A stretch of DNA of 60,182 nucleotides. Source: Hungatella sp. (GTDB lineage: Bacteria > Bacillota > Clostridia > Lachnospirales > Lachnospiraceae). Shown here in pieces: positions 1 through 60,182 of the stretch; positions within the stretch are counted from its first letter, which is position 1; the number at the start of each line of letters is the position of its first letter. The position numbers and the translations under genes were made by a program. The stretch lies in assembly GCA_022796015.1 (NCBI GenBank), contig JAAWHU010000012.1:1-60182 (forward strand), in the 5' to 3' direction. Below the pieces are notes generated by a model that was given only the letters and a program-made list of their open reading frames with translations, was not told where the DNA came from and did no database searches.

Positions 1-1
1 T

Positions 2-427
2 ATGAGGATGATCAAAACCAAGAACCCTGGGATATTGGAGGCCATAGGTTTGCTGCAGCGTATGAGCATGAACAGCCGTCTGCGCCAGAAATATGAGGCT
101 TATCAGATGCAGCTCCGTGACGACCTGGCCTGGGAGGAGCAGGTTCGGAAGAATGCGGTGATGGAAGGAAGGGCCGAGGGACGAGCCGAAGGGAGAGCTG
201 AGGGACGAGCTGAGGGACGAGCCGAAGGGAGAGTGGAAGGGGAAGTTATAGGAAAAATGAAAAGCATCTTGGAACTGCTGGAAATCCATGGGGAGATTCC
301 TGAAGAGCTGAGAAGGATGATTCTTTCAGAGAAGGATGACAATAGGCTTCGCCAGTGGCTGAAGGCTGCAGCCGTGAGTGAGTCCATAGAACAGTTTCAA
401 GCCAGGATCAATGGGAAGCAGCCTTAA
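2..427 (+). CDS. Rpn family nuclease/putative transposase, C-terminal part (5' end outside window)
   Basis: Only the C-terminal part is visible, because the reading frame is open to the left edge. The sequence resembles the tail of Rpn (recombination-promoting nuclease, PD-(D/E)XK) proteins: a helical stretch with YEAY and a WEEQ motif, then a run of Glu-Gly-Arg-Ala tetrapeptides, then a helical end. The nuclease core, normally near the N terminus, is not in the window. The EGRA run (about 164-240) is encoded by a degenerate 12-bp tandem repeat, which is common in this family and prone to length change. The family is known for DNA nuclease activity that promotes RecA-independent recombination. 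The gene is convergent with aspA and shares a terminator with it. Confidence 0.75.
   Translation: MRMIKTKNPGILEAIGLLQRMSMNSRLRQKYEAYQMQLRDDLAWEEQVRKNAVMEGRAEGRAEGRAEGRAEGRAEGRVEGEVIGKMKSILELLEIHGEIPEELRRMILSEKDDNRLRQWLKAAAVSESIEQFQARINGKQP
164..241 (+). repeat. Degenerate 12-bp tandem repeat encoding EGRA
   Basis: About six copies of a 12-bp unit (type GAGGGACGAGCC or GAAGGGAGAGCT) encode repeated Glu-Gly-Arg-Ala inside the Rpn-like gene. Unit lengths are multiples of three, so gain or loss keeps the frame. Confidence 0.85.
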
Positions 428-434
428 AGTAAGA

Positions 435-470
435 GAAAAACTCAGGACTTTGTGCCCTGAGTTTTTATTT
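435..470. terminator. Bidirectional rho-independent terminator
   Basis: The arms AAAACTCAGG (437-446) and CCTGAGTTTT (456-465) form a perfect 10-bp stem with a 9-nt loop. An A-run and a T-run flank it, so it can serve both the Rpn-like gene and the convergent aspA. Confidence 0.9.
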
Positions 471-475
471 CCCTA

Positions 476-1885
476 TTACATCTTTTTATATTCCGCCATA
501 TGTCCCGGAAGGGTAAGTGCTTTTAGATTCATGCATTGTTCCAGCTGCTGAGGCGTCATAAGCTGCTGTTGGAGAACCAGATCGCGGACTGAGATGCCGG
601 ACTGCAGAGATTGTTTAGCAATGTCTGCAGCTTTTTTATAGCCAATATAGGGGCAAAGTGCAGTGGCGATGGCAACACTGGATTCCACCAGCTGTTCACA
701 GCGGTCACGGTTGGCAGTAATGCCCAGGACACAGTTGTCCGTAAGGGTCTGGACTGCACCGCGCAGGGTGTCAATAGATTCAAATATATTGTAAAAAATA
801 ACCGGTTCAAAGGCGTTCAACTCCAGCTGTCCGGCTTCGGCAGCCAGAGTAACCGTCACATCATTGCCGATTACATTGTAGGCCACCTGGCTTACTACCT
901 CAGGAATTACAGGGTTGATCTTGCCGGGCATGATGGAGGAGCCGTTCTGCTTGGGAGGCAGATTAATCTCTCCCAGACCTGTCTTGGGGCCGCTGGATAG
1001 GAGCCGCAGGTCGTTGCAGATCTTGGAGAGGCTGACGGCGCAGGTCTTTAAGGCAGCGGAGATATGTACAAAGCAGTCCAGGTTCTGGGTGGCGTCGAAT
1101 AAGTCCTCTGCCTGATAACAGCTGGTACCGCATACCAGGTTCACGTTCTTGATGATGTGGAACAGATAAACCGGGTTTACATTGATGGCAGTTCCCACGG
1201 CAGTGGCGCCGATATTCAACATCCTTAAGTCATCGTCCAGATTGTCCAGGCGGTGGATATCCCGTTCCACCACAGCCGCATAGGCCTCAAAGGACTGTCC
1301 GAGGCGGATGGGAACAGCATCCTGCAGCTGGGTGCGCCCGATCTTCACCACATCATCAAATTCTATCGCTTTCTGGTTCAGAGCCTTATGAAGCCTCTTT
1401 AACTGTTCCACCAGAGTAGGGAGCAGTTCTAAAATAGTCAGCTTCCCGGCAGAGGGAATCACATCATTGGTGGACTGCGCCATATTGACATGGTCATTGG
1501 GGTGCACTATGGAATAATCTCCCTTCTGGCCGCCCAGTATCTCAATAGCCCTGTTGGCAATGACTTCATTGGCATTCATGTTGGCAGAGGTTCCGGCGCC
1601 TCCCTGAATGGCGTCTACAATGAATTGATTGTGAAGCTTTCCGGCCATGATCTCGTCGCAGGCCTGAAGGATAGCCTGGCCGATCTTTTCATCCAGCACA
1701 TTGGCAGCCATATTAGTCATGGCAGCCGCTTTTTTTATCTTGGCCAGATTGTTGATAAAGAGCGGGTGAAGGGGCCGCCCGGTAATGTTAAAATTGTGTT
1801 TTGCTCTCAATGTCTGAACCCCGTAATACGCCTTAACGGGGACCTCCAGGGTTCCGATGGAATCCGCCTCGATTCGTGTGTTCAT
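476..1885 (-). CDS. aspA: Aspartate ammonia-lyase (aspartase)
   Basis: Cytosolic enzyme of the aspartase/fumarase superfamily that converts L-aspartate to fumarate and ammonia. The 469-residue length is typical. Visible motifs are GGAGTSANMN (95-104), QSTND (137-141), GRTQLQDA (183-190) and the signature loop GSSIMPGKINP (315-325) carrying the catalytic serine. The related fumarase FumC has the same loop, but the N-terminal style (IEADSIGTLEVP, YGVQTLRA) favours AspA. The start has a good site, AAGGAG, about 9 nt upstream on the minus strand. It is monocistronic, with its own promoter and a shared terminator. It probably feeds aspartate into fumarate metabolism and nitrogen supply. Confidence 0.93.
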   Translation of the reverse strand: MNTRIEADSIGTLEVPVKAYYGVQTLRAKHNFNITGRPLHPLFINNLAKIKKAAAMTNMAANVLDEKIGQAILQACDEIMAGKLHNQFIVDAIQGGAGTSANMNANEVIANRAIEILGGQKGDYSIVHPNDHVNMAQSTNDVIPSAGKLTILELLPTLVEQLKRLHKALNQKAIEFDDVVKIGRTQLQDAVPIRLGQSFEAYAAVVERDIHRLDNLDDDLRMLNIGATAVGTAINVNPVYLFHIIKNVNLVCGTSCYQAEDLFDATQNLDCFVHISAALKTCAVSLSKICNDLRLLSSGPKTGLGEINLPPKQNGSSIMPGKINPVIPEVVSQVAYNVIGNDVTVTLAAEAGQLELNAFEPVIFYNIFESIDTLRGAVQTLTDNCVLGITANRDRCEQLVESSVAIATALCPYIGYKKAADIAKQSLQSGISVRDLVLQQQLMTPQQLEQCMNLKALTLPGHMAEYKKM

Positions 1886-1932
1886 AATCCGCCTCTCCTT
1901 AAAAAATAGGATAATAACAATTTACTAAATGG

Positions 1933-1961
1933 AGCATACCACGAAAGCGCATACTGGTAAA
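1933..1961 (-). promoter_or_regulatory. Predicted aspA promoter
   Basis: Reading leftward: TTTACC, a 17-bp spacer, then TATGCT preceded by TGG (extended -10). It lies 48 bp upstream of the aspA start. Confidence 0.55.
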
Positions 1962-2102
1962 TAGGGTGGTAAAAATATAATTTTTAGAAATAAAATTAGG
2001 AAAAAACTTAATAAAATTAAGAAAACACAATGTAAAACATTATTTTATTAATCGGCTCCGAAAGCATTAGAATAGGGAAAAAACCGTAATCACAATTCCT
2101 CA

Positions 2103-2132
2103 TTGCAGATTTTACTCACTGTATGGTATACT
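2103..2132 (+). promoter_or_regulatory. Predicted exoA promoter
   Basis: TTGCAG, an 18-bp spacer and TATACT with an extended TGG before the -10. The exoA start is 35 bp downstream. The 1886-2102 interval is otherwise AT-rich with no gene; it holds the divergent aspA and exoA promoters. Confidence 0.6.
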
Positions 2133-2166
2133 GGATTTGTGTGAAAAAAGAAAGGGGAAACATAGC

Positions 2167-2919
2167 ATGAAGAAAATGATTTCCTGGAATGTGAATGGAC
2201 TCCGGGCCTGTGTGGGCAAGGGGTTTTTGGAATATTTTAGAGAGGCTGATGCAGACATTTTCTGCATCCAGGAGAGTAAGCTTCAGGAGGGACAGCTCGA
2301 GCTTCCCCTGGAGGGATATATTCAATATTGGAATTATGCCCAGAAGAAGGGATATTCGGGAACCGCGCTGTTTACAAAGGAGAAGCCCCTGTCTGTTGCC
2401 TACGGCATAGGCATGGAGGAGCATGATAAGGAGGGGAGGGTCATTACAGCCGAGTTTGAAGAGTATTACGTGGTGACCTGCTACACTCCCAATTCCCAGA
2501 GCGAGCTGGCCCGGCTTCCTTACCGCATGAAGTGGGAGGAGGATTTTCTCACATATCTGAAACGGCTGGAGGAAAAAAAGCCTGTGATCTTCTGCGGGGA
2601 TCTCAATGTGGCCCATCAGGAGATCGACTTAAAGAATCCAAAGACTAACCGTCACAATGCCGGATTCACAGATCAGGAGAGGGAGCGGTTTACGAAGGTC
2701 CTGGAGGCAGGCTTTATTGACACCTTCCGTTTTCTTCATCCACAGGAGGAGACCTACTCCTGGTGGTCCTACCGCTTTAAGGCCAGAGAGAAGAATGCAG
2801 GGTGGAGAATTGACTATTTCTGTGTGTCTGAATGCCTTAGGGACCGTCTGGTCTGTGCAGAGATCCATACCGAGATTATGGGCTCGGATCACTGCCCCGT
2901 GGAGCTGGTGATATCATGA
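2167..2919 (+). CDS. exoA: Exodeoxyribonuclease III / AP endonuclease
   Basis: EEP-superfamily Mg-dependent enzyme for base-excision repair: it incises abasic sites and degrades from 3' ends. 250 residues, close to Bacillus ExoA. Motifs include SWNVNGLRAC at the N terminus, QESKL (metal-binding Glu), a YTPNS segment, FCGDLNVAH (Asp/Asn pair), WRIDYF and the C-terminal GSDHCPV with the catalytic His. The ATG at 2167 was chosen over an upstream in-frame TTG (2137) because AAAGGGGAAA sits directly before it and the family begins at MKK. It overlaps the next gene by 4 bp (ATGA), implying translational coupling. Confidence 0.93.
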   Translation: MKKMISWNVNGLRACVGKGFLEYFREADADIFCIQESKLQEGQLELPLEGYIQYWNYAQKKGYSGTALFTKEKPLSVAYGIGMEEHDKEGRVITAEFEEYYVVTCYTPNSQSELARLPYRMKWEEDFLTYLKRLEEKKPVIFCGDLNVAHQEIDLKNPKTNRHNAGFTDQERERFTKVLEAGFIDTFRFLHPQEETYSWWSYRFKAREKNAGWRIDYFCVSECLRDRLVCAEIHTEIMGSDHCPVELVIS

Positions 2920-4757
2920 ATCTTGTGACAGCAGAACATTTGACCAAATCATATACAGAACGGCTGTTATTTGACGATACGGATTTTAGTATCCAGGAGG
3001 GAGAAAAAATCGGCATTATCGGTATCAACGGAACAGGCAAATCCACTCTTTTAAAGATTGTGGCAGGTATCGAAGAGCCGGATCAGGGTACGGTAGTGCG
3101 GGGAAGAAACCTGGACATGGGCTATCTTCCCCAGAATCCGGAATTTGTGCAGGGAGACACGATCCTGGAGAGTATTATCAGGGACAATGAAGGCCGTGAC
3201 CATCTGTGGGATCTGGAAAGCCAGGCAAAGTCCATGCTGACCAGAGTGGGAATCTTTGATTTTGAAGCCAAGGTAGATACCTTGTCAGGAGGACAGAAAA
3301 AGAGGGTGGCCCTGGTGAGTACTCTTATGTCTGACACGGATCTGCTGATTCTGGATGAGCCCACCAACCATTTGGACAGCGATATGGCGGAGTGGCTGGA
3401 GGAATACTTAAAGAGGTTTAAGGGAGCGATCCTGATGATTACCCACGACCGGTATTTTCTGGACAGCGTCACCAACCGGATTGTGGAGCTGGACAAAGGG
3501 AAGCTTTACAGCTACCAGGCTAATTATGAAGGGTATTTGAAGTTAAAGTCTGAACGGCTGGACATGGAAGCAGCCACAGAGCGGAAGAGGCAGTCTATTC
3601 TGAAGGTGGAGCTGGCATGGATGCAGAGAGGCGCCAGGGCCCGTTCCACCAAGCAGAAGGCCCATATTCAGAGATATGAGGCCCTTCGGGACCAGAAGGG
3701 GCCGGAGGCAGATAAAGAGGTGGAGTTAGATTCCCTATCCAGCCGTCTCGGAAGGACTACGGTAGAGATAGAGGGGCTTTGCAAGGCCTATGGAGATAAA
3801 GTGCTGATTCGGGATTTTCACTATATTTTTCTCAAGGATGACAGGATCGGCATTATCGGGCCCAACGGAAGTGGCAAGTCCACCCTCATGAAGATGATTG
3901 CCGGGTGGGTGAGGCCGGATGCAGGGACCATAACCACAGGCCAGACCGTGAAGATCGGTTATTTTTCTCAGGAAAATGAAGCCATGGATCAGGATCTGAA
4001 GGTGATTGATTACATTAAGAATGCTGCGGAGTATATAAAGACTAAGGAGGGCAGCATCAGCGCTTCCCAGATGCTGGAAAGATTTCTCTTTCCTTCCAGC
4101 GTTCAGTATACTGCTGTCAGCCGCCTGTCAGGAGGCGAGAAGAGAAGGCTGTACCTATTAAGGATTCTTATGGAGGCGCCTAATGTGCTTCTTTTGGATG
4201 AGCCTACCAATGACCTGGACATCAGGACTCTTACGATTTTGGAGGATTATCTGGATAGCTTTCAGGGAATCGTTATTACCGTATCCCATGACCGGTATTT
4301 TCTGGATCGGATGGTAAGGCGGATTTTTGCCTTTGAAGGCCAGGGAAAAATAAGCCAATATGAAGGTGGATACACGGATTATCAGGCAGCCTGTGAGACA
4401 AAGGGGCCTGGCCGGCAGGATGGCGGCAGCCAAAAGCCTGCAAAGCAGTCTTTAGGGAGGACTGTGCCGGGGAAGGAGATGGGAGGCGTCCCGGGGCAGA
4501 ACAGACCGAAAAAGCTTAAATTCACCTACCAGGAGCAAAAGGACTGGGAAGTAATAGAAGAAGAAATACAGGCACTGGAAGAGCGTCTTGCATGGCTGGA
4601 TCAGGCTATGGAGGAGGCGGCCAGGGATTTTGTAAAATTAAACGAGTTGATGAAAGAGAAGGAAGACAAAGAGACGGAACTGGAACGTAAGATGGAGCGA
4701 TGGATGTATCTCAACGATCTGGCGGAACAGATCGCTGCAGGTAATTTACAGGGTTAG
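2916..4757 (+). CDS. ABC-F family ATP-binding protein (Uup/EttA-like)
   Basis: Soluble protein with two ABC domains and no membrane segments, as in ABC-F translation factors that act at the ribosomal E site. Domain 1 has GINGTGKST (36-44), LSGGQKKR and LLILDEPTNHLD. A charged linker follows, then domain 2 with GPNGSGKST (about 315-323), LSGGEKRR and LLLDEPTNDLD. A low-complexity Gly/Pro segment leads to a C-terminal coiled coil (roughly 520-605, rich in Glu/Lys/Leu) as in Uup, which binds branched or ribosomal nucleic acid. At 613 residues, size and coil fit the Uup-type subgroup rather than antibiotic-resistance members, but subgroup assignment needs a tree. Confidence 0.9.
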   Translation: MNLVTAEHLTKSYTERLLFDDTDFSIQEGEKIGIIGINGTGKSTLLKIVAGIEEPDQGTVVRGRNLDMGYLPQNPEFVQGDTILESIIRDNEGRDHLWDLESQAKSMLTRVGIFDFEAKVDTLSGGQKKRVALVSTLMSDTDLLILDEPTNHLDSDMAEWLEEYLKRFKGAILMITHDRYFLDSVTNRIVELDKGKLYSYQANYEGYLKLKSERLDMEAATERKRQSILKVELAWMQRGARARSTKQKAHIQRYEALRDQKGPEADKEVELDSLSSRLGRTTVEIEGLCKAYGDKVLIRDFHYIFLKDDRIGIIGPNGSGKSTLMKMIAGWVRPDAGTITTGQTVKIGYFSQENEAMDQDLKVIDYIKNAAEYIKTKEGSISASQMLERFLFPSSVQYTAVSRLSGGEKRRLYLLRILMEAPNVLLLDEPTNDLDIRTLTILEDYLDSFQGIVITVSHDRYFLDRMVRRIFAFEGQGKISQYEGGYTDYQAACETKGPGRQDGGSQKPAKQSLGRTVPGKEMGGVPGQNRPKKLKFTYQEQKDWEVIEEEIQALEERLAWLDQAMEEAARDFVKLNELMKEKEDKETELERKMERWMYLNDLAEQIAAGNLQG

Positions 4758-4787
4758 TCATTAAGGATAAAGGGGGAATCCATAACA

Positions 4788-6716
4788 TTGGAACAGCCTA
4801 GAATTTTGACAGAAGAGAACCGGGGATATCCTATAGGACTTACTATTACAGAGAAAAGGGTTCATGTGTCAGTGGTGAGTGATGCCAGTACATGCAGTCT
4901 GGTATTCTATGAGAAGGGAAAAGAGGAGCCGGCCCTAAGGATTCCCATGGAGCCCGGCAATAAAGCAGGGGATGTGTGGAATCTGACCATAGAGGGAAGA
5001 TGGCCCAAAGACACTATGTATGGTTTTGAGATGGATGGGGTGCTGAAGCCGGATCCCTGCGGAAGGCAGTTTACAGGCTGGGAGAAATGGGGGGCTCCCG
5101 AGAATATCAGCCATATTTTAAGATCCCCCTTGTATGAAGAAGCCTTTGACTGGGAGGACGATAAAAGGCCCTGTATTCCTTTTCACGAGACCATCATCTA
5201 CCGGTGCCATGTGCGGGGCATGACCTGTCATGGTTCTTCTAAAATGAGAAACAAAGGGACCTTTCGCGCTCTCATGGAAAAGATCCCTTATATAAAGGGA
5301 CTGGGAGCCACGGCCATAGAACTGATGCCGGTCAATGAATTTCAGGAGGTGGAGGTCTGGGAGAGCGAGTGGAATCCCAGGGCGGCAAAGGGCCCTAAGC
5401 CCACAGGAAAGTTGAATTACTGGGGATATACAGAAGGGTATTATTATGCCCCTAAGGCCTCCTACAGCAGCGGTCAGAGGAAGCGTCCGGCCCGGGAATT
5501 CAAGATGCTTGTCAAGGAGATTCACAGGGCGGGCATGGAGCTTTATTTGGAGCTTTATTTTACCGGGAAGGAAAGCCCTGCACTGGTTCTTGATATCGTC
5601 AGGTTCTGGGTGCGGGAGTATCATATAGATGGGATTCATCTGGTAGGCTCTGTTCCCACGGACTTAATAGGAAGAGACCCTTATCTGAGCCGCACCAAGC
5701 TATTCGCCGCCACATGGGACGGAGTGGAGCCGGGAACCGGCAGACACCTGGCGGAGTACCATGATGGGTTTCTCACGGACATGAGACGGGTGCTGAAAGG
5801 AGATGAGGATCAGATACGGCCTCTTATTATGCGCATAGGGAGGAACCCTGGCCGGTGCGGCGTTGTGAACTATATGGCCCACACCAACGGGTTTACCATG
5901 ATGGACATGGTATCCTATGACCGCAAGCATAACGAGGCCAACGGAGAAGGCAACCGGGATGGAAGTGACTATAATTACAGCTGGAACTGCGGCTTTGAGG
6001 GGGTGTCCAGAAAGAAAAAACTGGTACAGATCCGGGAAAAGCAGATCCGCAATGCCATGGCCCTCCTGTTCTTAAGCCAGGGGACGCCTCTTCTTCTGGC
6101 CGGCGACGAATTCGGCAATTCCAAGTCAGGCAACAACAATGCGTACTGCCAGGACAATGAGATTTCCTGGCTGAACTGGAATCAGATCAAAAATAATGAG
6201 AATATCTGGCGGTTTGCCAGACATCTGATAGCCTTCCGAAAGGCCCACCCGGTGCTTCACATGGAGAAGGAAGCCATGAATATGGATCATTTGGCCTGCG
6301 GGCATCCGGACGTGTCGTTTCATGGGGTTAAGGCCTGGAGACCAGAGTATGAGAATTTCCGAAGGCAGCTGGGGGTTTTGTACTGCGGGGAATATGGGAA
6401 GAAGCCGGATGGAACCTGTGATGATTATCTCTTCGTTATGTACAACATGCACTGGGAACCTCATGAGTTCGGGCCGCCCCGTCTGCCTAAGAACCGAAGC
6501 TGGCATGTGGCTGTGGATACCAGCCTTGACGGGATAAACGGATACTATGAGGAGGGGAAGGAGCCTCTCATGGAGGATCAGAGCCGCTATGTGGTAAGTC
6601 CCCGGTCCATTGTAGTGCTCATAGGAATCCTGCATGAAGCAGCTTCCTCGGGGGGAGAAAGGACTTGCGGGGAAGGAGAAACAGCAAGGCAGGGAAAGGA
6701 GACCATAAGGATATGA
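4788..6716 (+). CDS. GlgX-like GH13 protein lacking all three catalytic carboxylates (predicted pseudoenzyme)
   Basis: 642 residues with the architecture of glycogen-debranching/isoamylase proteins: an N-terminal CBM48-like segment (about 15-90), a degenerate (beta/alpha)8 barrel and a C-terminal beta domain. The strongest GlgX hallmarks are kept: KHNEANGEGNRDG, LLLAGDEFGNS and GNNNAYCQDNE. The active-site motifs are not. The nucleophile motif GFRFD reads GIHLV (Val286), the acid/base Glu of AEPWD reads AATWD (Ala308), and the third Asp of AHDGFT reads HTNGFT (Asn367). Region I is also unrecognisable (ELYLELYF). The frame is intact, so this looks like a maintained non-enzymatic homologue, perhaps a glycan-binding or regulatory protein. 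The start is TTG at 4788, with AAAGGGGG about 11 nt before it. It overlaps glf by 4 bp. Confidence 0.85.
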   Translation: MEQPRILTEENRGYPIGLTITEKRVHVSVVSDASTCSLVFYEKGKEEPALRIPMEPGNKAGDVWNLTIEGRWPKDTMYGFEMDGVLKPDPCGRQFTGWEKWGAPENISHILRSPLYEEAFDWEDDKRPCIPFHETIIYRCHVRGMTCHGSSKMRNKGTFRALMEKIPYIKGLGATAIELMPVNEFQEVEVWESEWNPRAAKGPKPTGKLNYWGYTEGYYYAPKASYSSGQRKRPAREFKMLVKEIHRAGMELYLELYFTGKESPALVLDIVRFWVREYHIDGIHLVGSVPTDLIGRDPYLSRTKLFAATWDGVEPGTGRHLAEYHDGFLTDMRRVLKGDEDQIRPLIMRIGRNPGRCGVVNYMAHTNGFTMMDMVSYDRKHNEANGEGNRDGSDYNYSWNCGFEGVSRKKKLVQIREKQIRNAMALLFLSQGTPLLLAGDEFGNSKSGNNNAYCQDNEISWLNWNQIKNNENIWRFARHLIAFRKAHPVLHMEKEAMNMDHLACGHPDVSFHGVKAWRPEYENFRRQLGVLYCGEYGKKPDGTCDDYLFVMYNMHWEPHEFGPPRLPKNRSWHVAVDTSLDGINGYYEEGKEPLMEDQSRYVVSPRSIVVLIGILHEAASSGGERTCGEGETARQGKETIRI

Positions 6717-7816
6717 AAAAATATGATTATGTGCTTGTAGGGAGCGGATTATTTGCCGGTGTATGGGCGTATCTGGCCAGGCAGCATGGGAAGAGCTGCC
6801 TGGTGGTGGAAAAGAGAAACCATTTGGGAGGGAATATTTACTGTAAGGATGTGGAAGGGATCCATGTACACCAGTACGGCGCCCATATCTTTCATACCGG
6901 CAGCCGCAGGGTGTGGGAGTTTGTCAACGGATTGGCGGAGTTTAACCGGTACACCAACAGCCCTGTAGCCAATTATAAGGGCGAGATGTACAACATGCCC
7001 TTTAACATGAATACCTTCAGCAAGATGTGGGGGATTTCCACGCCGGAGGAGGCAAAGGCAATCATTGCAAAGCAGAGAGAAAGCGTTGTCGGGGAGCCCA
7101 GGAACCTGGAGGAGCAGGCCATAAGCCTTGTGGGAAAGGACCTGTATGAGAAATTGGTAAAGGGCTACACGGAGAAGCAGTGGGGACGTGACTGCAGGGA
7201 ACTGCCGGCATTTATTATTAAGCGTCTTCCTGTGCGGTACACCTATGACAACAATTACTTCAACGATCCCTACCAGGGAATCCCCATAGGCGGATATAAT
7301 GTGATCATTGAGAAGCTGTTTGAAGGCTGTGATGTTGTCACAGGTGTGGATTTTCTGGAGAACAGGGACCACTACAGCAGCCTGGGCGAGACCCTTGTCT
7401 ATACAGGGACCTTGGATTCCTTCTATGGGTATTGTTTTGGAAAGCTGGAATACCGCAGCCTGAGATTCGAGACGGAGCTCCTGGATAAAGACAACTATCA
7501 GGGAGTGGCTGTCGTGAATTATACGGACAGGGAGACTCCCTACACCAGAATCATTGAGCACAAGCATTTTGAGTTTGGAACACAGCCAAAGACGGTGATT
7601 ACCAGGGAGTATCCGGCAGACTGGCAGGAGGGCATGGAGCCCTATTACCCGGTGAATGACCAGAAGAATCAGAAGCTTTATGAACAGTATGCCGGCCTGG
7701 CAGCCGGGGAGGATCATGTGATCTTCGGCGGCCGTCTGGCGGAATATAAGTATTATGATATGGATAAGGTAATCGAGTCTGCACTGAACAGAGCACAGGA
7801 GTATGGGCTGGGTTAG
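6713..7816 (+). CDS. glf: UDP-galactopyranose mutase
   Basis: FAD enzyme interconverting UDP-galactopyranose and UDP-galactofuranose, the donor for surface galactofuran. 367 residues, matching the E. coli enzyme. Visible are the FAD-binding VGSGLFAGVWA near the N terminus, a VEKRNHLGGN segment, QYGAHIFHT, GYTEKQWG and a C-terminal VIFGGRLAEYKYYDMD. The ATG at 6713 was chosen because it precedes MKKYDYVLVGSG and overlaps the stop of the GlgX-like gene (ATGA). No galactofuranosyltransferase is adjacent, so its glycan partner lies elsewhere. A hairpin (7801-7827, GTATGGG/CCCATAC) spans the stop codon but has no U-tract. Confidence 0.93.
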   Translation: MKKYDYVLVGSGLFAGVWAYLARQHGKSCLVVEKRNHLGGNIYCKDVEGIHVHQYGAHIFHTGSRRVWEFVNGLAEFNRYTNSPVANYKGEMYNMPFNMNTFSKMWGISTPEEAKAIIAKQRESVVGEPRNLEEQAISLVGKDLYEKLVKGYTEKQWGRDCRELPAFIIKRLPVRYTYDNNYFNDPYQGIPIGGYNVIIEKLFEGCDVVTGVDFLENRDHYSSLGETLVYTGTLDSFYGYCFGKLEYRSLRFETELLDKDNYQGVAVVNYTDRETPYTRIIEHKHFEFGTQPKTVITREYPADWQEGMEPYYPVNDQKNQKLYEQYAGLAAGEDHVIFGGRLAEYKYYDMDKVIESALNRAQEYGLG

Positions 7817-7843
7817 CCAACCCATACTCAGGAGCCCGTTGTT

Positions 7844-8593
7844 TTACTCGATGGCAAACTCTACGGATACCAGGGCCTCGATGCTTACCTGTCCGGGCTC
7901 CATAACCACATCGGCTATGGCTCCGGGGGCCATGGATTTGGCAATAAAGGAATTATCATACCGCGCCGCCTGAGAGGAAGAATGCTCTTCCACATGGACT
8001 ACGGGGCCAAGGGTGCACCCGCTGGCCTCTGCCATAACCTGGGCTTTTTGGCTGGCCGATTCAATAGCCTTGGCAAGGGCCTCCTGATAGCAGGCATCAT
8101 ACTGGCTGGATAGATAGGAGACGCTGTCAATGTTATTGATTCCCCGATCCACACAGGCGCCTAGAAGGGTCTCGGCCTGGTCGATGGTGATATCAGATAC
8201 TACAATCTTGGTCTGCATCTCATATCCCACGGCAGTGCGGCCGGAGGAATAGTCGTAGATCGGGTTCATGCCGTAATTGGAGGTCTGGAGAGATTCGTCG
8301 GAAATGCCGGATTCCTTTAAAAACTGAATCACCCGCGTTATGTCCTCGTTATTCTTTTCCTGGCAGGCCTTTGCATCAGAGGCCTGGGTGGAGACTCCGA
8401 ACCGAATCTGAGCCATATCAGGAACCACCTTCACGGCCTCGGATCCCTGGACGGTGATCACATTCTTCTGTGCCGTCTGAACCGTAATGGATTCAGGGAA
8501 CGAGATTGCAGGCGATGCGGCAGGCGTACATCCCGCCAGTGTGAACATACCTGCGGAAAGGATGGCAGCGGAAGCTTTATAAAGTTTATTCAT
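7844..8593 (-). CDS. SIMPL (DUF541) domain lipoprotein
   Basis: A predicted lipoprotein: a short basic N terminus, a hydrophobic segment and lipobox LAGC, then a Pro/Ser-rich linker and a SIMPL domain (about 45-245) beginning ITVQGSEAVKVVPDMAQIRFGV, quoted here only to its first 20 or so positions as a landmark. Periplasmic/exported SIMPL (YggE-like) proteins form oligomers and have been linked to stress resistance, but the biochemical role is unsettled. Start at 8593 was chosen because AAGGGG precedes it; two upstream in-frame ATGs (8617, 8641) lack a site. Monocistronic on the minus strand. Confidence 0.82.
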   Translation of the reverse strand: MNKLYKASAAILSAGMFTLAGCTPAASPAISFPESITVQTAQKNVITVQGSEAVKVVPDMAQIRFGVSTQASDAKACQEKNNEDITRVIQFLKESGISDESLQTSNYGMNPIYDYSSGRTAVGYEMQTKIVVSDITIDQAETLLGACVDRGINNIDSVSYLSSQYDACYQEALAKAIESASQKAQVMAEASGCTLGPVVHVEEHSSSQAARYDNSFIAKSMAPGAIADVVMEPGQVSIEALVSVEFAIE

Positions 8594-8629
8594 AACAGAT
8601 TTCAACCCCTTTTTCATTTTTATTTGGAC

Positions 8630-8659
8630 ATTATACAACAAAAATAGGAATTATGTCTT
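8630..8659 (-). promoter_or_regulatory. Predicted promoter of the SIMPL gene
   Basis: Reading leftward: AAGACA, an 18-bp spacer and a perfect TATAAT, 36 bp upstream of the chosen start. The -35 is weak. Confidence 0.45.
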
Positions 8660-8856
8660 TCTTTTCTCTTAAAAAGTTAATTCATTTACAGGAAAAGACG
8701 GATATCACAAAGGGGATTATGGAGCAGCAGGTTAATGCGGCAAAGCAGATTTTGAATGATCTCATGGAGGACAACCGAGGGTATTGGCCGGAGCTTAAGC
8801 AGAGAAGAAAGGGAATGTATGTGGTTTGGCCGGTACATTCCCTTTTATCTGTCTGA
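8653..8856 (+). CDS. Doubtful small ORF overlapping a terminator
   Basis: 67 codons with a hydrophilic helical middle part (from an internal ATG at 8716: MEQQVNAAKQ and a PELKQRRKG segment). The last 15 codons coincide with a perfect terminator hairpin (8808-8846), which is unusual for a real gene, and the first ATG has only a weak AGGA three nt upstream. It may be a small conserved peptide or simply the transcribed leader before the terminator. No family recognised. Confidence 0.2.
   Translation: MSFFSLKKLIHLQEKTDITKGIMEQQVNAAKQILNDLMEDNRGYWPELKQRRKGMYVVWPVHSLLSV
8808..8846 (+). terminator. Rho-independent terminator
   Basis: AAAGGGAATGTA (8808-8819) pairs with TACATTCCCTTT (8834-8845), followed by T residues. 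It lies downstream of no firmly identified gene, so it implies a short transcript from 8650-8850. Confidence 0.75.
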
Positions 8857-8913
8857 AAATTGTTAAATATTGTATAATAGCCTGAGAGAGACATGGAAAG
8901 AGGGAAAAAGGAA

Positions 8914-9174
8914 ATGATAGACTTATCAGGAATTATGGGAATACCGCTGCTAAAAAAAAGCCGCTTTACAGGAAGCTATAAGAGTCTGCGGTATATACTG
9001 GAACGGCAGTCCGATGAGGAAAAGGGAGAACGGCTGGCAGCGGTATTCTGGATTGGCGAGAATTGTTATGATGCAACTCCCCAGGAGGAGAAGACCACCC
9101 AATGGTTCCCCTTTGACGAGGAAGGATTAAAAGCCGCCCAGGAGTGGCTTAACATTCAGGCCGGGAATTTGTGA
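8914..9174 (+). CDS. Hypothetical protein, 86 aa
   Basis: Small soluble protein with a basic N-terminal third (IPLLKKSRFTGSYKSLRY) and an acidic C terminus ending EEGLKAAQEWLN. No family was recognised with confidence. The start at 8914 has AGAGGG about 9 nt upstream; the in-frame ATG at 8893 would add seven charged residues and has a poorer site. A TATAAT at 8873-8878 is a likely -10 but no good -35 is visible. It is followed by a separate promoter for the next gene, so it is probably transcribed alone or with read-through. Confidence 0.6.
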   Translation: MIDLSGIMGIPLLKKSRFTGSYKSLRYILERQSDEEKGERLAAVFWIGENCYDATPQEEKTTQWFPFDEEGLKAAQEWLNIQAGNL

Positions 9175-9197
9175 AAAATGGGAAAATGTGGTACAAT
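9169..9197 (+). promoter_or_regulatory. Predicted promoter of the DUF2156 gene
   Basis: TTGTGA, a 17-bp spacer and TACAAT with an extended TGTGG before the -10. It overlaps the end of the preceding gene and lies about 75 bp before the next start. A GGTAC/GTACC inverted repeat spans the -10. Confidence 0.55.
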
Positions 9198-9273
9198 GTT
9201 GGTACCTCTCCGATTTGCAGAAAAAAGCAGCAGGAGCCAGGAAAAGACAAACAGCGAGAAAGGATAAAATACC

Positions 9274-10194
9274 ATGAACCTGGATTTCCGCCCCGTGGGG
9301 GCAAAAGATATTGACACTATGGCGCCTTATTTCAGCCTTCGCCCGAACAAGACCTGTGACAGTGCATGTCTGGAAAGCTTTTTGTGGCAGAGATACTATA
9401 ATGTACGGTTTACCATCTGCGACGAGAAAGCCATTCTGTGGCTTATGAGCCTGAACGGCGAAGAATATTCGGCGATGCCTATGTGCAGAGAGGAAGAACT
9501 GCCGCACTATTTTTATAAAATGGTAAGGTACTTTAATGAAGAGCTCCAAAAGCCTTTTAAGATTTGTCTGGCAGATGAGGAGGGAACAAAATATCTGAAT
9601 CTGGATCCAGAGAAATATGAGGTGACCGAGGAGGAGGATTCCAAAGACTATCTCTATGACGGGGAGGCCATGAGAAAGCTGTCAGGAAAGAAGCTCCACA
9701 AGAAGAAAAATCATCTCAATGCCTTTGTGAAGGAATTTGAAGGCAGGTATGAGTACAGGAAGCTGTGCTGTTCTGACAGACAGGATGTATGGCAGTTCCT
9801 TGATCTGTGGAGGGAGCAGAAGGGGGAAGATGTGGAGGAACACCTGGACTATGAGGTGGAAGGGATCCACGAGATCCTCAAAAACTGTTTCAACCTGAAT
9901 GTGCGTATGGGAGGCATTTATATTGATGGGCATATGGAGGCGTTTTCCATTGGAAGCTACAATTCCCTGGAGAATATGGCCATCATTCATATTGAGAAAG
10001 CCAATCCGGAGATCCGGGGCTTATACCAGTTTATTAATCAGCAGTTCCTGGTTCATGAATTTCCCGATGCCGTGCTGGTGAACCGGGAAGACGATATGGG
10101 GCTGGAGGGACTGAGACAAGCCAAGATGTCCTATAATCCCATTGGATTTGCCCGTAAATATAAGATTGTCCAAAAGCAGATGGGTGTGATCTGA
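9274..10194 (+). CDS. DUF2156 (LPG-synthase C-terminal-like, dual GNAT fold) protein
   Basis: 306 residues of the DUF2156 family, the catalytic fold found at the C terminus of MprF where it transfers aminoacyl groups to lipids. Here it stands alone without membrane segments. Visible landmarks are DYLYDGEAMRKLSGKKLHKKKNHL in the middle (basic Lys/His-rich loop near 130-150) and VNREDDMGLEGLRQAKMSYNP near the C terminus, both typical of the family. The aminoacyl or acyl substrate cannot be told. The start has AAAGGA 8 nt upstream. It is 15 bp from the next acyltransferase gene, so the two are probably co-transcribed. Confidence 0.82.
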   Translation: MNLDFRPVGAKDIDTMAPYFSLRPNKTCDSACLESFLWQRYYNVRFTICDEKAILWLMSLNGEEYSAMPMCREEELPHYFYKMVRYFNEELQKPFKICLADEEGTKYLNLDPEKYEVTEEEDSKDYLYDGEAMRKLSGKKLHKKKNHLNAFVKEFEGRYEYRKLCCSDRQDVWQFLDLWREQKGEDVEEHLDYEVEGIHEILKNCFNLNVRMGGIYIDGHMEAFSIGSYNSLENMAIIHIEKANPEIRGLYQFINQQFLVHEFPDAVLVNREDDMGLEGLRQAKMSYNPIGFARKYKIVQKQMGVI

Positions 10195-10209
10195 CAGGAA
10201 GGAGGAGCC

Positions 10210-11352
10210 ATGGTCAGAACCGGATATTTGACGCAGCAGGAAAAGGCCGGGACCATACCTCTCTGGAAGGAGGCGTTTCCAGAGGATGGGCCGGGATTTC
10301 TGGGCTATTATTACAAAGAGAAGACAAGGGATAACCGGATTCTGGCTGCATGGGAGGAGGAACCAGAGGAGCAGCACAACCCCACCGGGAATCAGGGGCA
10401 GGAACAGGCCGGCTCCAGGCGCATCCTATCCATGATTCACAGGAATCCCTACAGGCTCTGGATACATGGCCGGGTTATAGACAGCGATTACATTGTCGCA
10501 GTGGCTACGGCAAAGGACAGAAGGCATCAGGGCCTTATGAGAATGCTGATGAACCAGATGCTGGAGGACATGTACCGGGAGGGAATGCCCTTCTGCTATC
10601 TTATGCCGGCTGACAGAAGGATCTATGAGCCCTTTCAATTTGCATACATCTATGACCAGGAGCACTGGAGCCTGAAGGAAGAGGCGGAAAGGCAGTTAAA
10701 AAAGGAACAGGCCGGACTTAAGGAGGCAAAGAAGGCCGCCCGGTGGATGGAGGGCTGGCTGGAGGAGCGGTACGGGGTATTTGCAGTTCGTGACAGGAAT
10801 TATGTAAAGCGTCTCATGGCGGAGCTTGAGAGTGAGGGAGGGTGGATGGAATTTCTCTTTCAGGAGAAGACAGACAGCTCCCCGGAGGAAGGAGAGGGCT
10901 GCCCCGGCGTTAGCCCGGCCGGGATACGGTGCTGGTGGGGACTGGAGAAGAGAGAGCAGAGGATGCTTCTGTGCAGGGAGGAATACAGAGAAACCCGGAA
11001 GGAGAGGACGCCGGCCATTATGGCCAGGATTACAGAGCTGACAAAATGCCTGGAACTGGTTCATCTGAAAAGGGACAGCTCCTTAGACGAGATGGAGCTG
11101 ATTCTGCAGGTGGAGGATAAGCAGTGTCCCTGGAACAATGGAAGCTTTCTCTGGAGGATCGGGAAGGAGCGTTCCAAGGCTGTGAAGATGGAAGAACCAT
11201 GTGAAGCTGCATCCCCTGGAATCCTCTGCCTTCCCATGGAGATCGGCACCCTGACACAGCGTATTTTCGGATATGGGCAGCCCAAGGGGCCGGAGGACGT
11301 GTGGCAGGATATTGATACCTGGAAGGATGTTTTTCTCGATGAAATCGTATGA
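10210..11352 (+). CDS. GNAT family N-acetyltransferase, Eis-like
   Basis: 380 residues. An N-terminal GNAT domain carries the acetyl-CoA motif VATAKDRRHQGLMRMLM (about 97-113; R-x-x-G/A type as RRHQGL), followed by a PADRRIYEPFQF segment characteristic of Eis-like two-GNAT enzymes, and a C-terminal sterol-carrier-like part. Eis-type enzymes acetylate amines such as aminoglycosides or protein lysines; the natural substrate here is unknown. AGGAGG lies 5 nt upstream of the ATG. It sits between the DUF2156 gene (15 bp) and the Sir2 deacylase (15 bp), so an acetylase and a deacetylase may be co-expressed. Confidence 0.83.
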   Translation: MVRTGYLTQQEKAGTIPLWKEAFPEDGPGFLGYYYKEKTRDNRILAAWEEEPEEQHNPTGNQGQEQAGSRRILSMIHRNPYRLWIHGRVIDSDYIVAVATAKDRRHQGLMRMLMNQMLEDMYREGMPFCYLMPADRRIYEPFQFAYIYDQEHWSLKEEAERQLKKEQAGLKEAKKAARWMEGWLEERYGVFAVRDRNYVKRLMAELESEGGWMEFLFQEKTDSSPEEGEGCPGVSPAGIRCWWGLEKREQRMLLCREEYRETRKERTPAIMARITELTKCLELVHLKRDSSLDEMELILQVEDKQCPWNNGSFLWRIGKERSKAVKMEEPCEAASPGILCLPMEIGTLTQRIFGYGQPKGPEDVWQDIDTWKDVFLDEIV

Positions 11353-11367
11353 GGGGAGAAAATAGGC

Positions 11368-12087
11368 ATGACAGAACAGGAAACCTTAAAACAATGGATA
11401 GAGGAGAGCCATAATATTGTGTTCTTTGGCGGGGCGGGAGTTTCCACGGAAAGCGGCATACCGGATTTCAGAAGCCAAGATGGGCTGTACAATCAGGAAT
11501 ATGATTACCCGCCGGAGACCGTGATCAGCCACAGCTTTTACCGGAGGAATCCGGAAGAATTTTTCCGCTTCTACAGGAACAGGATGATTATGACAGATGC
11601 CAGGCCCAACAAGGCCCACTTAGCCCTTGGGAGGCTGGAGCAGGAGGGAAGGCTGAAGGCGGTGATTACCCAAAACATTGATGGGCTTCATCAGATGGCA
11701 GGAAGCAGGGAGGTGCTGGAGCTTCACGGCTCCATTCACCGAAATTACTGCCAGAGGTGCGGCAGATTCTATGGCCTGGAGGCAGTGACCGAGGCAGAAG
11801 GCGTGCCGAAGTGCAGCTGCGGCGGAATCATTAAGCCGGACGTGGTGCTGTATGAGGAGGGACTGGATCAGAGGATCCTTCAGAAAGCAGTAGAATATAT
11901 AAGCCATGCAGAGGTGCTGATTATAGGCGGCACGTCCCTGGCCGTGTATCCGGCGGCCGGACTGATTGATTACTATGAGGGAAACAAATTAGTTCTCATC
12001 AACAAATCGGCTACTGCCAGGGACGCCTACGCGGATCTGGTGATCCATGAACCGATTGGAAAGGTATTTGAGGAACTGGGATTTTAA
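11368..12087 (+). CDS. cobB: NAD-dependent protein deacylase, Sir2 family
   Basis: 239-residue sirtuin that removes acyl groups from lysines using NAD, releasing nicotinamide and O-acyl-ADP-ribose. Motifs: GGAGVSTESGIPDFRS (21-36), QNIDGLHQMAGS, catalytic His120 in ELHGS, a four-cysteine zinc site (CQRC and CSC), and GTSLAVYPAAGL for the NAD ribose. A Tyr/Arg pair that marks desuccinylases was not evident, so deacetylase is the safer guess. Close 5' spacing to an acetyltransferase suggests shared transcription. Confidence 0.93.
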   Translation: MTEQETLKQWIEESHNIVFFGGAGVSTESGIPDFRSQDGLYNQEYDYPPETVISHSFYRRNPEEFFRFYRNRMIMTDARPNKAHLALGRLEQEGRLKAVITQNIDGLHQMAGSREVLELHGSIHRNYCQRCGRFYGLEAVTEAEGVPKCSCGGIIKPDVVLYEEGLDQRILQKAVEYISHAEVLIIGGTSLAVYPAAGLIDYYEGNKLVLINKSATARDAYADLVIHEPIGKVFEELGF

Positions 12088-12110
12088 ATTCATTTCAAGG
12101 AGGGACAAGG

Positions 12111-13106
12111 ATGTACACAGCAGCGGACAACAGATACGAACAGATGGAATATGCAAGATGCGGGAGAAGCGGGCTGAAGCTTCCCAGGGTTTCTCTGGGG
12201 CTCTGGCAGAATTTTGGCCTTGAGAAGACACTTGAGGAGCAGAAGGAGATTATTTTCTGTGCATTTGACCACGGCATCACTCATTTTGATCTGGCCAACA
12301 ACTATGGGAGTCCTGCCAGGGGGCTTGCAGAAGAGAATTTCGGAAAAATTTTACATAGTGATCTGTCCGCCTACCGGGACGAGATGGTGATCTCCACAAA
12401 AGCCGGATTTGACATGTGGCCCGGCCCTTATGGAGATTGGGGTTCCAGGAAGTATCTTATGGCCAGCCTGGATCAGAGCCTAAAGCGCATGGGACTGGAT
12501 TATGTGGACATCTTTTACCATCACCGCCCGGATCCGGAGACTCCCCTGGAGGAGACCATGGGAGCCCTGTCGGATCTTGTGCGCAGGGGAAAGGCACTGT
12601 ATGTGGGCATCTCCAACTACCAGGAGCCTGAGGCCAGGAAAGCCATGGAGCTCCTTAAGGCCAACAACACTCCCTGCCTGATTCATCAGCCCAGGTACAA
12701 CATGCTTGACCGCTGGGTGGAAGATGGGCTTTTGGATGCCCTCAGAGAAGCCGGCGCCGGATGTATTGCCTACAGCCCCCTGGCACAAGGCGCGCTGACA
12801 GACAAATATCTGAAAGGGATTCCCCAGGGCTCCAGGGCCTCCAAGGAGGGAACCAGCATTCAGGGCCGTTACCTGACAGATAGCAATATGATAAAAATAG
12901 GAAGGCTGAACGAACTTGCCGCAGGACGGGGACAGTCCCTGGCTCAGATGGCCCTTTTGTGGATACTCAGGAAACCTGAGGTTACGTCTGTCCTTGTGGG
13001 GGCCAGCAGTCCCAGACAGCTTATGAACAGTATGGACAGTTTAAAAGGCGCTCCTTTTACGCAGGAGGAGCTGAATGCCATTGACCATATCCTGCAGTCG
13101 AGGTGA
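12111..13106 (+). CDS. Aldo/keto reductase, YghZ/Gpr-like
   Basis: 331-residue TIM-barrel NADPH-dependent oxidoreductase. The opening MYTAADNRYEQMEYARCG and the internal NNYGSPARGLAEENFG match the YghZ (L-glyceraldehyde 3-phosphate reductase) branch, which also detoxifies methylglyoxal and resembles K-channel beta subunits. Catalytic tetrad visible: Asp60, Tyr65, Lys97 and His138. The cofactor segment near the end, VLVGASSPRQL, is typical. AAGGAGGG precedes the ATG by 7 nt. Substrate inferred only from subfamily similarity. Confidence 0.87.
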   Translation: MYTAADNRYEQMEYARCGRSGLKLPRVSLGLWQNFGLEKTLEEQKEIIFCAFDHGITHFDLANNYGSPARGLAEENFGKILHSDLSAYRDEMVISTKAGFDMWPGPYGDWGSRKYLMASLDQSLKRMGLDYVDIFYHHRPDPETPLEETMGALSDLVRRGKALYVGISNYQEPEARKAMELLKANNTPCLIHQPRYNMLDRWVEDGLLDALREAGAGCIAYSPLAQGALTDKYLKGIPQGSRASKEGTSIQGRYLTDSNMIKIGRLNELAAGRGQSLAQMALLWILRKPEVTSVLVGASSPRQLMNSMDSLKGAPFTQEELNAIDHILQSR

Positions 13107-13110
13107 TCAT

Positions 13111-13299
13111 ATGGTTTTTGAAGTAGGAGAGATTGTAAAATTAAAAAAGCCTCATCCCTGCGGCAGCCATGAGTGGGAAATCCTGCGGGTAGGCGCAGAC
13201 TTCCGGCTCAGATGCTTAGGCTGTGAACACCAGGTTATGGTGGCCAGAAAGCTGGTGGAAAAGAACTGCAGGGGGGTAAGGAAAAAGACGGGAGTATAA
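13111..13299 (+). CDS. DUF951 domain protein
   Basis: 62 residues with the DUF951 pattern: VGEIVKLKKPHPCGSHEWEI near the N terminus, then LRCLGCEHQVMV with a CxxC. The conserved cysteines suggest zinc or nucleic-acid binding, but no function is known for the family. The ATG at 13111, 4 bp after the preceding stop, was chosen because GAGGTGAT precedes it and homologues begin at this point. Probably the last gene of the transcript starting near 9.2 kb; a long palindromic terminator follows. Confidence 0.87.
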   Translation: MVFEVGEIVKLKKPHPCGSHEWEILRVGADFRLRCLGCEHQVMVARKLVEKNCRGVRKKTGV

Positions 13300-13320
13300 G
13301 GGCTTTCCGGGAAAAGGAAA

Positions 13321-13366
13321 AGGGCCGGGAAAAACAGAGTGGATCCATTCTGTTTTTCCCGGCCCT
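13321..13366. terminator. Long bidirectional terminator hairpin
   Basis: A 46-bp palindrome with one mismatch: AGGGCCGGGAAAAACAGA on the left pairs with TCTGTTTTTCCCGGCCCT on the right around GGATCC. It separates the convergent DUF951 and XRE genes. Confidence 0.85.
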
Positions 13367-13372
13367 ATTTGT

Positions 13373-13690
13373 TTAAGTGTTTTGATTTAATTTTTTTAAA
13401 ATTTCCAAAAGATGTTTGGCCAGTTCCGGGGACAGCTTTTCTGTCTCCTGATACAACTGGCTGGATCGGGTGTAATGCTTCTTTTCTTCATTAAAAAAAT
13501 CTGCCGGGGTAACACCCAAATAGTCACAGATATTAAAAAACTGAGCCAGGGACGGCAAGGCCTTGCCATTCTCAATCCGGTTGATATAGCTTACGTTTTG
13601 TCCCAGTTCGATACTCATCGTGCGGGCGGAAATTCCTTTTTCCATTCTCAGCTGAGCCAGTCTTGTGGAAAACTGTTTTCCATCATACAT
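13373..13690 (-). CDS. XRE family transcriptional regulator
   Basis: 105 residues. A lambda-repressor-like helix-turn-helix spans about 8-62 (RLAQLRMEKGISARTMSIEL, then NVSYINRIENGKALPSLAQF; both quoted as landmarks), followed by a short Glu/Lys-rich C-terminal helix pair without a peptidase or ligand domain. It is divergent from the four-gene FtsK-like operon, with a 205-bp intergenic region containing a perfect 10-bp inverted repeat over the predicted promoter, so it most likely represses that operon and perhaps itself. Confidence 0.88.
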   Translation of the reverse strand: MYDGKQFSTRLAQLRMEKGISARTMSIELGQNVSYINRIENGKALPSLAQFFNICDYLGVTPADFFNEEKKHYTRSSQLYQETEKLSPELAKHLLEILKKLNQNT

Positions 13691-13795
13691 GGATTATGCT
13701 TCATCTGCCTTTCTTTCTGAGAGATTTGCCTTTTACCGGGCACAGCGGCCGGGCAGACAACCACAGACTCCATTAATTTTAGCATGGTAAAAGTA

Positions 13796-13824
13796 TTAAA
13801 ACGAGATATTAAATATGGTATATT
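13796..13824 (+). promoter_or_regulatory. Predicted promoter of the FtsK-like operon
   Basis: TTAAAA, a 17-bp spacer and TATATT with an extended TGG. It lies 70 bp before the first gene. The -35 is weak, consistent with a regulated promoter. Confidence 0.45.
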
Positions 13825-13849
13825 CTATAAAATAACGTTTTTAATATCT
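13804..13849. promoter_or_regulatory. Candidate operator: 10-bp inverted repeat
   Basis: AGATATTAAA (13804-13813) and TTTAATATCT (13840-13849) are perfect reverse complements separated by 26 bp and bracket the predicted -10. A related half-site, AGTATTAAAA, begins at 13792. The divergent XRE protein is the obvious candidate to bind here. Confidence 0.55.
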
Positions 13850-13895
13850 TACATCACGAAAGATCAAGAAAGGCAAAAGAGAAGGAGGAAAAGGA

Positions 13896-14696
13896 ATGTC
13901 AAATGAGATGGGAGTGGAATACGGAGGAGCGGAGGAGGGGATGTGTCCTTTCTACAGGAGAAAGATAAAGTCGCCGGCATGGTTTCGCTGTGTAAGTCCC
14001 AAGCATGCGAATCAGAATTATGAATTTTGCGGCGACGGCGCACATGCAGGCCAGTTTCAATACTGCAGTAACTGCGGCAGGAATGGCAGAAAAGTCTGTA
14101 AGTACTATTTTGAGCCTGTACAGGTTCAGGAGCCTGCACAGGTTCGGGTGCCTGCCCCTGACAGGCAGTCAGCACCGGTTGGGGTGTCTGCGCCAGACAG
14201 GCAGCCTGCGCCGGACAGGGAGCCCGCCCGCCAGGTACCCAGGGATGCAGGCGGACGGTCACAGGCAGGCACAGCATCTGTTTCCGGCGGAAGAGCCAGC
14301 AGCCGTTACAGCTTCGGCGGGGATCGGAACCAGCACATGTGTCAGTATTGGAGGAGGGATGAGGAGCAGGAGAAGGCCTATCACTGTGACAGCGATGGCA
14401 ATCCGGAAGGCCCCAGTTATAAGTTTCCCACTACAGGGCTTACCGACAGTGTGAAGCGGTTCCGGGAAAACTGCAGAAAGGCCGAGAACGGAGTGCCGCC
14501 GTGCTGCGAATATTTTCCGGGCGGCGGTTTTAAGAGCGGGGATTCTGAGAGCGGCGGCAGCGAGGAAAAGGAGGGTTCCGGTGAGCTCATGAAAGAATTG
14601 ATGGAGGCAGCAGTGAAGACCGCGTTCGATCCCCCCAGCGGTATCATAGAGGCTGTAGAGGTTGTGGGCACTCTGCTTAAAGATACCAATGGTTAA
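13896..14696 (+). CDS. Cys-rich protein with Pro/Asp/Arg linker (first gene of FtsK-like operon)
   Basis: 266 residues with no recognised family. Three parts are visible. Residues 16-70 hold a cysteine cluster (CPFY, C, C, CSNC, C) resembling a zinc ribbon. Residues 72-130 form a low-complexity linker built from repeated APDRQ/PAPDR units. A second cysteine/histidine group follows (HMCQYW, YHC, NC, PPCCEYF), then a Gly/Ser/Glu-rich stretch and a helical tail. No signal peptide or membrane segment. AAGGAGG precedes the ATG by 8 nt. It heads an operon with the next three genes (spacings 31, 66 and 13 bp). A metal-binding scaffold or adaptor is a reasonable guess, not more. Confidence 0.8.
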   Translation: MSNEMGVEYGGAEEGMCPFYRRKIKSPAWFRCVSPKHANQNYEFCGDGAHAGQFQYCSNCGRNGRKVCKYYFEPVQVQEPAQVRVPAPDRQSAPVGVSAPDRQPAPDREPARQVPRDAGGRSQAGTASVSGGRASSRYSFGGDRNQHMCQYWRRDEEQEKAYHCDSDGNPEGPSYKFPTTGLTDSVKRFRENCRKAENGVPPCCEYFPGGGFKSGDSESGGSEEKEGSGELMKELMEAAVKTAFDPPSGIIEAVEVVGTLLKDTNG

Positions 14697-14727
14697 AAAG
14701 AATACAACAGAAAGGAAGGCATAAGAC

Positions 14728-15456
14728 ATGCAGCAGATGGGGCTGGATATTCTTCCGCCGGGTGCGGCAGACAGCTATGAACAATATTTGGGAAAAGTAA
14801 AAGAGTCCATGGAGCATCTCATCCAGGAGACCGGGAATGTAGCGGGCATCCTTGACAACCATGACGAGAACACATTTACAAAAAACATGCAGGAGGTTTT
14901 GCGGAAGCTTGCCGTGCAGGCGGAGACCACGGCATATTCTACGAAAGAGATTACAGAAGAGCTGCTGCGAAAGCTTGAGGAGAAGAACGACTCTGTGGGA
15001 AGCAGAACCCAGGGGGAATATATTGACCAGATACGCGGTGCAGCCGCAGCCCTGGAGGATCTGGAGCCTTACAAGGATTGTGATTTGTCCGGTACAGACA
15101 CATTTACAGAAGAAGATAAGGAAGAGATCCAGATGGGGCTGGGAGATCTGACCGACGAATGGGAGACTGCCATTGAGGAGCTGAAGAGAGATGCAGAGGA
15201 TTTCAGCCAGGAGAATGTTCAGAACGAACTCAGCGGCATCTATCTTCTTCTGGCTCAGCAGATGGAGGGGCTTCTTCAGAAAATGGCGGACATTGTAGAG
15301 CCGGTAGGGGTATCTCTGGATGAAAGAGCTGATAATGTCAGCAGCAGGCGGACAGAGATGGAACAGACGGCAGAGGAGCTCTTTGCAGAAGCCATCACAA
15401 GATTTGAGCAGGAGCTGGAGGAGACGGCCGAAAAGTTTACAGACATTGTATTTTAA
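14728..15456 (+). CDS. Helical hypothetical protein (second gene of FtsK-like operon)
   Basis: 242 acidic residues, predicted almost entirely alpha-helical with coiled-coil-like heptads (for example ITEELLRKLEEKN and RFEQELEETAEKF). No membrane segment, signal peptide, WXG or LXG motif. Not recognised as a known family. Its size, helicity and position before a coiled-coil membrane protein and an FtsK-like ATPase suggest a structural partner or cargo of that machinery; this is inference from context. A purine-rich AAAGGAAGG lies about 8 nt upstream of the ATG. Confidence 0.8.
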   Translation: MQQMGLDILPPGAADSYEQYLGKVKESMEHLIQETGNVAGILDNHDENTFTKNMQEVLRKLAVQAETTAYSTKEITEELLRKLEEKNDSVGSRTQGEYIDQIRGAAAALEDLEPYKDCDLSGTDTFTEEDKEEIQMGLGDLTDEWETAIEELKRDAEDFSQENVQNELSGIYLLLAQQMEGLLQKMADIVEPVGVSLDERADNVSSRRTEMEQTAEELFAEAITRFEQELEETAEKFTDIVF

Positions 15457-15522
15457 ATTTTCATAAGAACAACAGCCGGTTTACGCGAATGAAAATGAGA
15501 AAAGGGACAGGAGAATAACCGT

Positions 15523-18507
15523 ATGATAAACCAGAATGGCAGAGATGCCTTTGAAATCTATAATGATGGGGGGGAACGGATTTTACAGGAATTTGGTTCC
15601 TGCCGCCGGTTTCTGGCAGATTTGAAAAAGCAGAGTGAAGAGACAAGACAGCAGAAAGAAGAAATGGAGCAGAAGCACAGCAATGAACTGGAAGACTTAA
15701 ACAGCCAGATCAGCCAGACCCAGGAGAAAATCCAGGAAGCAGTGACTGAGCACCAGAGCGTTCTGTTAAAGGAAGAGAATCAATATAAGGAAAAAAAGGA
15801 TCAGCTGGCAGTACAGCAGGAGAAAAGCCTTGGGGAGAAGGACAAAGAGATCGGCTTATGCCAGGAGAGGCTAAAGGATCTGGAACAAAAGATCAATGAG
15901 ACAAAGAAGGTTCCTGAAAACCCTCTGACTTCAGAGGAGGTAACAGCAAGGACAGATCAATTCCGCCGGAATCAGGAGGAATTTCAGAATGCGGAACTTT
16001 TATATGTCAAGGAGAATCAGGACCAGGGACGCCTGGGGGAGAGAAACGAGAAAGAAGAAAAACTGAGACAACGCCGCCAGGAAGCGGATTTAAGTGCAGC
16101 GTCCAGGGCACGAAAGCGGCTGAGCAGCGAGATGAATCAGATGGAGACTGCCGAGGACAATTCCTTCCTGGAGTTTACGTCAGATATTCAGAGAGCCATC
16201 CGGAAGGAGATAGAAAGGATCGAGGGTCACCGTGAGGAGCTGATCCGTGAGGATGTAGAAGCCCTTATGGATGGAACCCGCAGGCAGAACGAGACCCGTA
16301 TTGCCAAGATAAAGGAAAACCATAGGAATAACCTGAACAAGAAAGAGCAGATGAAGACCGTGGGACGCTGGATCCTTTGTTTTCCCATTAACCTTCTTAA
16401 AGATCGCTTCTCCTTAAGCAAGAAGATGGTAGATTACGGCGGGATAGGCGCCGGGATTATCTGCTCCCTTTTAATGCTGCTTAACCCGGATCTGCTGGGG
16501 ATGATCATTATCGTGACTATGATTGCAGGGCTGGGATATGGCTGTCTGCTGGGAATCAAAAAAGGAAGAGGCCGCATGGGCATGACTCTGGCCATAGTCC
16601 AGGGAATCGGGATTATGGTGATCCGGATTCTTCCTTACCCGCTTCTGCTGTTTGCAGTCACCAGAAGCGTCACGCTGTGGGCGGTATGGCTGGCAGCGGG
16701 ACTCCTGATGTATGCCCTCTATGACATCTATTATATGGTGCGGAGGTTTCGGCCTTCCTACCGGCAGCTGAACCAGAAGTACACTTTGGAGAGAAGTACC
16801 TATTATGACAAACGATTGGAGGAGTTAAGAGCTGCGGCACAGAAATACGAAGGCTTTCTGGCCGAAGAGACGGAGCAGGTGAAGGAAGAGCTGGAGATGG
16901 AGGCGGCAAAATTAGCCGAGCTGACCAGAACCGTGGACGAGGAGGAGCGGCAGCTGAGAAATGCGTTTGCAGAAACCATCTGGGGCAACATTGTAAGCTC
17001 CTTTGAGGAGAAGCTGAAACAGCAGCTGGAGAGAGAGCGGAATCAGGAGAAAGAACGTGTAGACACACTGGCACGGCTGCAAAACGAAGAGGGGGCTCAA
17101 AAGGCAAAGCTGGAGAACGAGAAAACATGTCGGATACAGCTTGAGAAGGAGGGAAACAAAAAGAAACAGGAGCTGGACGAAGAACTGAATCGGGCAAAGA
17201 AAGAGGCCGACGCGCAGCTTAAGAGCCATAAAGAGAAAATCGAAAATGAGATACATAAGCTGGAGGAACAACGACAGAAGAAGGAGAAGAAACAGCAGGA
17301 GGCCATGGAGGGATTCCTGGCGGAACGAGAACAGCAGAGACAGGCTCTGGATCAGAAATTCCAGGATGAGCTTAACCGGCTCACCGGGCAGATGAGGGAA
17401 GACGGTTTTAAGGGGATATGCGGATTTGACTACCGTGATGCATGGGCCGTGATGCATGGAATGCTGACGAATCTCATCTGTTATCCGGCTAACTTAGGAT
17501 CCTATCAAGGGAAGATCAAGAATGAAGGAGGGATTGACGTTCTTCAGAAGATGCTGGCATCAGACCAGGGCATGGACGAGGAAAGCCTGAGAAAGATAAA
17601 ATCAAGAGGAGGCAGCGGCAGCTGCTACATGCCCCGGAATATTTTGTGGGGAGCAGAGGCCTGCGGCAGTCATGAGCTGGAGGAGGAGATCCGGGCCGGT
17701 CTTGGGAAGGCCCTGAAGGAAAGTGAAGAATTTAAGGAAATCTCGGGCTGGGATCCGGATCAGATCAGAGAATACGGAATTCAGGAACTTCCATGGGATA
17801 CCTTGTACCGTCTGAAGCTGGTGGACAGCCAGGATCGTCCCATGCTTATATATTATGATCTGGGAGACATGGATAAGGACACGGCGGAAAGAAAGGCTTT
17901 GTGCCGCTATATTATGAAGACCTTTGTATTCCGCCCCCTGTTTTATATCAACAATAAAGACTATTTCAAATGCAACATCCTTGTGTCTGATTATCCGGAG
18001 GATTATAAACAGTTCGAGCAGAACCCGTTGCTGAATAAATGCATGATGGTTACGGAGAAGTCCTTATTTGCCAAAACCCTGGAGGGGCTGTATGACAGCG
18101 GGGAGAAGGTGTGGAAGCGCCTCAAGCCCTATGGAAGCCTCTACGAAAAGAATCGGGAAAGATGCAAAAAGGGAGTGCTTCCTGCCAAGGATGATGGTTA
18201 TCGAAGCCTGATTATCGCCAACATGGATTATAAGGCTCTCAGCAATACCCGGTTAAAAAACCTGCTGAACTTAAGCTGTCAGGAAAAAGGCAACCCCTGC
18301 GGCGTATACCCCTATTTGTTTGTGGATCTGAACTGGATGAAAAATCACAAAGAGGGAACAGACAGGGCCTCTGTGGAATACTGCAGAGAGCTGGCAAAAT
18401 CGTTCCAGGGGAAATGCTGTCTGCTGGAAAAGAACCGTGGACAGTACTGCTTTACGGAGAAGGACTCTGCAGACGAGCTTTATGAGCTGCTGGGAACCAT
18501 AAACTAG
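15523..18507 (+). CDS. Large membrane-anchored coiled-coil protein (third gene of FtsK-like operon)
   Basis: 994 residues. An N-terminal coiled coil runs over about 30-280 (dense Gln/Glu/Lys heptads). Three or four hydrophobic segments follow at about 303-345 and 353-405. A second long coiled coil covers about 420-630, and a globular C-terminal domain of about 365 residues ends the protein. The C-terminal part holds mixed alpha/beta patterns (MLIYYDLGD, CNILVSDYP, YPYLFVDLNW) but no Walker motif, so it is not an SMC ATPase. No family recognised. It most likely forms a membrane ring or tether with its coils in the cytoplasm. It is 13 bp from the FtsK-like gene, implying that they work together. 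Confidence 0.85.
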   Translation: MINQNGRDAFEIYNDGGERILQEFGSCRRFLADLKKQSEETRQQKEEMEQKHSNELEDLNSQISQTQEKIQEAVTEHQSVLLKEENQYKEKKDQLAVQQEKSLGEKDKEIGLCQERLKDLEQKINETKKVPENPLTSEEVTARTDQFRRNQEEFQNAELLYVKENQDQGRLGERNEKEEKLRQRRQEADLSAASRARKRLSSEMNQMETAEDNSFLEFTSDIQRAIRKEIERIEGHREELIREDVEALMDGTRRQNETRIAKIKENHRNNLNKKEQMKTVGRWILCFPINLLKDRFSLSKKMVDYGGIGAGIICSLLMLLNPDLLGMIIIVTMIAGLGYGCLLGIKKGRGRMGMTLAIVQGIGIMVIRILPYPLLLFAVTRSVTLWAVWLAAGLLMYALYDIYYMVRRFRPSYRQLNQKYTLERSTYYDKRLEELRAAAQKYEGFLAEETEQVKEELEMEAAKLAELTRTVDEEERQLRNAFAETIWGNIVSSFEEKLKQQLERERNQEKERVDTLARLQNEEGAQKAKLENEKTCRIQLEKEGNKKKQELDEELNRAKKEADAQLKSHKEKIENEIHKLEEQRQKKEKKQQEAMEGFLAEREQQRQALDQKFQDELNRLTGQMREDGFKGICGFDYRDAWAVMHGMLTNLICYPANLGSYQGKIKNEGGIDVLQKMLASDQGMDEESLRKIKSRGGSGSCYMPRNILWGAEACGSHELEEEIRAGLGKALKESEEFKEISGWDPDQIREYGIQELPWDTLYRLKLVDSQDRPMLIYYDLGDMDKDTAERKALCRYIMKTFVFRPLFYINNKDYFKCNILVSDYPEDYKQFEQNPLLNKCMMVTEKSLFAKTLEGLYDSGEKVWKRLKPYGSLYEKNRERCKKGVLPAKDDGYRSLIIANMDYKALSNTRLKNLLNLSCQEKGNPCGVYPYLFVDLNWMKNHKEGTDRASVEYCRELAKSFQGKCCLLEKNRGQYCFTEKDSADELYELLGTIN

Positions 18508-18520
18508 AGGAGGGCGAGCG

Positions 18521-20974
18521 TTGAGTCTATTTGATGAGATGATCATGGATAAGGAGGAGGAGCGGGAGAAACAAAATATCCTGCCCTACTGGAGGTATCG
18601 GGATGCTCGGCTGGAGATCGGGGAAGAGGCGTTGTTGGAGCGGAGAGAACGCAATTACGGCAAGAAAATCCGGTTCCGCAGGGATCTGGAGCACCACGAG
18701 GAGGAAGGGGTTATCCGCATTTCTCCCCAGTTAACTGTGGTCTGGGATAAGATTAAGAGGGAAAAGGACGGGGCGAAATGCCGGGAGATGGTGGAAAAGC
18801 TGCTGGAGGCTCCGGAAAGTGAAGGAGGCTGCAGGATCATCCCCGTAAAGCGGCTGAGAGAATATACAGAACAGCTGGCACAGGAGGAATACAGCTACCA
18901 GAATATGTGGTTTGCCACTACGGCAAAAGGCATTGACATCCGGCCCGGCCTTCGCGACGAAGAGGATCCCCTGCCCATGGAGCTGGGAGATGACTGTGTC
19001 CATGCCTTAATGGCCGGACGTACAGGAGCCGGTAAATCCGTGGCGCTCCATGCCATTATAACGGGATTAATGTTTGAATATGCCCCATGGGAACTGAATA
19101 TCAATCTTGCGGATTTTAAGATCGTGGAGATGTCCAAGTACGGCAATTCCCACTATGAGGAGGAGGGCGTAAAAAGAGCCGCCAAGGCCCCTCATGTGGG
19201 AAAAATCGCAGCAACCGATGGAATGGAATATGTGCTTTCCCTCATGTATGACATGTATGAGCAGATGGATATCCGGCAGAAGGTATTTGCCGCCATGGGG
19301 ATTCAGAAGCTGTCTCAGTACCGGGAGATGTTCGGAGTAGTGCTGCCAAGAGAGATCCTGATTGTGGATGAATTTCAGCAGATGTACGAGCTGGCCACGC
19401 CGAAGCAGGCGGAGATCATCAATCAGCTGATCAAGATGATCACCAAGCTGGGAAGGGCCACGGGCTATCATCTGTTCTTCACATCCCAGAGCATGTCCGG
19501 TACGGTAAGGGCCGATGTGCTTGCCAACTTTAAACTAAGGCTCTGCCTGCCGGCCAGCGAGGATGTGTCCTCCCTGGTACTGGGCAACAAAGCGGCTTCA
19601 GAGCTCACAGGCCCCAAGAGCCGGGGCTATCTGATCGCCAACAGCGAGGGCGGGGCCAAGGAGTTCAACCAGGAGTTCAAGGTTCCCCTCCTGGCTGAGG
19701 GAGAAGAAAACGGGGAAGAAAAAAGCCTCAGTGATCTGGAAGAAGTTCTGCGGATCAACTCCAAATTGGCACAGCAGCTGGGCTATGACAAGGGCATGGA
19801 TTTTTACAGAGAAGAAGTCCTGAGGCCTTTATGGGGCAGCAAAGACAGCCTGGAGGCCGACCTGGCCAGGTTTTATGATAATACCCGCCAGGCTGTGGCA
19901 GGAGATGAAGAACTTGAGGACTATGTCCTTTTGGGGGATTCCTGTGTATACGCCCGTGCGCCGGGGAAGAATTCGACCCTGGAGTATGCTCCGCTGAAAT
20001 ACGGGGATCGGAAAAATATTCTCTGCATTGCAGACAGCGTATATCAGCGGGCCTACATGCTGGAGCTGCTGGCCATGCAGTACGGCCTGAGAAATGAAAC
20101 CAACCAGAATTATATGGTACATGGAGATATGGTGGTAAAGGGGCTTTTGAGAATGCCGGGCATATCATGGAAAGAGATTCCCGCAAGAAACTTCACGGAC
20201 ACCTTCCTCCAGCATTACCAGATGAGAGAGCTTCTCCAGCATTTTGTACAGCTTCCCCTGGAGGAACGTACCAAAGAGGCTTTGCAGAGAATCGTGGAGG
20301 GGCGCCAGAGAGAAAAGCGGACAAAGGCCAGAATGGAGCAGATTCAGAAGCTGGAGGCCATTGCAAAGGAGAACAGGCAGCAGGAACAGGATCCCCAGGT
20401 AAGAAAACGACTGGAACAGGAATCTTCTCAGGAGATTCAGAAGATGAAACAGAAGGTGCAGGAAATCGTGGAAGGGGAGCTGGCCCGGCAGACCGATATA
20501 CAGTGGGCCATGTATCAGAAAGGCCTGGATCAGGATGGACAGTTCCGGTTCAAGGGTCTTAAGACCATAACCTTCTGGGTCAACGGCTGTCATATGCTTT
20601 CCGACCTCATGGAGGAGTGGGGAGGAAGAGCAGGAGGGTATGTTATGGCAGATGTGCTGAAACGCTGTACGAATATGGGGATCCGTGTAGTGGCAGTAGG
20701 AGCCAAGGCCTGGGATCTGTCTCCGGCAGTCCTTAAGAATTTCGGATATTATTTTATCCAGAGCAGCGACGAGATGAATTTTACCAAGCTGGGGATGCAG
20801 CGCCCCAAAGAGTATAAAGACACGGTGCTGCGGTTTAGGGCAGTCAATGAGCCTCTCAACAGGCAGAAGCCCAGCCTCTATATTCTGTCTCAGGATGAGA
20901 AGCTGGTAAAGACCTTTGAGACGGAGAGCGCGGAGCAGACCGGCCGGGAACGGGAGTTTTTTGCCGGGATTTAG
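18521..20974 (+). CDS. FtsK/SpoIIIE-like ATPase with a second degenerate domain (fourth gene of operon)
   Basis: 817 residues, TTG start at 18521 with AGGAGGG about 7 nt upstream. Domain 1 is an FtsK/SpoIIIE motor: Walker A GRTGAGKS near residue 166, an ADFK segment, Walker B ILIVDEFQ near 280, a sensor-like FFTSQSM and a LKLRLCLPA-type strand. After a coiled linker (about 590-650, Gln/Glu/Arg-rich) comes a second FtsK-like fold whose Walker A position (IADSVYQRAYMLEL) lacks Lys and whose Walker B reads TFWVNG, so only domain 1 should hydrolyse ATP. No membrane segments and no gamma DNA-reading domain. Tandem active/degenerate FtsK domains are known from type VII secretion ATPases (EssC/EccC); the partner genes here do not match that system. 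Confidence 0.88.
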   Translation: MSLFDEMIMDKEEEREKQNILPYWRYRDARLEIGEEALLERRERNYGKKIRFRRDLEHHEEEGVIRISPQLTVVWDKIKREKDGAKCREMVEKLLEAPESEGGCRIIPVKRLREYTEQLAQEEYSYQNMWFATTAKGIDIRPGLRDEEDPLPMELGDDCVHALMAGRTGAGKSVALHAIITGLMFEYAPWELNINLADFKIVEMSKYGNSHYEEEGVKRAAKAPHVGKIAATDGMEYVLSLMYDMYEQMDIRQKVFAAMGIQKLSQYREMFGVVLPREILIVDEFQQMYELATPKQAEIINQLIKMITKLGRATGYHLFFTSQSMSGTVRADVLANFKLRLCLPASEDVSSLVLGNKAASELTGPKSRGYLIANSEGGAKEFNQEFKVPLLAEGEENGEEKSLSDLEEVLRINSKLAQQLGYDKGMDFYREEVLRPLWGSKDSLEADLARFYDNTRQAVAGDEELEDYVLLGDSCVYARAPGKNSTLEYAPLKYGDRKNILCIADSVYQRAYMLELLAMQYGLRNETNQNYMVHGDMVVKGLLRMPGISWKEIPARNFTDTFLQHYQMRELLQHFVQLPLEERTKEALQRIVEGRQREKRTKARMEQIQKLEAIAKENRQQEQDPQVRKRLEQESSQEIQKMKQKVQEIVEGELARQTDIQWAMYQKGLDQDGQFRFKGLKTITFWVNGCHMLSDLMEEWGGRAGGYVMADVLKRCTNMGIRVVAVGAKAWDLSPAVLKNFGYYFIQSSDEMNFTKLGMQRPKEYKDTVLRFRAVNEPLNRQKPSLYILSQDEKLVKTFETESAEQTGREREFFAGI

Positions 20975-21003
20975 AACCGATATAAGGACAAAGCTTACCT
21001 TTT

Positions 21004-21047
21004 AAAGGCAGGCTCCCGGACATTCAGGATGGGAGCCTGCCTTTTCA
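21004..21047. terminator. Bidirectional rho-independent terminator
   Basis: AAAGGCAGGCTCCC (21004-21017) pairs with GGGAGCCTGCCTTT (21031-21044), flanked by A/T runs. It closes both the FtsK-like operon and the convergent degV gene. Confidence 0.92.
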
Positions 21048-21051
21048 TCGA

Positions 21052-21885
21052 TTACCGCCTGATATATTGAATGGCCACGCACCGGGGCCCTCCCTGTGCC
21101 ACGAAAGCAGCGCTCAGCTCCAGAATCCGAACTTCCAGTTCGCTGAATGCACTCTCAAACATAGCCTTTATTTTGCCTGCATCCTCCAGAGCCTCGGCGT
21201 GGGAGATGTAGAGGAGATGCTGTCTGCCCAGATGCTTTTCTTTCATATACTGAATAATGCTTTCTGCGGCAGAGGCCATGGTACGTTTGATTCCGAACTT
21301 ATCCAGCCTTTTGCCGTCAGGGGTCAGCTTCATAATGGGCTTCAGCTTCAGGACAGAGCCGGTGGCGGCAGCCAGAGGCGTAAGCCGCCCTCCCCTTTTC
21401 AGGAAAGAAAAATCCTGGGGAATGAGAAATGATTCCGTGTTGTCAGCAGCCTGCTTCAGCCAGGCAAGGATCTCCTGGGCAGAGCTTCCCTCCTCCTTCA
21501 TCTTTTGAGCTGTCTGAACCATGTAGCGATGGGGGCCGCAAAGGGTGCGGCTGTTAAAAACCGTAATCTGATCCTTATGCTCCAGCATCTCTCTGGCAGA
21601 GCAGGCAGTCTGGTAAGTTCCCGACAGGCCGTCAGCCATAGAGATATTAATGATCTCCGAACCCTCATAGGTGTGGAAAGCTTCCAAGACATCCCCCAGG
21701 GGAGGCTGGGAGGTGGTGGGCAGAAGGCCCTGGCTGATTTTTTTATAATAATCATCCATGTCTATTTCCAGATCCCGTCCATGGCGGTCTCCGATGCTGA
21801 CACACAGAGGGACTGACTCGAATCCTGCCTTCCGGGCAGCCTCCGGTGTGTAAAGAGAAGAAGAATCTGTAATGATCTGTACCAT
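21052..21885 (-). CDS. DegV family protein (fatty-acid-binding, FakB-like)
   Basis: 277 residues of the DegV fold, which holds a fatty acid for the kinase FakA in exogenous fatty-acid use. Visible are the N-terminal IITDSSS, the TTSQPP loop (about 58-63), GLSGTY and an SFLKRGGRLT segment, all family hallmarks. No fakA is in the window. Clostridial genomes carry several DegV paralogues, so the acyl preference cannot be told. Start ATG at 21885 is preceded by GGAGGT. The region 21886-22040 upstream is AT-rich with no gene. Confidence 0.9.
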   Translation of the reverse strand: MVQIITDSSSLYTPEAARKAGFESVPLCVSIGDRHGRDLEIDMDDYYKKISQGLLPTTSQPPLGDVLEAFHTYEGSEIINISMADGLSGTYQTACSAREMLEHKDQITVFNSRTLCGPHRYMVQTAQKMKEEGSSAQEILAWLKQAADNTESFLIPQDFSFLKRGGRLTPLAAATGSVLKLKPIMKLTPDGKRLDKFGIKRTMASAAESIIQYMKEKHLGRQHLLYISHAEALEDAGKIKAMFESAFSELEVRILELSAAFVAQGGPRCVAIQYIRR

Positions 21886-22042
21886 AATATATACCTCCAG
21901 GCAAAGGGAAGCCCTTTAAAGCAGGCAAAGTCCCTGTATGTGGTTTTGAAAACTACTTTCTACAGTTTAATTTACCTTATATTATATATGGCGTCAATAA
22001 AAATCGACAAATTTCCGCAAATTTCTAGTTGGCACAACAAAA

Positions 22043-22087
22043 CGGGCTGCTATTTCAGAAAGAATCATACTTTCTGATAGCAGCCCG
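22043..22087 (-). terminator. Rho-independent terminator of the secreted Ca-loop gene
   Basis: CGGGCTGCTATTTCAGAAAG and CTTTCTGATAGCAGCCCG form a long stem with a small bulge; reading leftward it is followed by TTTTGTTG. Confidence 0.8.
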
Positions 22088-22109
22088 CATGCCTTGTCAA
22101 CGTTATTTT

Positions 22110-22802
22110 TTAGGATGCAGTAAAATTAAGGGGATGCTGTTCCATCCATTCGATGCAGGGAGCACACAGGGTGGTTGATCCCACCACGTTATGTTCACAC
22201 AGTCTGTAACCCAGCAGATGATTTTCACCTAAAAAAGACTCTGTATCTGAAAAATACCACTGAAACTCCTGGGGAACGGTATTGAGATCAACGGAAGAAC
22301 CGTCGGCGATTCCGTTATAGTTTAAGTCTGTATACCCGCAGCCGTTCATGGGATCCCGGTCATCAATTCCATTGTGATCCTGATCCAGGAGCCCGTCACT
22401 GAAATCAGTACGCTGAATCACATACTGGGAGGGAAGGGGTTTTTCATAAGTTTCAAAATCAAAAAGCATACTTGTATGATTCGATATGCGCATAATGATG
22501 CCATTGTCATATTCATAAAAATCGTCGATACTATGGGATATCTTGAATATATTGATAATCTTTGACTGCTTTTCATTGTAATAGGCTTCCCTGCCCTCTG
22601 CTTTTCCGCTGGAGCTATAGTGCTGATAAAGGGCGGCTGCATCTGTCCCGCAGGCCGCTGCTACATCAGGATAAGTCTGTAAATAGAATTCCGGGTCAAA
22701 GATCGTGCCATCCTCCATCTTCTGGGGCCTGGCATAGCTTGTCATGGCAAATGACAGGATAAACAGAAGGGATGACGCAATTAAGAGTAGTTTCTTTTTC
22801 AT
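22110..22802 (-). CDS. Secreted protein with EF-hand-like loops
   Basis: 230 residues with a clear signal peptide (MKKK, hydrophobic core, SYA). A motif of the type FDPEFYLQTYPDV...GxAEGR (about 38-75) recurs in exported clostridial surface proteins. Two calcium-loop-like sequences follow: DQDHNGIDDRD and DLNYNGIADG, as in dockerin or thrombospondin-3 loops. Three of four cysteines lie in the C-terminal third. Likely an extracellular or wall-associated protein needing Ca; no catalytic motif is seen and no named family was assigned. Monocistronic, with its own terminator. Confidence 0.75.
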   Translation of the reverse strand: MKKKLLLIASSLLFILSFAMTSYARPQKMEDGTIFDPEFYLQTYPDVAAACGTDAAALYQHYSSSGKAEGREAYYNEKQSKIINIFKISHSIDDFYEYDNGIIMRISNHTSMLFDFETYEKPLPSQYVIQRTDFSDGLLDQDHNGIDDRDPMNGCGYTDLNYNGIADGSSVDLNTVPQEFQWYFSDTESFLGENHLLGYRLCEHNVVGSTTLCAPCIEWMEQHPLNFTAS

Positions 22803-22898
22803 GTTATTAAAATCCTTTCTCTGATTTATTTAGTATAAATTATAACATAGGTACAATTAACTTGTATAGATCCTGGCGGAATTCCTTAAAAAAATCCC

Positions 22899-22927
22899 TT
22901 GCTTTTCCCGGAAATATCTGTTAGAAT
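22899..22927 (+). promoter_or_regulatory. Predicted promoter of the rpsF operon
   Basis: TTGCTT, a 17-bp spacer and TAGAAT with TG two bases upstream. About 75 nt of leader follow. Confidence 0.65.
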
Positions 22928-22934
22928 ATGAAAT

Positions 22935-23002
22935 CGTGACACATTAATCCTTGCTCCCGAAACTGAAAGCGGGGGCCAGAGACCATAAGGAGGTTAGAAA
23001 CT
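22935..23002 (+). promoter_or_regulatory. rpsF leader, possible S6:S18 autoregulatory element
   Basis: The leader contains CTCCCG, a short A-rich loop and CGGGGG that can form a stem just before the AAGGAGG site. In many bacteria an rpsF leader hairpin binds the S6:S18 complex. The stem is seen; the identity with that motif is a guess from position only. Confidence 0.3.
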
Positions 23003-23290
23003 ATGAACAAGTATGAGTTAGCTGTTGTTCTTAGCGCAAAGCTCGAGGATGAAGAGAGAGCCGCAGCCATTGAGAAGGTAAAAGGATATATTACCCGTTT
23101 CGGTGGCACAGTGACCAATGTTGATGAATGGGGTAAGAGAAGACTTGCTTACGAGATTCAGAAGATGAAAGAAGGCTTTTACTACTTTATCCAGTTCGAG
23201 TCTGATACCGTATGCCCTAACGAAGTGGAAGCCCACGTTCGGATCATGGAGCCGGTTATCAGATATTTATGCGTAAAACAGGAAGCATAA
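23003..23290 (+). CDS. rpsF: 30S ribosomal protein S6
   Basis: 95 residues, opening MNKYELAVVLSAKLEDEE, with the family's GGTVTNVDEWGKRRLAYEI core (quoted as landmark) and EPVIRYLCV near the end. S6 binds the central domain of 16S rRNA as a heterodimer with S18. AAGGAGG lies 9 nt before the ATG. First gene of rpsF-ssb-rpsR, a conserved order. Confidence 0.96.
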   Translation: MNKYELAVVLSAKLEDEERAAAIEKVKGYITRFGGTVTNVDEWGKRRLAYEIQKMKEGFYYFIQFESDTVCPNEVEAHVRIMEPVIRYLCVKQEA

Positions 23291-23311
23291 TGATAAAGAA
23301 AGAGTGATCGT

Positions 23312-23776
23312 ATGAATAGAGTAATCTTAATGGGTAGATTGACCAGGGATCCGGAAGTAAGATATTCCCAGGGGGAGCGTTCCATGGCTATTGCCAGGTA
23401 CACCCTTGCAGTGGACAGACGGGGGCGCCGCAGCCAGGATGGCAGCGAGCAGACGGCAGATTTCATTAACTGTGTTGCATTTGACAGAGCCGGGGAATTT
23501 GCAGAGAAGTATTTCCGTCAGGGCATGAGAGTGCTCATATCAGGCCGGATTCAGACAGGAAGCTATACCAACAGAGAGGGTCAGAAGGTATACACCACTG
23601 ACATTATCGTAGACGATCAGGAATTTGCAGACGGCAAGAATGCGTCAGGCGGCGGCCAGGGATACGGAGGCGGTTATCAGCAGCCGGCATCCAGACCGGA
23701 GCCCTCCGGCGCAATCGGCGATGGATTTATGAATATTCCCGACGGAGTCGACGACGAGGGACTTCCGTTCAACTAA
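23312..23776 (+). CDS. ssb: Single-stranded DNA-binding protein
   Basis: 154 residues. An OB fold covers 1-110 (MNRVILMGRLTRDPEVRYS, then FINCVAFDRAGEFAEKYF and VLISGRIQTGSY). A Gly/Gln-rich disordered linker follows, and the acidic tip reads DDEGLPFN, close to the DDDIPF interaction peptide used to recruit replication and repair proteins. It coats ssDNA as a tetramer. Located 21 bp after rpsF. Confidence 0.96.
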   Translation: MNRVILMGRLTRDPEVRYSQGERSMAIARYTLAVDRRGRRSQDGSEQTADFINCVAFDRAGEFAEKYFRQGMRVLISGRIQTGSYTNREGQKVYTTDIIVDDQEFADGKNASGGGQGYGGGYQQPASRPEPSGAIGDGFMNIPDGVDDEGLPFN

Positions 23777-23858
23777 ACAGGTAAAGAGGAAAGCATCCGG
23801 CTTTCCGGGGCTGCCGAAAGAATAGCGGCAGGCTACTATTATAAGGAGGTACAAGCTC

Positions 23859-24128
23859 ATGGCATTCAATAAAAATGACAAGGCAGACGGCGCAAAAGTA
23901 AGAAGAAGCGGCGGTATGCGCAGAAGAAAAAAAGTATGCGTATTCTGTGGTGAGAAGAACGGCGTAATCGATTACAAGGATACAAACAAGTTAAAGAGAT
24001 ATGTGTCCGAGAGAGGCAAGATTCTTCCCAGAAGAATTACCGGCAACTGTGCAAAGCATCAGAGGGCTCTGACTGTGGCAATCAAGAGAGCCCGTCACGT
24101 TGCACTTATGCCCTACACAATGGAATAA
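23859..24128 (+). CDS. rpsR: 30S ribosomal protein S18
   Basis: 89 residues with a basic N-terminal tail ([18 protein letters not shown]) and the conserved [20 protein letters not shown] core. CVFC...C suggests a zinc-binding C+ form. Partner of S6 in the small subunit. A strong AAGGAGG lies 9 nt upstream. Last gene before a terminator. Confidence 0.96.
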
Positions 24129-24149
24129 GCAAAGGCAGAAGTTCAAGTG

Positions 24150-24176
24150 CCCCGAACCGTGTGTTCGGGGTTTTTG
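24150..24176 (+). terminator. Terminator after rpsR
   Basis: CCCCGAAC (24150-24157) pairs with GTTCGGGG (24163-24170), followed by TTTTTG. Confidence 0.92.
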
Positions 24177-24299
24177 TTGTTTAGAAACCCTTGCAGAGGG
24201 AGGGCTGTGAACTATTAGAATTGTAAAAGAATTAGCAAGATTTATGAAATAGATTACCGCAGTCCCCGGCTATTTTTTACCTTCCTCCGTCTTTGACGC

Positions 24300-24328
24300 T
24301 TGAATATATGCCGCCTTCATGGTAAGAT
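24300..24328 (+). promoter_or_regulatory. Predicted promoter of gdpP-rplI-dnaB
   Basis: TTGAAT, a 17-bp spacer and TAAGAT with an extended TGG. Confidence 0.6.
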
Positions 24329-24334
24329 AGAAAG

Positions 24335-24422
24335 AAGCAATGCAAAGTCAAGGGCCGCGCTGCGGACCCGGGAGAAGGGCTTTTTTGCCGCCTGGTCCCA
24401 AGCGGAAAGGAGAATGTAGTAG
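24335..24422 (+). promoter_or_regulatory. Structured leader of gdpP
   Basis: The leader can form GGGCCGC/GCGGACCC (24352-24369, one bulged A). Alternatively GGACC (24364-24368) can pair with GGTCC (24394-24398), enclosing GGGC-T6-GCC. The two folds exclude each other, which is the shape of an attenuator. No known riboswitch consensus was matched. Confidence 0.35.
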
Positions 24423-26477
24423 ATGAAAGAGAAAAGAAAAGTAACAGGGCAGTTGGGAGTCTATCTCCAGTGGCCCCTATTACTTTCCGCTTTGATCATC
24501 ATAATGAACGTAGCGGTGGGCACCATAGATACCACAGCCGGTCTGGCCATGTGCGGGTTTACCATACTCTATATGATAATTGCCGTTTTCCTGTATATAT
24601 ACAAGAAAAAAGGCATTATGGCAGGGATGATAGAGTTTTCTGCAGAGTATGCATGGATTCAGAAGAAGCTGCTGATGAGCCTCCATATTCCCTACGCCAT
24701 ATTGGATGAAGTCGGACATATTCTGTGGATGAATGAGCAGTTTGTCCAGATCATAAAAGAAGAGAAGGGAAATATTAAGACCATCCAAGCCATGTTTCCC
24801 GAGATCACCAAAGAAGAGCTTTTAAAGATGGAGGAGGATGTTAGTCTTCACAGCAGCTTTGGAGAGAGACGCTACCGGATTGAATTAAAGCCTGTGGCTC
24901 TTGAGAAAGGGGACATAAGTCCGGATTCCGGCCTGAAAGGAGTGGTGACGGAGGATAAGTCTCTGATCACTATGTATCTTTTTGATGAGACGGAGATCCT
25001 GCGTCTGACCCAGGAGGTGGACGATCAGAAGATGGTGGCCGGACTCATCTATCTGGACAATTATGAGGAAGCTCTTGCCAGCGTGGAGGAGGTACGCAGA
25101 TCCCTTCTTATGGCTCTGATCGACAGAAAGATCAGCAAGTACATTAACCGTATGAGCGGTATTGTAAAAAAGATGGAAAAGGACAAATATTTCTTTGCCA
25201 TCAAGCAGAAGTACGTGGAAGAACTGAGGCAGCAGCGTTTTTCCATTCTGGAGGAGGTCAAGACCGTAAATATCGGCAACGAGATGTCCGTGACCCTGAG
25301 TATCGGCCTGGGTATGAACGGGGATACTTACAGCCAGAATTATGAACTGTCCCGCATGGCCATGGATATGGCTCTGGGACGTGGAGGAGACCAGGCGGTT
25401 CTCAAGAACGGAGAGAAGATAGAATATTTCGGCGGGAAGTCTCAGCAGCTGGAGAAGACCACCCGGGTGAAGGCGCGGGTGAAGGCCCATGCTCTCCGGG
25501 AGCTTATGGAGACAAAAGACCATCTGCTGATTATGGGACATAAGCTGGGGGATATTGATTCCTTTGGAGCCTCTGTGGGAATCTATAGGATCGCCACGGC
25601 ACTCAACAAGAAGGCCCACATTGTGATCAACGACGTGACCTCGTCGGTGCGCCCCATGATGGAGCGGTTTTTGAATAATCCGGATTATCCCGACGATCTG
25701 TTCCTCACAGGAGATAAGGCTGCGGAGATGGTGGATGCCAACACCATTCTTGTGGTGGTGGACGTGAACAGGCCCAGCATTACCGATGCTCCGGAACTGC
25801 TTCATCTTGCAAAGACTATCGTGGTTTTAGATCACCACAGGCAGAGCAGTGAGATCATTACCAATGCAGTCCTTTCCTATGTGGAACCATATGCCTCCTC
25901 TGCGTGTGAGATGGTGGCGGAGGTGCTGCAGTATATTGCCGATGGAATCAAGGTGAAGCCTCAGGAGGCGGATGCCATGTATGCAGGTATCGTCATTGAT
26001 ACCAACAACTTTACCAATCAGGCGGGAGTCCGCACCTTTGAGGCGGCGGCTTATTTAAGGCGGAGCGGAGCCGATATAACAAGAGTCCGGAAGATGTTCA
26101 GGGAAGAGATGGTGGATTACAAAGCCAAGGCGGAGGCCGTGCGTCTGGCAGATGTATACCAGGGACTCTTTGCCATCAGCGTATGCCCCTCAGAGGGAAT
26201 TGAGAATCCCACCATTGTGGCGGCCCAGGCGGCCAATGAACTTTTGGAGATCAAAGGCATTAAGGCATCGGTTGTTATGTCCAGATACAATAACACGATT
26301 TATCTCAGCGCCAGGTCCATTGATGAGGTCAATGTGCAGGTGATGATGGAGAAGCTGGGAGGCGGAGGACACAGAACCATCGCTGGGGCCCAGCTGCCGG
26401 AAGCTACCATAGAGGAAGCAAAAGAGCGGGTAAAGAAAGTAATTCAGGAAATGATCGAGAAGGGAGAGGTGAGCTGA
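24423..26477 (+). CDS. gdpP: Cyclic-di-AMP phosphodiesterase, DHH family (GdpP/YybT)
   Basis: 684 residues: two N-terminal membrane helices (about 15-60), a PAS-like domain (80-170), a degenerate GGDEF-like domain (175-320) and C-terminal DHH-DHHA1 domains. The DHH part shows GHKLGDIDSFGAS (metal ligands), VVVDVNRP and VLDHHRQ, then GGGGHRTIAGAQ in DHHA1. GdpP hydrolyses c-di-AMP to pApA, controlling wall stress, potassium and beta-lactam tolerance. It leads gdpP-rplI-dnaB with spacings of 1 and 22 bp, a conserved Clostridia arrangement. AAAGGAGA sits upstream of the ATG. Confidence 0.94.
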   Translation: MKEKRKVTGQLGVYLQWPLLLSALIIIMNVAVGTIDTTAGLAMCGFTILYMIIAVFLYIYKKKGIMAGMIEFSAEYAWIQKKLLMSLHIPYAILDEVGHILWMNEQFVQIIKEEKGNIKTIQAMFPEITKEELLKMEEDVSLHSSFGERRYRIELKPVALEKGDISPDSGLKGVVTEDKSLITMYLFDETEILRLTQEVDDQKMVAGLIYLDNYEEALASVEEVRRSLLMALIDRKISKYINRMSGIVKKMEKDKYFFAIKQKYVEELRQQRFSILEEVKTVNIGNEMSVTLSIGLGMNGDTYSQNYELSRMAMDMALGRGGDQAVLKNGEKIEYFGGKSQQLEKTTRVKARVKAHALRELMETKDHLLIMGHKLGDIDSFGASVGIYRIATALNKKAHIVINDVTSSVRPMMERFLNNPDYPDDLFLTGDKAAEMVDANTILVVVDVNRPSITDAPELLHLAKTIVVLDHHRQSSEIITNAVLSYVEPYASSACEMVAEVLQYIADGIKVKPQEADAMYAGIVIDTNNFTNQAGVRTFEAAAYLRRSGADITRVRKMFREEMVDYKAKAEAVRLADVYQGLFAISVCPSEGIENPTIVAAQAANELLEIKGIKASVVMSRYNNTIYLSARSIDEVNVQVMMEKLGGGGHRTIAGAQLPEATIEEAKERVKKVIQEMIEKGEVS

Positions 26478-26478
26478 T

Positions 26479-26925
26479 ATGCAGATTGTATTGTTAGAAG
26501 ATGTAAAGTCATTAGGGAAAAAGGGACAGATTGTCAAGGTAAATGAGGGCTATGCAAGGAATTTTATCCTTCCCAAAAAGCTGGGAGTGGAGGCTACGCC
26601 CAAGAATCTCAATGACTTAAAGCTGAAAAAAGCCAATGAGGAGAAACTGGCGGCACAGCTTTTGGCGGAGGCAAAGGAGCTTGGACAGAAGCTGGAGAAG
26701 TCTTCCATAACTTTGTCTATTAAAGCCGGAGATAACGGCAAGGCTTTTGGTTCCGTCTCGGGTAAGGAGATCGGAAAGGCCATACAGGAACAGCTGGGCC
26801 TTGATATCGACAAGAAAAAACTGGTTCTTCCGGAGCCTCTTAAGACCTTTGGCACTCATGAGGTTCCGGTAAAGCTTCATCGGGACGTGACGGCAAAGCT
26901 GGCGGTGAAGGTGACAGAGGCGTAG
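26479..26925 (+). CDS. rplI: 50S ribosomal protein L9
   Basis: 148 residues. The N-terminal domain begins MQIVLLEDVKSLGKKGQIV with VNEGYARNFILP, the rRNA-binding signature. A long connecting helix and the C-terminal domain (FGSVSGKEI, KTFGTHEVPVKLH) follow. L9 reaches from the L1 stalk region and affects frameshifting. One bp after gdpP, so translation is coupled. Confidence 0.96.
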   Translation: MQIVLLEDVKSLGKKGQIVKVNEGYARNFILPKKLGVEATPKNLNDLKLKKANEEKLAAQLLAEAKELGQKLEKSSITLSIKAGDNGKAFGSVSGKEIGKAIQEQLGLDIDKKKLVLPEPLKTFGTHEVPVKLHRDVTAKLAVKVTEA

Positions 26926-26947
26926 GGCCTTAAGGCGGAGGATAACG

Positions 26948-28285
26948 ATGGAGGAAGCCCTGATTAAGCGGGTTCTCCCACACAGCATAGAAGCGGAGCA
27001 GTCGGTGATCGGTTCCATGCTTATGGACCGGGAAGCTGTCATTACGGCTTCGGAGATTGTGACGGCAGATAATTTTTATCAGCACCAGTACGGCGTTATG
27101 TTTGAATCCATGGTGGAATTATTCAATGAAGGGAAGCCGGTGGATCTGGTGACCCTTCAGAATCGTTTGAAGGAAAAGGATGTTCCGCCTGAGGTCAGCA
27201 GCCTTGATTTTGTCAGGGACATTGTGACCATGGTTCCCACATCTGCCAACGTGAAGTTCTATGCCAATATTGTCAGGGAGAAGGCTGTTCTTAGAAAGTT
27301 GATTAAGGTTAATGAAGAGATTGCCAACGAATGCTATCTGGGCCGGGAATCTCTGGAGACGATTCTCGAGACTACGGAAAAGAGGATATTTGATCTGCTT
27401 CAGAGCCGCAATTCCGCAGAATTTGTGCCTATTCGGCAGGTGGCGTTAAATGTGTTGGAGAATATTGAAAAAGCATCCAAGACCAAGGAGACGGTGACCG
27501 GTGTTCCCACTGGTTTTATTGATCTGGACTATAAGACGTCCGGATTTCAGCCCTCGGATTTTATATTGATTGCAGCCCGTCCATCCATGGGTAAGACAGC
27601 CTTTGTCCTCAATGTGGTGGACTATGTGTCTGTGAGAAGGGGGATTCCCTGTATGATATTCAGTCTGGAGATGTCTAAGGAGCAGCTGGTCAACCGTATG
27701 CTTTCCATGGAGTCCAATGTGGATTCCCAGAAGCTGCGGACAGGAACCCTGACAGATTCCGACTGGGATGCAGTGGTGGAAGGAGTGGGGGTTATCGGCG
27801 GCTCCAAGCTGATTATTGACGATACGCCCGGTATCTCTATTTCCGAATTGCGGTCTAAGTGCAGGAAGGCCAAGCTGGAGCATGGTCTCGGCATGGTGAT
27901 TATTGATTACCTTCAGCTTATGTCAGGAAGCGGCAGAGGCAGCGACAACCGGCAGCAGGAGATTTCCGATATCTCCCGCTCTCTAAAAGCTCTTGCCAGA
28001 GAGCTCCAGGCGCCTGTTGTGGCTTTATCCCAGTTAAGCCGGGCCTGCGAGACCAGAACCGACCATCGTCCCATGCTTTCGGACTTAAGAGAATCAGGAG
28101 CCATTGAGCAGGACGCAGACGTGGTAATGTTCTTATACCGAGATGATTATTACAACAAAGATACAGATATGAAGGACGTTGCGGAGGTGATTATCGCCAA
28201 GCAGCGTAACGGCCCCATTGGTACCGTGAACCTTGTGTGGATGCCTCAGTATACCAAGTTTGCCAATGCCGTAAGGCAGTCATAA
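26948..28285 (+). CDS. dnaB: Replicative DNA helicase DnaB
   Basis: 445 residues. The N-terminal domain opens with LPHSIEAEQSVIGSML; the RecA-like C-terminal domain has Walker A ARPSMGKTAF (about 208-217), FSLEMSKEQL, Walker B VIIDYLQLMSG and the arginine-finger segment near the end. It unwinds DNA at the fork as a hexamer loaded by DnaC/DnaI-type factors. No intein seen. Followed by a terminator. Confidence 0.96.
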   Translation: MEEALIKRVLPHSIEAEQSVIGSMLMDREAVITASEIVTADNFYQHQYGVMFESMVELFNEGKPVDLVTLQNRLKEKDVPPEVSSLDFVRDIVTMVPTSANVKFYANIVREKAVLRKLIKVNEEIANECYLGRESLETILETTEKRIFDLLQSRNSAEFVPIRQVALNVLENIEKASKTKETVTGVPTGFIDLDYKTSGFQPSDFILIAARPSMGKTAFVLNVVDYVSVRRGIPCMIFSLEMSKEQLVNRMLSMESNVDSQKLRTGTLTDSDWDAVVEGVGVIGGSKLIIDDTPGISISELRSKCRKAKLEHGLGMVIIDYLQLMSGSGRGSDNRQQEISDISRSLKALARELQAPVVALSQLSRACETRTDHRPMLSDLRESGAIEQDADVVMFLYRDDYYNKDTDMKDVAEVIIAKQRNGPIGTVNLVWMPQYTKFANAVRQS

Positions 28286-28305
28286 GTATTTTGAATATTC
28301 AATAG

Positions 28306-28334
28306 CCCCCCTGCAGTTTTGCAGCGGGGTTTTA
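28306..28334 (+). terminator. Terminator after dnaB
   Basis: CCCCCTGC pairs with GCAGCGGGG across AGTTTT, followed by TTTTATT. Confidence 0.9.
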
Positions 28335-28410
28335 TTAATTCTTTATAAAAGAAAAATTCTTAGCATAATCTCCCCCATCCATTCATATGATGTTATAAGG
28401 AATGCAAAGT

Positions 28411-28496
28411 GCGCCGTATGCCTGGGAGTCAGGCCTGACAGATGGCGAGCCAGTACAATTAGGCTGGTGTACCTGCCCGTTCAATGCGCAGGCAGT
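28411..28496 (+). promoter_or_regulatory. Structured 5' leader of the MerR-like gene
   Basis: Three nested or successive stems are visible: CGCC/GGCG (28412-28415 with 28444-28447) enclosing GCCTG/CAGGC (28420-28424 with 28430-28434), CCAG/CTGG (28450-28453 with 28464-28467, or the competing GTACA/TGTAC), and CTGCC/GGCAG (28473-28477 with 28491-28495). AAAGGAGA follows at 28513. No known riboswitch was recognised. Confidence 0.4.
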
Positions 28497-28528
28497 ACGC
28501 AAATCTGGAAACAAAAGGAGAGAAAGTT

Positions 28529-29764
28529 ATGGCTGAGGTACATTATCTTATATCAGATGCCTCAAAGAAGGTGGATGTGGAGTCCCATGTTCTCCGATAC
28601 TGGGAGGACGAGCTGGAATTGGATGTTCCAAGAAATGATATGGGACACCGCTACTATACGGAATATCATATCCGCTTATTTCGCCAGATAAAAGAATTAA
28701 AGGAAAAAGGATACCAGCTGAAGGCAATCAAAAATGCCTTGAATAAAATGGCAGGTGTTATGGAGAAGATCACCATCACCGAAGATTATATGGAGGAAGA
28801 CATGAAGGCAGCTTGGGATGAGGGCCACGTGAGGGAGGCAGGCAGTGTGTGGGTTTCAGAGCCTTTAAAGGAGCAGTCCGTGCAGGCCGGAGCGCAGCAG
28901 AGAGGAGAGTCGGCCGCCCGAGCCGGAGCGCAGCAGAGAGGGGATCAGGCCGCCCGAGCCAGAGAACGGCAGAGGGGAGAACAGGCGGCCAGGGCCAGAG
29001 AACTCCAGAGAGGGGAATCGGTATCCCGGACAAAGGAGCAGCAGAGAGGAGAGCCGGCATCCCAGTCCAGGGAGCAGCAGAAGGCGGAACAGGCGGCCCG
29101 GTCCGGGGAAACCCAGAAGGCTGAGCAATCCATCCAAAACAGGGAGAAATCAAAGGAGCAGACAAGGATGCCGGAGGATTCCAAAGGAAAGCAGGCGGAA
29201 AGCACTAAAAAACTGCGGGAAGGACTGCCAGAAAGTCAAGAAGAGAAATCGGGACCTTCTCTTTTGGAGAGAACAGAGCAGCAGGAACAGTCAAAGGTAC
29301 GGTCTGTAGAAGGAGTAAGGGAGCAGCTTAAGGCGCGTCTGGCAGAGCAGTCCAGGGTCCGTGTGGTGGATGGCGGGACCATGCCCGCAGAGATGGTTCA
29401 GCGGAATATCCGCAGACAGCAGGAGAGCAGTCAGCGGGAGCCCGTTGAGCTGAATGCAGAGAAGATGGCCCGGTTCCAAAGTGTTATGAACCATATTATC
29501 GGACGGGCTATGGATGCCAATATGGACAGGCTGGCCAGGGAGGTCAGCAACACCGTAAGTGAAGATGTGACAGACAAGGTGATGAAGGAAGTAGAGTATT
29601 TGATGCGGGTCAGCGACGAGAAGGAGGAAGAACGCTTCCGGCAGCTGGACGAGACCATACGGGCCTATCAGAAACAGGGAAAAGGCCGGGCAGAGGCCGC
29701 GGCCACAAAAGTCCCGTTTTTTAAGAAGAAAAAATTTGGAAAGAGCGGGAAAAAATTGTTTTAG
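28529..29764 (+). CDS. MerR-like DNA-binding protein with 12-residue repeats
   Basis: 411 residues from ATG 28529, chosen for its AAAGGAGA site (an in-frame ATG at 28484 would add 15 residues in the leader). Residues 5-75 form a MerR-type winged helix: DVESHVLRYWEDEL, then HRYYTEYHIRLFRQIKELK and GYQLKAIKNAL. A 252-bp repeat array encodes seven imperfect 12-residue units (about 120-203; AGAQQRGESAAR type). A charged disordered region and a C-terminal helical segment (about 300-380) with a basic tail KKKKFGKSGKKLF follow. The winged helix resembles MerR-like DNA-binding proteins of Clostridia whose roles are not established; RacA, which anchors chromosomes during sporulation, has a comparable layout of MerR HTH, coil and basic tail. 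Confidence 0.78.
   Translation: MAEVHYLISDASKKVDVESHVLRYWEDELELDVPRNDMGHRYYTEYHIRLFRQIKELKEKGYQLKAIKNALNKMAGVMEKITITEDYMEEDMKAAWDEGHVREAGSVWVSEPLKEQSVQAGAQQRGESAARAGAQQRGDQAARARERQRGEQAARARELQRGESVSRTKEQQRGEPASQSREQQKAEQAARSGETQKAEQSIQNREKSKEQTRMPEDSKGKQAESTKKLREGLPESQEEKSGPSLLERTEQQEQSKVRSVEGVREQLKARLAEQSRVRVVDGGTMPAEMVQRNIRRQQESSQREPVELNAEKMARFQSVMNHIIGRAMDANMDRLAREVSNTVSEDVTDKVMKEVEYLMRVSDEKEEERFRQLDETIRAYQKQGKGRAEAAATKVPFFKKKKFGKSGKKLF
28886..29137 (+). repeat. Seven 36-bp in-frame tandem repeats
   Basis: Seven units of 36 bp encode 12-residue repeats. The first two are nearly identical (GCCGGAGCGCAGCAGAGAGG start), the later ones diverge, as expected for ageing copies. Confidence 0.85.
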
Positions 29765-30486
29765 GCACTGCAGGCCGCAGTAAAGTCTGCGAAAAGACGG
29801 CGTGCCGCCGAATCCTGTTCCCAGAGATATTCGGGATGCCACTGCACGGCGACAAGCCATGGGTAATCCGGCATTTCCAGGCCTTCAATCAGGCCGTCAG
29901 AGGCTGTGGCACAGACCCTGAGGCCGCCGGCCGGTTCTTTAACGGCCTGATGATGCATGCTGTTGACCTGAAGACGAAGGGCGCCGCAGATTCCGGCCAG
30001 CCGGCTTGAAGGCTCCAGATCTACAAAATGAGAGGGAATGTGGTAATCATAGGGCTGCCTGTGGGCCAGAGGAAAGGCTTCCGGATGGATATGAGAATAC
30101 TGGCTGGGAATATCCTGATAAATACTTCCTCCAAGGGCCACGTTGATGATCTGAATTCCGCGGCAGATGCCGAGGACAGGCTTACGGGCATTCAGAACCT
30201 GGGATAAGAGGGCGATTTCCATAGTATCCCTGGGGCGGGACACATTGCCGCAGCAGCTGTGGGTTTCTTCCATGAAAAGAAAGGGATGGGGATCCGGCCC
30301 TCCGGTGAATACAAAACCATCCAGGTTTTCTGCCAGCTGTCTGTAATCATCAGGGGAAGCCTTAAGGGGAAGAACCAGGGGAATCGCCCCTGAAGCTTCC
30401 AAAGCTTTTAGATAGGTGGGACGCATAACCGTATTCTGGGTATCAGCGTCATGGCCTGGAGTCAGGCCGATCAAAGGTTTTTTCAT
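29761..30486 (-). CDS. Class I glutamine amidotransferase-like hydrolase (PuuD family)
   Basis: 241 residues of the peptidase C26 / gamma-glutamyl hydrolase group: opening KPLIGLTPGH, FTGGPDPHP (oxyanion side), GICRGIQ with the nucleophile Cys, and WHPEY with the catalytic His and Glu. PuuD cleaves gamma-glutamyl-GABA in putrescine breakdown; with no other puu genes nearby the substrate is open. Start ATG 30486 has AAGGAGT 6 nt upstream. It is tail-to-tail with the MerR-like gene (stops overlap by 4 bp). Confidence 0.87.
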   Translation of the reverse strand: MKKPLIGLTPGHDADTQNTVMRPTYLKALEASGAIPLVLPLKASPDDYRQLAENLDGFVFTGGPDPHPFLFMEETHSCCGNVSRPRDTMEIALLSQVLNARKPVLGICRGIQIINVALGGSIYQDIPSQYSHIHPEAFPLAHRQPYDYHIPSHFVDLEPSSRLAGICGALRLQVNSMHHQAVKEPAGGLRVCATASDGLIEGLEMPDYPWLVAVQWHPEYLWEQDSAARRLFADFTAACSA

Positions 30487-30517
30487 AAAGACTCCTTTAA
30501 GAATCATAATATAAAGA

Positions 30518-30546
30518 AATGCCTCCTCCCAACAGGGAAGAGGCAT
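30518..30546 (-). terminator. Terminator of the ferredoxin gene
   Basis: Reading leftward, AATGCCTCTTCC pairs with GGAGGAGGCATT across TGTTG, followed by TCTTTATATT. Confidence 0.7.
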
Positions 30547-30568
30547 TATATGTATCTGTGTGATATAA

Positions 30569-30739
30569 TTAAGCTTCGCTGATCGCGCCGGTTGGGCAAG
30601 CGCCTTCGCAAGCACCGCAATCGATGCAGGCATCAGCATCAACAACGTACAGACCATCTCCCATAGAGATAGCACCTACTGGGCATTCGCCTTCGCAGGT
30701 ACCGCAAGCTACGCAAGCATCACTAATAACTCGTGCCAT
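30569..30739 (-). CDS. 2[4Fe-4S] ferredoxin
   Basis: 56-residue clostridial-type ferredoxin with two CxxCxxCxxxCP clusters: CVACGTCEGECP (9-20) and CIDCGACEGACP (38-49), plus PVGAIS and PTGAIS. It is a small soluble electron carrier for hydrogenase, pyruvate:ferredoxin oxidoreductase and similar enzymes. The ATG at 30739 was preferred because AAGGAGGT lies 8 nt upstream; another ATG lies 2 codons earlier but is too close. A likely -10, TATAAA with extended TGG, is at 30778-30783. Confidence 0.95.
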   Translation of the reverse strand: MARVISDACVACGTCEGECPVGAISMGDGLYVVDADACIDCGACEGACPTGAISEA

Positions 30740-30922
30740 AATCATTACCTCCTTATATTCTATACATGTGTATTCATTTTATACCATAAACGGAGAATAT
30801 TCAAGTGGAAATTGTAGGCGCTATTGTTTAAAATTGAGAGCAAGGATTGGTTTCCGGCAGCCCTTGTCAAAATCCCCAAAAAGTATTATAGTAATATCAG
30901 TACATGGAAAGGAGGAATACCC

Positions 30923-31123
30923 ATGCAGATCAATAAAGAAATGTTAATTGGCGAGTTAGTCCATATGGATGAGCTGATTCCGCAGATGCTGATGGGTGCC
31001 GGAATGCACTGTTTAGGATGTCCGTCCGCTCAGGGCGAAAGCTTAGAAGAGGCATGTTATGTTCACGGAATTGATTGTGATGATCTGGTATCCAAGATGA
31101 ATGAGGTTCTGGCAGACCGATAA
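30923..31123 (+). CDS. DUF1858 domain protein
   Basis: 66 residues with the DUF1858 pattern: [20 protein letters not shown], then the conserved [19 protein letters not shown] with CxxC. Such small proteins are often encoded with hybrid-cluster or redox proteins and are proposed to carry a redox disulphide; function is not proven. AAAGGAGG precedes the ATG by 8 nt. Divergent from the ferredoxin. Confidence 0.9.
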
Positions 31124-31140
31124 GAGAGACCGGAACAACA

Positions 31141-31174
31141 AAGAGGCCGTCTGCACCCTGCAGGCGGCCTTTTG
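31141..31174. terminator. Bidirectional terminator
   Basis: AAGAGGCCGTCTGCA pairs with TGCAGGCGGCCTTTT (one wobble) around CCC. It separates the DUF1858 gene from the convergent mecA. Confidence 0.85.
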
Positions 31175-31183
31175 ACATGAACT

Positions 31184-31915
31184 TTAGAATGTAGAAAATA
31201 CCTGGAGCGCCCGATCCTGGCAGATGACTTCATAGTGCTCCACATAATAGGCCTCACTGGCATACTCATGGCGTACTTTGGTGCCGTATTCAGCCAGGAT
31301 ATTGCAGGCACGGCTGAATGAGAGAGGCTCGCAGTTTTCGTTTTTCATAACAAGATAATACTGACTGGTGTCCGGCTTTTTATATAAGGTATTGAGGCCA
31401 TCATAGATGCCGTTTACCGCAAGGGCAGCCTCGGAGATACGGTCTAGGCTGTCAAAGGTATAGACACGCAGGGAAGCAGTGTTCTGGCTTTCCCCTTCCT
31501 CCCCATCTGGCAGGGCGTTGCCGGATAGCACAGAGGCAAGAGAATCACCGAAGAGCTTGCTTAATCCCTCCGCCCCTTCCAAAAGCTCGCTGGTCAGATG
31601 AGACAGGGCCTCAGCCGGCTCCTCAGAATAAGGTGAGAACTTGGAAAAACGGGTATCCAGTTCTTCCGGATCTTCAATCTTGGTAATTACCAGCATAACG
31701 CTTTCATTGGACAGAGGAATGGCTTCTACCATAAGAGGAATATCCTCTGCCTCGAATCCCACTTCGTTCGATGCTTTCTGAATCATCTCCCGAAATAATC
31801 CTCTGGCTTTCTCGCTGCCGTAAGCCAGTTCCCCTAAATTTAAGTTGCGGGCACTTAGATCAAAGCTGGTTAAGGTACAGCGGATCTGATTTTCATTGAT
31901 GCGCTCTATTTTCAT
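31184..31915 (-). CDS. mecA: Adaptor protein MecA
   Basis: 243 residues. The N-terminal substrate-binding domain begins MKIERINENQIRCTLTSFDL with LNLGELAYGSEKARGLFREM. An acidic linker (100-150) leads to the C-terminal ClpC-binding domain (YTFDSLDRISEAAL, YYLVMKNE, EYGTKVRHEYASEAYYVEHY landmarks). MecA delivers substrates such as ComK to ClpCP. Predicted promoter TTGATA-18-TATATT reads leftward at 31976-32005. Confidence 0.93.
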   Translation of the reverse strand: MKIERINENQIRCTLTSFDLSARNLNLGELAYGSEKARGLFREMIQKASNEVGFEAEDIPLMVEAIPLSNESVMLVITKIEDPEELDTRFSKFSPYSEEPAEALSHLTSELLEGAEGLSKLFGDSLASVLSGNALPDGEEGESQNTASLRVYTFDSLDRISEAALAVNGIYDGLNTLYKKPDTSQYYLVMKNENCEPLSFSRACNILAEYGTKVRHEYASEAYYVEHYEVICQDRALQVFSTF

Positions 31916-31975
31916 ACAGGATCACTTCCTTTTCAAACAAATCATAATTATTAAAGCATAGAATATCTCAATAAT

Positions 31976-32005
31976 AATATACTATATAATACAGTCAAAT
32001 ATCAA
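31976..32005 (-). promoter_or_regulatory. Predicted mecA promoter
   Basis: TTGATA, an 18-bp spacer and TATATT, reading leftward. Confidence 0.55.
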
Positions 32006-32056
32006 TTCCTATGTAAAAAAATTTTGAAAAATTTAAGATAAATATGGAAATTACCG

Positions 32057-32085
32057 TTGCCAAAAGCGGAAAACTATATTAAGAT
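32057..32085 (+). promoter_or_regulatory. Predicted promoter of the kinase module
   Basis: TTGCCA, a 17-bp spacer and TAAGAT. Transcription would begin near 32092, leaving about 34 nt before the proposed ATA start. Confidence 0.6.
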
Positions 32086-32112
32086 ACCTGTATAAGAGGT
32101 GATGATAGAAAA

Positions 32113-32128
32113 AGGAGGTGAGTAGATA
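32113..32128 (+). promoter_or_regulatory. Ribosome binding site deciding an ATA start
   Basis: A perfect AAAGGAGG (AGGAGG at 32113-32118) is followed after 7 nt by ATA (32126-32128). A stop TAG lies in frame at 32123-32125. No ATG, GTG or TTG in frame is within reach; the first GTG is 36 nt downstream. Confidence 0.6.
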
Positions 32129-33577
32129 GAGAACACCATTCTGTTTGGAAAATATCAGCTGGTGCGTACATTGGGGCAGGGGCGAAGCGGAACGGTATAT
32201 TTGGCAGTCCACATGGAATTAAAGGAGTACCGGGCTGTTAAGCAGGTTCCCAAGTCATCCGCGGACTATGAGCAGTTTAAAAAGGAAGCGCTTCTTCTGA
32301 CTTCTTTGAGCCATGAAGGGATTCCTATTGTGTACGACCTGGAAGAAGATTGCAGCTATAGTTATCTTATTGAGGAATATCTGGAGGGAGACACTCTCTA
32401 TGACCTGGTGAAAAACCAGGGACATCTGAATCAGGAAGCAGTGATCCGTATTGGGATCCAGATCTGCAGCCTGGTCCACTACCTGCATTCGGCAGGACAA
32501 ACCCCTATTTTGTATTTGGATTTACAACCTAAAAATCTGTTATTCTGTCATGGGCATGTAAAGCTCTTAGATTTTGACCATGCAGTCTCTGCGTATGAGG
32601 CCAACCATGCCCCATGTCGTTATGGAACCCCGGGATTCTGCGCACCGGAGCAAAGAACGGGAGACACGTTGGGAGTCTATACCGATATTTATCAGATCGG
32701 TGCTCTATTATATTACCTTTCCACAGGACAGACAAAAGAAAAAAGCAGCACGGCGGACGGGGAATTCGGAAGGATCATCGAAATCTGTGTCAGAGAGAAT
32801 CAGATGGACAGGTATCCATCGATTGAAGAATTAAAAAAAGATTTAGAAACGTTATATTCTCAAACAGGTGTTTTCAAAGAAAATCAATCATCTCTTATAG
32901 TGGCCCTGGCAGGCAGCCGGCACGGTGTGGGAACCACTCACCTTGCCATAGGACTGGCTTGTTATCTGGAAGGTCTGGGTTACAGAACACTTTACGAAGA
33001 GCGGAATCCTTCGGGGGACGTAAGGGCTATGGCGGCCCGCAGCAAAAGCACTGTGGATTCCTACGGCATCTGCAGGATTCGTCATACAGCCATGAAGCCA
33101 TGGTACGGTCCGGCAGTACACTTAAAACCGGCATCATACCCAGTGATCATCCGGGATTACGGAACAGAATGGAAAACGGTGAAGGATGACGGAGATATTA
33201 CGGCGTTATGGCTGGTACATGGAGGAAAATGGTGGGAACAGGAGGCCGGAAGGGAAGCGGTCAGGAGACTAAAAGAAAGTCCTGGATTCGCAGTGCTTTA
33301 TAACCGGACAATACCGGGGATGCGGCCGGATCTGCCGGAGGGAATCTCTGTAAAGCGATGTTTTCAGGTTCCTGTCTTTGAGGAGCCATGGAAACCGGGA
33401 GAGGAGGCAAAGTCCTTTTTTAGGACGGTGATGAGGGCAGTCTTAGAGCCGGAAGCAGGATTTTGTATTACAGAGACCAAAAGGCAGGCCGGTATCTTAG
33501 CCAAAATAGTGAGAAAAGGGCTGTTTCAAATAGCCGGGGCCCGAAATACGAAAGAAAGGACAAAGAACAGGAAATGA
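32126..33577 (+). CDS. Ser/Thr protein kinase fused to a TadZ/CpaE-like ATPase domain, probable ATA start
   Basis: 483 residues from ATA. The kinase domain (about 8-245) begins FGKYQLVRTLGQGRSGTVYLA, with glycine loop, Lys of RAVKQV, catalytic loop YLDLQPKN (Asp132; HRD reads YLD), DFD in place of DFG, and GFCAPEQ. A GTG start at 32162 would remove the first kinase strand, so ATA 32126 with its ideal site is preferred. Residues 258-480 form a MinD/TadZ-like P-loop fold, AGSRHGVGTTHLAIGLA, where Thr replaces the Walker A Lys, as in TadZ/CpaE. No transmembrane or PASTA segment. The next gene encodes a free-standing relative of the second domain, 32 bp away. Confidence 0.8.
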   Translation: MENTILFGKYQLVRTLGQGRSGTVYLAVHMELKEYRAVKQVPKSSADYEQFKKEALLLTSLSHEGIPIVYDLEEDCSYSYLIEEYLEGDTLYDLVKNQGHLNQEAVIRIGIQICSLVHYLHSAGQTPILYLDLQPKNLLFCHGHVKLLDFDHAVSAYEANHAPCRYGTPGFCAPEQRTGDTLGVYTDIYQIGALLYYLSTGQTKEKSSTADGEFGRIIEICVRENQMDRYPSIEELKKDLETLYSQTGVFKENQSSLIVALAGSRHGVGTTHLAIGLACYLEGLGYRTLYEERNPSGDVRAMAARSKSTVDSYGICRIRHTAMKPWYGPAVHLKPASYPVIIRDYGTEWKTVKDDGDITALWLVHGGKWWEQEAGREAVRRLKESPGFAVLYNRTIPGMRPDLPEGISVKRCFQVPVFEEPWKPGEEAKSFFRTVMRAVLEPEAGFCITETKRQAGILAKIVRKGLFQIAGARNTKERTKNRK

Positions 33578-33609
33578 AAGAGGGATAGAGAGGAAAGGCG
33601 GCGAAATAT

Positions 33610-34245
33610 ATGAGATTTGCAAGAAACCCTTACAAAGGAAACAAAGGGGGGCCGCGAATCATAGGGATCGCCGGAATAGGACGGGGAACAGGAGTCACCC
33701 ACACGGTTCTGATGCTTGCCAATTATCTTCAGGGGGCAGAGGGGAGGCAGACGGCGGTTCTGGAATGGAATGACCACAAAGATTTTTACCGCTTTGGAAG
33801 TATATGCACAGGGCAGGGCGGGGATCGATCCTGTTACCGGATTCAGGATGTGAATTATTATCCCCAGGCAGACGGAAGCAGGCTGGCAGAATGCTTGGAG
33901 GCAGGGTACCAGCAGATACTGATCGACTTTGGTGCTATGGGAAAAATGACTTATGTGGAGTTGATGCGATGCAGCAGTGTGTGGCTTCTCATGTCCTTCA
34001 GTGAGTGGCAGATGGAAGCGTTTTGGGAATTTGTAAAATCAAAGGAATCCCCGAAGCAGAGAAGCTGGCAATATTTTACTGTGTTCGGCAGTGAAGAATC
34101 CAGAAAAGAATGGAATAAAAGGCGGAATCCCAAGATTTGGCGAATTCCTCTTTCAGTAGACGCTTTCACGGTTACCAGGCAGTTTATGGAATGGGCAGAG
34201 ACCACACTGCGCACAAGTTCCTTTTCAGGTGATGTGTCACGATAA
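33610..34245 (+). CDS. TadZ/CpaE-like P-loop protein lacking Walker lysine
   Basis: 211 residues. The Walker-like sequence GIGRGTGVTHTVLMLANYLQG (about 22-42) aligns with the second domain of the upstream kinase (G-x-G-x-T-H core) and again lacks Lys, with Val in its place. A later ILIDFGAMG is the probable Walker B region. No pilus genes are nearby, so a link to Tad pili is only by domain resemblance. It probably works with the kinase, as partner or substrate. AAAGGCGG precedes the ATG. Confidence 0.72.
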   Translation: MRFARNPYKGNKGGPRIIGIAGIGRGTGVTHTVLMLANYLQGAEGRQTAVLEWNDHKDFYRFGSICTGQGGDRSCYRIQDVNYYPQADGSRLAECLEAGYQQILIDFGAMGKMTYVELMRCSSVWLLMSFSEWQMEAFWEFVKSKESPKQRSWQYFTVFGSEESRKEWNKRRNPKIWRIPLSVDAFTVTRQFMEWAETTLRTSSFSGDVSR

Positions 34246-34299
34246 ATCTCCTTAGTAGGAAAAGGAATGGCCATTGAGGATGATAGAGGAGAGAGTCAA

Positions 34300-34524
34300 A
34301 TGAAAGAGTACAGTATGGAGGATCAGAAGCAGTATGTGGAGGGATTGAGGAGGTTTGAGTCCAAAGGAATTCCGGTGTATATCGATGGGCATGAACCTGA
34401 GGAGAAGGACTGGGATAAGATCTTCCAGGTCCAGGAGGATGGAGCGTTCTACATGTGTGATTATGTAGGAACCGACGAAGGTACATTAAAAGAGATCCGG
34501 TTCGACCGGGTCTACAACCGATAA
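34300..34524 (+). CDS. Conserved small hypothetical protein, 74 aa
   Basis: Acidic small protein: a helical opening (MKEYSMEDQKQYVEGLRRFE) and a beta-rich remainder with GIPVYIDGHEP, DWDKIFQV, GAFYMCDYVG and IRFDRVYNR. No named family. The ATG at 34300 has AGGAGAG 8 nt upstream; an in-frame ATG at 34267 has none. It ends the kinase module. Confidence 0.65.
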   Translation: MKEYSMEDQKQYVEGLRRFESKGIPVYIDGHEPEEKDWDKIFQVQEDGAFYMCDYVGTDEGTLKEIRFDRVYNR

Positions 34525-34530
34525 CTTTAA

Positions 34531-34588
34531 GGGAGTCCCGGAGAATACCATATTCAGCTGCAGCCAAAATCAAAGGACTCCCGGTATT
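34531..34588 (+). other. Hairpin with possible pseudoknot
   Basis: GGGAGTCC (34531-34538) pairs with GGACTCCC (34575-34582). AATACC in the loop (34544-34549) is complementary to GGTATT (34583-34588) just after the stem, so an H-type pseudoknot is possible. It may act as 3' end of the kinase module; the run after it is A-rich, not T-rich. Confidence 0.4.
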
Positions 34589-34614
34589 AAAAAAAATGTA
34601 AGAAGTCAACCCGG

Positions 34615-34654
34615 AAAAATGTGGTATAATCAACAGAGATTATACCACATTTTT
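34615..34654. promoter_or_regulatory. 17-bp perfect palindrome with divergent extended -10 elements
   Basis: AAAAATGTGGTATAATC and GATTATACCACATTTTT are perfect reverse complements around AACAGA. Each arm holds TGTGGTATAAT, an extended -10. The rightward one serves the GH18 gene; the leftward one would read toward the kinase module. As RNA the rightward transcript would begin inside the right arm. Confidence 0.65.
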
Positions 34655-34689
34655 GGGCTTTGCCCAAAATGGAGACTAAAGGAGGACCC

Positions 34690-36348
34690 TTGAAGGAGAA
34701 GAGGATTCCATTATTAATAGCCATCGGACTCATTGTCCTGATTCTGTTAGGAACCATAGTCTGGGAGGTGGCAAAGCGGTATATCCCCACAAAGGAGCCG
34801 GCTGATTTAGGAATGGTACTCGGAGTGAGCGGGGAGGAGACGGCGATTTTTTTCAATGAAGAACTGCAGGAAGACAAGGGAATTACCCGTGATGGGCAGC
34901 TTTATCTGCCTATTGAATGGGTCAATGCCAACATAAACGAGAAGTTTTACTGGGACGACGTGGAAAAACTTTTGGTCTATACCCTTCCGGATACCATTGT
35001 TTATGCAGACAAACGTACAACAGGCAGCACAGGACTGCCCCTTATGCTTGTGGAGAAAGAGAAGATTTATCTCTCTTTGGGACTCATCAATAATTATACG
35101 GCGGCAGAGGTTCTCACTTACATAGAAGGGGAGCATAAAAGGATTTATCTTGATAACCGCTGGGAACCCCGAAAGACCGGCAGTATGGTCAAGAAAGCGG
35201 CTGTGCGTGTGGAGGGGAATATTAAGAGTCCTGTTCTTACCTATGGGGAAAAGGGAGGACAGCTGACGATTCTTGAGCAGGGAGAAGAGTGGGTCAAGGT
35301 CAGAACAGGAGACGGTTTCACGGGATATGTGAAATCTAAGACCATTGGAGATATTCAGACACAGGAGAACCCCTGTACCATGGAACTTCCCCAGTACACC
35401 AGCATTTCCATGGATGAAAAAATATGCTTAGTCTGGCATCAGGTAACCCATGAGGACGCCAACGGCGCTATGGAGGAATTGATAGCTAACACAAAAGGAG
35501 TGAATGTGATTGCCCCCACATGGTTTGCCCTTACAGATAATAAGGGGAATTATCATTCCTACGGCGACCGGACCTATGTGGACAAAGCCCACGAACTGGG
35601 CCTTAAGGTGTGGGCGGCCCTGGATAATTTTAATATGGGAAAGAATGTGAATTCCGAGATTCTCTTTGCCCAGACATCGGTGCGCAAGAAGCTTATAGCC
35701 AATCTTATGGCGGATGTGAAGGCTCTTGATCTGGATGGGATTAATTTGGATATTGAAGGGATCAAGCCTGAGGCAGGCCCTCACTATGTTCAGTTTATCA
35801 GAGAGCTTTCCGTGTCATGCCGCAAAGAAGGAGTGGTGCTGTCAGTCGATAATTATGTGCCTGCCGGTTACAATGCATTCTATAATCGGGCGGAGCAGGG
35901 CAGAGTTGCGGACTATGTGATTGTTATGGGCTATGATGAGCACTATGCCGGAGGGGAAGCAGGATCCGTGGCGTCTTATCCCTATGTTAAGGAGGGAATT
36001 GAGAAGACTCTGGAACAGGTCCCCCATGACAAGGTGATCAATGCAGTGCCCTTCTATACCAGGGTGTGGACAGAAAAGGATGGGAAGACCACCTCCTCGG
36101 CGCTGGGGATTGAAGGTGCTAAAAAATGGATTGAGGACCATGATGTGAGCCTGTACTGGCAGGAAACCCTAGGGCAGTTTTATGGAGAGCTTCAGACTGA
36201 GGAAGGTTTTAAGCAGATCTGGATGGAGGAGGAGCGGTCTTTAGGCCTTAAGATGGAGCTCATAGAGCAGTACGATCTGGCCGGAGTGGGCTGCTGGAAA
36301 CTGGGATTTGAACCCGCTTCCATATGGGATATTGTAAAAGTAAAGTAA
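34690..36348 (+). CDS. Membrane-anchored GH18 glycosidase, spore-cortex/YdhD-like
   Basis: 552 residues from TTG 34690, chosen because AAAGGAGG sits 4 nt upstream and a basic KEKR precedes the first membrane helix (an ATG at 34669 is alternative). After the helix comes a copper-amine-oxidase-like/SH3 region (about 40-235, including KVRTGDGFTGYVKSK) and a GH18 barrel with the motif DLDGINLDIEG, Glu356 being the catalytic acid. GH18 proteins with this layout cut peptidoglycan amino-sugar bonds, many in spore germination or wall turnover. It is 13 bp before the metallophosphoesterase gene. Confidence 0.87.
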   Translation: MKEKRIPLLIAIGLIVLILLGTIVWEVAKRYIPTKEPADLGMVLGVSGEETAIFFNEELQEDKGITRDGQLYLPIEWVNANINEKFYWDDVEKLLVYTLPDTIVYADKRTTGSTGLPLMLVEKEKIYLSLGLINNYTAAEVLTYIEGEHKRIYLDNRWEPRKTGSMVKKAAVRVEGNIKSPVLTYGEKGGQLTILEQGEEWVKVRTGDGFTGYVKSKTIGDIQTQENPCTMELPQYTSISMDEKICLVWHQVTHEDANGAMEELIANTKGVNVIAPTWFALTDNKGNYHSYGDRTYVDKAHELGLKVWAALDNFNMGKNVNSEILFAQTSVRKKLIANLMADVKALDLDGINLDIEGIKPEAGPHYVQFIRELSVSCRKEGVVLSVDNYVPAGYNAFYNRAEQGRVADYVIVMGYDEHYAGGEAGSVASYPYVKEGIEKTLEQVPHDKVINAVPFYTRVWTEKDGKTTSSALGIEGAKKWIEDHDVSLYWQETLGQFYGELQTEEGFKQIWMEEERSLGLKMELIEQYDLAGVGCWKLGFEPASIWDIVKVK

Positions 36349-36361
36349 CAGAGGCAAAAGC

Positions 36362-37795
36362 ATGAAGAAAAAGCACATATTATGGTTATGTGCAGGGGTT
36401 CTGATTCTGGGCGGGTGTTCTTTTCTGGATCCGGAACAAAAGAAACCTCCTGCAGCAGGTTCGGATATTATTATTGAGAGAGAGACGACAGAGGCAGAGA
36501 CGGAGGCAGGCCCTTCCTCGCCCTGGGCTCCGCCGGAGGAGACCACCATTGCGCCTCTTGAACTGCCGGAGCGGTCCACAGAGACCGGAACCGTGAACTC
36601 TGAGATTATAATTGCATCGGATATTCATTACCTTGCAAAAGAGCTGACGGATTTCGGAGTAGCCTTTGACAATATGGCGGTTAATGAAGATGGGAAGATG
36701 GTATCCTATGTGTGGGAGATTACCGATGCATTTTTAGACCAGGTTATAGCCAGAAGACCCCAGATTCTGATACTGGCCGGAGATCTGACTCTGAACGGAG
36801 AGCTGGTAAGCCAGGAGGCTTTTGCACATCTGCTGAAAAGGGTTGAGAAAGCCGGGATTCCCGTAGTCGTGATTCCGGGCAATCACGACATTAACAACCC
36901 TAAGGCAGCCTCCTTTCGGGGCAATGATATGATTCCGGCCAAGACCACAAGCCCTGAGGATTTCGTCAGGATTTATAAAGACTATGGCTACGGTGAGGCG
37001 GTGAGCCGAGACCCCTCCTCTTTAAGCTATGTCTATGAGATGACAGATGGAACCTGGCTTTTGATGCTGGACAGCTGTCAGTATGAGGAAGGGGCCATGG
37101 TTGGCGGGATGATCAGAACAGGTACTTATGAGTGGATGGAGAAGCAGTTGGAGAGAGCATATGACGAGGGTCACCGGGTCATTACCGTGTCCCATCACAA
37201 TCTGCTGGATGAGACCAAGATTTACCAGAACGACTGTACCATCGAGCACAGCGAGGAACTGGAGCGGCTTCTCGATGGCTGGGATGCAGGCCTGTTCTTA
37301 AGCGGCCATCTTCATATGCAGCACTATAAGACCTCCGAAGATTACAACATCGACGAGATCGTTACCTCCGCTCTTTCGATATATCCCTGCCAATATGGAG
37401 TCCTGCAGTATTTTAGTGCTGACAACTATTTTTACCATACGGAATACACAGATGTAACCAGCTGGGCTCAGGAGAAAAACAATCCGGATCCCAACCTTCA
37501 TAATTTTCTTGGATATGCCAATGAGTTTCTGGAAGATATCTTTTATAGAAAGGCTTGTCAGGAGCTGAAGGATCAGGAGCTGAATCAGGAACAGATTGAG
37601 AGCATGGCAAAGCTGTATGCCATGGTTAATGTGGAAGCCGTGTCGGGAACGGCTTATCAAGTTAAGAATTATGTACTTAGCCGGGAGGCGTATCAGCTTT
37701 GGAAGGAATATGAGCGCAGCAGTGTGCTGTGTATGTATCTCAACGAGCTGTTAGAAGAGGCGACTGTGGATTATAATGAACGGCGCAGGCCGTAG
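36362..37795 (+). CDS. Exported metallophosphoesterase lipoprotein
   Basis: 477 residues. Lipobox ILGGC at about 17-20, an acidic/Thr-Pro linker, then a calcineurin-like domain: ASDIHYLA (DxH), AGDLTLNGE (GD), PGNHDINN (GNHD), SHHN and SGHLHMQHY (GHxH). The complete metal site argues for an active phosphodiesterase or phosphatase outside the cell membrane. Substrate unknown. The adjacent GH18 and amidase genes suggest an envelope role. Confidence 0.88.
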   Translation: MKKKHILWLCAGVLILGGCSFLDPEQKKPPAAGSDIIIERETTEAETEAGPSSPWAPPEETTIAPLELPERSTETGTVNSEIIIASDIHYLAKELTDFGVAFDNMAVNEDGKMVSYVWEITDAFLDQVIARRPQILILAGDLTLNGELVSQEAFAHLLKRVEKAGIPVVVIPGNHDINNPKAASFRGNDMIPAKTTSPEDFVRIYKDYGYGEAVSRDPSSLSYVYEMTDGTWLLMLDSCQYEEGAMVGGMIRTGTYEWMEKQLERAYDEGHRVITVSHHNLLDETKIYQNDCTIEHSEELERLLDGWDAGLFLSGHLHMQHYKTSEDYNIDEIVTSALSIYPCQYGVLQYFSADNYFYHTEYTDVTSWAQEKNNPDPNLHNFLGYANEFLEDIFYRKACQELKDQELNQEQIESMAKLYAMVNVEAVSGTAYQVKNYVLSREAYQLWKEYERSSVLCMYLNELLEEATVDYNERRRP

Positions 37796-37807
37796 AGATG
37801 CAATGGG

Positions 37808-37850
37808 AACTGCCGCAAAACCTGATAACCAGGTTTTGCGGCAGTTTTTG
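37808..37850. terminator. Bidirectional terminator
   Basis: AACTGCCGCAAAACCT (37808-37823) and AGGTTTTGCGGCAGTT (37831-37846) form a perfect 16-bp stem, followed by TTTTTG. It serves the phosphoesterase gene and the convergent cwlD. Confidence 0.93.
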
Positions 37851-37856
37851 TCTGAG

Positions 37857-38561
37857 TCAATGGGTGTTGATATATTCCATAATACCCATATGAATCGTCC
37901 AGGCCAGACGGTCCTGATATTCTTTGGATGTCAGCTGTGCGGCGTCATGGCGGTTGCTTAAAAATCCGCATTCCACAATAACAATAGGGGAGCGGACATG
38001 GAGCAGAAGGTAGTAATTGCCGTTGGATTTGGCAGTGCGTGTGTTGTCTTCCCCCTGAACATAGTCAAAGCGTTTCTGAAGGATTTCCGCCAGCTCTTTT
38101 CCCTTCTGAGAATCTTTATAGTAAAAGACCTGACCTCCCTTTACATATTCTTCATGATAGCTGTTTTGGTGGATACTGACTGTAAGGACAGGATCAGTTT
38201 TGTTGATTAGGTTGCAGCGGTTTTTCATATCCGCAGATTTTTTATTGCTGTCCTTGTCATTGTAAAGGCCGCAGTCGCTGTCTCTGGTCATAACCACATC
38301 AATGTCCGAGGCTTCAAGATACTGCTTCAGCCTCATGGCAATCTCCAGGTTAATATCTTTTTCCAGGCTTCCATCGACTCCTACTTTTCCGGGATCCCAG
38401 CCTCCATGCCCGCTGTCAATCACCACAACAGGACGGGCAGGGGAAACGCGGGAGTCACCGGAGGAAGTCAGTATGGCGGCCTGTCTGCCCATGTGGTAGA
38501 GGAGGAATAAAAGAAGAAGAGTCATAATCCATTCCAGGCGGGTTTTCATTGTCTGATTCAC
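37857..38561 (-). CDS. cwlD: N-acetylmuramoyl-L-alanine amidase CwlD
   Basis: 234 residues: a membrane anchor (about 10-28) and an Amidase_3 domain with VIDSGHGGWDPGKVG (zinc His), a LEKDINLEIA segment, SIHQNS (zinc His) and VIVECGFLSN (catalytic Glu). CwlD with GerS makes muramic-delta-lactam in spore cortex, needed for germination. The length and the short anchor fit CwlD better than vegetative amidases that carry wall-binding domains. Confidence 0.87.
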   Translation of the reverse strand: MNQTMKTRLEWIMTLLLLFLLYHMGRQAAILTSSGDSRVSPARPVVVIDSGHGGWDPGKVGVDGSLEKDINLEIAMRLKQYLEASDIDVVMTRDSDCGLYNDKDSNKKSADMKNRCNLINKTDPVLTVSIHQNSYHEEYVKGGQVFYYKDSQKGKELAEILQKRFDYVQGEDNTRTAKSNGNYYLLLHVRSPIVIVECGFLSNRHDAAQLTSKEYQDRLAWTIHMGIMEYINTH

Positions 38562-38631
38562 ATACTGCTCCGGAAAGTGTTCTTGGTTTAAGTATATTGA
38601 AGAATGGGAAAAAAAGAACCGCCTGCCCAGG

Positions 38632-38660
38632 TTGCAATCTGGATTTCCTTTGTGTATAAT
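38632..38660 (+). promoter_or_regulatory. Predicted promoter of tsaC/sua5
   Basis: TTGCAA, a 17-bp spacer and a perfect TATAAT, 52 bp before the ATG. Confidence 0.72.
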
Positions 38661-38711
38661 AGGAAGATGTTTTATAAAAGAACCAGAATATCTGTATAAG
38701 AAGGAAGAAAT

Positions 38712-39794
38712 ATGAAAACGAAAATCGTTATAATAGATAAGGCCTCTTTTCAGGATGAGGAGCTTTGGGAGGCTGCGAAGATCCTTCGGTCAGGAGGGCT
38801 GGTGGCATTTCCTACTGAGACTGTATATGGTCTGGGGGCTAATGCCCTGGATGAAGAAGCAGCTGCAAAGATATACGGGGCAAAGGGACGTCCGTCAGAC
38901 AACCCTCTCATTGCCCATATCAGCGCCATGGAGGAACTTCTCCCCCTTGTGACAGAGATTAGTCAGGCCGGAAGAAGGCTTATGGAGGCCTACTGGCCAG
39001 GGCCTCTGACTCTGATCCTTCCTAAGAGCAGTATGGTGCCGTTTAAGACTACGGGAGGCCTTTCTACTGTGGCAGTGCGGATGCCAGGGGATCCCGTAGC
39101 AAACCGTCTTATTAAGCTGGCAGGCGTGCCTATCGCAGCGCCGAGTGCCAATGCTTCAGGACGTCCGAGTCCCACGACAGCGGAGCATGTGTACCAGGAT
39201 ATGGACGGAAAGATTGAGATGATTGTAGATGGAGGGCCGGTGGGGATCGGTGTGGAGTCTACCATTGTAGATGTGACAGGGCCTGTTCCCATAATGCTGA
39301 GACCGGGAGCGGTGACTCTGGAGATGCTGAAAAGTACTGTGGGACAAGTGGAGATGGATCCGGCTATTGCAGGGCCCGTAGCGGCAGATGTAAAGCCCAA
39401 GGCTCCGGGGATGAAGTACCGCCACTATGCGCCTAAGGCAGAGCTGGTGCTTGTGGAGGAGGAAGGCAGCGGACAAGGGCAGGGAGAAGTAAGCCTAAAA
39501 GCTGTGGAAGCCATAAGGGCCATGACCCTTGACCAGTTAAGCCGGGGCAGAAAGGTTGGAATTATCTGCACCGACGAGACAAAGGGCCGGTATCCTAAGG
39601 AAGCGGAGATCCGCAGCCTGGGACCAAAGGACAGCCAGGAAGCAATAGCCCGCAATTTGTTCGGTGTGCTGAGAGAGTTTGACAGTCTTGAGGTAACCCT
39701 GATCTATTCGGAAAGTTTCCCCAAAGACCACTTAGGCCAGGCTATAATGAACAGACTTACCAAGGCGGCAGGGTATCACATCATAAAAGTATGA
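38712..39794 (+). CDS. tsaC: Threonylcarbamoyl-AMP synthase (Sua5/YwlC)
   Basis: 360 residues: a YrdC domain (about 10-200; GGLVAFPTETVYGLGANAL, KGRPSDNPLIAHI, PSANASGRPSPTTAEHV) and a C-terminal Sua5 domain (about 235-355) joined by the PGMKYRHYAPKA linker. It makes threonylcarbamoyl-AMP from Thr, bicarbonate and ATP for the t6A37 modification of ANN-decoding tRNAs. GAAGGAAG lies 8 nt before the ATG. Confidence 0.94.
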   Translation: MKTKIVIIDKASFQDEELWEAAKILRSGGLVAFPTETVYGLGANALDEEAAAKIYGAKGRPSDNPLIAHISAMEELLPLVTEISQAGRRLMEAYWPGPLTLILPKSSMVPFKTTGGLSTVAVRMPGDPVANRLIKLAGVPIAAPSANASGRPSPTTAEHVYQDMDGKIEMIVDGGPVGIGVESTIVDVTGPVPIMLRPGAVTLEMLKSTVGQVEMDPAIAGPVAADVKPKAPGMKYRHYAPKAELVLVEEEGSGQGQGEVSLKAVEAIRAMTLDQLSRGRKVGIICTDETKGRYPKEAEIRSLGPKDSQEAIARNLFGVLREFDSLEVTLIYSESFPKDHLGQAIMNRLTKAAGYHIIKV

Positions 39795-39813
39795 TTCTGA
39801 GACAGGAAAAATC

Positions 39814-41628
39814 ATGAAAATATTATTGACAGCCATAAATGCCAAATACATTCACTCCAATTTGGGAATATATAGTTTAAAGGCCTACGCGGACAGCAGA
39901 AGGACATACAAAACCAGTGTCATTGACATCGGAGAGTACACCATCAACCATTCCATGGATAAGGTTCTCCAGGATCTCTACGAACGAAAGCCGGATATGG
40001 TAGGATTTTCCTGCTATATCTGGAATATTCAGTATGTGCTTCTTCTGGCCCAAAACCTTTCTCAGATTCTGCCTCATACGATGATCTGGCTGGGAGGGCC
40101 GGAGGTATCCTACGATGCAGGGGAGCTGCTGGAGAGAGAGCCGGAAGTGACAGGTATTATGATAGGAGAGGGAGAGGAGACCTTCCTGGAACTGGCGGAC
40201 TATTATGAGGGACGTCGGACAGAGACGGTACCGGGGCTAAAGGAACAAAAAAAGGGAAGCTTGGAGTCAGAAGATCTGTCCCATATCCGGGGAATCGCGT
40301 TTCGGAACTGTGAAGGCCGGATTGTCATAACACCTCCCAGGCCGCCTCTTCCCATGGACCGGCTCCCCTTCTGCTACGGCAGCCTTGAGGGAATGGAGCA
40401 TCGGATCATCTACTACGAAAGCAGCAGGGGCTGCCCCTATTCCTGCAGCTACTGTCTGTCCTCCATAGACAGAACCGTAAGATTCCGCAGTCTGGAGCTG
40501 GTGAAAAAGGAACTTGACGTTTTCCTAAAGTATAAAGTGCCCCAGGTAAAATTTGTAGATCGGACATTCAACTGCAGAAAAAGCCACTGTATGGCTGTCT
40601 GGAAGTATCTTCTGGACCATGACAACAAAGTGACCAATTTCCATTTTGAAGTTTCGGCGGACTTGATTGATCAGGAACAGCTGGAGCTCCTTGGACAGAT
40701 GCGGCCAGGGCTTGTCCAGCTGGAGATAGGAGTTCAGACCACCAATGAAAAGACCATAGAGGAGATTCACCGTACTATGGATCTTTCCCGGCTTAAGGAA
40801 GCAGTCGGCACCATCCGGGGATTTCACAATATCCATCAGCATCTGGATCTAATCGCCGGTCTGCCCTATGAGGACTTTCAGAGCTTTAAGGAGTCCTTTG
40901 ACCAGGTGTACAGAATGAGGCCCAACCAGCTGCAGCTGGGATTTCTGAAGGTTCTGAAGGGTTCGCATATGGCCCGGATGGCCGAAACCTATGACCTTGT
41001 GTTCCACAGGGAGCCGCCCTATGAGGTGCTGTCTACAAAGTGGCTGAGCTACGGCCAGGTGATCCGCCTTAAGGCTGTGGAGGAGATGGTGGAGGTATAT
41101 TACAACAGCGGTCAGTTCCTCTGCACCATCAAGGAGATGGAAGGCTCGTGGCAGTCGTCCTATGATATGTTTGAGGCTATAGGAAACTATTATAAAAGCC
41201 ATAATCTGACTGCCGTAAGCCACAGCCGCCTGGCCAGGTATGAGATACTTTTCGGCTTTTTAAAGGAGATGGAGGCGGAACGGACGGAAATTTATAGGGA
41301 CCTGCTGATGTATGACCTGTATCTGAGGGAGAACGTGAAAAGCCGCCCTGGATTTGCCAGAGATCAGACCCCCTTCAAAGCGGTAATCCGCTGCTTTTTT
41401 GAGGAGGAAGCAGAACATCCACGTTATCTTACTGGTTATGAAGCATATGATTCCAGACAGATGAGCAAGGTGGCCCATGTGGAAGCCATGGGGGATGGGA
41501 GGCTGATTCTGTTTGACTATAAGAACAGGGATCCCCTCACATACAATGCAAGGGCAGTGGTGATTGAGCCCGCAGACAAGGGGCAATTTTGTTTACAGAG
41601 CATTAGTGAACGGTATCGGGTAACATAA
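39814..41628 (+). CDS. B12-binding radical SAM protein with DUF4080
   Basis: 604 residues: an N-terminal cobalamin-binding-like Rossmann domain (about 1-140; NLGIYSLKAY, WLGGPEVSYD), a radical SAM barrel with the iron-sulphur motif CPYSCSYC (Cys207, 211, 214) and a C-terminal DUF4080 region (from about 400). Enzymes of this layout methylate or rearrange unactivated carbons; the substrate is unknown. It follows tsaC by 19 bp and may share its promoter. Confidence 0.88.
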   Translation: MKILLTAINAKYIHSNLGIYSLKAYADSRRTYKTSVIDIGEYTINHSMDKVLQDLYERKPDMVGFSCYIWNIQYVLLLAQNLSQILPHTMIWLGGPEVSYDAGELLEREPEVTGIMIGEGEETFLELADYYEGRRTETVPGLKEQKKGSLESEDLSHIRGIAFRNCEGRIVITPPRPPLPMDRLPFCYGSLEGMEHRIIYYESSRGCPYSCSYCLSSIDRTVRFRSLELVKKELDVFLKYKVPQVKFVDRTFNCRKSHCMAVWKYLLDHDNKVTNFHFEVSADLIDQEQLELLGQMRPGLVQLEIGVQTTNEKTIEEIHRTMDLSRLKEAVGTIRGFHNIHQHLDLIAGLPYEDFQSFKESFDQVYRMRPNQLQLGFLKVLKGSHMARMAETYDLVFHREPPYEVLSTKWLSYGQVIRLKAVEEMVEVYYNSGQFLCTIKEMEGSWQSSYDMFEAIGNYYKSHNLTAVSHSRLARYEILFGFLKEMEAERTEIYRDLLMYDLYLRENVKSRPGFARDQTPFKAVIRCFFEEEAEHPRYLTGYEAYDSRQMSKVAHVEAMGDGRLILFDYKNRDPLTYNARAVVIEPADKGQFCLQSISERYRVT

Positions 41629-41724
41629 TGGGACAAAAAGGCGAAAAGAAGGCTTGCATCCAAGACTAAAATGTCATAAAATAAATTTAACTGTGCAGAT
41701 TTATAAAAAGAGGTGAATACGGAC

Positions 41725-41835
41725 ATGTTTGATTTCAACAATAAAAAGAACAGGAAGATTGTATCTTCCATCATAGTGATTCTGTTGGTTCTGGCTATGG
41801 TAGCCCCGATGCTGTTAAGTGCACTGACTTATTAG
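41725..41835 (+). CDS. 36-residue single-pass membrane peptide
   Basis: Too short for routine calling. It has a basic N terminus (MFDFNNKKNRK) and one hydrophobic helix (about 13-34). AGAGGTGA lies 10 nt upstream of the ATG, and it is 33 bp before the VanW gene. A similarly placed tiny membrane protein suggests co-expression; no function is known. Confidence 0.65.
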   Translation: MFDFNNKKNRKIVSSIIVILLVLAMVAPMLLSALTY

Positions 41836-41868
41836 AATCAGAGGTCAGGGAGGATTTGAGGAGAGATT

Positions 41869-43374
41869 ATGAAAAAATGGATATGGGCAGCTGGCTTTGC
41901 AGCTGCATTGTTCAGTTTACCTTCTACTGTGAAGGCACAGGCGGCAGTGGTTCCGGAAGGATTCTCTGTCAACGGGCAGGAGCTGGGAGGATTAGAAGCA
42001 GAGGAAGCGAAGCAGAAGATTGAGGATTATGTGACAGGTATCTATGGACAAACCGTAAGTCTGGATATAGCCGGTACTCCGGTGGAAGCTACCGTGAAGG
42101 ACTTAGGATTCTATTGGAATAATACAGACATTGTGGAGGAGTCCATAAAGGAATATCACACCGGCAATATTATACAGCGCTACATGAAGCAGAAGGATTT
42201 AAGCAGGAACCCTGTAAATGCGGCTCTTGAACTGGAAGCTGACCAGGAAGTGATGTCGAGATTTTTGGAGGAGAAGTGCAGTCCCCTTATCCGGGAACCG
42301 GAGGATGCTTCCATCACAAGGGAAAACGGACAGTTTGTTGTGACGCCATCCCAGACAGGAATCGCCATTGATATGGAGGGAACAAAGGCAGCTCTTGTAT
42401 CGGCTGTGAAGGAAGACTTTGACCAGCCTGTATCTGTGAAGGCGGAGGTGACTGTGACCGAGCCGGTTAAGACCACAGAGATGTTATCCCAGATTCAGGA
42501 TGTGCTGGGAACCTTTTCTACGGATTTCAGCAGCAGCGGAAGCGCCAGATCTACCAATCTTAAGGTGGGGGCTTCCAAGATTAACGGCCGCGTTCTGATG
42601 CCGGGGGAGACCTTGTCCGGCTATGAGTGTATGCAGCCTTTTACAAGGGCCAACGGTTATGCCGCTGCGGCAGCCTATGAGAATGGTCAGGTGGTGGACA
42701 GCATCGGCGGCGGCGTATGTCAGATCGCCACTACTCTTTACAATGCGGCCCTCTATGCGGAGCTGGAGATTACCCAGAGGCAGAACCATTCCATGATCGT
42801 TACTTACGTGCCGCCCTCCAACGATGCGGCGATAGCAGGAACCTACAAGGACATTAAGGTAACCAATCCCTATGATACCCCCATCTATGTAGAGGGGGGA
42901 ACAAGCGGCAGGACCCTGACCTTTACCTTTTATGGCAAGGAGACCAGGCCGGCCAACAGAACCATAAAGTTTAAATCGGAGACATTAAGCGTTCATGACC
43001 CGGGAGAGCCTATTACCCAGGTAGATCCTTCCCTTCCGCCGGGAGCCCGGGTGCGGGTACAGTCCTCCCATAGAGGTTTAAGATCCAGGCTTTGGAAATG
43101 CGTTTATATCGATGGCGTGGAGACGGAGCGGACTCTTCTCCACACCGATACCTACAATGCCTCCAAGGCCATCTACCGCGTAGGGCCGGAGATACCGGCA
43201 GCACCGGTGGAGACAGCGCCTGTCCAGGAGACTCCGGCGCCGGAAGAGACGCCCCAGGGCCCGGGAATGCCTGCACCTACAGGAGGCCCCGGCGAAGTAC
43301 CGGCCCCTCCGGAGAGCACGGGAGGCCCCGGTGAGGTGGCTCCTGCTCCTGCCCCGGAGAATCCGGGTGTCTGA
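41869..43374 (+). CDS. VanW family exported protein
   Basis: 501 residues. Signal peptide (1-26, cleavage near VKAQA), a PG_binding_4-like region (about 27-195), a VanW domain (about 215-345: STNLKVGASKING, PGETLSGYE, GGGVCQIATTLYNAAL, NHSMIVTYVPP) and a beta-rich G5-like part, ending in a Pro/Gly/Glu-rich tail with two GGPGEV repeats. YoaR-like proteins of this type are wall-associated with unproven function; VanW is an accessory gene in some vancomycin clusters but no van genes are here. Confidence 0.9.
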   Translation: MKKWIWAAGFAAALFSLPSTVKAQAAVVPEGFSVNGQELGGLEAEEAKQKIEDYVTGIYGQTVSLDIAGTPVEATVKDLGFYWNNTDIVEESIKEYHTGNIIQRYMKQKDLSRNPVNAALELEADQEVMSRFLEEKCSPLIREPEDASITRENGQFVVTPSQTGIAIDMEGTKAALVSAVKEDFDQPVSVKAEVTVTEPVKTTEMLSQIQDVLGTFSTDFSSSGSARSTNLKVGASKINGRVLMPGETLSGYECMQPFTRANGYAAAAAYENGQVVDSIGGGVCQIATTLYNAALYAELEITQRQNHSMIVTYVPPSNDAAIAGTYKDIKVTNPYDTPIYVEGGTSGRTLTFTFYGKETRPANRTIKFKSETLSVHDPGEPITQVDPSLPPGARVRVQSSHRGLRSRLWKCVYIDGVETERTLLHTDTYNASKAIYRVGPEIPAAPVETAPVQETPAPEETPQGPGMPAPTGGPGEVPAPPESTGGPGEVAPAPAPENPGV

Positions 43375-43378
43375 TCCT

Positions 43379-43948
43379 ATGAGACTCATAGAGAGAGAGC
43401 CCAAAGGCAGTCTGAGGCCGGGCCAGGATCTGGTCATGGCCGGATATGCAGGCCGGGAGGGCTCAAGGAGAATAGCCGAAGTTAAGAAAGACGAGCTGCA
43501 AAGATGGTTTTCCAAGGAATATGTGGAACTGATGGGGCAGGGCAGTACCATAAACATCGATAATTCCTCCCTTCCGTGGCAGGAGTATGGCGCCACGGAG
43601 TGGGAGGAGGTAAATGAGGGCGGTATCTTTACCGCCCTTTGGAATCTGTCTGGGGCATACGGTCTGGGATTTCGCGTGGATCTCCACAGGATTTTGGTGA
43701 AGCAGGAGACCATCGAGTTGTGTGAGAGATATGATCTGAACCCCTACCGTCTTTATAGCTGCTGTATGCTGGCAGCAGGGGACAATGGCAGTCATTTGGT
43801 GCACCGGCTGCAGTCGGAGGGAATTCCTGCAGCCATTATCGGCGTGGTGACGCCGGATATCAAAAGGGAGATCTGTTACAGCCAGGTTCAGGGGTTTCTG
43901 GAGCGGCCCAGGGAAGACGAACTATACAAAATATGGAGGCAGTTATGA
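43379..43948 (+). CDS. Stand-alone AIR-synthase C-terminal domain protein (HypE/ThiL-like)
   Basis: 189 residues starting ATG 43379 (4 bp after the VanW stop). The C-terminal half matches the AIRS_C fold of HypE/PurM-type proteins: NEGGIFTALWNLSGAYGLGF, a KQETIELCERYDLNPYRLYS segment, then GDNGSHLVHRL and AAIIGVVTP. The N-terminal ATP-binding AIRS domain that should precede it is absent, and the first 75 residues instead show only GQDLVMAGYAGREG. A regulator or oligomerisation partner is possible. It overlaps the next gene by 4 bp. Confidence 0.68.
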   Translation: MRLIEREPKGSLRPGQDLVMAGYAGREGSRRIAEVKKDELQRWFSKEYVELMGQGSTINIDNSSLPWQEYGATEWEEVNEGGIFTALWNLSGAYGLGFRVDLHRILVKQETIELCERYDLNPYRLYSCCMLAAGDNGSHLVHRLQSEGIPAAIIGVVTPDIKREICYSQVQGFLERPREDELYKIWRQL

Positions 43949-44427
43949 GAGAAAAGATTTTAGCGGTTATGGAGAAGAACAGCAGAATTGATATTAAGGA
44001 TCTGGCGATTCTATTGGGGGAAAGTGAGATTGCAGTTGCCAATGAGATCGCGGACATGGAGAAAGAACATGTGATCTGCGGATACCATACCCTGATTAAC
44101 TGGGATAATACCAGCGATGAAAAGGTGGTGGCCCTCATCGAGGTAAAGGTGACTCCTCAGAGAGGCATGGGATTTGACAAGATTGCAGAGCGGATCTACC
44201 AATACAGTGAGGTCAATGCCGTGTATCTCATGTCAGGGGCCTATGATTTTACCGTATTTATCGAGGGAAAGACCATGAGGCAGGTAGCTCTGTTTGTGTC
44301 GGAGAAACTGTCTACTCTGGATTCCGTGCTGAGTACTGCTACCCATTTTGTGCTGAAAAAATACAAGGACCACGGTACTGTGCTGGTGCAGGAGGTCCAA
44401 GATGAAAGGATGCTGATTACCCCATGA
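43945..44427 (+). CDS. Lrp/AsnC family transcriptional regulator
   Basis: 160 residues: an N-terminal winged HTH (about 1-55, RIDIKDLAILLGESEIAVANEI) and a C-terminal RAM effector domain (ALIEVKVTPQRGMGFDKIAERI, then VYLMSGAYDFTVFIEG). The ATG 43945, with GGAGG 5 nt upstream, was preferred over 43933. Its stop and the next gene's start share ATGA, so it probably controls the amino-acid enzyme encoded downstream and senses an amino acid. Confidence 0.9.
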   Translation: MREKILAVMEKNSRIDIKDLAILLGESEIAVANEIADMEKEHVICGYHTLINWDNTSDEKVVALIEVKVTPQRGMGFDKIAERIYQYSEVNAVYLMSGAYDFTVFIEGKTMRQVALFVSEKLSTLDSVLSTATHFVLKKYKDHGTVLVQEVQDERMLITP

Positions 44428-45599
44428 GAAACCCCTTATCAGACGTGATTGTCAACATAGAACCATCAGGAATCCGCAAATTCTTTGACATTGTAAGCGA
44501 GATGAAGGATGCGATTTCTCTTGGCGTGGGGGAGCCGGACTTTGACACTCCCTGGCATATTCGGGAGGAAGGCATTTACTCCCTGGAAAAAGGCCGGACT
44601 TTTTATACATCCAATGCAGGGCTTAAGGAGCTGAAGGCGGAGATCTGCAGCTATCTGCAGCGCCGATGCAGCATTTCTTATAATCCTGACAAGGAGATTA
44701 TGGTAACCGTAGGCGGCAGCGAGGCCATCGACATAGCGCTGAGGGCCATGCTGAATCCAGGGGATGAGGTTCTGATTCCTCAGCCCAGCTATGTGTCCTA
44801 TGTGCCTTGTACCATTCTTGCAGGGGGAAAGCCGGTGATCATCCAGCTGGAGGAAAAGGATCAGTTTAAGTTGACTCCGGAGAAGCTGCGGGAACAGATT
44901 ACAGACAGGACCAAGATTCTCATACTCCCCTTTCCAAACAATCCTACAGGCGCCGTCATGAGAAAGGAGGAGCTGGAAGCCATCGCCGAGGTAATCCTGG
45001 AGCATGACCTGTTTGTGCTCTCGGATGAGATTTACTGTGAGCTGACCTATGGGTCACAGCTCCATGTGTCTATCGCCTCTCTCCCGGGGATGAAGGAGAG
45101 AACCGTGCTGATCAACGGATTTTCCAAATCCTATGCCATGACCGGATGGAGGCTGGGATACGCGGCGGCCCCCCATATGATCCAGGAACAGATGCTGAAG
45201 ATTCATCAGTATGCCATTATGTGTGCCCCCACCACAAGCCAGTATGCCGCCATCTCGGCGTTAAGGGATGGGGATGGAGATGTGGCTATGATGCGGGAGG
45301 CTTATGACCAGAGAAGGCGGTATGTGCTCCATGCATTTAAGGAGATGGGGCTGGATTGCTTTGAACCCAACGGGGCTTTCTATGCATTTCCCAGCATTAA
45401 AAGGTTCGGTATGACCTCCGATGAATTTGCCAACAGATTTCTTAAGGAGGAGAAGGTGGCAGTCGTTCCCGGAACTGCGTTCGGGGCCTGCGGAGAAGGG
45501 TTTCTCAGAGTGTCCTATGCCTACTCGCTGGCCAGCTTAAAAGAGGCCTTGGGAAGGATGGAGCGTTTTGTGAAGCGATTGGATGGAAAGGTATTATAA
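44424..45599 (+). CDS. PLP-dependent class I/II aminotransferase
   Basis: 391 residues, fold type I: SLGVGEPDFDTPWHI near the N terminus, NAGLKELK, PNNPTGAV (about 172-179), LSDEIYCELTY and the PLP lysine in GFSKSYAMTGWRLGY (Lys near 234), with a C-terminal Arg in FLRVSYAYS. Such enzymes act on aspartate, aromatic or N-succinyl-diaminopimelate substrates; PatA/AspC-like but not assignable by eye. Coupled to the Lrp gene and 1 bp from trmL. Confidence 0.91.
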   Translation: MRNPLSDVIVNIEPSGIRKFFDIVSEMKDAISLGVGEPDFDTPWHIREEGIYSLEKGRTFYTSNAGLKELKAEICSYLQRRCSISYNPDKEIMVTVGGSEAIDIALRAMLNPGDEVLIPQPSYVSYVPCTILAGGKPVIIQLEEKDQFKLTPEKLREQITDRTKILILPFPNNPTGAVMRKEELEAIAEVILEHDLFVLSDEIYCELTYGSQLHVSIASLPGMKERTVLINGFSKSYAMTGWRLGYAAAPHMIQEQMLKIHQYAIMCAPTTSQYAAISALRDGDGDVAMMREAYDQRRRYVLHAFKEMGLDCFEPNGAFYAFPSIKRFGMTSDEFANRFLKEEKVAVVPGTAFGACGEGFLRVSYAYSLASLKEALGRMERFVKRLDGKVL

Positions 45600-46093
45600 T
45601 GAATATTGTACTGTTTGAACCGGAGATGCCTGCCAACACAGGCAATATCGGAAGAACCTGTGTAGCCACCAACACAAGGCTGCATCTCATTGAGCCTCTG
45701 GGCTTTCGGATTAATGAGAAGGCTTTAAAACGGGCAGGACTGGACTATTGGGATAAACTGGATGTGCGGGTTTACTGTAATTTTGAGGATTTTCTGGAGC
45801 GTAATCCGGGGGCTCAAATCTACATGTCAACCACAAAGGCGAAAAAGGTATATACGGAGGTCTCCTACGAGCCGGACTGCTATCTGATGTTCGGCAAGGA
45901 GAGTGCAGGAATTCCGGAGGAAATTCTGGTGGACTATGAGGAGACCTGTGTGAGAATCCCCATGTGGGGGGATATCCGCTCCCTCAATCTGTCCAATGCC
46001 GTGTCGATTGTCCTGTATGAGGCTCTGCGCCAAAACGGATTTGAGGAGATGACCATGAAAGGGAGCCTGCATCACTTAAACTGGAAGATGTGA
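45599..46093 (+). CDS. trmL: tRNA (cytidine/uridine-34 2'-O)-methyltransferase TrmL
   Basis: 164-residue SPOUT (trefoil-knot) enzyme: NIVLFEPEMPANTGNIGRTC at the N terminus, LMFGKESAGIPEEIL, RIPMWGDIRSLNLSNAVSIV with the knot. It uses SAM to 2'-O-methylate the wobble base of tRNA-Leu. Start ATG overlaps the preceding stop by one base. Last gene of the group from 43379. Confidence 0.94.
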   Translation: MNIVLFEPEMPANTGNIGRTCVATNTRLHLIEPLGFRINEKALKRAGLDYWDKLDVRVYCNFEDFLERNPGAQIYMSTTKAKKVYTEVSYEPDCYLMFGKESAGIPEEILVDYEETCVRIPMWGDIRSLNLSNAVSIVLYEALRQNGFEEMTMKGSLHHLNWKM

Positions 46094-46180
46094 TTGCGAA
46101 GGTCAAGGCCAGGAGAAAATTCTGACCATATATTCCATACAAAGCCTTGGTACGCCAAGCACTCCGCTGAGCCTGGCAGG

Positions 46181-46217
46181 ACAAAAACACTCGGGCAGAG
46201 GGCCCTCCTGTTTTTAT
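46181..46217 (+). terminator. Weak terminator-like hairpin after trmL
   Basis: AAAAACA (46183-46189) pairs with TGTTTTT (46209-46215) around an inner GGC/GCC, ending in a T-run. The rest of 46094-46324 shows no gene or clear element. Confidence 0.4.
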
Positions 46218-46324
46218 AGTCTCAGCTTCATGGCATAATGGCTTTTCCTGGAATCTATAGTTCAGAATATTCAGCCAAGTTTTGCGCTTCGCAATTACCT
46301 GTAAAATGGAAGGGGTGATAGGGG

Positions 46325-46849
46325 ATGGAAGATATGGAGTTTGTAATCGAGAGGGCCGTGCCCCAGGATTATGAGGTATTTGCTCGGATTATTCGTGAGG
46401 TCTGGCAAGCCCTGCCTCAGAAGGAATGGTATATGGCAGACAATGAAGAGTATACATACCGGATGCTGTCCACGGGCAGGGGGATGGGATACAAGGCTGT
46501 TGACAAAAAGACCGGACAGACTGCCGGAGTTTTCATGGCAGTCCTGCCGGGCGTGGGATCGGAAAATATGGGACATGACGCAGGTCTTCCCCAGGAGGAG
46601 CTTTCTATGGTGGCCCATATGGATTCTGTGGCGGTTCTCCCAAGGTACCGGGGGCACAGGCTTCAGAGGCGGCTTATGGAGACAGCCCAGGAGGATCTGC
46701 GCCGCCAAGGCTGCCGGTATCTGATGTGCACCGTTCATCCCGATAACTGCTACAGCCGAAACAATGTAATCAGCCAGGGGTATGAATCCGTAACCATCAA
46801 AGAGAAATATGGTGGGCATATACGGGAGATATTCTTAAAAAGAATATAG
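46325..46849 (+). CDS. GNAT family N-acetyltransferase
   Basis: 174 residues of a single GNAT domain: an N-terminal FVIERAVPQDYEVF strand-helix, MDSVAVLPRYRGHRLQRRLME with the acetyl-CoA loop RYRGHRLQ, and CTVHPDNCYSRNNVISQGYE near the C terminus. Substrate unknown. AAGGGGTGA lies 7 nt upstream of the ATG; an in-frame ATG at 46334 is alternative. Convergent with the ABC exporter genes, without an obvious terminator in the 14-bp gap. Confidence 0.86.
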   Translation: MEDMEFVIERAVPQDYEVFARIIREVWQALPQKEWYMADNEEYTYRMLSTGRGMGYKAVDKKTGQTAGVFMAVLPGVGSENMGHDAGLPQEELSMVAHMDSVAVLPRYRGHRLQRRLMETAQEDLRRQGCRYLMCTVHPDNCYSRNNVISQGYESVTIKEKYGGHIREIFLKRI

Positions 46850-46863
46850 TCCCTGCCTGGAGC

Positions 46864-48729
46864 TTACTGGAACTGAGCCTGGTACATCTGATAATAGAAT
46901 CCGTTTCTTCCCATGAGTTCTTTGTGGGTTCCCTGCTCTACCACTTGTCCGTGATCCACAACGATAATGAGATCCGCATTGCGGATGGTTGAAAGCCTGT
47001 GGGCAATGACAAAGCAGGTTTTCCCGCTCATCAGCTTTCTCATAGCCTCCTGAATCTGAGTTTCCGTGCGGGTATCTACATTGGAGGTGGCTTCGTCTAA
47101 GATCAGCATTTTGGCATCCAGGACCATGGCTCTGGCAATGGTCAAAAGCTGCTTCTGACCCTTGGAGATATTGGCGCCGTCTTCTAAGAGAAGGGTGTCG
47201 TATCCTTGAGGGAGTCCCATAATAAAATTGTGAATCCTGGCGGCTTTGGCCGCCTTTATTACTTCCTCTCTGGAGATCCCGTCCTTGCCGTAGGACAGAT
47301 TCTCATATACGGTGCCGTAGAACAGCCAGGTGTCCTGAAGAACCATGGCGTAGGCCTGGCGAAGGCTTTTTCGGGTGAGATCATGGATCCTTGTTCCATC
47401 AACCAGGATTTCCCCTGATTGGGCGTCATAAAAACGCATGAGAAGATTGATGAGAGTAGTCTTGCCGGCGCCTGTAGGCCCTACGATGGCTGTGAGGCTG
47501 CCGGGCCGGGCCACCAGGGACAGGTCCCTAAGAATGATCTTCTCCGGAGTGTAGCCGAAATTCACGTGGGAGATTTCCACATGGCCCCGGACAGGAGCGC
47601 CGTTTGAGACAGAATCCCCCAGGCTGTCCTCACCCTTCCCCCAGGCTGTCTTTGACCCCAGCTCTATGGCTCCAGGAGAATCCTCTGGTTCCGGGATCTC
47701 GTCCATGAGCTTAAACACCCGCTCCGCCGCCGCGATGGCGGACTGGAGATCACTGACAATATTTGCCGCCTCGTTAATAGGGCCGGAGAATTTCCTGGAG
47801 TACAATACAAAGGAAGATATCTGGCCTATGGACATTTTCCCAATCATAAACAAAAGAGCGCCGAAGACGCTTACCAAAGACAGGGAAAGGTTATTGACGA
47901 AATTCACCATGGGCCCTACAATGCTTCCATAGTATTCCGCCCGGTAATAGGCTTCCACAGACTCCCGGTTCTTGCTCTCAAACCTTGCGATGGTTTTTGG
48001 CTCCTGGCAGTAGGCTTTTATGGTCTTCTGGCCTGTAACCATCTCCTCGGCAAAACCGTTAAGTCTTCCCAGGCTTGCGGAGCGCTCCCGGAACAAGGGT
48101 CTTGTCCTGGAGGTAATAAACCGGGTGATAAAGGCGGAGAGAGGCACAGTGAAGACAAAGACCAGAACCAACGCGGGAGAGATCACCACCATCATATAGA
48201 GGGAACCTGCCACAGTAATGACGGTTCCCAGAATCTGTACCAGGTCCGTGGACAGAGATTCATTGACCGTGTCGATATCATAGAACATATGGCTGATGAG
48301 ATCACCAGTCTGGTGAGTGTCATAATACCCGACAGGCAGAGACAGCATGTTGTCAAACACGTCTTTGCGCATCTGATATGACACCCTTCGGCTTATAATA
48401 ATCATCAGCACCGTAAGGATGTAGGAGAGTACTGCCGAAATTACATAAAATAAGGCCATCCAGGCTGCGTAATAAAACATTCTGGAAAAATCCACCAAGC
48501 CGGGCCCCGGCTCGATGGCGTCAATGGCATATCCTGACAGCATAGGCCCCACCAGGGCCAGAGAGTTGCTTATGACATTCATGACCAGGGCCAAGGTCAG
48601 AAGAGGCCAGTGCCTCAGCATATATCTACCCAGACGGACAATGGTACCTTTTCGTTTTTTAATGGTTTCTATGGCTTTTTCATCCGGAATCATGCTTGCA
48701 TCACTCCGGGTTCTTCCCCGGCCTGCCAT
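46864..48729 (-). CDS. ABC exporter subunit, catalytic NBD (heterodimer partner A)
   Basis: 621 residues: a six-helix exporter membrane domain (about 30-330) and an ABC domain with VGPTGAGKTTLINLL, signature ISKGQKQL, Walker B LILDEATSNVD with the catalytic Glu, and the switch His in VIAHRLSTI. The signature is non-canonical (LSGGQ reads ISKGQ). With the upstream partner, the consensus ATP site forms from this protein's Walker motifs and the partner's LSGGQ. Multidrug or lipid export is typical of the family. 16 bp after its partner. Confidence 0.91.
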   Translation of the reverse strand: MAGRGRTRSDASMIPDEKAIETIKKRKGTIVRLGRYMLRHWPLLTLALVMNVISNSLALVGPMLSGYAIDAIEPGPGLVDFSRMFYYAAWMALFYVISAVLSYILTVLMIIISRRVSYQMRKDVFDNMLSLPVGYYDTHQTGDLISHMFYDIDTVNESLSTDLVQILGTVITVAGSLYMMVVISPALVLVFVFTVPLSAFITRFITSRTRPLFRERSASLGRLNGFAEEMVTGQKTIKAYCQEPKTIARFESKNRESVEAYYRAEYYGSIVGPMVNFVNNLSLSLVSVFGALLFMIGKMSIGQISSFVLYSRKFSGPINEAANIVSDLQSAIAAAERVFKLMDEIPEPEDSPGAIELGSKTAWGKGEDSLGDSVSNGAPVRGHVEISHVNFGYTPEKIILRDLSLVARPGSLTAIVGPTGAGKTTLINLLMRFYDAQSGEILVDGTRIHDLTRKSLRQAYAMVLQDTWLFYGTVYENLSYGKDGISREEVIKAAKAARIHNFIMGLPQGYDTLLLEDGANISKGQKQLLTIARAMVLDAKMLILDEATSNVDTRTETQIQEAMRKLMSGKTCFVIAHRLSTIRNADLIIVVDHGQVVEQGTHKELMGRNGFYYQMYQAQFQ

Positions 48730-48745
48730 AAATCTTCCTCCTTTG

Positions 48746-50500
48746 TTATGCCCCCATCTGAGAGCTGCCGATTTCCTTATATACAGAACAGTGTTCCATC
48801 AAGTAGTCATGGTCTCCGTATCCGATGGCTTTTCCTTCTTCCAGCACCAGAATGTGGTCGGCGCTCATGACGGAGCTGACTCTCTGGGCAATGACAACAC
48901 AGGTGGTATTCTGAAAATGAGTTTTTAATTCCTGCCTTAGGGCAGCGTCAGTTTTGTAGTCCAGAGCGCTTGAGGAGTCGTCCAGCACCAGAATTTCAGG
49001 CCCGGCGCCTAAGGCTCTGGCAATCAGGATCCGCTGCTTCTGGCCGCCGCTTAAGTTGGCGCCCTTAATATCCAGCTTCTCGTCCAGACCGCCTTTTTCT
49101 GCTACAAATTCAGCCGCCCTGGCATAGTTAAGGGCCTGTTCCCCTTCCTTGCGGGTAAGGCTGCGGCCCATGGTGATATTTTCAAAAATGGTATCCTCAA
49201 AAATCACGTCATTCTGAAACACGACCCCAAAACGATGCCTTAGATCCTTAAATTTCATGGTTCGGATATCCTGGCCGTCAATGCGTATGGTCCCTCTGTA
49301 GGACTGATAAAATCCCATAAGAAGATTGATGATGGTGGTCTTTCCCGAACCTGTAGAACCGATGATTCCTAAAGTCTCCCCTTTCATGAGAGAAAAATGA
49401 ATGTCCTGCAGGTTATCTGTATTCCCATGATAGGAGAAGGAGACATGGTCAAATTCAATGTGGGGAGCCTGGACAGCATCTGTCTTATGGATGTTTGGGC
49501 CTGGGGCCTGTGGGGAGTCGGCATTCTCCTCACCCTGGTCTCTTGGCTCTCTCTCGTCATGGGCCTCTAGGACCTGGACGATCCTTCCGGCAGAGGCTGT
49601 AGCCTTGGAGATCATGATGAACATACGGGAGATAGACATCATGGCGTTGAGAATAATGGTAAAATATGTCATAAAGGCCAGAATCTTTCCCACCTCTGAG
49701 GTCCCTGTATTCACCCGGTAAGCCCCTGCGATAATGACACCTACAAGTCCTAAGTTCAGGAAGATATTCATGGCCGGATTGCTGATGGCAGTGGTCATGG
49801 TAGCTTTGCGCTCTGCCTCCACCACGTCTCTGTTGATCCTATCAAAACGGCCCCGCTCATAATCTTCCTTGGACAGGGCCTTGATTACACGGATTCCCAC
49901 AATATCCTCCCGCACCAGCCGGACAAACCCATCCACCTTTTCCTGGAGGGAGGCAAAGAGAGGAATCCCCTTTTTGGACACAAAAACCACCACCAGGGCA
50001 AGAGGCGGCATAGTGGCCAAAAGCACACAGGCCAGCACAGGATCCAGAACCATGGTCATGGCCACGCCGCCTATGAGAAGAATGGGGGCGCGGACTCCCA
50101 GCCGTTGGATGCGGGCCAGCATCTGATGAACATAGTAGGTGTCGCTGGTGAGCCTGGAGATCAGGGAAGGCCGGGTAATCTGATCCGCATCTTCATGGGA
50201 CAGGTACATGACCTTGGCAAATAGGTCTCCCCTGACTGTAAAGATAGCGTCACTGGCCACACGGGAGGCCATGCGGTTGGCTGTTATATTCAAATATGCG
50301 GCAAAGATGGAACACAAAACCATGAAACCGCCCCACAGGAAGATCTCGTTTCGATTCCCTGTGGGGATTACGAAGTCTATCATATGGGCCAGGGTCCATG
50401 GCAGAAGAAGATCCAGAATGGTTCCGAAAAATTTAATAGAAATTCCGGCGGCCATGCGCCGGTAATAGGGGGCTAAATAGTAGGTGAGTATTTTCTTCAA
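48746..50500 (-). CDS. ABC exporter subunit, degenerate NBD (heterodimer partner B)
   Basis: 584 residues: six membrane helices (about 10-300), then an ABC domain with IGSTGSGKTTIINLL, canonical LSGGQKQR, but Walker B LVLDDSSSALD (Glu replaced by Asp) and AQRVSS (switch His replaced by Gln). These changes are characteristic of the inhibited site in heterodimeric exporters such as TM287/288 and BmrCD. It is 22 bp downstream of the YhaN-like gene, in the same leftward group. Confidence 0.91.
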   Translation of the reverse strand: MKKILTYYLAPYYRRMAAGISIKFFGTILDLLLPWTLAHMIDFVIPTGNRNEIFLWGGFMVLCSIFAAYLNITANRMASRVASDAIFTVRGDLFAKVMYLSHEDADQITRPSLISRLTSDTYYVHQMLARIQRLGVRAPILLIGGVAMTMVLDPVLACVLLATMPPLALVVVFVSKKGIPLFASLQEKVDGFVRLVREDIVGIRVIKALSKEDYERGRFDRINRDVVEAERKATMTTAISNPAMNIFLNLGLVGVIIAGAYRVNTGTSEVGKILAFMTYFTIILNAMMSISRMFIMISKATASAGRIVQVLEAHDEREPRDQGEENADSPQAPGPNIHKTDAVQAPHIEFDHVSFSYHGNTDNLQDIHFSLMKGETLGIIGSTGSGKTTIINLLMGFYQSYRGTIRIDGQDIRTMKFKDLRHRFGVVFQNDVIFEDTIFENITMGRSLTRKEGEQALNYARAAEFVAEKGGLDEKLDIKGANLSGGQKQRILIARALGAGPEILVLDDSSSALDYKTDAALRQELKTHFQNTTCVVIAQRVSSVMSADHILVLEEGKAIGYGDHDYLMEHCSVYKEIGSSQMGA

Positions 50501-50522
50501 GGGGAACGCCTCGTTTTCTTCT

Positions 50523-52412
50523 TTAGATTTGAACCAAATGATAAGGAATCTGGTTAGCCGTCAGCATCTGTGCCTCCCTCTGATGGCAGGTAAAGATAAT
50601 GATTTGGCCTGTGTAGGCGGTGCAGAGCCACTTGAGGGCGCTCTTTAACCGGTCCTCGTCGTAAAGGACAAAGCTGTCGTCAAAGATAAGGGGCATGTGA
50701 TCCCGCTGTTCGCTTTGAATCAGCCTGGCGGCCGCTAAGCGCAGGGCCAGATAGATTTGATCCATGGTGCCGCTGCTCACCTGCTCTAAAGGGACAAGCC
50801 TGGAGGGCGTGTTCATGAATACCCCCAAGTTCTCGTCAATACTCATGCTGGTATAAATACCGCCGGTAATGCCGCCGATGAGCTCTGAGGCAGTCTTATT
50901 CAGATAGAGGCCAAAGGAGTCCCGAATCGAGGCGGACAGCTCCGTCATGGTATCCTGGGCCAGGTCGATGGCTGCAAGCTCCTGGGATATCCGCTCGTTT
51001 TCCGCCAAAGTACGGCGCAGGACCTCCATCTGGGTCTTATAATTGGACAGAAGCTCCAGCTTTTTCTCCAGCTCCCACTGCTGCTTCTGCTGTTTTTCTA
51101 TGAACTCACTGTAATTGTTCTGCTGTTCCTGCAGGCCGTTGATTTCAGCAGTGAGATGACGGATGGTCTCGTCAGATTTATCCATGGCGGCGCTGAGACG
51201 CTGGAACTCCATCATCCGCTCCACAAAGGCGTTCATAGCCTCCCGGGAGATGGTGCCATCCCCCAGATGGCGGGTAAAGGATTCGGTAAGCACCTGGGAG
51301 GACAAGGCCAGCTCCTTCACAAGGCCCTTGCCCTTCCACAGGGACAGGAGGCCTGACAGATACAAAAGGGCGGCTGCCCCGGCTGATGCCGCGAGTACAT
51401 AAATGGTCAAATAGTTCGGAGGGTTCTCATGAAGAGCCGCAAAAAGCCGGGATATGGGGTTCTGGTCTCCTAAGCAGTAGACATAGATTCCAAAGGCAAG
51501 ACAGCAGGTAGCCAGGACAAAGGCGGCAGCCTGAAGGAACCGGCGGGATTTTTTCTCACATCTGGCCTTGGTTGTCTCATAATCCTTATAGACCTCCTGA
51601 GTCTTTTCCAGATAGCTTTGGATCGAGGGGATGTCGCTGAATTTATTCTGGGACAGCACCTGCCTGCCCCGGGCTACCTTCTGAAGCAGGCCCTCCTTTT
51701 CAGCCTGCTTGGCCTCCTGCTTGGAGCGGGTGTCCAGTTTCATCTGCTGATAAGCAGGAAGCTGATTTTCATATTCCGGGGAGGAGATTTCCTTCTCCAG
51801 AGTCTTGATCTCGCCTAACAGGGAGGTGTATGAGCGGGCGGCTTCCGGCACCAGCTGGGCTTCCAGCTGCTTTTTCTGTTTTTTCAGGTAATCGGTGGCC
51901 CTGGTAATGTTTAAGGCCATGCTGCCTGTTGTGTTCATGTTGGCAATATAATTCTTCAGCTCCGATACCATGCCTGCTTCCGTGGCGCTTTTCAGCTGCC
52001 CGATGCTTATGGTATTGTTGTAGGCCGTCTCGCTTAGCCCGCAGAGCAGCTCATCAAGAAGAGCCTTGGTGGGGGACAGGGATTTGCCCAAGGTCTCGTC
52101 TATTATATGCAGTTCCTTTTTGGTTTTCTGGAAGCTGCGCTCAATCCGGTAGATATGCCCATCCTTTTCCAGACGCAGAGAACCCTCGTAGGCCCCGCTG
52201 TTTTCCCAGGGCTCGTATTTGCTGTAGAGATCGTTTTTAGACGCCCTGCCTCTCTGGGGCTGGATTCCGAAAAGCATGCCTCGGATAAAGGTGTGAATAG
52301 TAGATTTGCCGGCCTCGTTTTTTCCGTATACCACATTGAGGCCGTCCTGAAAGGAGATGGTCCGGTCATGAAATTTTCCAAAGCTCTTAATATGAAGTTC
52401 TAAAAATCTCAT
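50523..52412 (-). CDS. AAA ATPase of the SbcC/YhaN group
   Basis: 629 residues: an N-terminal half-ABC lobe with Walker A VYGKNEAGKSTI (about 29-40), a coiled region interrupted by two hydrophobic segments (about 300-322 and 345-370), further coil, and a C-terminal lobe with MPLIFDDSFVLYDEDRL (Walker B/D-loop) and LEQVSSGTMDQIYLALRLA (signature). B. subtilis YhaN is much longer, so this is a short form. It forms, with the adjacent nuclease (2-bp gap), an SbcCD/Mre11-Rad50-like pair proposed to process DNA ends. Confidence 0.85.
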   Translation of the reverse strand: MRFLELHIKSFGKFHDRTISFQDGLNVVYGKNEAGKSTIHTFIRGMLFGIQPQRGRASKNDLYSKYEPWENSGAYEGSLRLEKDGHIYRIERSFQKTKKELHIIDETLGKSLSPTKALLDELLCGLSETAYNNTISIGQLKSATEAGMVSELKNYIANMNTTGSMALNITRATDYLKKQKKQLEAQLVPEAARSYTSLLGEIKTLEKEISSPEYENQLPAYQQMKLDTRSKQEAKQAEKEGLLQKVARGRQVLSQNKFSDIPSIQSYLEKTQEVYKDYETTKARCEKKSRRFLQAAAFVLATCCLAFGIYVYCLGDQNPISRLFAALHENPPNYLTIYVLAASAGAAALLYLSGLLSLWKGKGLVKELALSSQVLTESFTRHLGDGTISREAMNAFVERMMEFQRLSAAMDKSDETIRHLTAEINGLQEQQNNYSEFIEKQQKQQWELEKKLELLSNYKTQMEVLRRTLAENERISQELAAIDLAQDTMTELSASIRDSFGLYLNKTASELIGGITGGIYTSMSIDENLGVFMNTPSRLVPLEQVSSGTMDQIYLALRLAAARLIQSEQRDHMPLIFDDSFVLYDEDRLKSALKWLCTAYTGQIIIFTCHQREAQMLTANQIPYHLVQI

Positions 52413-52414
52413 GC

Positions 52415-53485
52415 TTAACTCCTTTCATCGGTAGTGCGCAAAAGAGCATTGATTCCGTAATAGAGAGCCTTTTTTTCCACCAGGCTCATCTCCGGCTTCT
52501 GAAGGGCGCGGATGTAGAACCCGATCATGTCGCTGGGATGCTCTGCAAAAAGAGCGCTGAAATTGTACTGAGGTTCCGATTCATCCATAATCTCCACAAT
52601 GCGGAATTTGGACAGAAGGTTTTCCAAGTCAAATTCAATCTCAGGATCCCGCATACCCCGGATGCGGAAGCGGTAAATGTGGTGGCGGCCGCGGCGTTCA
52701 ATCTCCTGTGCAATCTTCATCTCCAGCTCCGTGTTGGTGGTTGCAGGAGTGATATTGACTGCAAGGGGAATATACTGGGAGCGGCAAAGCGGAAGAAACT
52801 CCAGAGAAGAGACTTTCTTTGTAGCTGCACTGATCTCCCCGGCCAGGATTCCGTGGGCGCCGGTCTCAGTCTTATCAAGAGGTTCCGGGGATCCGGGATA
52901 TGCCATCTTCCCCGGAGAGAGGATCTCCGGTTTGTGAATGTGTCCCAGAGCGATGTAAGAAAAATCCGAGGCAGCCAGGGCGGCCTTGTCAAAGGGCAGA
53001 TGGCTGGCATCCCCCCCATGAATCATGAGAATATGAATCCGGTCGTCCAAGGGAACCGCCAGATGATCCGCACGATTCTCCCGAATCTCGGGAGTGGTGT
53101 AGCTGAACCCATGAACCTCCACATTGCAGTCGTCAAAATATATGCTGCTTATACTGTCATCCATAAAAAACGTTACATTGGAACACCAGGAAAAGCTGAG
53201 AAGGGCCGAATTAGGACGGATCCTGTCATGATTGCCGGCAATGATCACAACGTGCACTGCCGGGATGGTGGTGAACAGGTAATTGATCTCCTTCAGATCC
53301 TTCTGCAGAGGCTGCCGGTGGAACAGATCGCCGGAAATGAAGAGAAAATCCACTTCCCTCTCCCGGGCCTTTGTGACAATCTGGGAGAAGGTATCCTTAA
53401 TGGCCTGAGTTCTCTCCCGGCTCCAGGGCTTGTCACTGTCAGGAGTCATGCCCCAATGCACATCGGCAGTATGGATAAATTTCAT
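52415..53485 (-). CDS. DNA repair metallophosphatase, SbcD/YhaO-like
   Basis: 356 residues with a complete Mre11-type metal site: HTADVHWG (DxH), SGDLFHRQ, AGNHDRI, HGGD and GHIH. A capping domain follows (about 230-350). It would cut DNA ends or hairpins in a complex with the YhaN-like ATPase next to it, whose start is 2 bp past its stop. Preceded by GGAGG. Located 36 bp downstream of asnS. Confidence 0.88.
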   Translation of the reverse strand: MKFIHTADVHWGMTPDSDKPWSRERTQAIKDTFSQIVTKAREREVDFLFISGDLFHRQPLQKDLKEINYLFTTIPAVHVVIIAGNHDRIRPNSALLSFSWCSNVTFFMDDSISSIYFDDCNVEVHGFSYTTPEIRENRADHLAVPLDDRIHILMIHGGDASHLPFDKAALAASDFSYIALGHIHKPEILSPGKMAYPGSPEPLDKTETGAHGILAGEISAATKKVSSLEFLPLCRSQYIPLAVNITPATTNTELEMKIAQEIERRGRHHIYRFRIRGMRDPEIEFDLENLLSKFRIVEIMDESEPQYNFSALFAEHPSDMIGFYIRALQKPEMSLVEKKALYYGINALLRTTDERS

Positions 53486-53521
53486 GTCTGTTCCTCCTTG
53501 GCAGAATTCCGGCGTCTGATG

Positions 53522-54913
53522 CTACAGTTCGCAGTTGTTTACGGTTCTCGGGAAGGGGATCACATCCCGGATGTTGGACATGCCTGTAAGGTACATGACA
53601 CACCGCTCAAAGCCCAGTCCGAAGCCGGAGTGGCGGGCGGAGCCGTATTTGCGCAGATCCAGGTAAAAATCGTAATCCTCTTCCTTGAGGCCCAGCTCTT
53701 TCATGCGGGCCGCCAGTTTGTCATAGCTGTCCTCACGCTGGCTGCCGCCGATGATCTCGCCGATACCGGGAACAAGACAGTCCATGGCAGCCACAGTCTT
53801 ATTGTCGTCGTTGAGCTTCATATAGAACGCCTTGATCTCCTTGGGATAATCCGTTACGAACACAGGCTTTTTAAATACCTGTTCCGTCAGATAGCGCTCA
53901 TGCTCTGTCTGAAGATCGCATCCCCAGAACACTTTATAGTCGAAATTGTCGTTGTTCTTTTCCAAAATCTCCACGGCCTCCGTGTAGGTCACATGGCCGA
54001 ACTGGGAGTTCAAAACACCCTTTAACCGATCCAAAAGCCCCTTGTCCACAAATTGATTAAAGAAATTCATCTCTTCGGGGGCGTGCTCCAGCACATAGCG
54101 GATAATATACTTTAACATACCCTCGGCTAAGGCCATGTTGTCCTCCAGGTCGGCAAATGCCATCTCCGGCTCGATCATCCAGAACTCGGCGGCATGGCGG
54201 GTGGTATTGGAATTCTCCGCCCGGAAGGTGGGGCCAAAGGTATAGATATTGCGGAATGCCATGGCGTAGGTTTCCCCGTTAAGCTGTCCGCTTACTGTGA
54301 GGCTTGTAGGCTTGTTGAAGAAATCCTGGGAGAAATCAACCTCTCCGCCGGGTGTCCTCGGGATATCCTTGAGATCCAGGGTAGTTACCTGGAACATCTC
54401 GCCGGCCCCCTCGCAGTCGCTGGAAGTGATGAGCGGAGTGTGGACATAGACAAAATCCCTCTCCTGAAAATACTGATGAATGGCATAGGCGATGAGAGAG
54501 CGCACCCTAAACACGGCCTGGAAGGTGTTGGTTCTTGGCCGCAGATGGGAGATGGTACGAAGATATTCAAAGCTGTGACGCTTTTTCTGAAGTGGATAAT
54601 CAGGAGCCGAAGGCCCTTCCACAGCCACCTCCGATGCCTGGATCTCAAAGGGCTGCTTTGCCTCTGGAGTAGCTACCAGAGTTCCCTTTACGATCACGGC
54701 TGCCCCTACGTTGAGCCGGCTCACCTGCTCAAAATTCTCCATGGTGTCATGATACACAATCTGAAGGGGCTCAAAATAAGAACCGTCCCCCAGGACAATA
54801 AAACCGAAAGCCTTGGAATCCCGAATACTGCGGACCCATCCTCCCACGGAGATCTCCTTATTAAGATACAGGTCTCTATTCTTATAAATCTCTCTTACAG
54901 TCACTAAATTCAT
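53522..54913 (-). CDS. asnS: Asparaginyl-tRNA synthetase
   Basis: 463 residues, class II synthetase: N-terminal OB-fold anticodon domain (about 1-120; [22 protein letters not shown]), motif 1 region [19 protein letters not shown], motif 2 [19 protein letters not shown] and motif 3 [13 protein letters not shown]. AsnS is told from AspS by the pattern of motif 2 and the short C-terminal region; an indirect GatCAB route is the alternative in some bacteria. The ATG 54913 has AAAGGAGA 7 nt upstream. An extension 43 codons upstream has no start support. Confidence 0.95.
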
Positions 54914-54949
54914 GATAATCTCCTTTTCCCAATAAAATGCACTATGACG

Positions 54950-54978
54950 ATTATACTTTATTTTCCCCGTTGATTCAA
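54950..54978 (-). promoter_or_regulatory. Predicted asnS promoter
   Basis: Reading leftward: TTGAAT, a 17-bp spacer and a perfect TATAAT, 37 bp before the start. No T-box-like leader is present between promoter and start. Confidence 0.75.
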
Positions 54979-55081
54979 GGGGAAATACGCCCCCATACAT
55001 CAGATCAGGCAAGCCCAATGGTTTATTACACAAAAATGTCAAAAAATGCCCGAAAAACGCGAAGAATCTAGCAAGAATTTA

Positions 55082-55110
55082 TTCACTATTCTAGGAATCT
55101 GTGGTATAAT
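55082..55110 (+). promoter_or_regulatory. Predicted promoter of the glgC leader / non-coding RNA
   Basis: TTCACT, a 17-bp spacer and a perfect TATAAT with extended TGTGG. The predicted start is about 570 nt before glgC. Confidence 0.65.
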
Positions 55111-55116
55111 GTTCAC

Positions 55117-55688
55117 GTAAGCAATGAGCAGTGCCAAATAAATCAAAACTATTTTTTCGCTGTGCCTGCACAGTAAGAAAAAACAGTTTCGATTTATTTG
55201 ATAGGGCGAAGCCCGTGACCGAGCCAGAGCGCAGCGCCGGCGAGACACTGCGGGGCCAAGAAAAAGGTACCCTCAGTCCCCTCCAGGTGATGCGTCAGCG
55301 AGCCCGTAGCCAAGAATCCAAAGTTCCTACCGCGAAGCGCCAGCGAGCTTTCAAGGTGTTCCCCGCGCCCCTACTCCCAAGAAGGACGAGGCGCCGGCGC
55401 CCCCTAAGCTCCCCTTCTCGCCCAGTGAACGTTCCTACGATTCTCGCTTCCCACTCCGTCACGCTCCAAGAAGCACCCGCAAGCCCGTCATCAAGAGCCA
55501 AGCACCCGCATCTCCTCCCGGAAGGCACAATTCCCACCGGCAGGCGATGTCCAAGGAAAAGCTTGCCAAGCCGGCGGTCCTATGCTGTCCAAGGCCCCAC
55601 AAGCCGAAAGTTAAGCGCCGCGGCCCTCGCTCCTGACTAATGCCAAGCCCACTGCCCGACAGAAAAATATACAGCAAGAGGTGATAAC
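55117..55688 (+). ncRNA. Long non-coding leader or RNA upstream of glgC
   Basis: A 570-bp stretch without a credible gene. It opens with a long imperfect hairpin (55135-55200: ATAAATC-AAACT-TTTTTT...CTGTG pairing with CACAG...AAAAAA-AGTTT-GATTTAT). A GGGC-GAA-GCCC hairpin follows (55204-55214). From 55215 to 55650 the plus strand is C-rich and unlike the purine-rich coding strands around it, and CCAAG occurs nine times (55256, 55310, 55377, 55466, 55498, 55551, 55566, 55589, 55643). Open frames on both strands are low-complexity. A perfect promoter precedes it. No Rfam family was recognised; a decayed gene is an alternative. Confidence 0.45.
55135..55200 (+). repeat. Long imperfect inverted repeat (hairpin)
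   Basis: Arms CAAATAAATC...CTGTG (55135-55164) and CACAG...GATTTATTTG (55169-55200) pair over roughly 27 positions with a few mismatches and a CCTG loop. No T-run follows. Confidence 0.75.
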
Positions 55689-56963
55689 GTGATCAAAAAA
55701 GAGATGATCGCCATGCTTTTGGCGGGGGGACAAGGCAGCCGTCTTGGAGTCTTAACCCAAAAAGTTGCAAAACCAGCAGTTTCTTTCGGAGGCAAATACC
55801 GCATAATTGATTTCCCCTTAAGCAACTGCATCAATTCCGGTGTAGATACTGTAGGAGTATTAACTCAGTATCAGCCTTTGCGCTTAAACACGCACATCGG
55901 AATCGGTATTCCGTGGGATCTTGACCGGAATGTAGGCGGGGTTACAGTACTCCCCCCATATGAGAAGAGCAAAGGCAGCGACTGGTATACCGGCACAGCC
56001 AATGCCATTTACCAGAACATGGAGTACATGGAACAGTACAATCCAGAATACGTTTTAATCCTGTCCGGTGACCACATTTACAAGATGGATTACGAAGTTA
56101 TGCTGGAGTATCACAAGGCAAACAATGCGGATGTCACCATTGCTGCTATGCCTGTGCCCATTGAAGAAGCAAGCCGGTTTGGTATCGTGATTACAGACGA
56201 CGCCAATCGTATTACCGAGTTTGAGGAGAAGCCGGCTAACCCGAGAAGCAATTTAGCATCTATGGGTATCTATATATTCAGCTGGAAAGTCTTAAAAGAG
56301 GCTTTGGTACAGCTTTCAGAGGTTCCCAGCTGCGACTTCGGCAAGCATGTGATCCCTTACTGCCACGGCAACGGGCAGAGGATTTTTGCCTATGAATATA
56401 ATGGTTACTGGAAGGACGTAGGAACTTTAAGCTCCTATTGGGAAGCCAATATGGAACTTATTGACATAATTCCGGAATTCAATCTCTATGAAGAATACTG
56501 GAAGATTTATACCAAGAGTGATATTATTCCTCCTCAGTTTATTGCTGCAGACGCAGTGATTGAAAAGAGCATTATCGGTGAGGGGACGGAAATCTATGGG
56601 GAAGTAAGCAACTCCGTAATCGGCGCCGGCGTCTCCATCGGAAAAGGCGCTGTGGTGAAGGACTCCATCATTATGAGAGGCAGTGTCATCGGAGAGAACA
56701 GCATCCTCAACAAAGCCATTGTTGCAGAAGATGTAGTAATCGGCAGCGGCGTAGAGCTGGGAGTGGGGGAAGTAGCCCCCAGCAAATATGATCCCAAGGT
56801 ATACCAGTCCGATCTGGTTACCATCGGGGAGCACAGTGTTATTCCCGACAATGTAAAAGTGGGAAAGAACACGGCGATTTCAGGCGAGACTACGGCGGAG
56901 GATTATCCGGATGGTCTGCTGGCCGGCGGAGACTACATTATGAAGGCAGGTGGCGCAAGATGA
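55689..56963 (+). CDS. glgC: Glucose-1-phosphate adenylyltransferase, catalytic subunit
   Basis: 424 residues from GTG 55689 with AGAGGTGAT 6 nt upstream. A nucleotidyltransferase domain ([63 protein letters not shown]) is followed by a left-handed beta helix ([20 protein letters not shown] type hexapeptides). It makes ADP-glucose, the committed step of glycogen synthesis. Overlaps glgD by 4 bp (ATGA). Expression may depend on the long leader upstream. Confidence 0.95.
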
Positions 56964-58081
56964 GAGCGATTGGTATAGTATTAGCAGGCGGCAACAGCAA
57001 GAGAATGCGTGAATTGTCCAACAAGCGGGCCATCTCGGCCATGCCCATAGCCGGAAGCTACAGGGGTATTGACTTTGCGCTGAGCAATATGTCCAATTCC
57101 CATGTTCAGAATGTAGCGGTATTTACCCAATATAACTCCCGCTCCTTAAATGAGCACCTGAATTCCTCAAAATGGTGGGATTTCGGAAGAAAGCAGGGAG
57201 GGCTCTTCGTGTTCACGCCAACCATCACGGCGGAGCACAATGACTGGTACAGGGGAACGGCAGACGCCTTGTATCAGAACCTGACATTCTTAAAGAACAG
57301 CCATGAGCCGTATGTGGTCATTACCTCCGGCGACTGTGTTTACAAACTGGACTACAGCAAAGTGCTGGAGTATCATATTGAGAAAAAGGCCGATATCACT
57401 GTGGTGTGCAAGACCATGGCTGCAGGGACAGATGTGACCAGATTCGGCGTAGTGAAGACCAATGAGGACGGACGGATCATGGATTTCCAGGAGAAGCCCA
57501 TGATGGCGGAATCCAACACCATCTCCTGCGGCATCTACATTATCCGCCGCCGGCAGCTCATTGAGCTTTTGGAGCGCTGCGCCCAGGAAGACAGATATGA
57601 CTTTGTCAATGATATTCTGGTGCGCTATAAAAATATAAAGAGAATTTATGCATATGAATTAGAAACCTACTGGAGCAATATTGCATCTGTAGAGTCCTAT
57701 TATGAGACCAATATGGACTTTTTGAAACCAGAGGTGAGAGATTACTTCTTCCGCCAGTATCCGGAGGTCTATTCCAAGGTAGGGGATCTGCCGCCGGCGA
57801 AGTACAATCCCGGAGCCGATGTAAAGAACAGCCTGGTATCCAGCGGAACCATTATTAACGGTGTGGTGGAGAATTCCGTTCTGTTTAAACAGGTTTATGT
57901 GGGCAATAACTGCGTGATTAAGAATTCCATTATCCTTAATGATGTTTACATTGGGGACAACACGGTGATTGAGAATTGTATCGTGGAAAGCCGCGATACC
58001 ATCCGCGCCAATACCACATATATCGGAACCCCGGAAAATATTAAGATTGTAGTGGAGAAGAACGAGCGTTACACGTTATAG
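56960..58081 (+). CDS. glgD: GlgD, regulatory subunit of ADP-glucose pyrophosphorylase
   Basis: 373 residues, GlgC-like but with a changed glycine loop ([20 protein letters not shown]) and shortened beta-helix domain. In Firmicutes GlgD has little activity alone and forms the active heterotetramer with Glg[12 protein letters not shown] and [10 protein letters not shown] correspond to the substrate regions, the latter with Cys in place of His. Translationally coupled to glgC. No glgA, glgB or glgP is in the window. Confidence 0.93.
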
Positions 58082-58116
58082 GCGAAAGCCAAAGGCAACA
58101 CAGAGAGGGGAAAGAA

Positions 58117-58392
58117 ATGCAAATCACAGACGTAAGAGTAAGAAGAATTGAGAAAGAGGGAAAAATGAAAGCGATTGTTTCGATTACACTGGATAATGAA
58201 TTTGTTATTCATGATATCAAAGTAATCGAGGGAGAGAAAGGGCTGTTTATTGCAATGCCGAGCCGGAAGGCAGCGGATGGAGAATACCGTGATATCGCTC
58301 ATCCCATTAATTCCGAGACTCGTGATATGATCCAAAGAGTGATACTAGATAAATATGAGACAACAACACTGGAAAGTGAGGCGGCGTCATAA
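58117..58392 (+). CDS. spoVG: Septation regulator SpoVG
   Basis: 91 residues: [20 protein letters not shown], then [20 protein letters not shown] and [20 protein letters not shown], all typical. SpoVG is a small DNA/RNA-binding protein that affects septation, sporulation and other regulons. GAGAGGGGAAAG lies 8 nt before the ATG. 35 bp after glgD and followed by a terminator. Confidence 0.96.
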
Positions 58393-58436
58393 GCCGTCAG
58401 GCATTGGAACTGTTATACAGCGTCAAATGGGGAATT

Positions 58437-58470
58437 AAGAAACGGCGGCTTTGGGCCGCCGTTTCTTATG
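58437..58470. terminator. Bidirectional terminator
   Basis: AAGAAACGGCGGC pairs with GCCGCCGTTTCTT around TTTGG. Serves spoVG and the convergent isomerase gene. Confidence 0.92.
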
Positions 58471-58471
58471 T

Positions 58472-59299
58472 TCATCGAAACAATCTTTTTAAGTGATATC
58501 TCATAAGGATATTCTGCTCCACAGCCTGGATCCCGGCTTGAGACAATTCCTCAGAGCACCAGAATTCCATGGCAATATCTCCGGACCAGTTATTTCTTTT
58601 AAGCTCTTGGACAATGCTTTCATAGTCAATCTCCCCCTCTGAAAAGTCGCACTTGCCAATTCCTGTTTTAGCCTGGCGGGCATGGATATGGCCGGCCCAG
58701 GGGATCAGCTTCATGCTTTCGGCCTGAGGGATCCCCTGGAACTGAAAATGAAGGAAATCCAGTGTGTACCGAAGGCCTGGTACTGCCTGAATCATATTGA
58801 GGCAGGCCCAGACGGTGTGAAGGAGAGAAAGACGGTAGGGCTCCACATGAAAGGAGAGGCCGTGGGAGGCGGCTATGGACACTTGGCTTTTCAGGGTGCG
58901 GGCCATGGATTCAAAGGAGCGTTCATATCCAAGCTCCGGTTTCATGGCTCCGGTTCCGCCCATAATACTTGCAAACCCTGCTTTCTCGGCAAAAAGGCAG
59001 ATGATGTCAAAGGCAGAATCAAACTCCTTGGTGTGAGCCATGGGCGACAGGGCAGATACCGGCTGTCCCCCTACCTCCACCTGGGACAAAAACAGTTCGG
59101 ACAGGGGAAGATGATACCGGCAGGAAAGATCCCGAAAGCGGCAGGCCTCCTTAAGAGGGTCTGCCGCAATCATTCTTTGAGGGATCAGAGACCGGCTTGC
59201 CACGTCGATACAGTCAAACTGTAAAGCGCTGATAAAGGAAAAGGCTTCCTCTGGGGACGGAGACAAAAAATTTTCAGAGTGACAGCTGTACCGGATCAT
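58472..59299 (-). CDS. Sugar phosphate isomerase/epimerase, TIM barrel
   Basis: 275 residues of the xylose-isomerase-like superfamily (AP endonuclease 2 family): SCHSENFLSPSPEEAFSFI at the N terminus, then GTGAMKPELGYERSFESM, FHVEPYRLSLL with a metal-binding Glu, YTLDFLHFQ, HIHARQAKTG and AMEFWCSEEL. Such proteins isomerise or epimerise keto-sugars and often pair with Gfo/Idh oxidoreductases in inositol or uncommon-sugar pathways, and the next gene is one (9-bp gap). Substrate unknown. Confidence 0.85.
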   Translation of the reverse strand: MIRYSCHSENFLSPSPEEAFSFISALQFDCIDVASRSLIPQRMIAADPLKEACRFRDLSCRYHLPLSELFLSQVEVGGQPVSALSPMAHTKEFDSAFDIICLFAEKAGFASIMGGTGAMKPELGYERSFESMARTLKSQVSIAASHGLSFHVEPYRLSLLHTVWACLNMIQAVPGLRYTLDFLHFQFQGIPQAESMKLIPWAGHIHARQAKTGIGKCDFSEGEIDYESIVQELKRNNWSGDIAMEFWCSEELSQAGIQAVEQNILMRYHLKRLFR

Positions 59300-59308
59300 G
59301 GAGCCCTC

Positions 59309-60100
59309 CTATAAAAATATCTGCCTGCCGCCTGCCGCAATGGACTGCTCCATGGCGTCAAGAATTTTCATGGTTACAAGGCCCCGGTCTCCGTTGCTGA
59401 TACACTCACATTCCCCGCGGATACAGTCGAAGAAATGCCGGTACATATCAGCGTGGGATTTGCCGCAGGAGATCCTCGGTATGATTTCCTCCATTCCTAC
59501 CAGGGCATCATGGCGGTACATGCGGATGCAGTCGTCGGATTTTTCTTTGTAGCATTTCTGAACATCATAGGACAGAGTCATCTGATCCCCGTAAAGCTTC
59601 ATCTCGTACATATCCTTTGCCGGAGCCCCTCGAAGGGCCTTGAAGAGGAACATGGAACCATTGTCAAAATAAACGGAGGCGACGCAGGTGTCATCATCGA
59701 TCCGGTCCATCTGCCCGCTTAAGGTAAGACTCTGGGTCTTAAAAAAACCTTTGGCCTGAACGGAGACCGGTTTCGGGTCGCCTAAGAGATAGAGAGCCCA
59801 CTCCACATTGTGGGAACCGCTGTGAGAGCTGATGCCGGTTCCCTTTTTGTCCGGTATGGAATCCATACCGTATTCATGGTTTCTGGAGGAAGCTCTGTCC
59901 ACAGACACAAGGTAAACCTCTCCCATCTGTCCCCTTTGGATCATCTGCCGGAACAGAAGCATCTGGCGTTGTAAAAGACCGTTGGAGCCTGCCAGAAAAA
60001 CCTTGTCTGACTGCCTTGCGGCAGTCAGAACCTCCATAAGCTCTTCGGAAGTCATGGTTATAGGCTTTTCTACATACAGATGTTTTACTATTTGATACAA
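59309..60100 (-). pseudogene. Gfo/Idh/MocA family oxidoreductase, 5'-truncated
   Basis: 263 codons from a poor TTG. It begins just before the conserved EKP motif (LYVEKPITMTSEEL, which follows the Rossmann domain in intact members) and continues with the C-terminal alpha/beta domain (AGSNGLLQRQ, SSHSGSHNVEWALYLLG, HADMYRHFFDCI). The NAD-binding domain of about 90 residues is missing. Directly upstream is a terminator of another leftward gene, so the missing part is not nearby. It cannot bind NAD in the usual way and is best called a remnant. Paired with the isomerase gene. Confidence 0.75.
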
Positions 60101-60130
60101 AAGTAAAGACTTTTTTCAAAAAAATAATAG

Positions 60131-60156
60131 GGCAGGAGCAGCGGCTTGATCCTGCC
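60131..60156 (-). terminator. Terminator of a gene beyond the right edge
   Basis: Reading leftward, GGCAGGA (60150-60156) pairs with TCCTGCC (60131-60137), followed by CTATTATTTTTTT. It ends a transcript coming from outside the window and lies just before the truncated oxidoreductase. Confidence 0.8.
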
Positions 60157-60182
60157 GTGACTCCCACCCTATCAATATCAAC

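Follow-up and report, generated by a model that had tools for sequence, protein, structure and literature searches.

A recurrent FtsK-type motor module in Hungatella and relatives that may form a minimal, type VII-like protein-export machine

Introduction

What might an operon do when its only recognizable product is a motor ATPase of the FtsK/SpoIIIE type? This question is raised by a four-gene cluster with a divergent XRE-type regulator gene in a Hungatella sp. contig (JAAWHU010000012.1), of which a stretch of 60,182 nucleotides, hereafter the window, was analysed. A preliminary description of this DNA had suggested a new translocation, secretion or defence machine fitting no named system, whose four genes should travel together. 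Here we compare the cluster with its relatives and with described secretion systems.

Results

Layout, insertion and regulation

As had been proposed, the four genes are adjacent and co-directional on the + strand, separated by 31, 66 and 13 bp, and an XRE-type gene (13373-13690) diverges from them on the - strand. The features are as follows (positions in the window).

13286..21049: accessory insertion of ~7.76 kb with the whole cluster, between a DUF951-like gene and a DegV gene
13322..13365, +: terminator-like hairpin near the insertion's left end, 20 pairs
13373..13690, -: XRE/Cro-type repressor gene, 105 aa, divergent from the operon (PF01381, E=2.2e-10; PF13560, E=1.7e-10)
13796..13824, +: candidate sigma-70 promoter of the operon (TTAAAA, 17 nt, TATATT, TG before the -10)
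13804..13849: candidate operator, whose inverted-repeat arms AGATATTAAA/TTTAATATCT flank the predicted -10
13896..14696, +: Cys-rich protein gene, 266 aa, 11 Cys, two Cys clusters (zinc-ribbon-like), Pro-rich linker
14728..15456, +: helical protein gene, 242 aa, six predicted helices (AF2)
15523..18507, +: membrane protein gene, 994 aa, with a coiled coil, four TM segments (302-392), a second coiled coil and a C-terminal pseudo-FtsK domain
17788..18507, +: C-terminal pseudo-ATPase of the membrane protein, FtsK/EssC fold
18521..20974, +: soluble FtsK/SpoIIIE-type motor ATPase gene, 817 aa, with Walker A (residue 166) and Walker B (279)
21004..21044, +: terminator-like hairpin after the ATPase gene, inside the insertion, 14-bp stem and short T tract, read by eye

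The lack of fit to any named system also stands, since only FtsK and HTH domains exceed curated cut-offs in the libraries searched. Pfam has no match for the 266-residue Cys-rich or the 994-residue membrane protein and only weak, sub-cut-off matches for the 242-residue helical protein, and the PADLOC output consists of FtsK-domain, HTH and coiled-coil cross-matches, those of the ATPase being partial FtsK-domain matches.

In two congeners (L039 and L040) the site is empty: homology to the window ends on the left at 13285 and 13283, respectively, and resumes on the right at 21050 and 21059, with 8 and 22 bp between the two edges, and the short gene on the left, which we take to be DUF951-like, is the neighbour of the DegV gene. 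The window therefore has ~7.76 kb of extra DNA, containing the XRE gene, the operon and the two hairpins. No direct repeat of at least 8 bp was found at its edges (13251-13330 against 21001-21070), and its G+C content of 0.504 is not deviant when set against 0.51 and 0.492. The cluster is rare in Clostridia and relatives: the membrane protein was found in one of 99 relatives (E up to 1e-5) and the ATPase in one of 398 genomes drawn from the phylum (E up to 1e-40), in both cases the window's own genome. Within the family the ATPase occurs in four of 397 genomes, the window's included (E up to 1e-25), and one of the four is a phage-like contig without the operon. Beyond the insertion, between DegV and rpsF, a gene at 22110-22802 (-) encodes a protein of 230 aa, signal-like at its N-terminus and without a convincing family; it is absent from the same two congeners (no tblastn match; ~225 bp between DegV and rpsF there) and could represent another small insertion.

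The XRE gene and the operon are 205 bp apart, and the promoter-like site sits inside the inverted repeat; this promoter is a consensus match only, of a kind found 13 times in the stretch against 7.8 expected. The 10-mer AGATATTAAA occurs exactly three times in the window, where 0.14 occurrences are expected, and always at the XRE/operon gene pair, the third copy being at 13528-13537. We infer that the XRE protein may bind the candidate operator. The conditional use suggested earlier is plausible, given the XRE gene beside the operon and the XRE-like regulators upstream in the relatives' loci scanned, over the Pfam cut-off in L028 and below it in L021. In both loci the membrane gene is preceded by genes for mutually related proteins of 464-490 aa (L021 4050-5522; L028 3-1397 and 2278-3705), with an XRE-type N-terminal domain that is weak in L021 4050-5522 and over the cut-off in L028 2278-3705.

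The ATPase and the membrane protein

The ATPase gene starts with TTG behind a GAGGAGGG motif, and its product belongs to the FtsK/SpoIIIE/HerA superfamily by an FtsK_SpoIIIE domain with Walker A and B (PF01580, E=1.9e-17, 63.9 bits against a cut-off of 24). The GRTGAGKS and ILIVDEFQ motifs are intact, as described before, at residues 166 and 279, and Walker A and DEFQ are present in 21 of 21 ATPases (the fragmentary L031 left out). What did not survive is the claim of a tandem FtsK-like ATPase: the 817-aa protein has a single Walker A, and profile comparison detects no further FtsK-like domain in the C-terminal half (hhalign probability 2.6 %). The second FtsK-type fold lies instead at the C-terminus of the 994-aa membrane protein. 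The ATPase has no TM segment and is thus soluble. Its closest NCBIfam families are EssC/EccC, far under their cut-offs (83.9 bits against 778.4 for EssC). In a midpoint-rooted tree with many long branches, the window's ATPase is the deepest branch joining 20 others (90/87); an ATPase of a phage-like contig is next (97/93), followed with weak support by plasmid ATPases (80/17), and FtsK, Dnd and phage ATPases form a separate group (100/98). The clade does not fall with EssC/EccC, but the EssC/EccC branches are long. The phage-like or mobile contig (L009, G364:C196, ATPase at 9112-11271, -) is without membrane and helical genes, and polymerase-, primase- and transposase-like frames were noted on it by eye.

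The membrane helices predicted for the 994-residue protein are borne out as four hydrophobic segments at 302-392. A profile built without the window finds this protein at full length with E=3.5e-16 (bias 71) and its C-terminal domain with E=1.1e-11 (bias 0; next ORF 0.41). The C-terminus aligns with the first domain of three plasmid ATPases at hhalign probabilities of 86-88 %; in a reversed-side control hhalign gives 0.1 % for the first domain and 0.3 % for the middle domain. EssC/EccC structures are among its best fold matches, and the best Foldseek row for the model of this domain is TcpA of pCW3 (E=1.3e-5). The window's membrane protein has no Walker A, and the pattern occurs in 0 of 18 membrane proteins. 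The role of motor tether or gate proposed for this protein has to be refined, because the protein has a pseudo-ATPase domain and so looks like half of the motor, not merely its tether.

A conserved triad

Relatives were sought with a three-row ATPase alignment and two short peptide patterns in genome_contigs, which is described as covering 84,980 species. At least 21 ATPase loci were found, in records named Lachnospiraceae, Oscillospiraceae, Tissierellia, Defluviitaleaceae, Erysipelotrichaceae and others, after L007 and L008 had been dropped as copies of L018 and L021; the split ATPase and downstream frames of L026 were used only as separate pieces. Gene neighbourhoods were judged in 19 of the 21 loci, leaving out L031, a contig-edge fragment, and L011, whose ATPase is preceded at the contig edge by transposase-like frames (3-1053, IS110-like by eye). 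The helical gene adjoins the ATPase gene, 6-78 bp upstream, in all 19, its domain being the C-terminal part of a 521-aa protein in L028. By profile, the membrane protein precedes the helical gene in 18 of the 19: within 76 bp or overlapping in 14 loci, after a 978-bp gap in L020, and with a Cys-rich gene in between in L021, L022 and L025 (the contig edge truncates L016 and L023). In L029 a coiled-coil protein takes this position, and the profile does not match it even when filters are off. The window's own gene order differs from that of the relatives, being Cys-rich, helical, membrane, ATPase. Note that most relatives' rows went into profile building, so these counts describe position. The window's membrane protein serves as an independent test, as does the L030 helical protein, which stands outside the helical profile and matches it with E=5.4e-64. 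Thus, the expectation that the four genes travel together holds for the helical, membrane and ATPase genes and is not supported for the Cys-rich one. The joint recurrence of these three genes and the cleanly empty site in two congeners mark the cluster as more than a chance assembly.

The Cys-rich protein itself has no family match and no significant relative in the Pfam and NCBIfam libraries or the relatives' loci. Other Cys-rich proteins are encoded directly upstream of the helical gene in three of 21 relatives (L021, L022 and L025); they share no significant sequence similarity with the window's, and the CP...W[FY]xC spacing in those of L021 and L025 resembles it by eye only. A place among the core parts is therefore not supported, and the protein may be an accessory, lineage-specific adaptor or cargo.

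The helical family and toxin-like proteins

The AF2 model of the window's helical protein consists of helices (pLDDT 62), and a profile built without the window reaches the protein with E=0.0029 only (bias 17). In the family alignment one aligned place holds Trp in 17 of 17 members besides the window's, which lacks this Trp, and Ser follows six residues later in 16 of the 17. Comparison of the family with the WXG100-like proteins of three plasmid systems gave no profile similarity (probability 1.8 %). By its position, size and predicted helices, the window protein is presumed to be an adaptor or cargo subunit.

In 12 of the 21 loci, the gene after the ATPase encodes a protein of 445-1052 aa that starts with the helical domain according to iterated profiles (one of two profiles in L029), with single-round support in several, such as L018, whose helical protein matches its own downstream protein with E=8e-15. 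Among 11 of 15 downstream proteins compared (L011, L014, L016 and L026 left out), 22 of 55 pairs match over the first 240 residues and three of 55 over the last 220, and this combination of a shared N-terminus with a variable C-terminus is the pattern of polymorphic toxins. A C-terminal papain-fold glutamine-deamidase toxin domain (PF15644, cut-off 24.1 bits) is over the cut-off in two of the 15, L019 (E=3.6e-16, 60.7 bits) and L012 (E=1.8e-14, 55.2 bits); no convincing toxin domain was seen in the other 13. The genes that follow in L019 and L012 are mutually related (22.8 % identity, E=2.5e-14) and are candidate immunity genes, and these two loci fit a polymorphic-toxin layout by toxin domain and paired gene. 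Such pairs of toxin and immunity-like genes are typical of delivered toxins.

Large Sel1-repeat proteins, possibly a further component, are encoded downstream of the toxin-like genes in L012 (15254-18118), L019 (10684-13743) and L026 (13580-15289), and by eye a Sel1-like protein lies upstream in L027. In L011, L014 and L016 a different family of 447-469 aa follows the ATPase, with small proteins bearing two hydrophobic segments nearby in L011 and L014; the hydrophobic glycine-rich stretches seen by eye in these three loci suggest a membrane-acting protein with an immunity protein.

No toxin-like gene lies beside the window's operon, and a search elsewhere in its genome, without a positive control, found none, so that this copy may have other cargo or be a remnant of a larger locus.

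Type VII components in carrier genomes

The 22 carrier genomes, namely the window's and those of the 21 loci, include many MAGs that may be incomplete (the window's is 88.55 % complete). With positive B. subtilis controls for each search, YukC/EssB and the ubiquitin-like YukD/EsaB were over the cut-off in none of the 22 (weak matches in one and two genomes, respectively), and WXG100 in one, which is not the window's; the latter has a single sub-cut-off WXG100 match (19.2 bits) on another contig. YukD/EsaB is absent in T7SSd. The weak YukC matches, in G871 (C17 and C21), lie in frames with one TAG each, which may reflect a reassigned stop codon or broken genes. By these counts, and to the extent that the genomes are complete, the module is not simply an accessory of a canonical type VII machine in its carriers.

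Discussion

The translocation-type module suggested at the outset is supported as a recurrent association of motor, membrane partner and small helical protein. We suggest that the cluster probably encodes a minimal type VII-like machine for protein export and is carried horizontally. In it, the soluble ATPase would assemble on the dead copy of its own fold at the cytoplasmic C-terminus of the membrane protein, and together the two would act like an EssC/EccC ATPase cut in two. This motor would grip the helical protein, and in relatives also the toxin-like proteins that begin with the same domain; ATP hydrolysis would push the helical protein together with its toxin partners across the membrane, the target being most likely rival bacteria. 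The XRE repressor would hold the system off until needed, and the cargo of the window copy may be the Cys-rich protein or the helical protein itself. It would be tempting to go further and see a secretion machine of Clostridia and relatives in its own right, apart from T7SSa-j, in which a membrane pseudo-FtsK ring docks a soluble FtsK motor, polymorphic toxins are exported by way of a non-WXG helical domain, and the window copy is a basal or stripped form moving only the helical and Cys-rich proteins; this fuller version is tentative, and we give it somewhat less than an even chance.

The cluster could also be one more T7SS subtype, whose EssC is split in two and whose EsxA has diverged strongly. 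This idea draws on EssC and EccC as the ATPase's best NCBIfam matches, on their structures among the best folds for the membrane protein C-terminus and on the LXG-like organisation of the downstream proteins. We consider it unlikely in view of the scarcity of WXG100, YukC/EssB and YukD in the carrier genomes (many of them MAGs that may be incomplete), the dissimilarity of the helical family to the WXG100-like proteins of the three plasmid systems and the separation of the ATPases from EssC/EccC in the tree, though on long branches.

An intracellular conflict or defence system, whose motor controls toxins within the cell, for example during phage infection, without export, is quite improbable. 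The membrane protein in 18 of 19 judged clostridial loci, the toxin and immunity-like pairs and the merely partial, FtsK-domain character of the ATPase's PADLOC matches speak against it, even though the Helicobacter, Caballeronia and Rhodococcus plasmid relatives have no convincing membrane anchor, the Caballeronia relative has genes of the CARF, kinase, phosphatase, vWA and AAA types as neighbours, and the clostridial cluster has an XRE regulator, is rare and is carried as an insertion. A DNA pump, be it a conjugation coupling protein or a plasmid or chromosome translocase with a membrane anchor, would agree with the FtsK/TcpA folds and is nevertheless very hard to credit, given the toxin-domain neighbours in two relatives, the separation of the ATPase from the FtsK/Dnd/phage branch (100/98) and the lack of a named relaxase among the few neighbour genes scanned.

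The export reading suggests that type VII-like toxin export is possible with an EssC-type motor split into a dead membrane and a live soluble subunit, and without WXG100 proteins. If true, it would separate the essentials of this kind of secretion from clade-specific features, provide a simple system for studying the role of pseudo-ATPase domains, and hint at a tool for competition in Lachnospiraceae, Oscillospiraceae and others. The arrangement is not named in the titles and abstract openings found by searches of the open-licence PMC literature, which is not proof that it is undescribed.

How, then, does the cluster compare with known systems? The type VII placement that the preliminary description had named as the result that would count against its reading proved half right: EssC/EccC are the nearest NCBIfam families, yet far below cut-offs. 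As far as they are characterized by Garrett et al. (2024, PMC11217815), T7SSb with EssC, T7SSa with EccC and T7SSc-j likewise combine an FtsK-type motor with a small helical partner and with polymorphic toxin-like proteins sharing an N-terminal helical domain. In T7SSa-j, however, EssC/EccC is one membrane-bound polypeptide with several FtsK-type domains, whereas here the ATPase is soluble with a single Walker A, and both the window and 18 of 19 judged relatives encode the membrane pseudo-ATPase separately.

The second comparison is with mobile T7SS-like systems, described in Zhang et al. (2012, PMC3482391), whose FtsK/HerA ATPase has three domains of which only the middle one is active. The ATPase core corresponds to the middle domain of three plasmid proteins fitting that description (hhalign probability 100, E=8e-47), the membrane protein C-terminus resembles their first domain (86-88 %), and toxin and immunity neighbours are common to both. 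Unlike in those systems, as far as that description goes, the dead first domain sits here on a separate membrane coiled-coil protein, a third domain was not detected, and instead of a solo WXG protein (21 of 22 carrier genomes have no over-cut-off WXG100) there is a 240-residue helical family, in Clostridia and relatives. The plasmid ATPases that group nearest, with weak support, have WXG100-like neighbours; the Helicobacter and Caballeronia plasmids (L034 and L035), from Gram-negatives, encode a WXG100-like protein and a soluble three-domain ATPase. In the Helicobacter plasmid, genes for a WHH/colicin-type DNase and SMI1/KNR4 immunity lie between the WXG100-like and ATPase genes, and the Caballeronia system lies amid CARF, vWA, kinase, phosphatase (PP2C) and AAA genes. 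Finally, TcpA, the pCW3 conjugation coupling protein, has a fold like that of the pseudo-ATPase but differs from the clostridial relatives in their toxin-like neighbours. We conclude that the cluster is type VII-like by anatomy and, by the features tested, stands outside the type VII systems.
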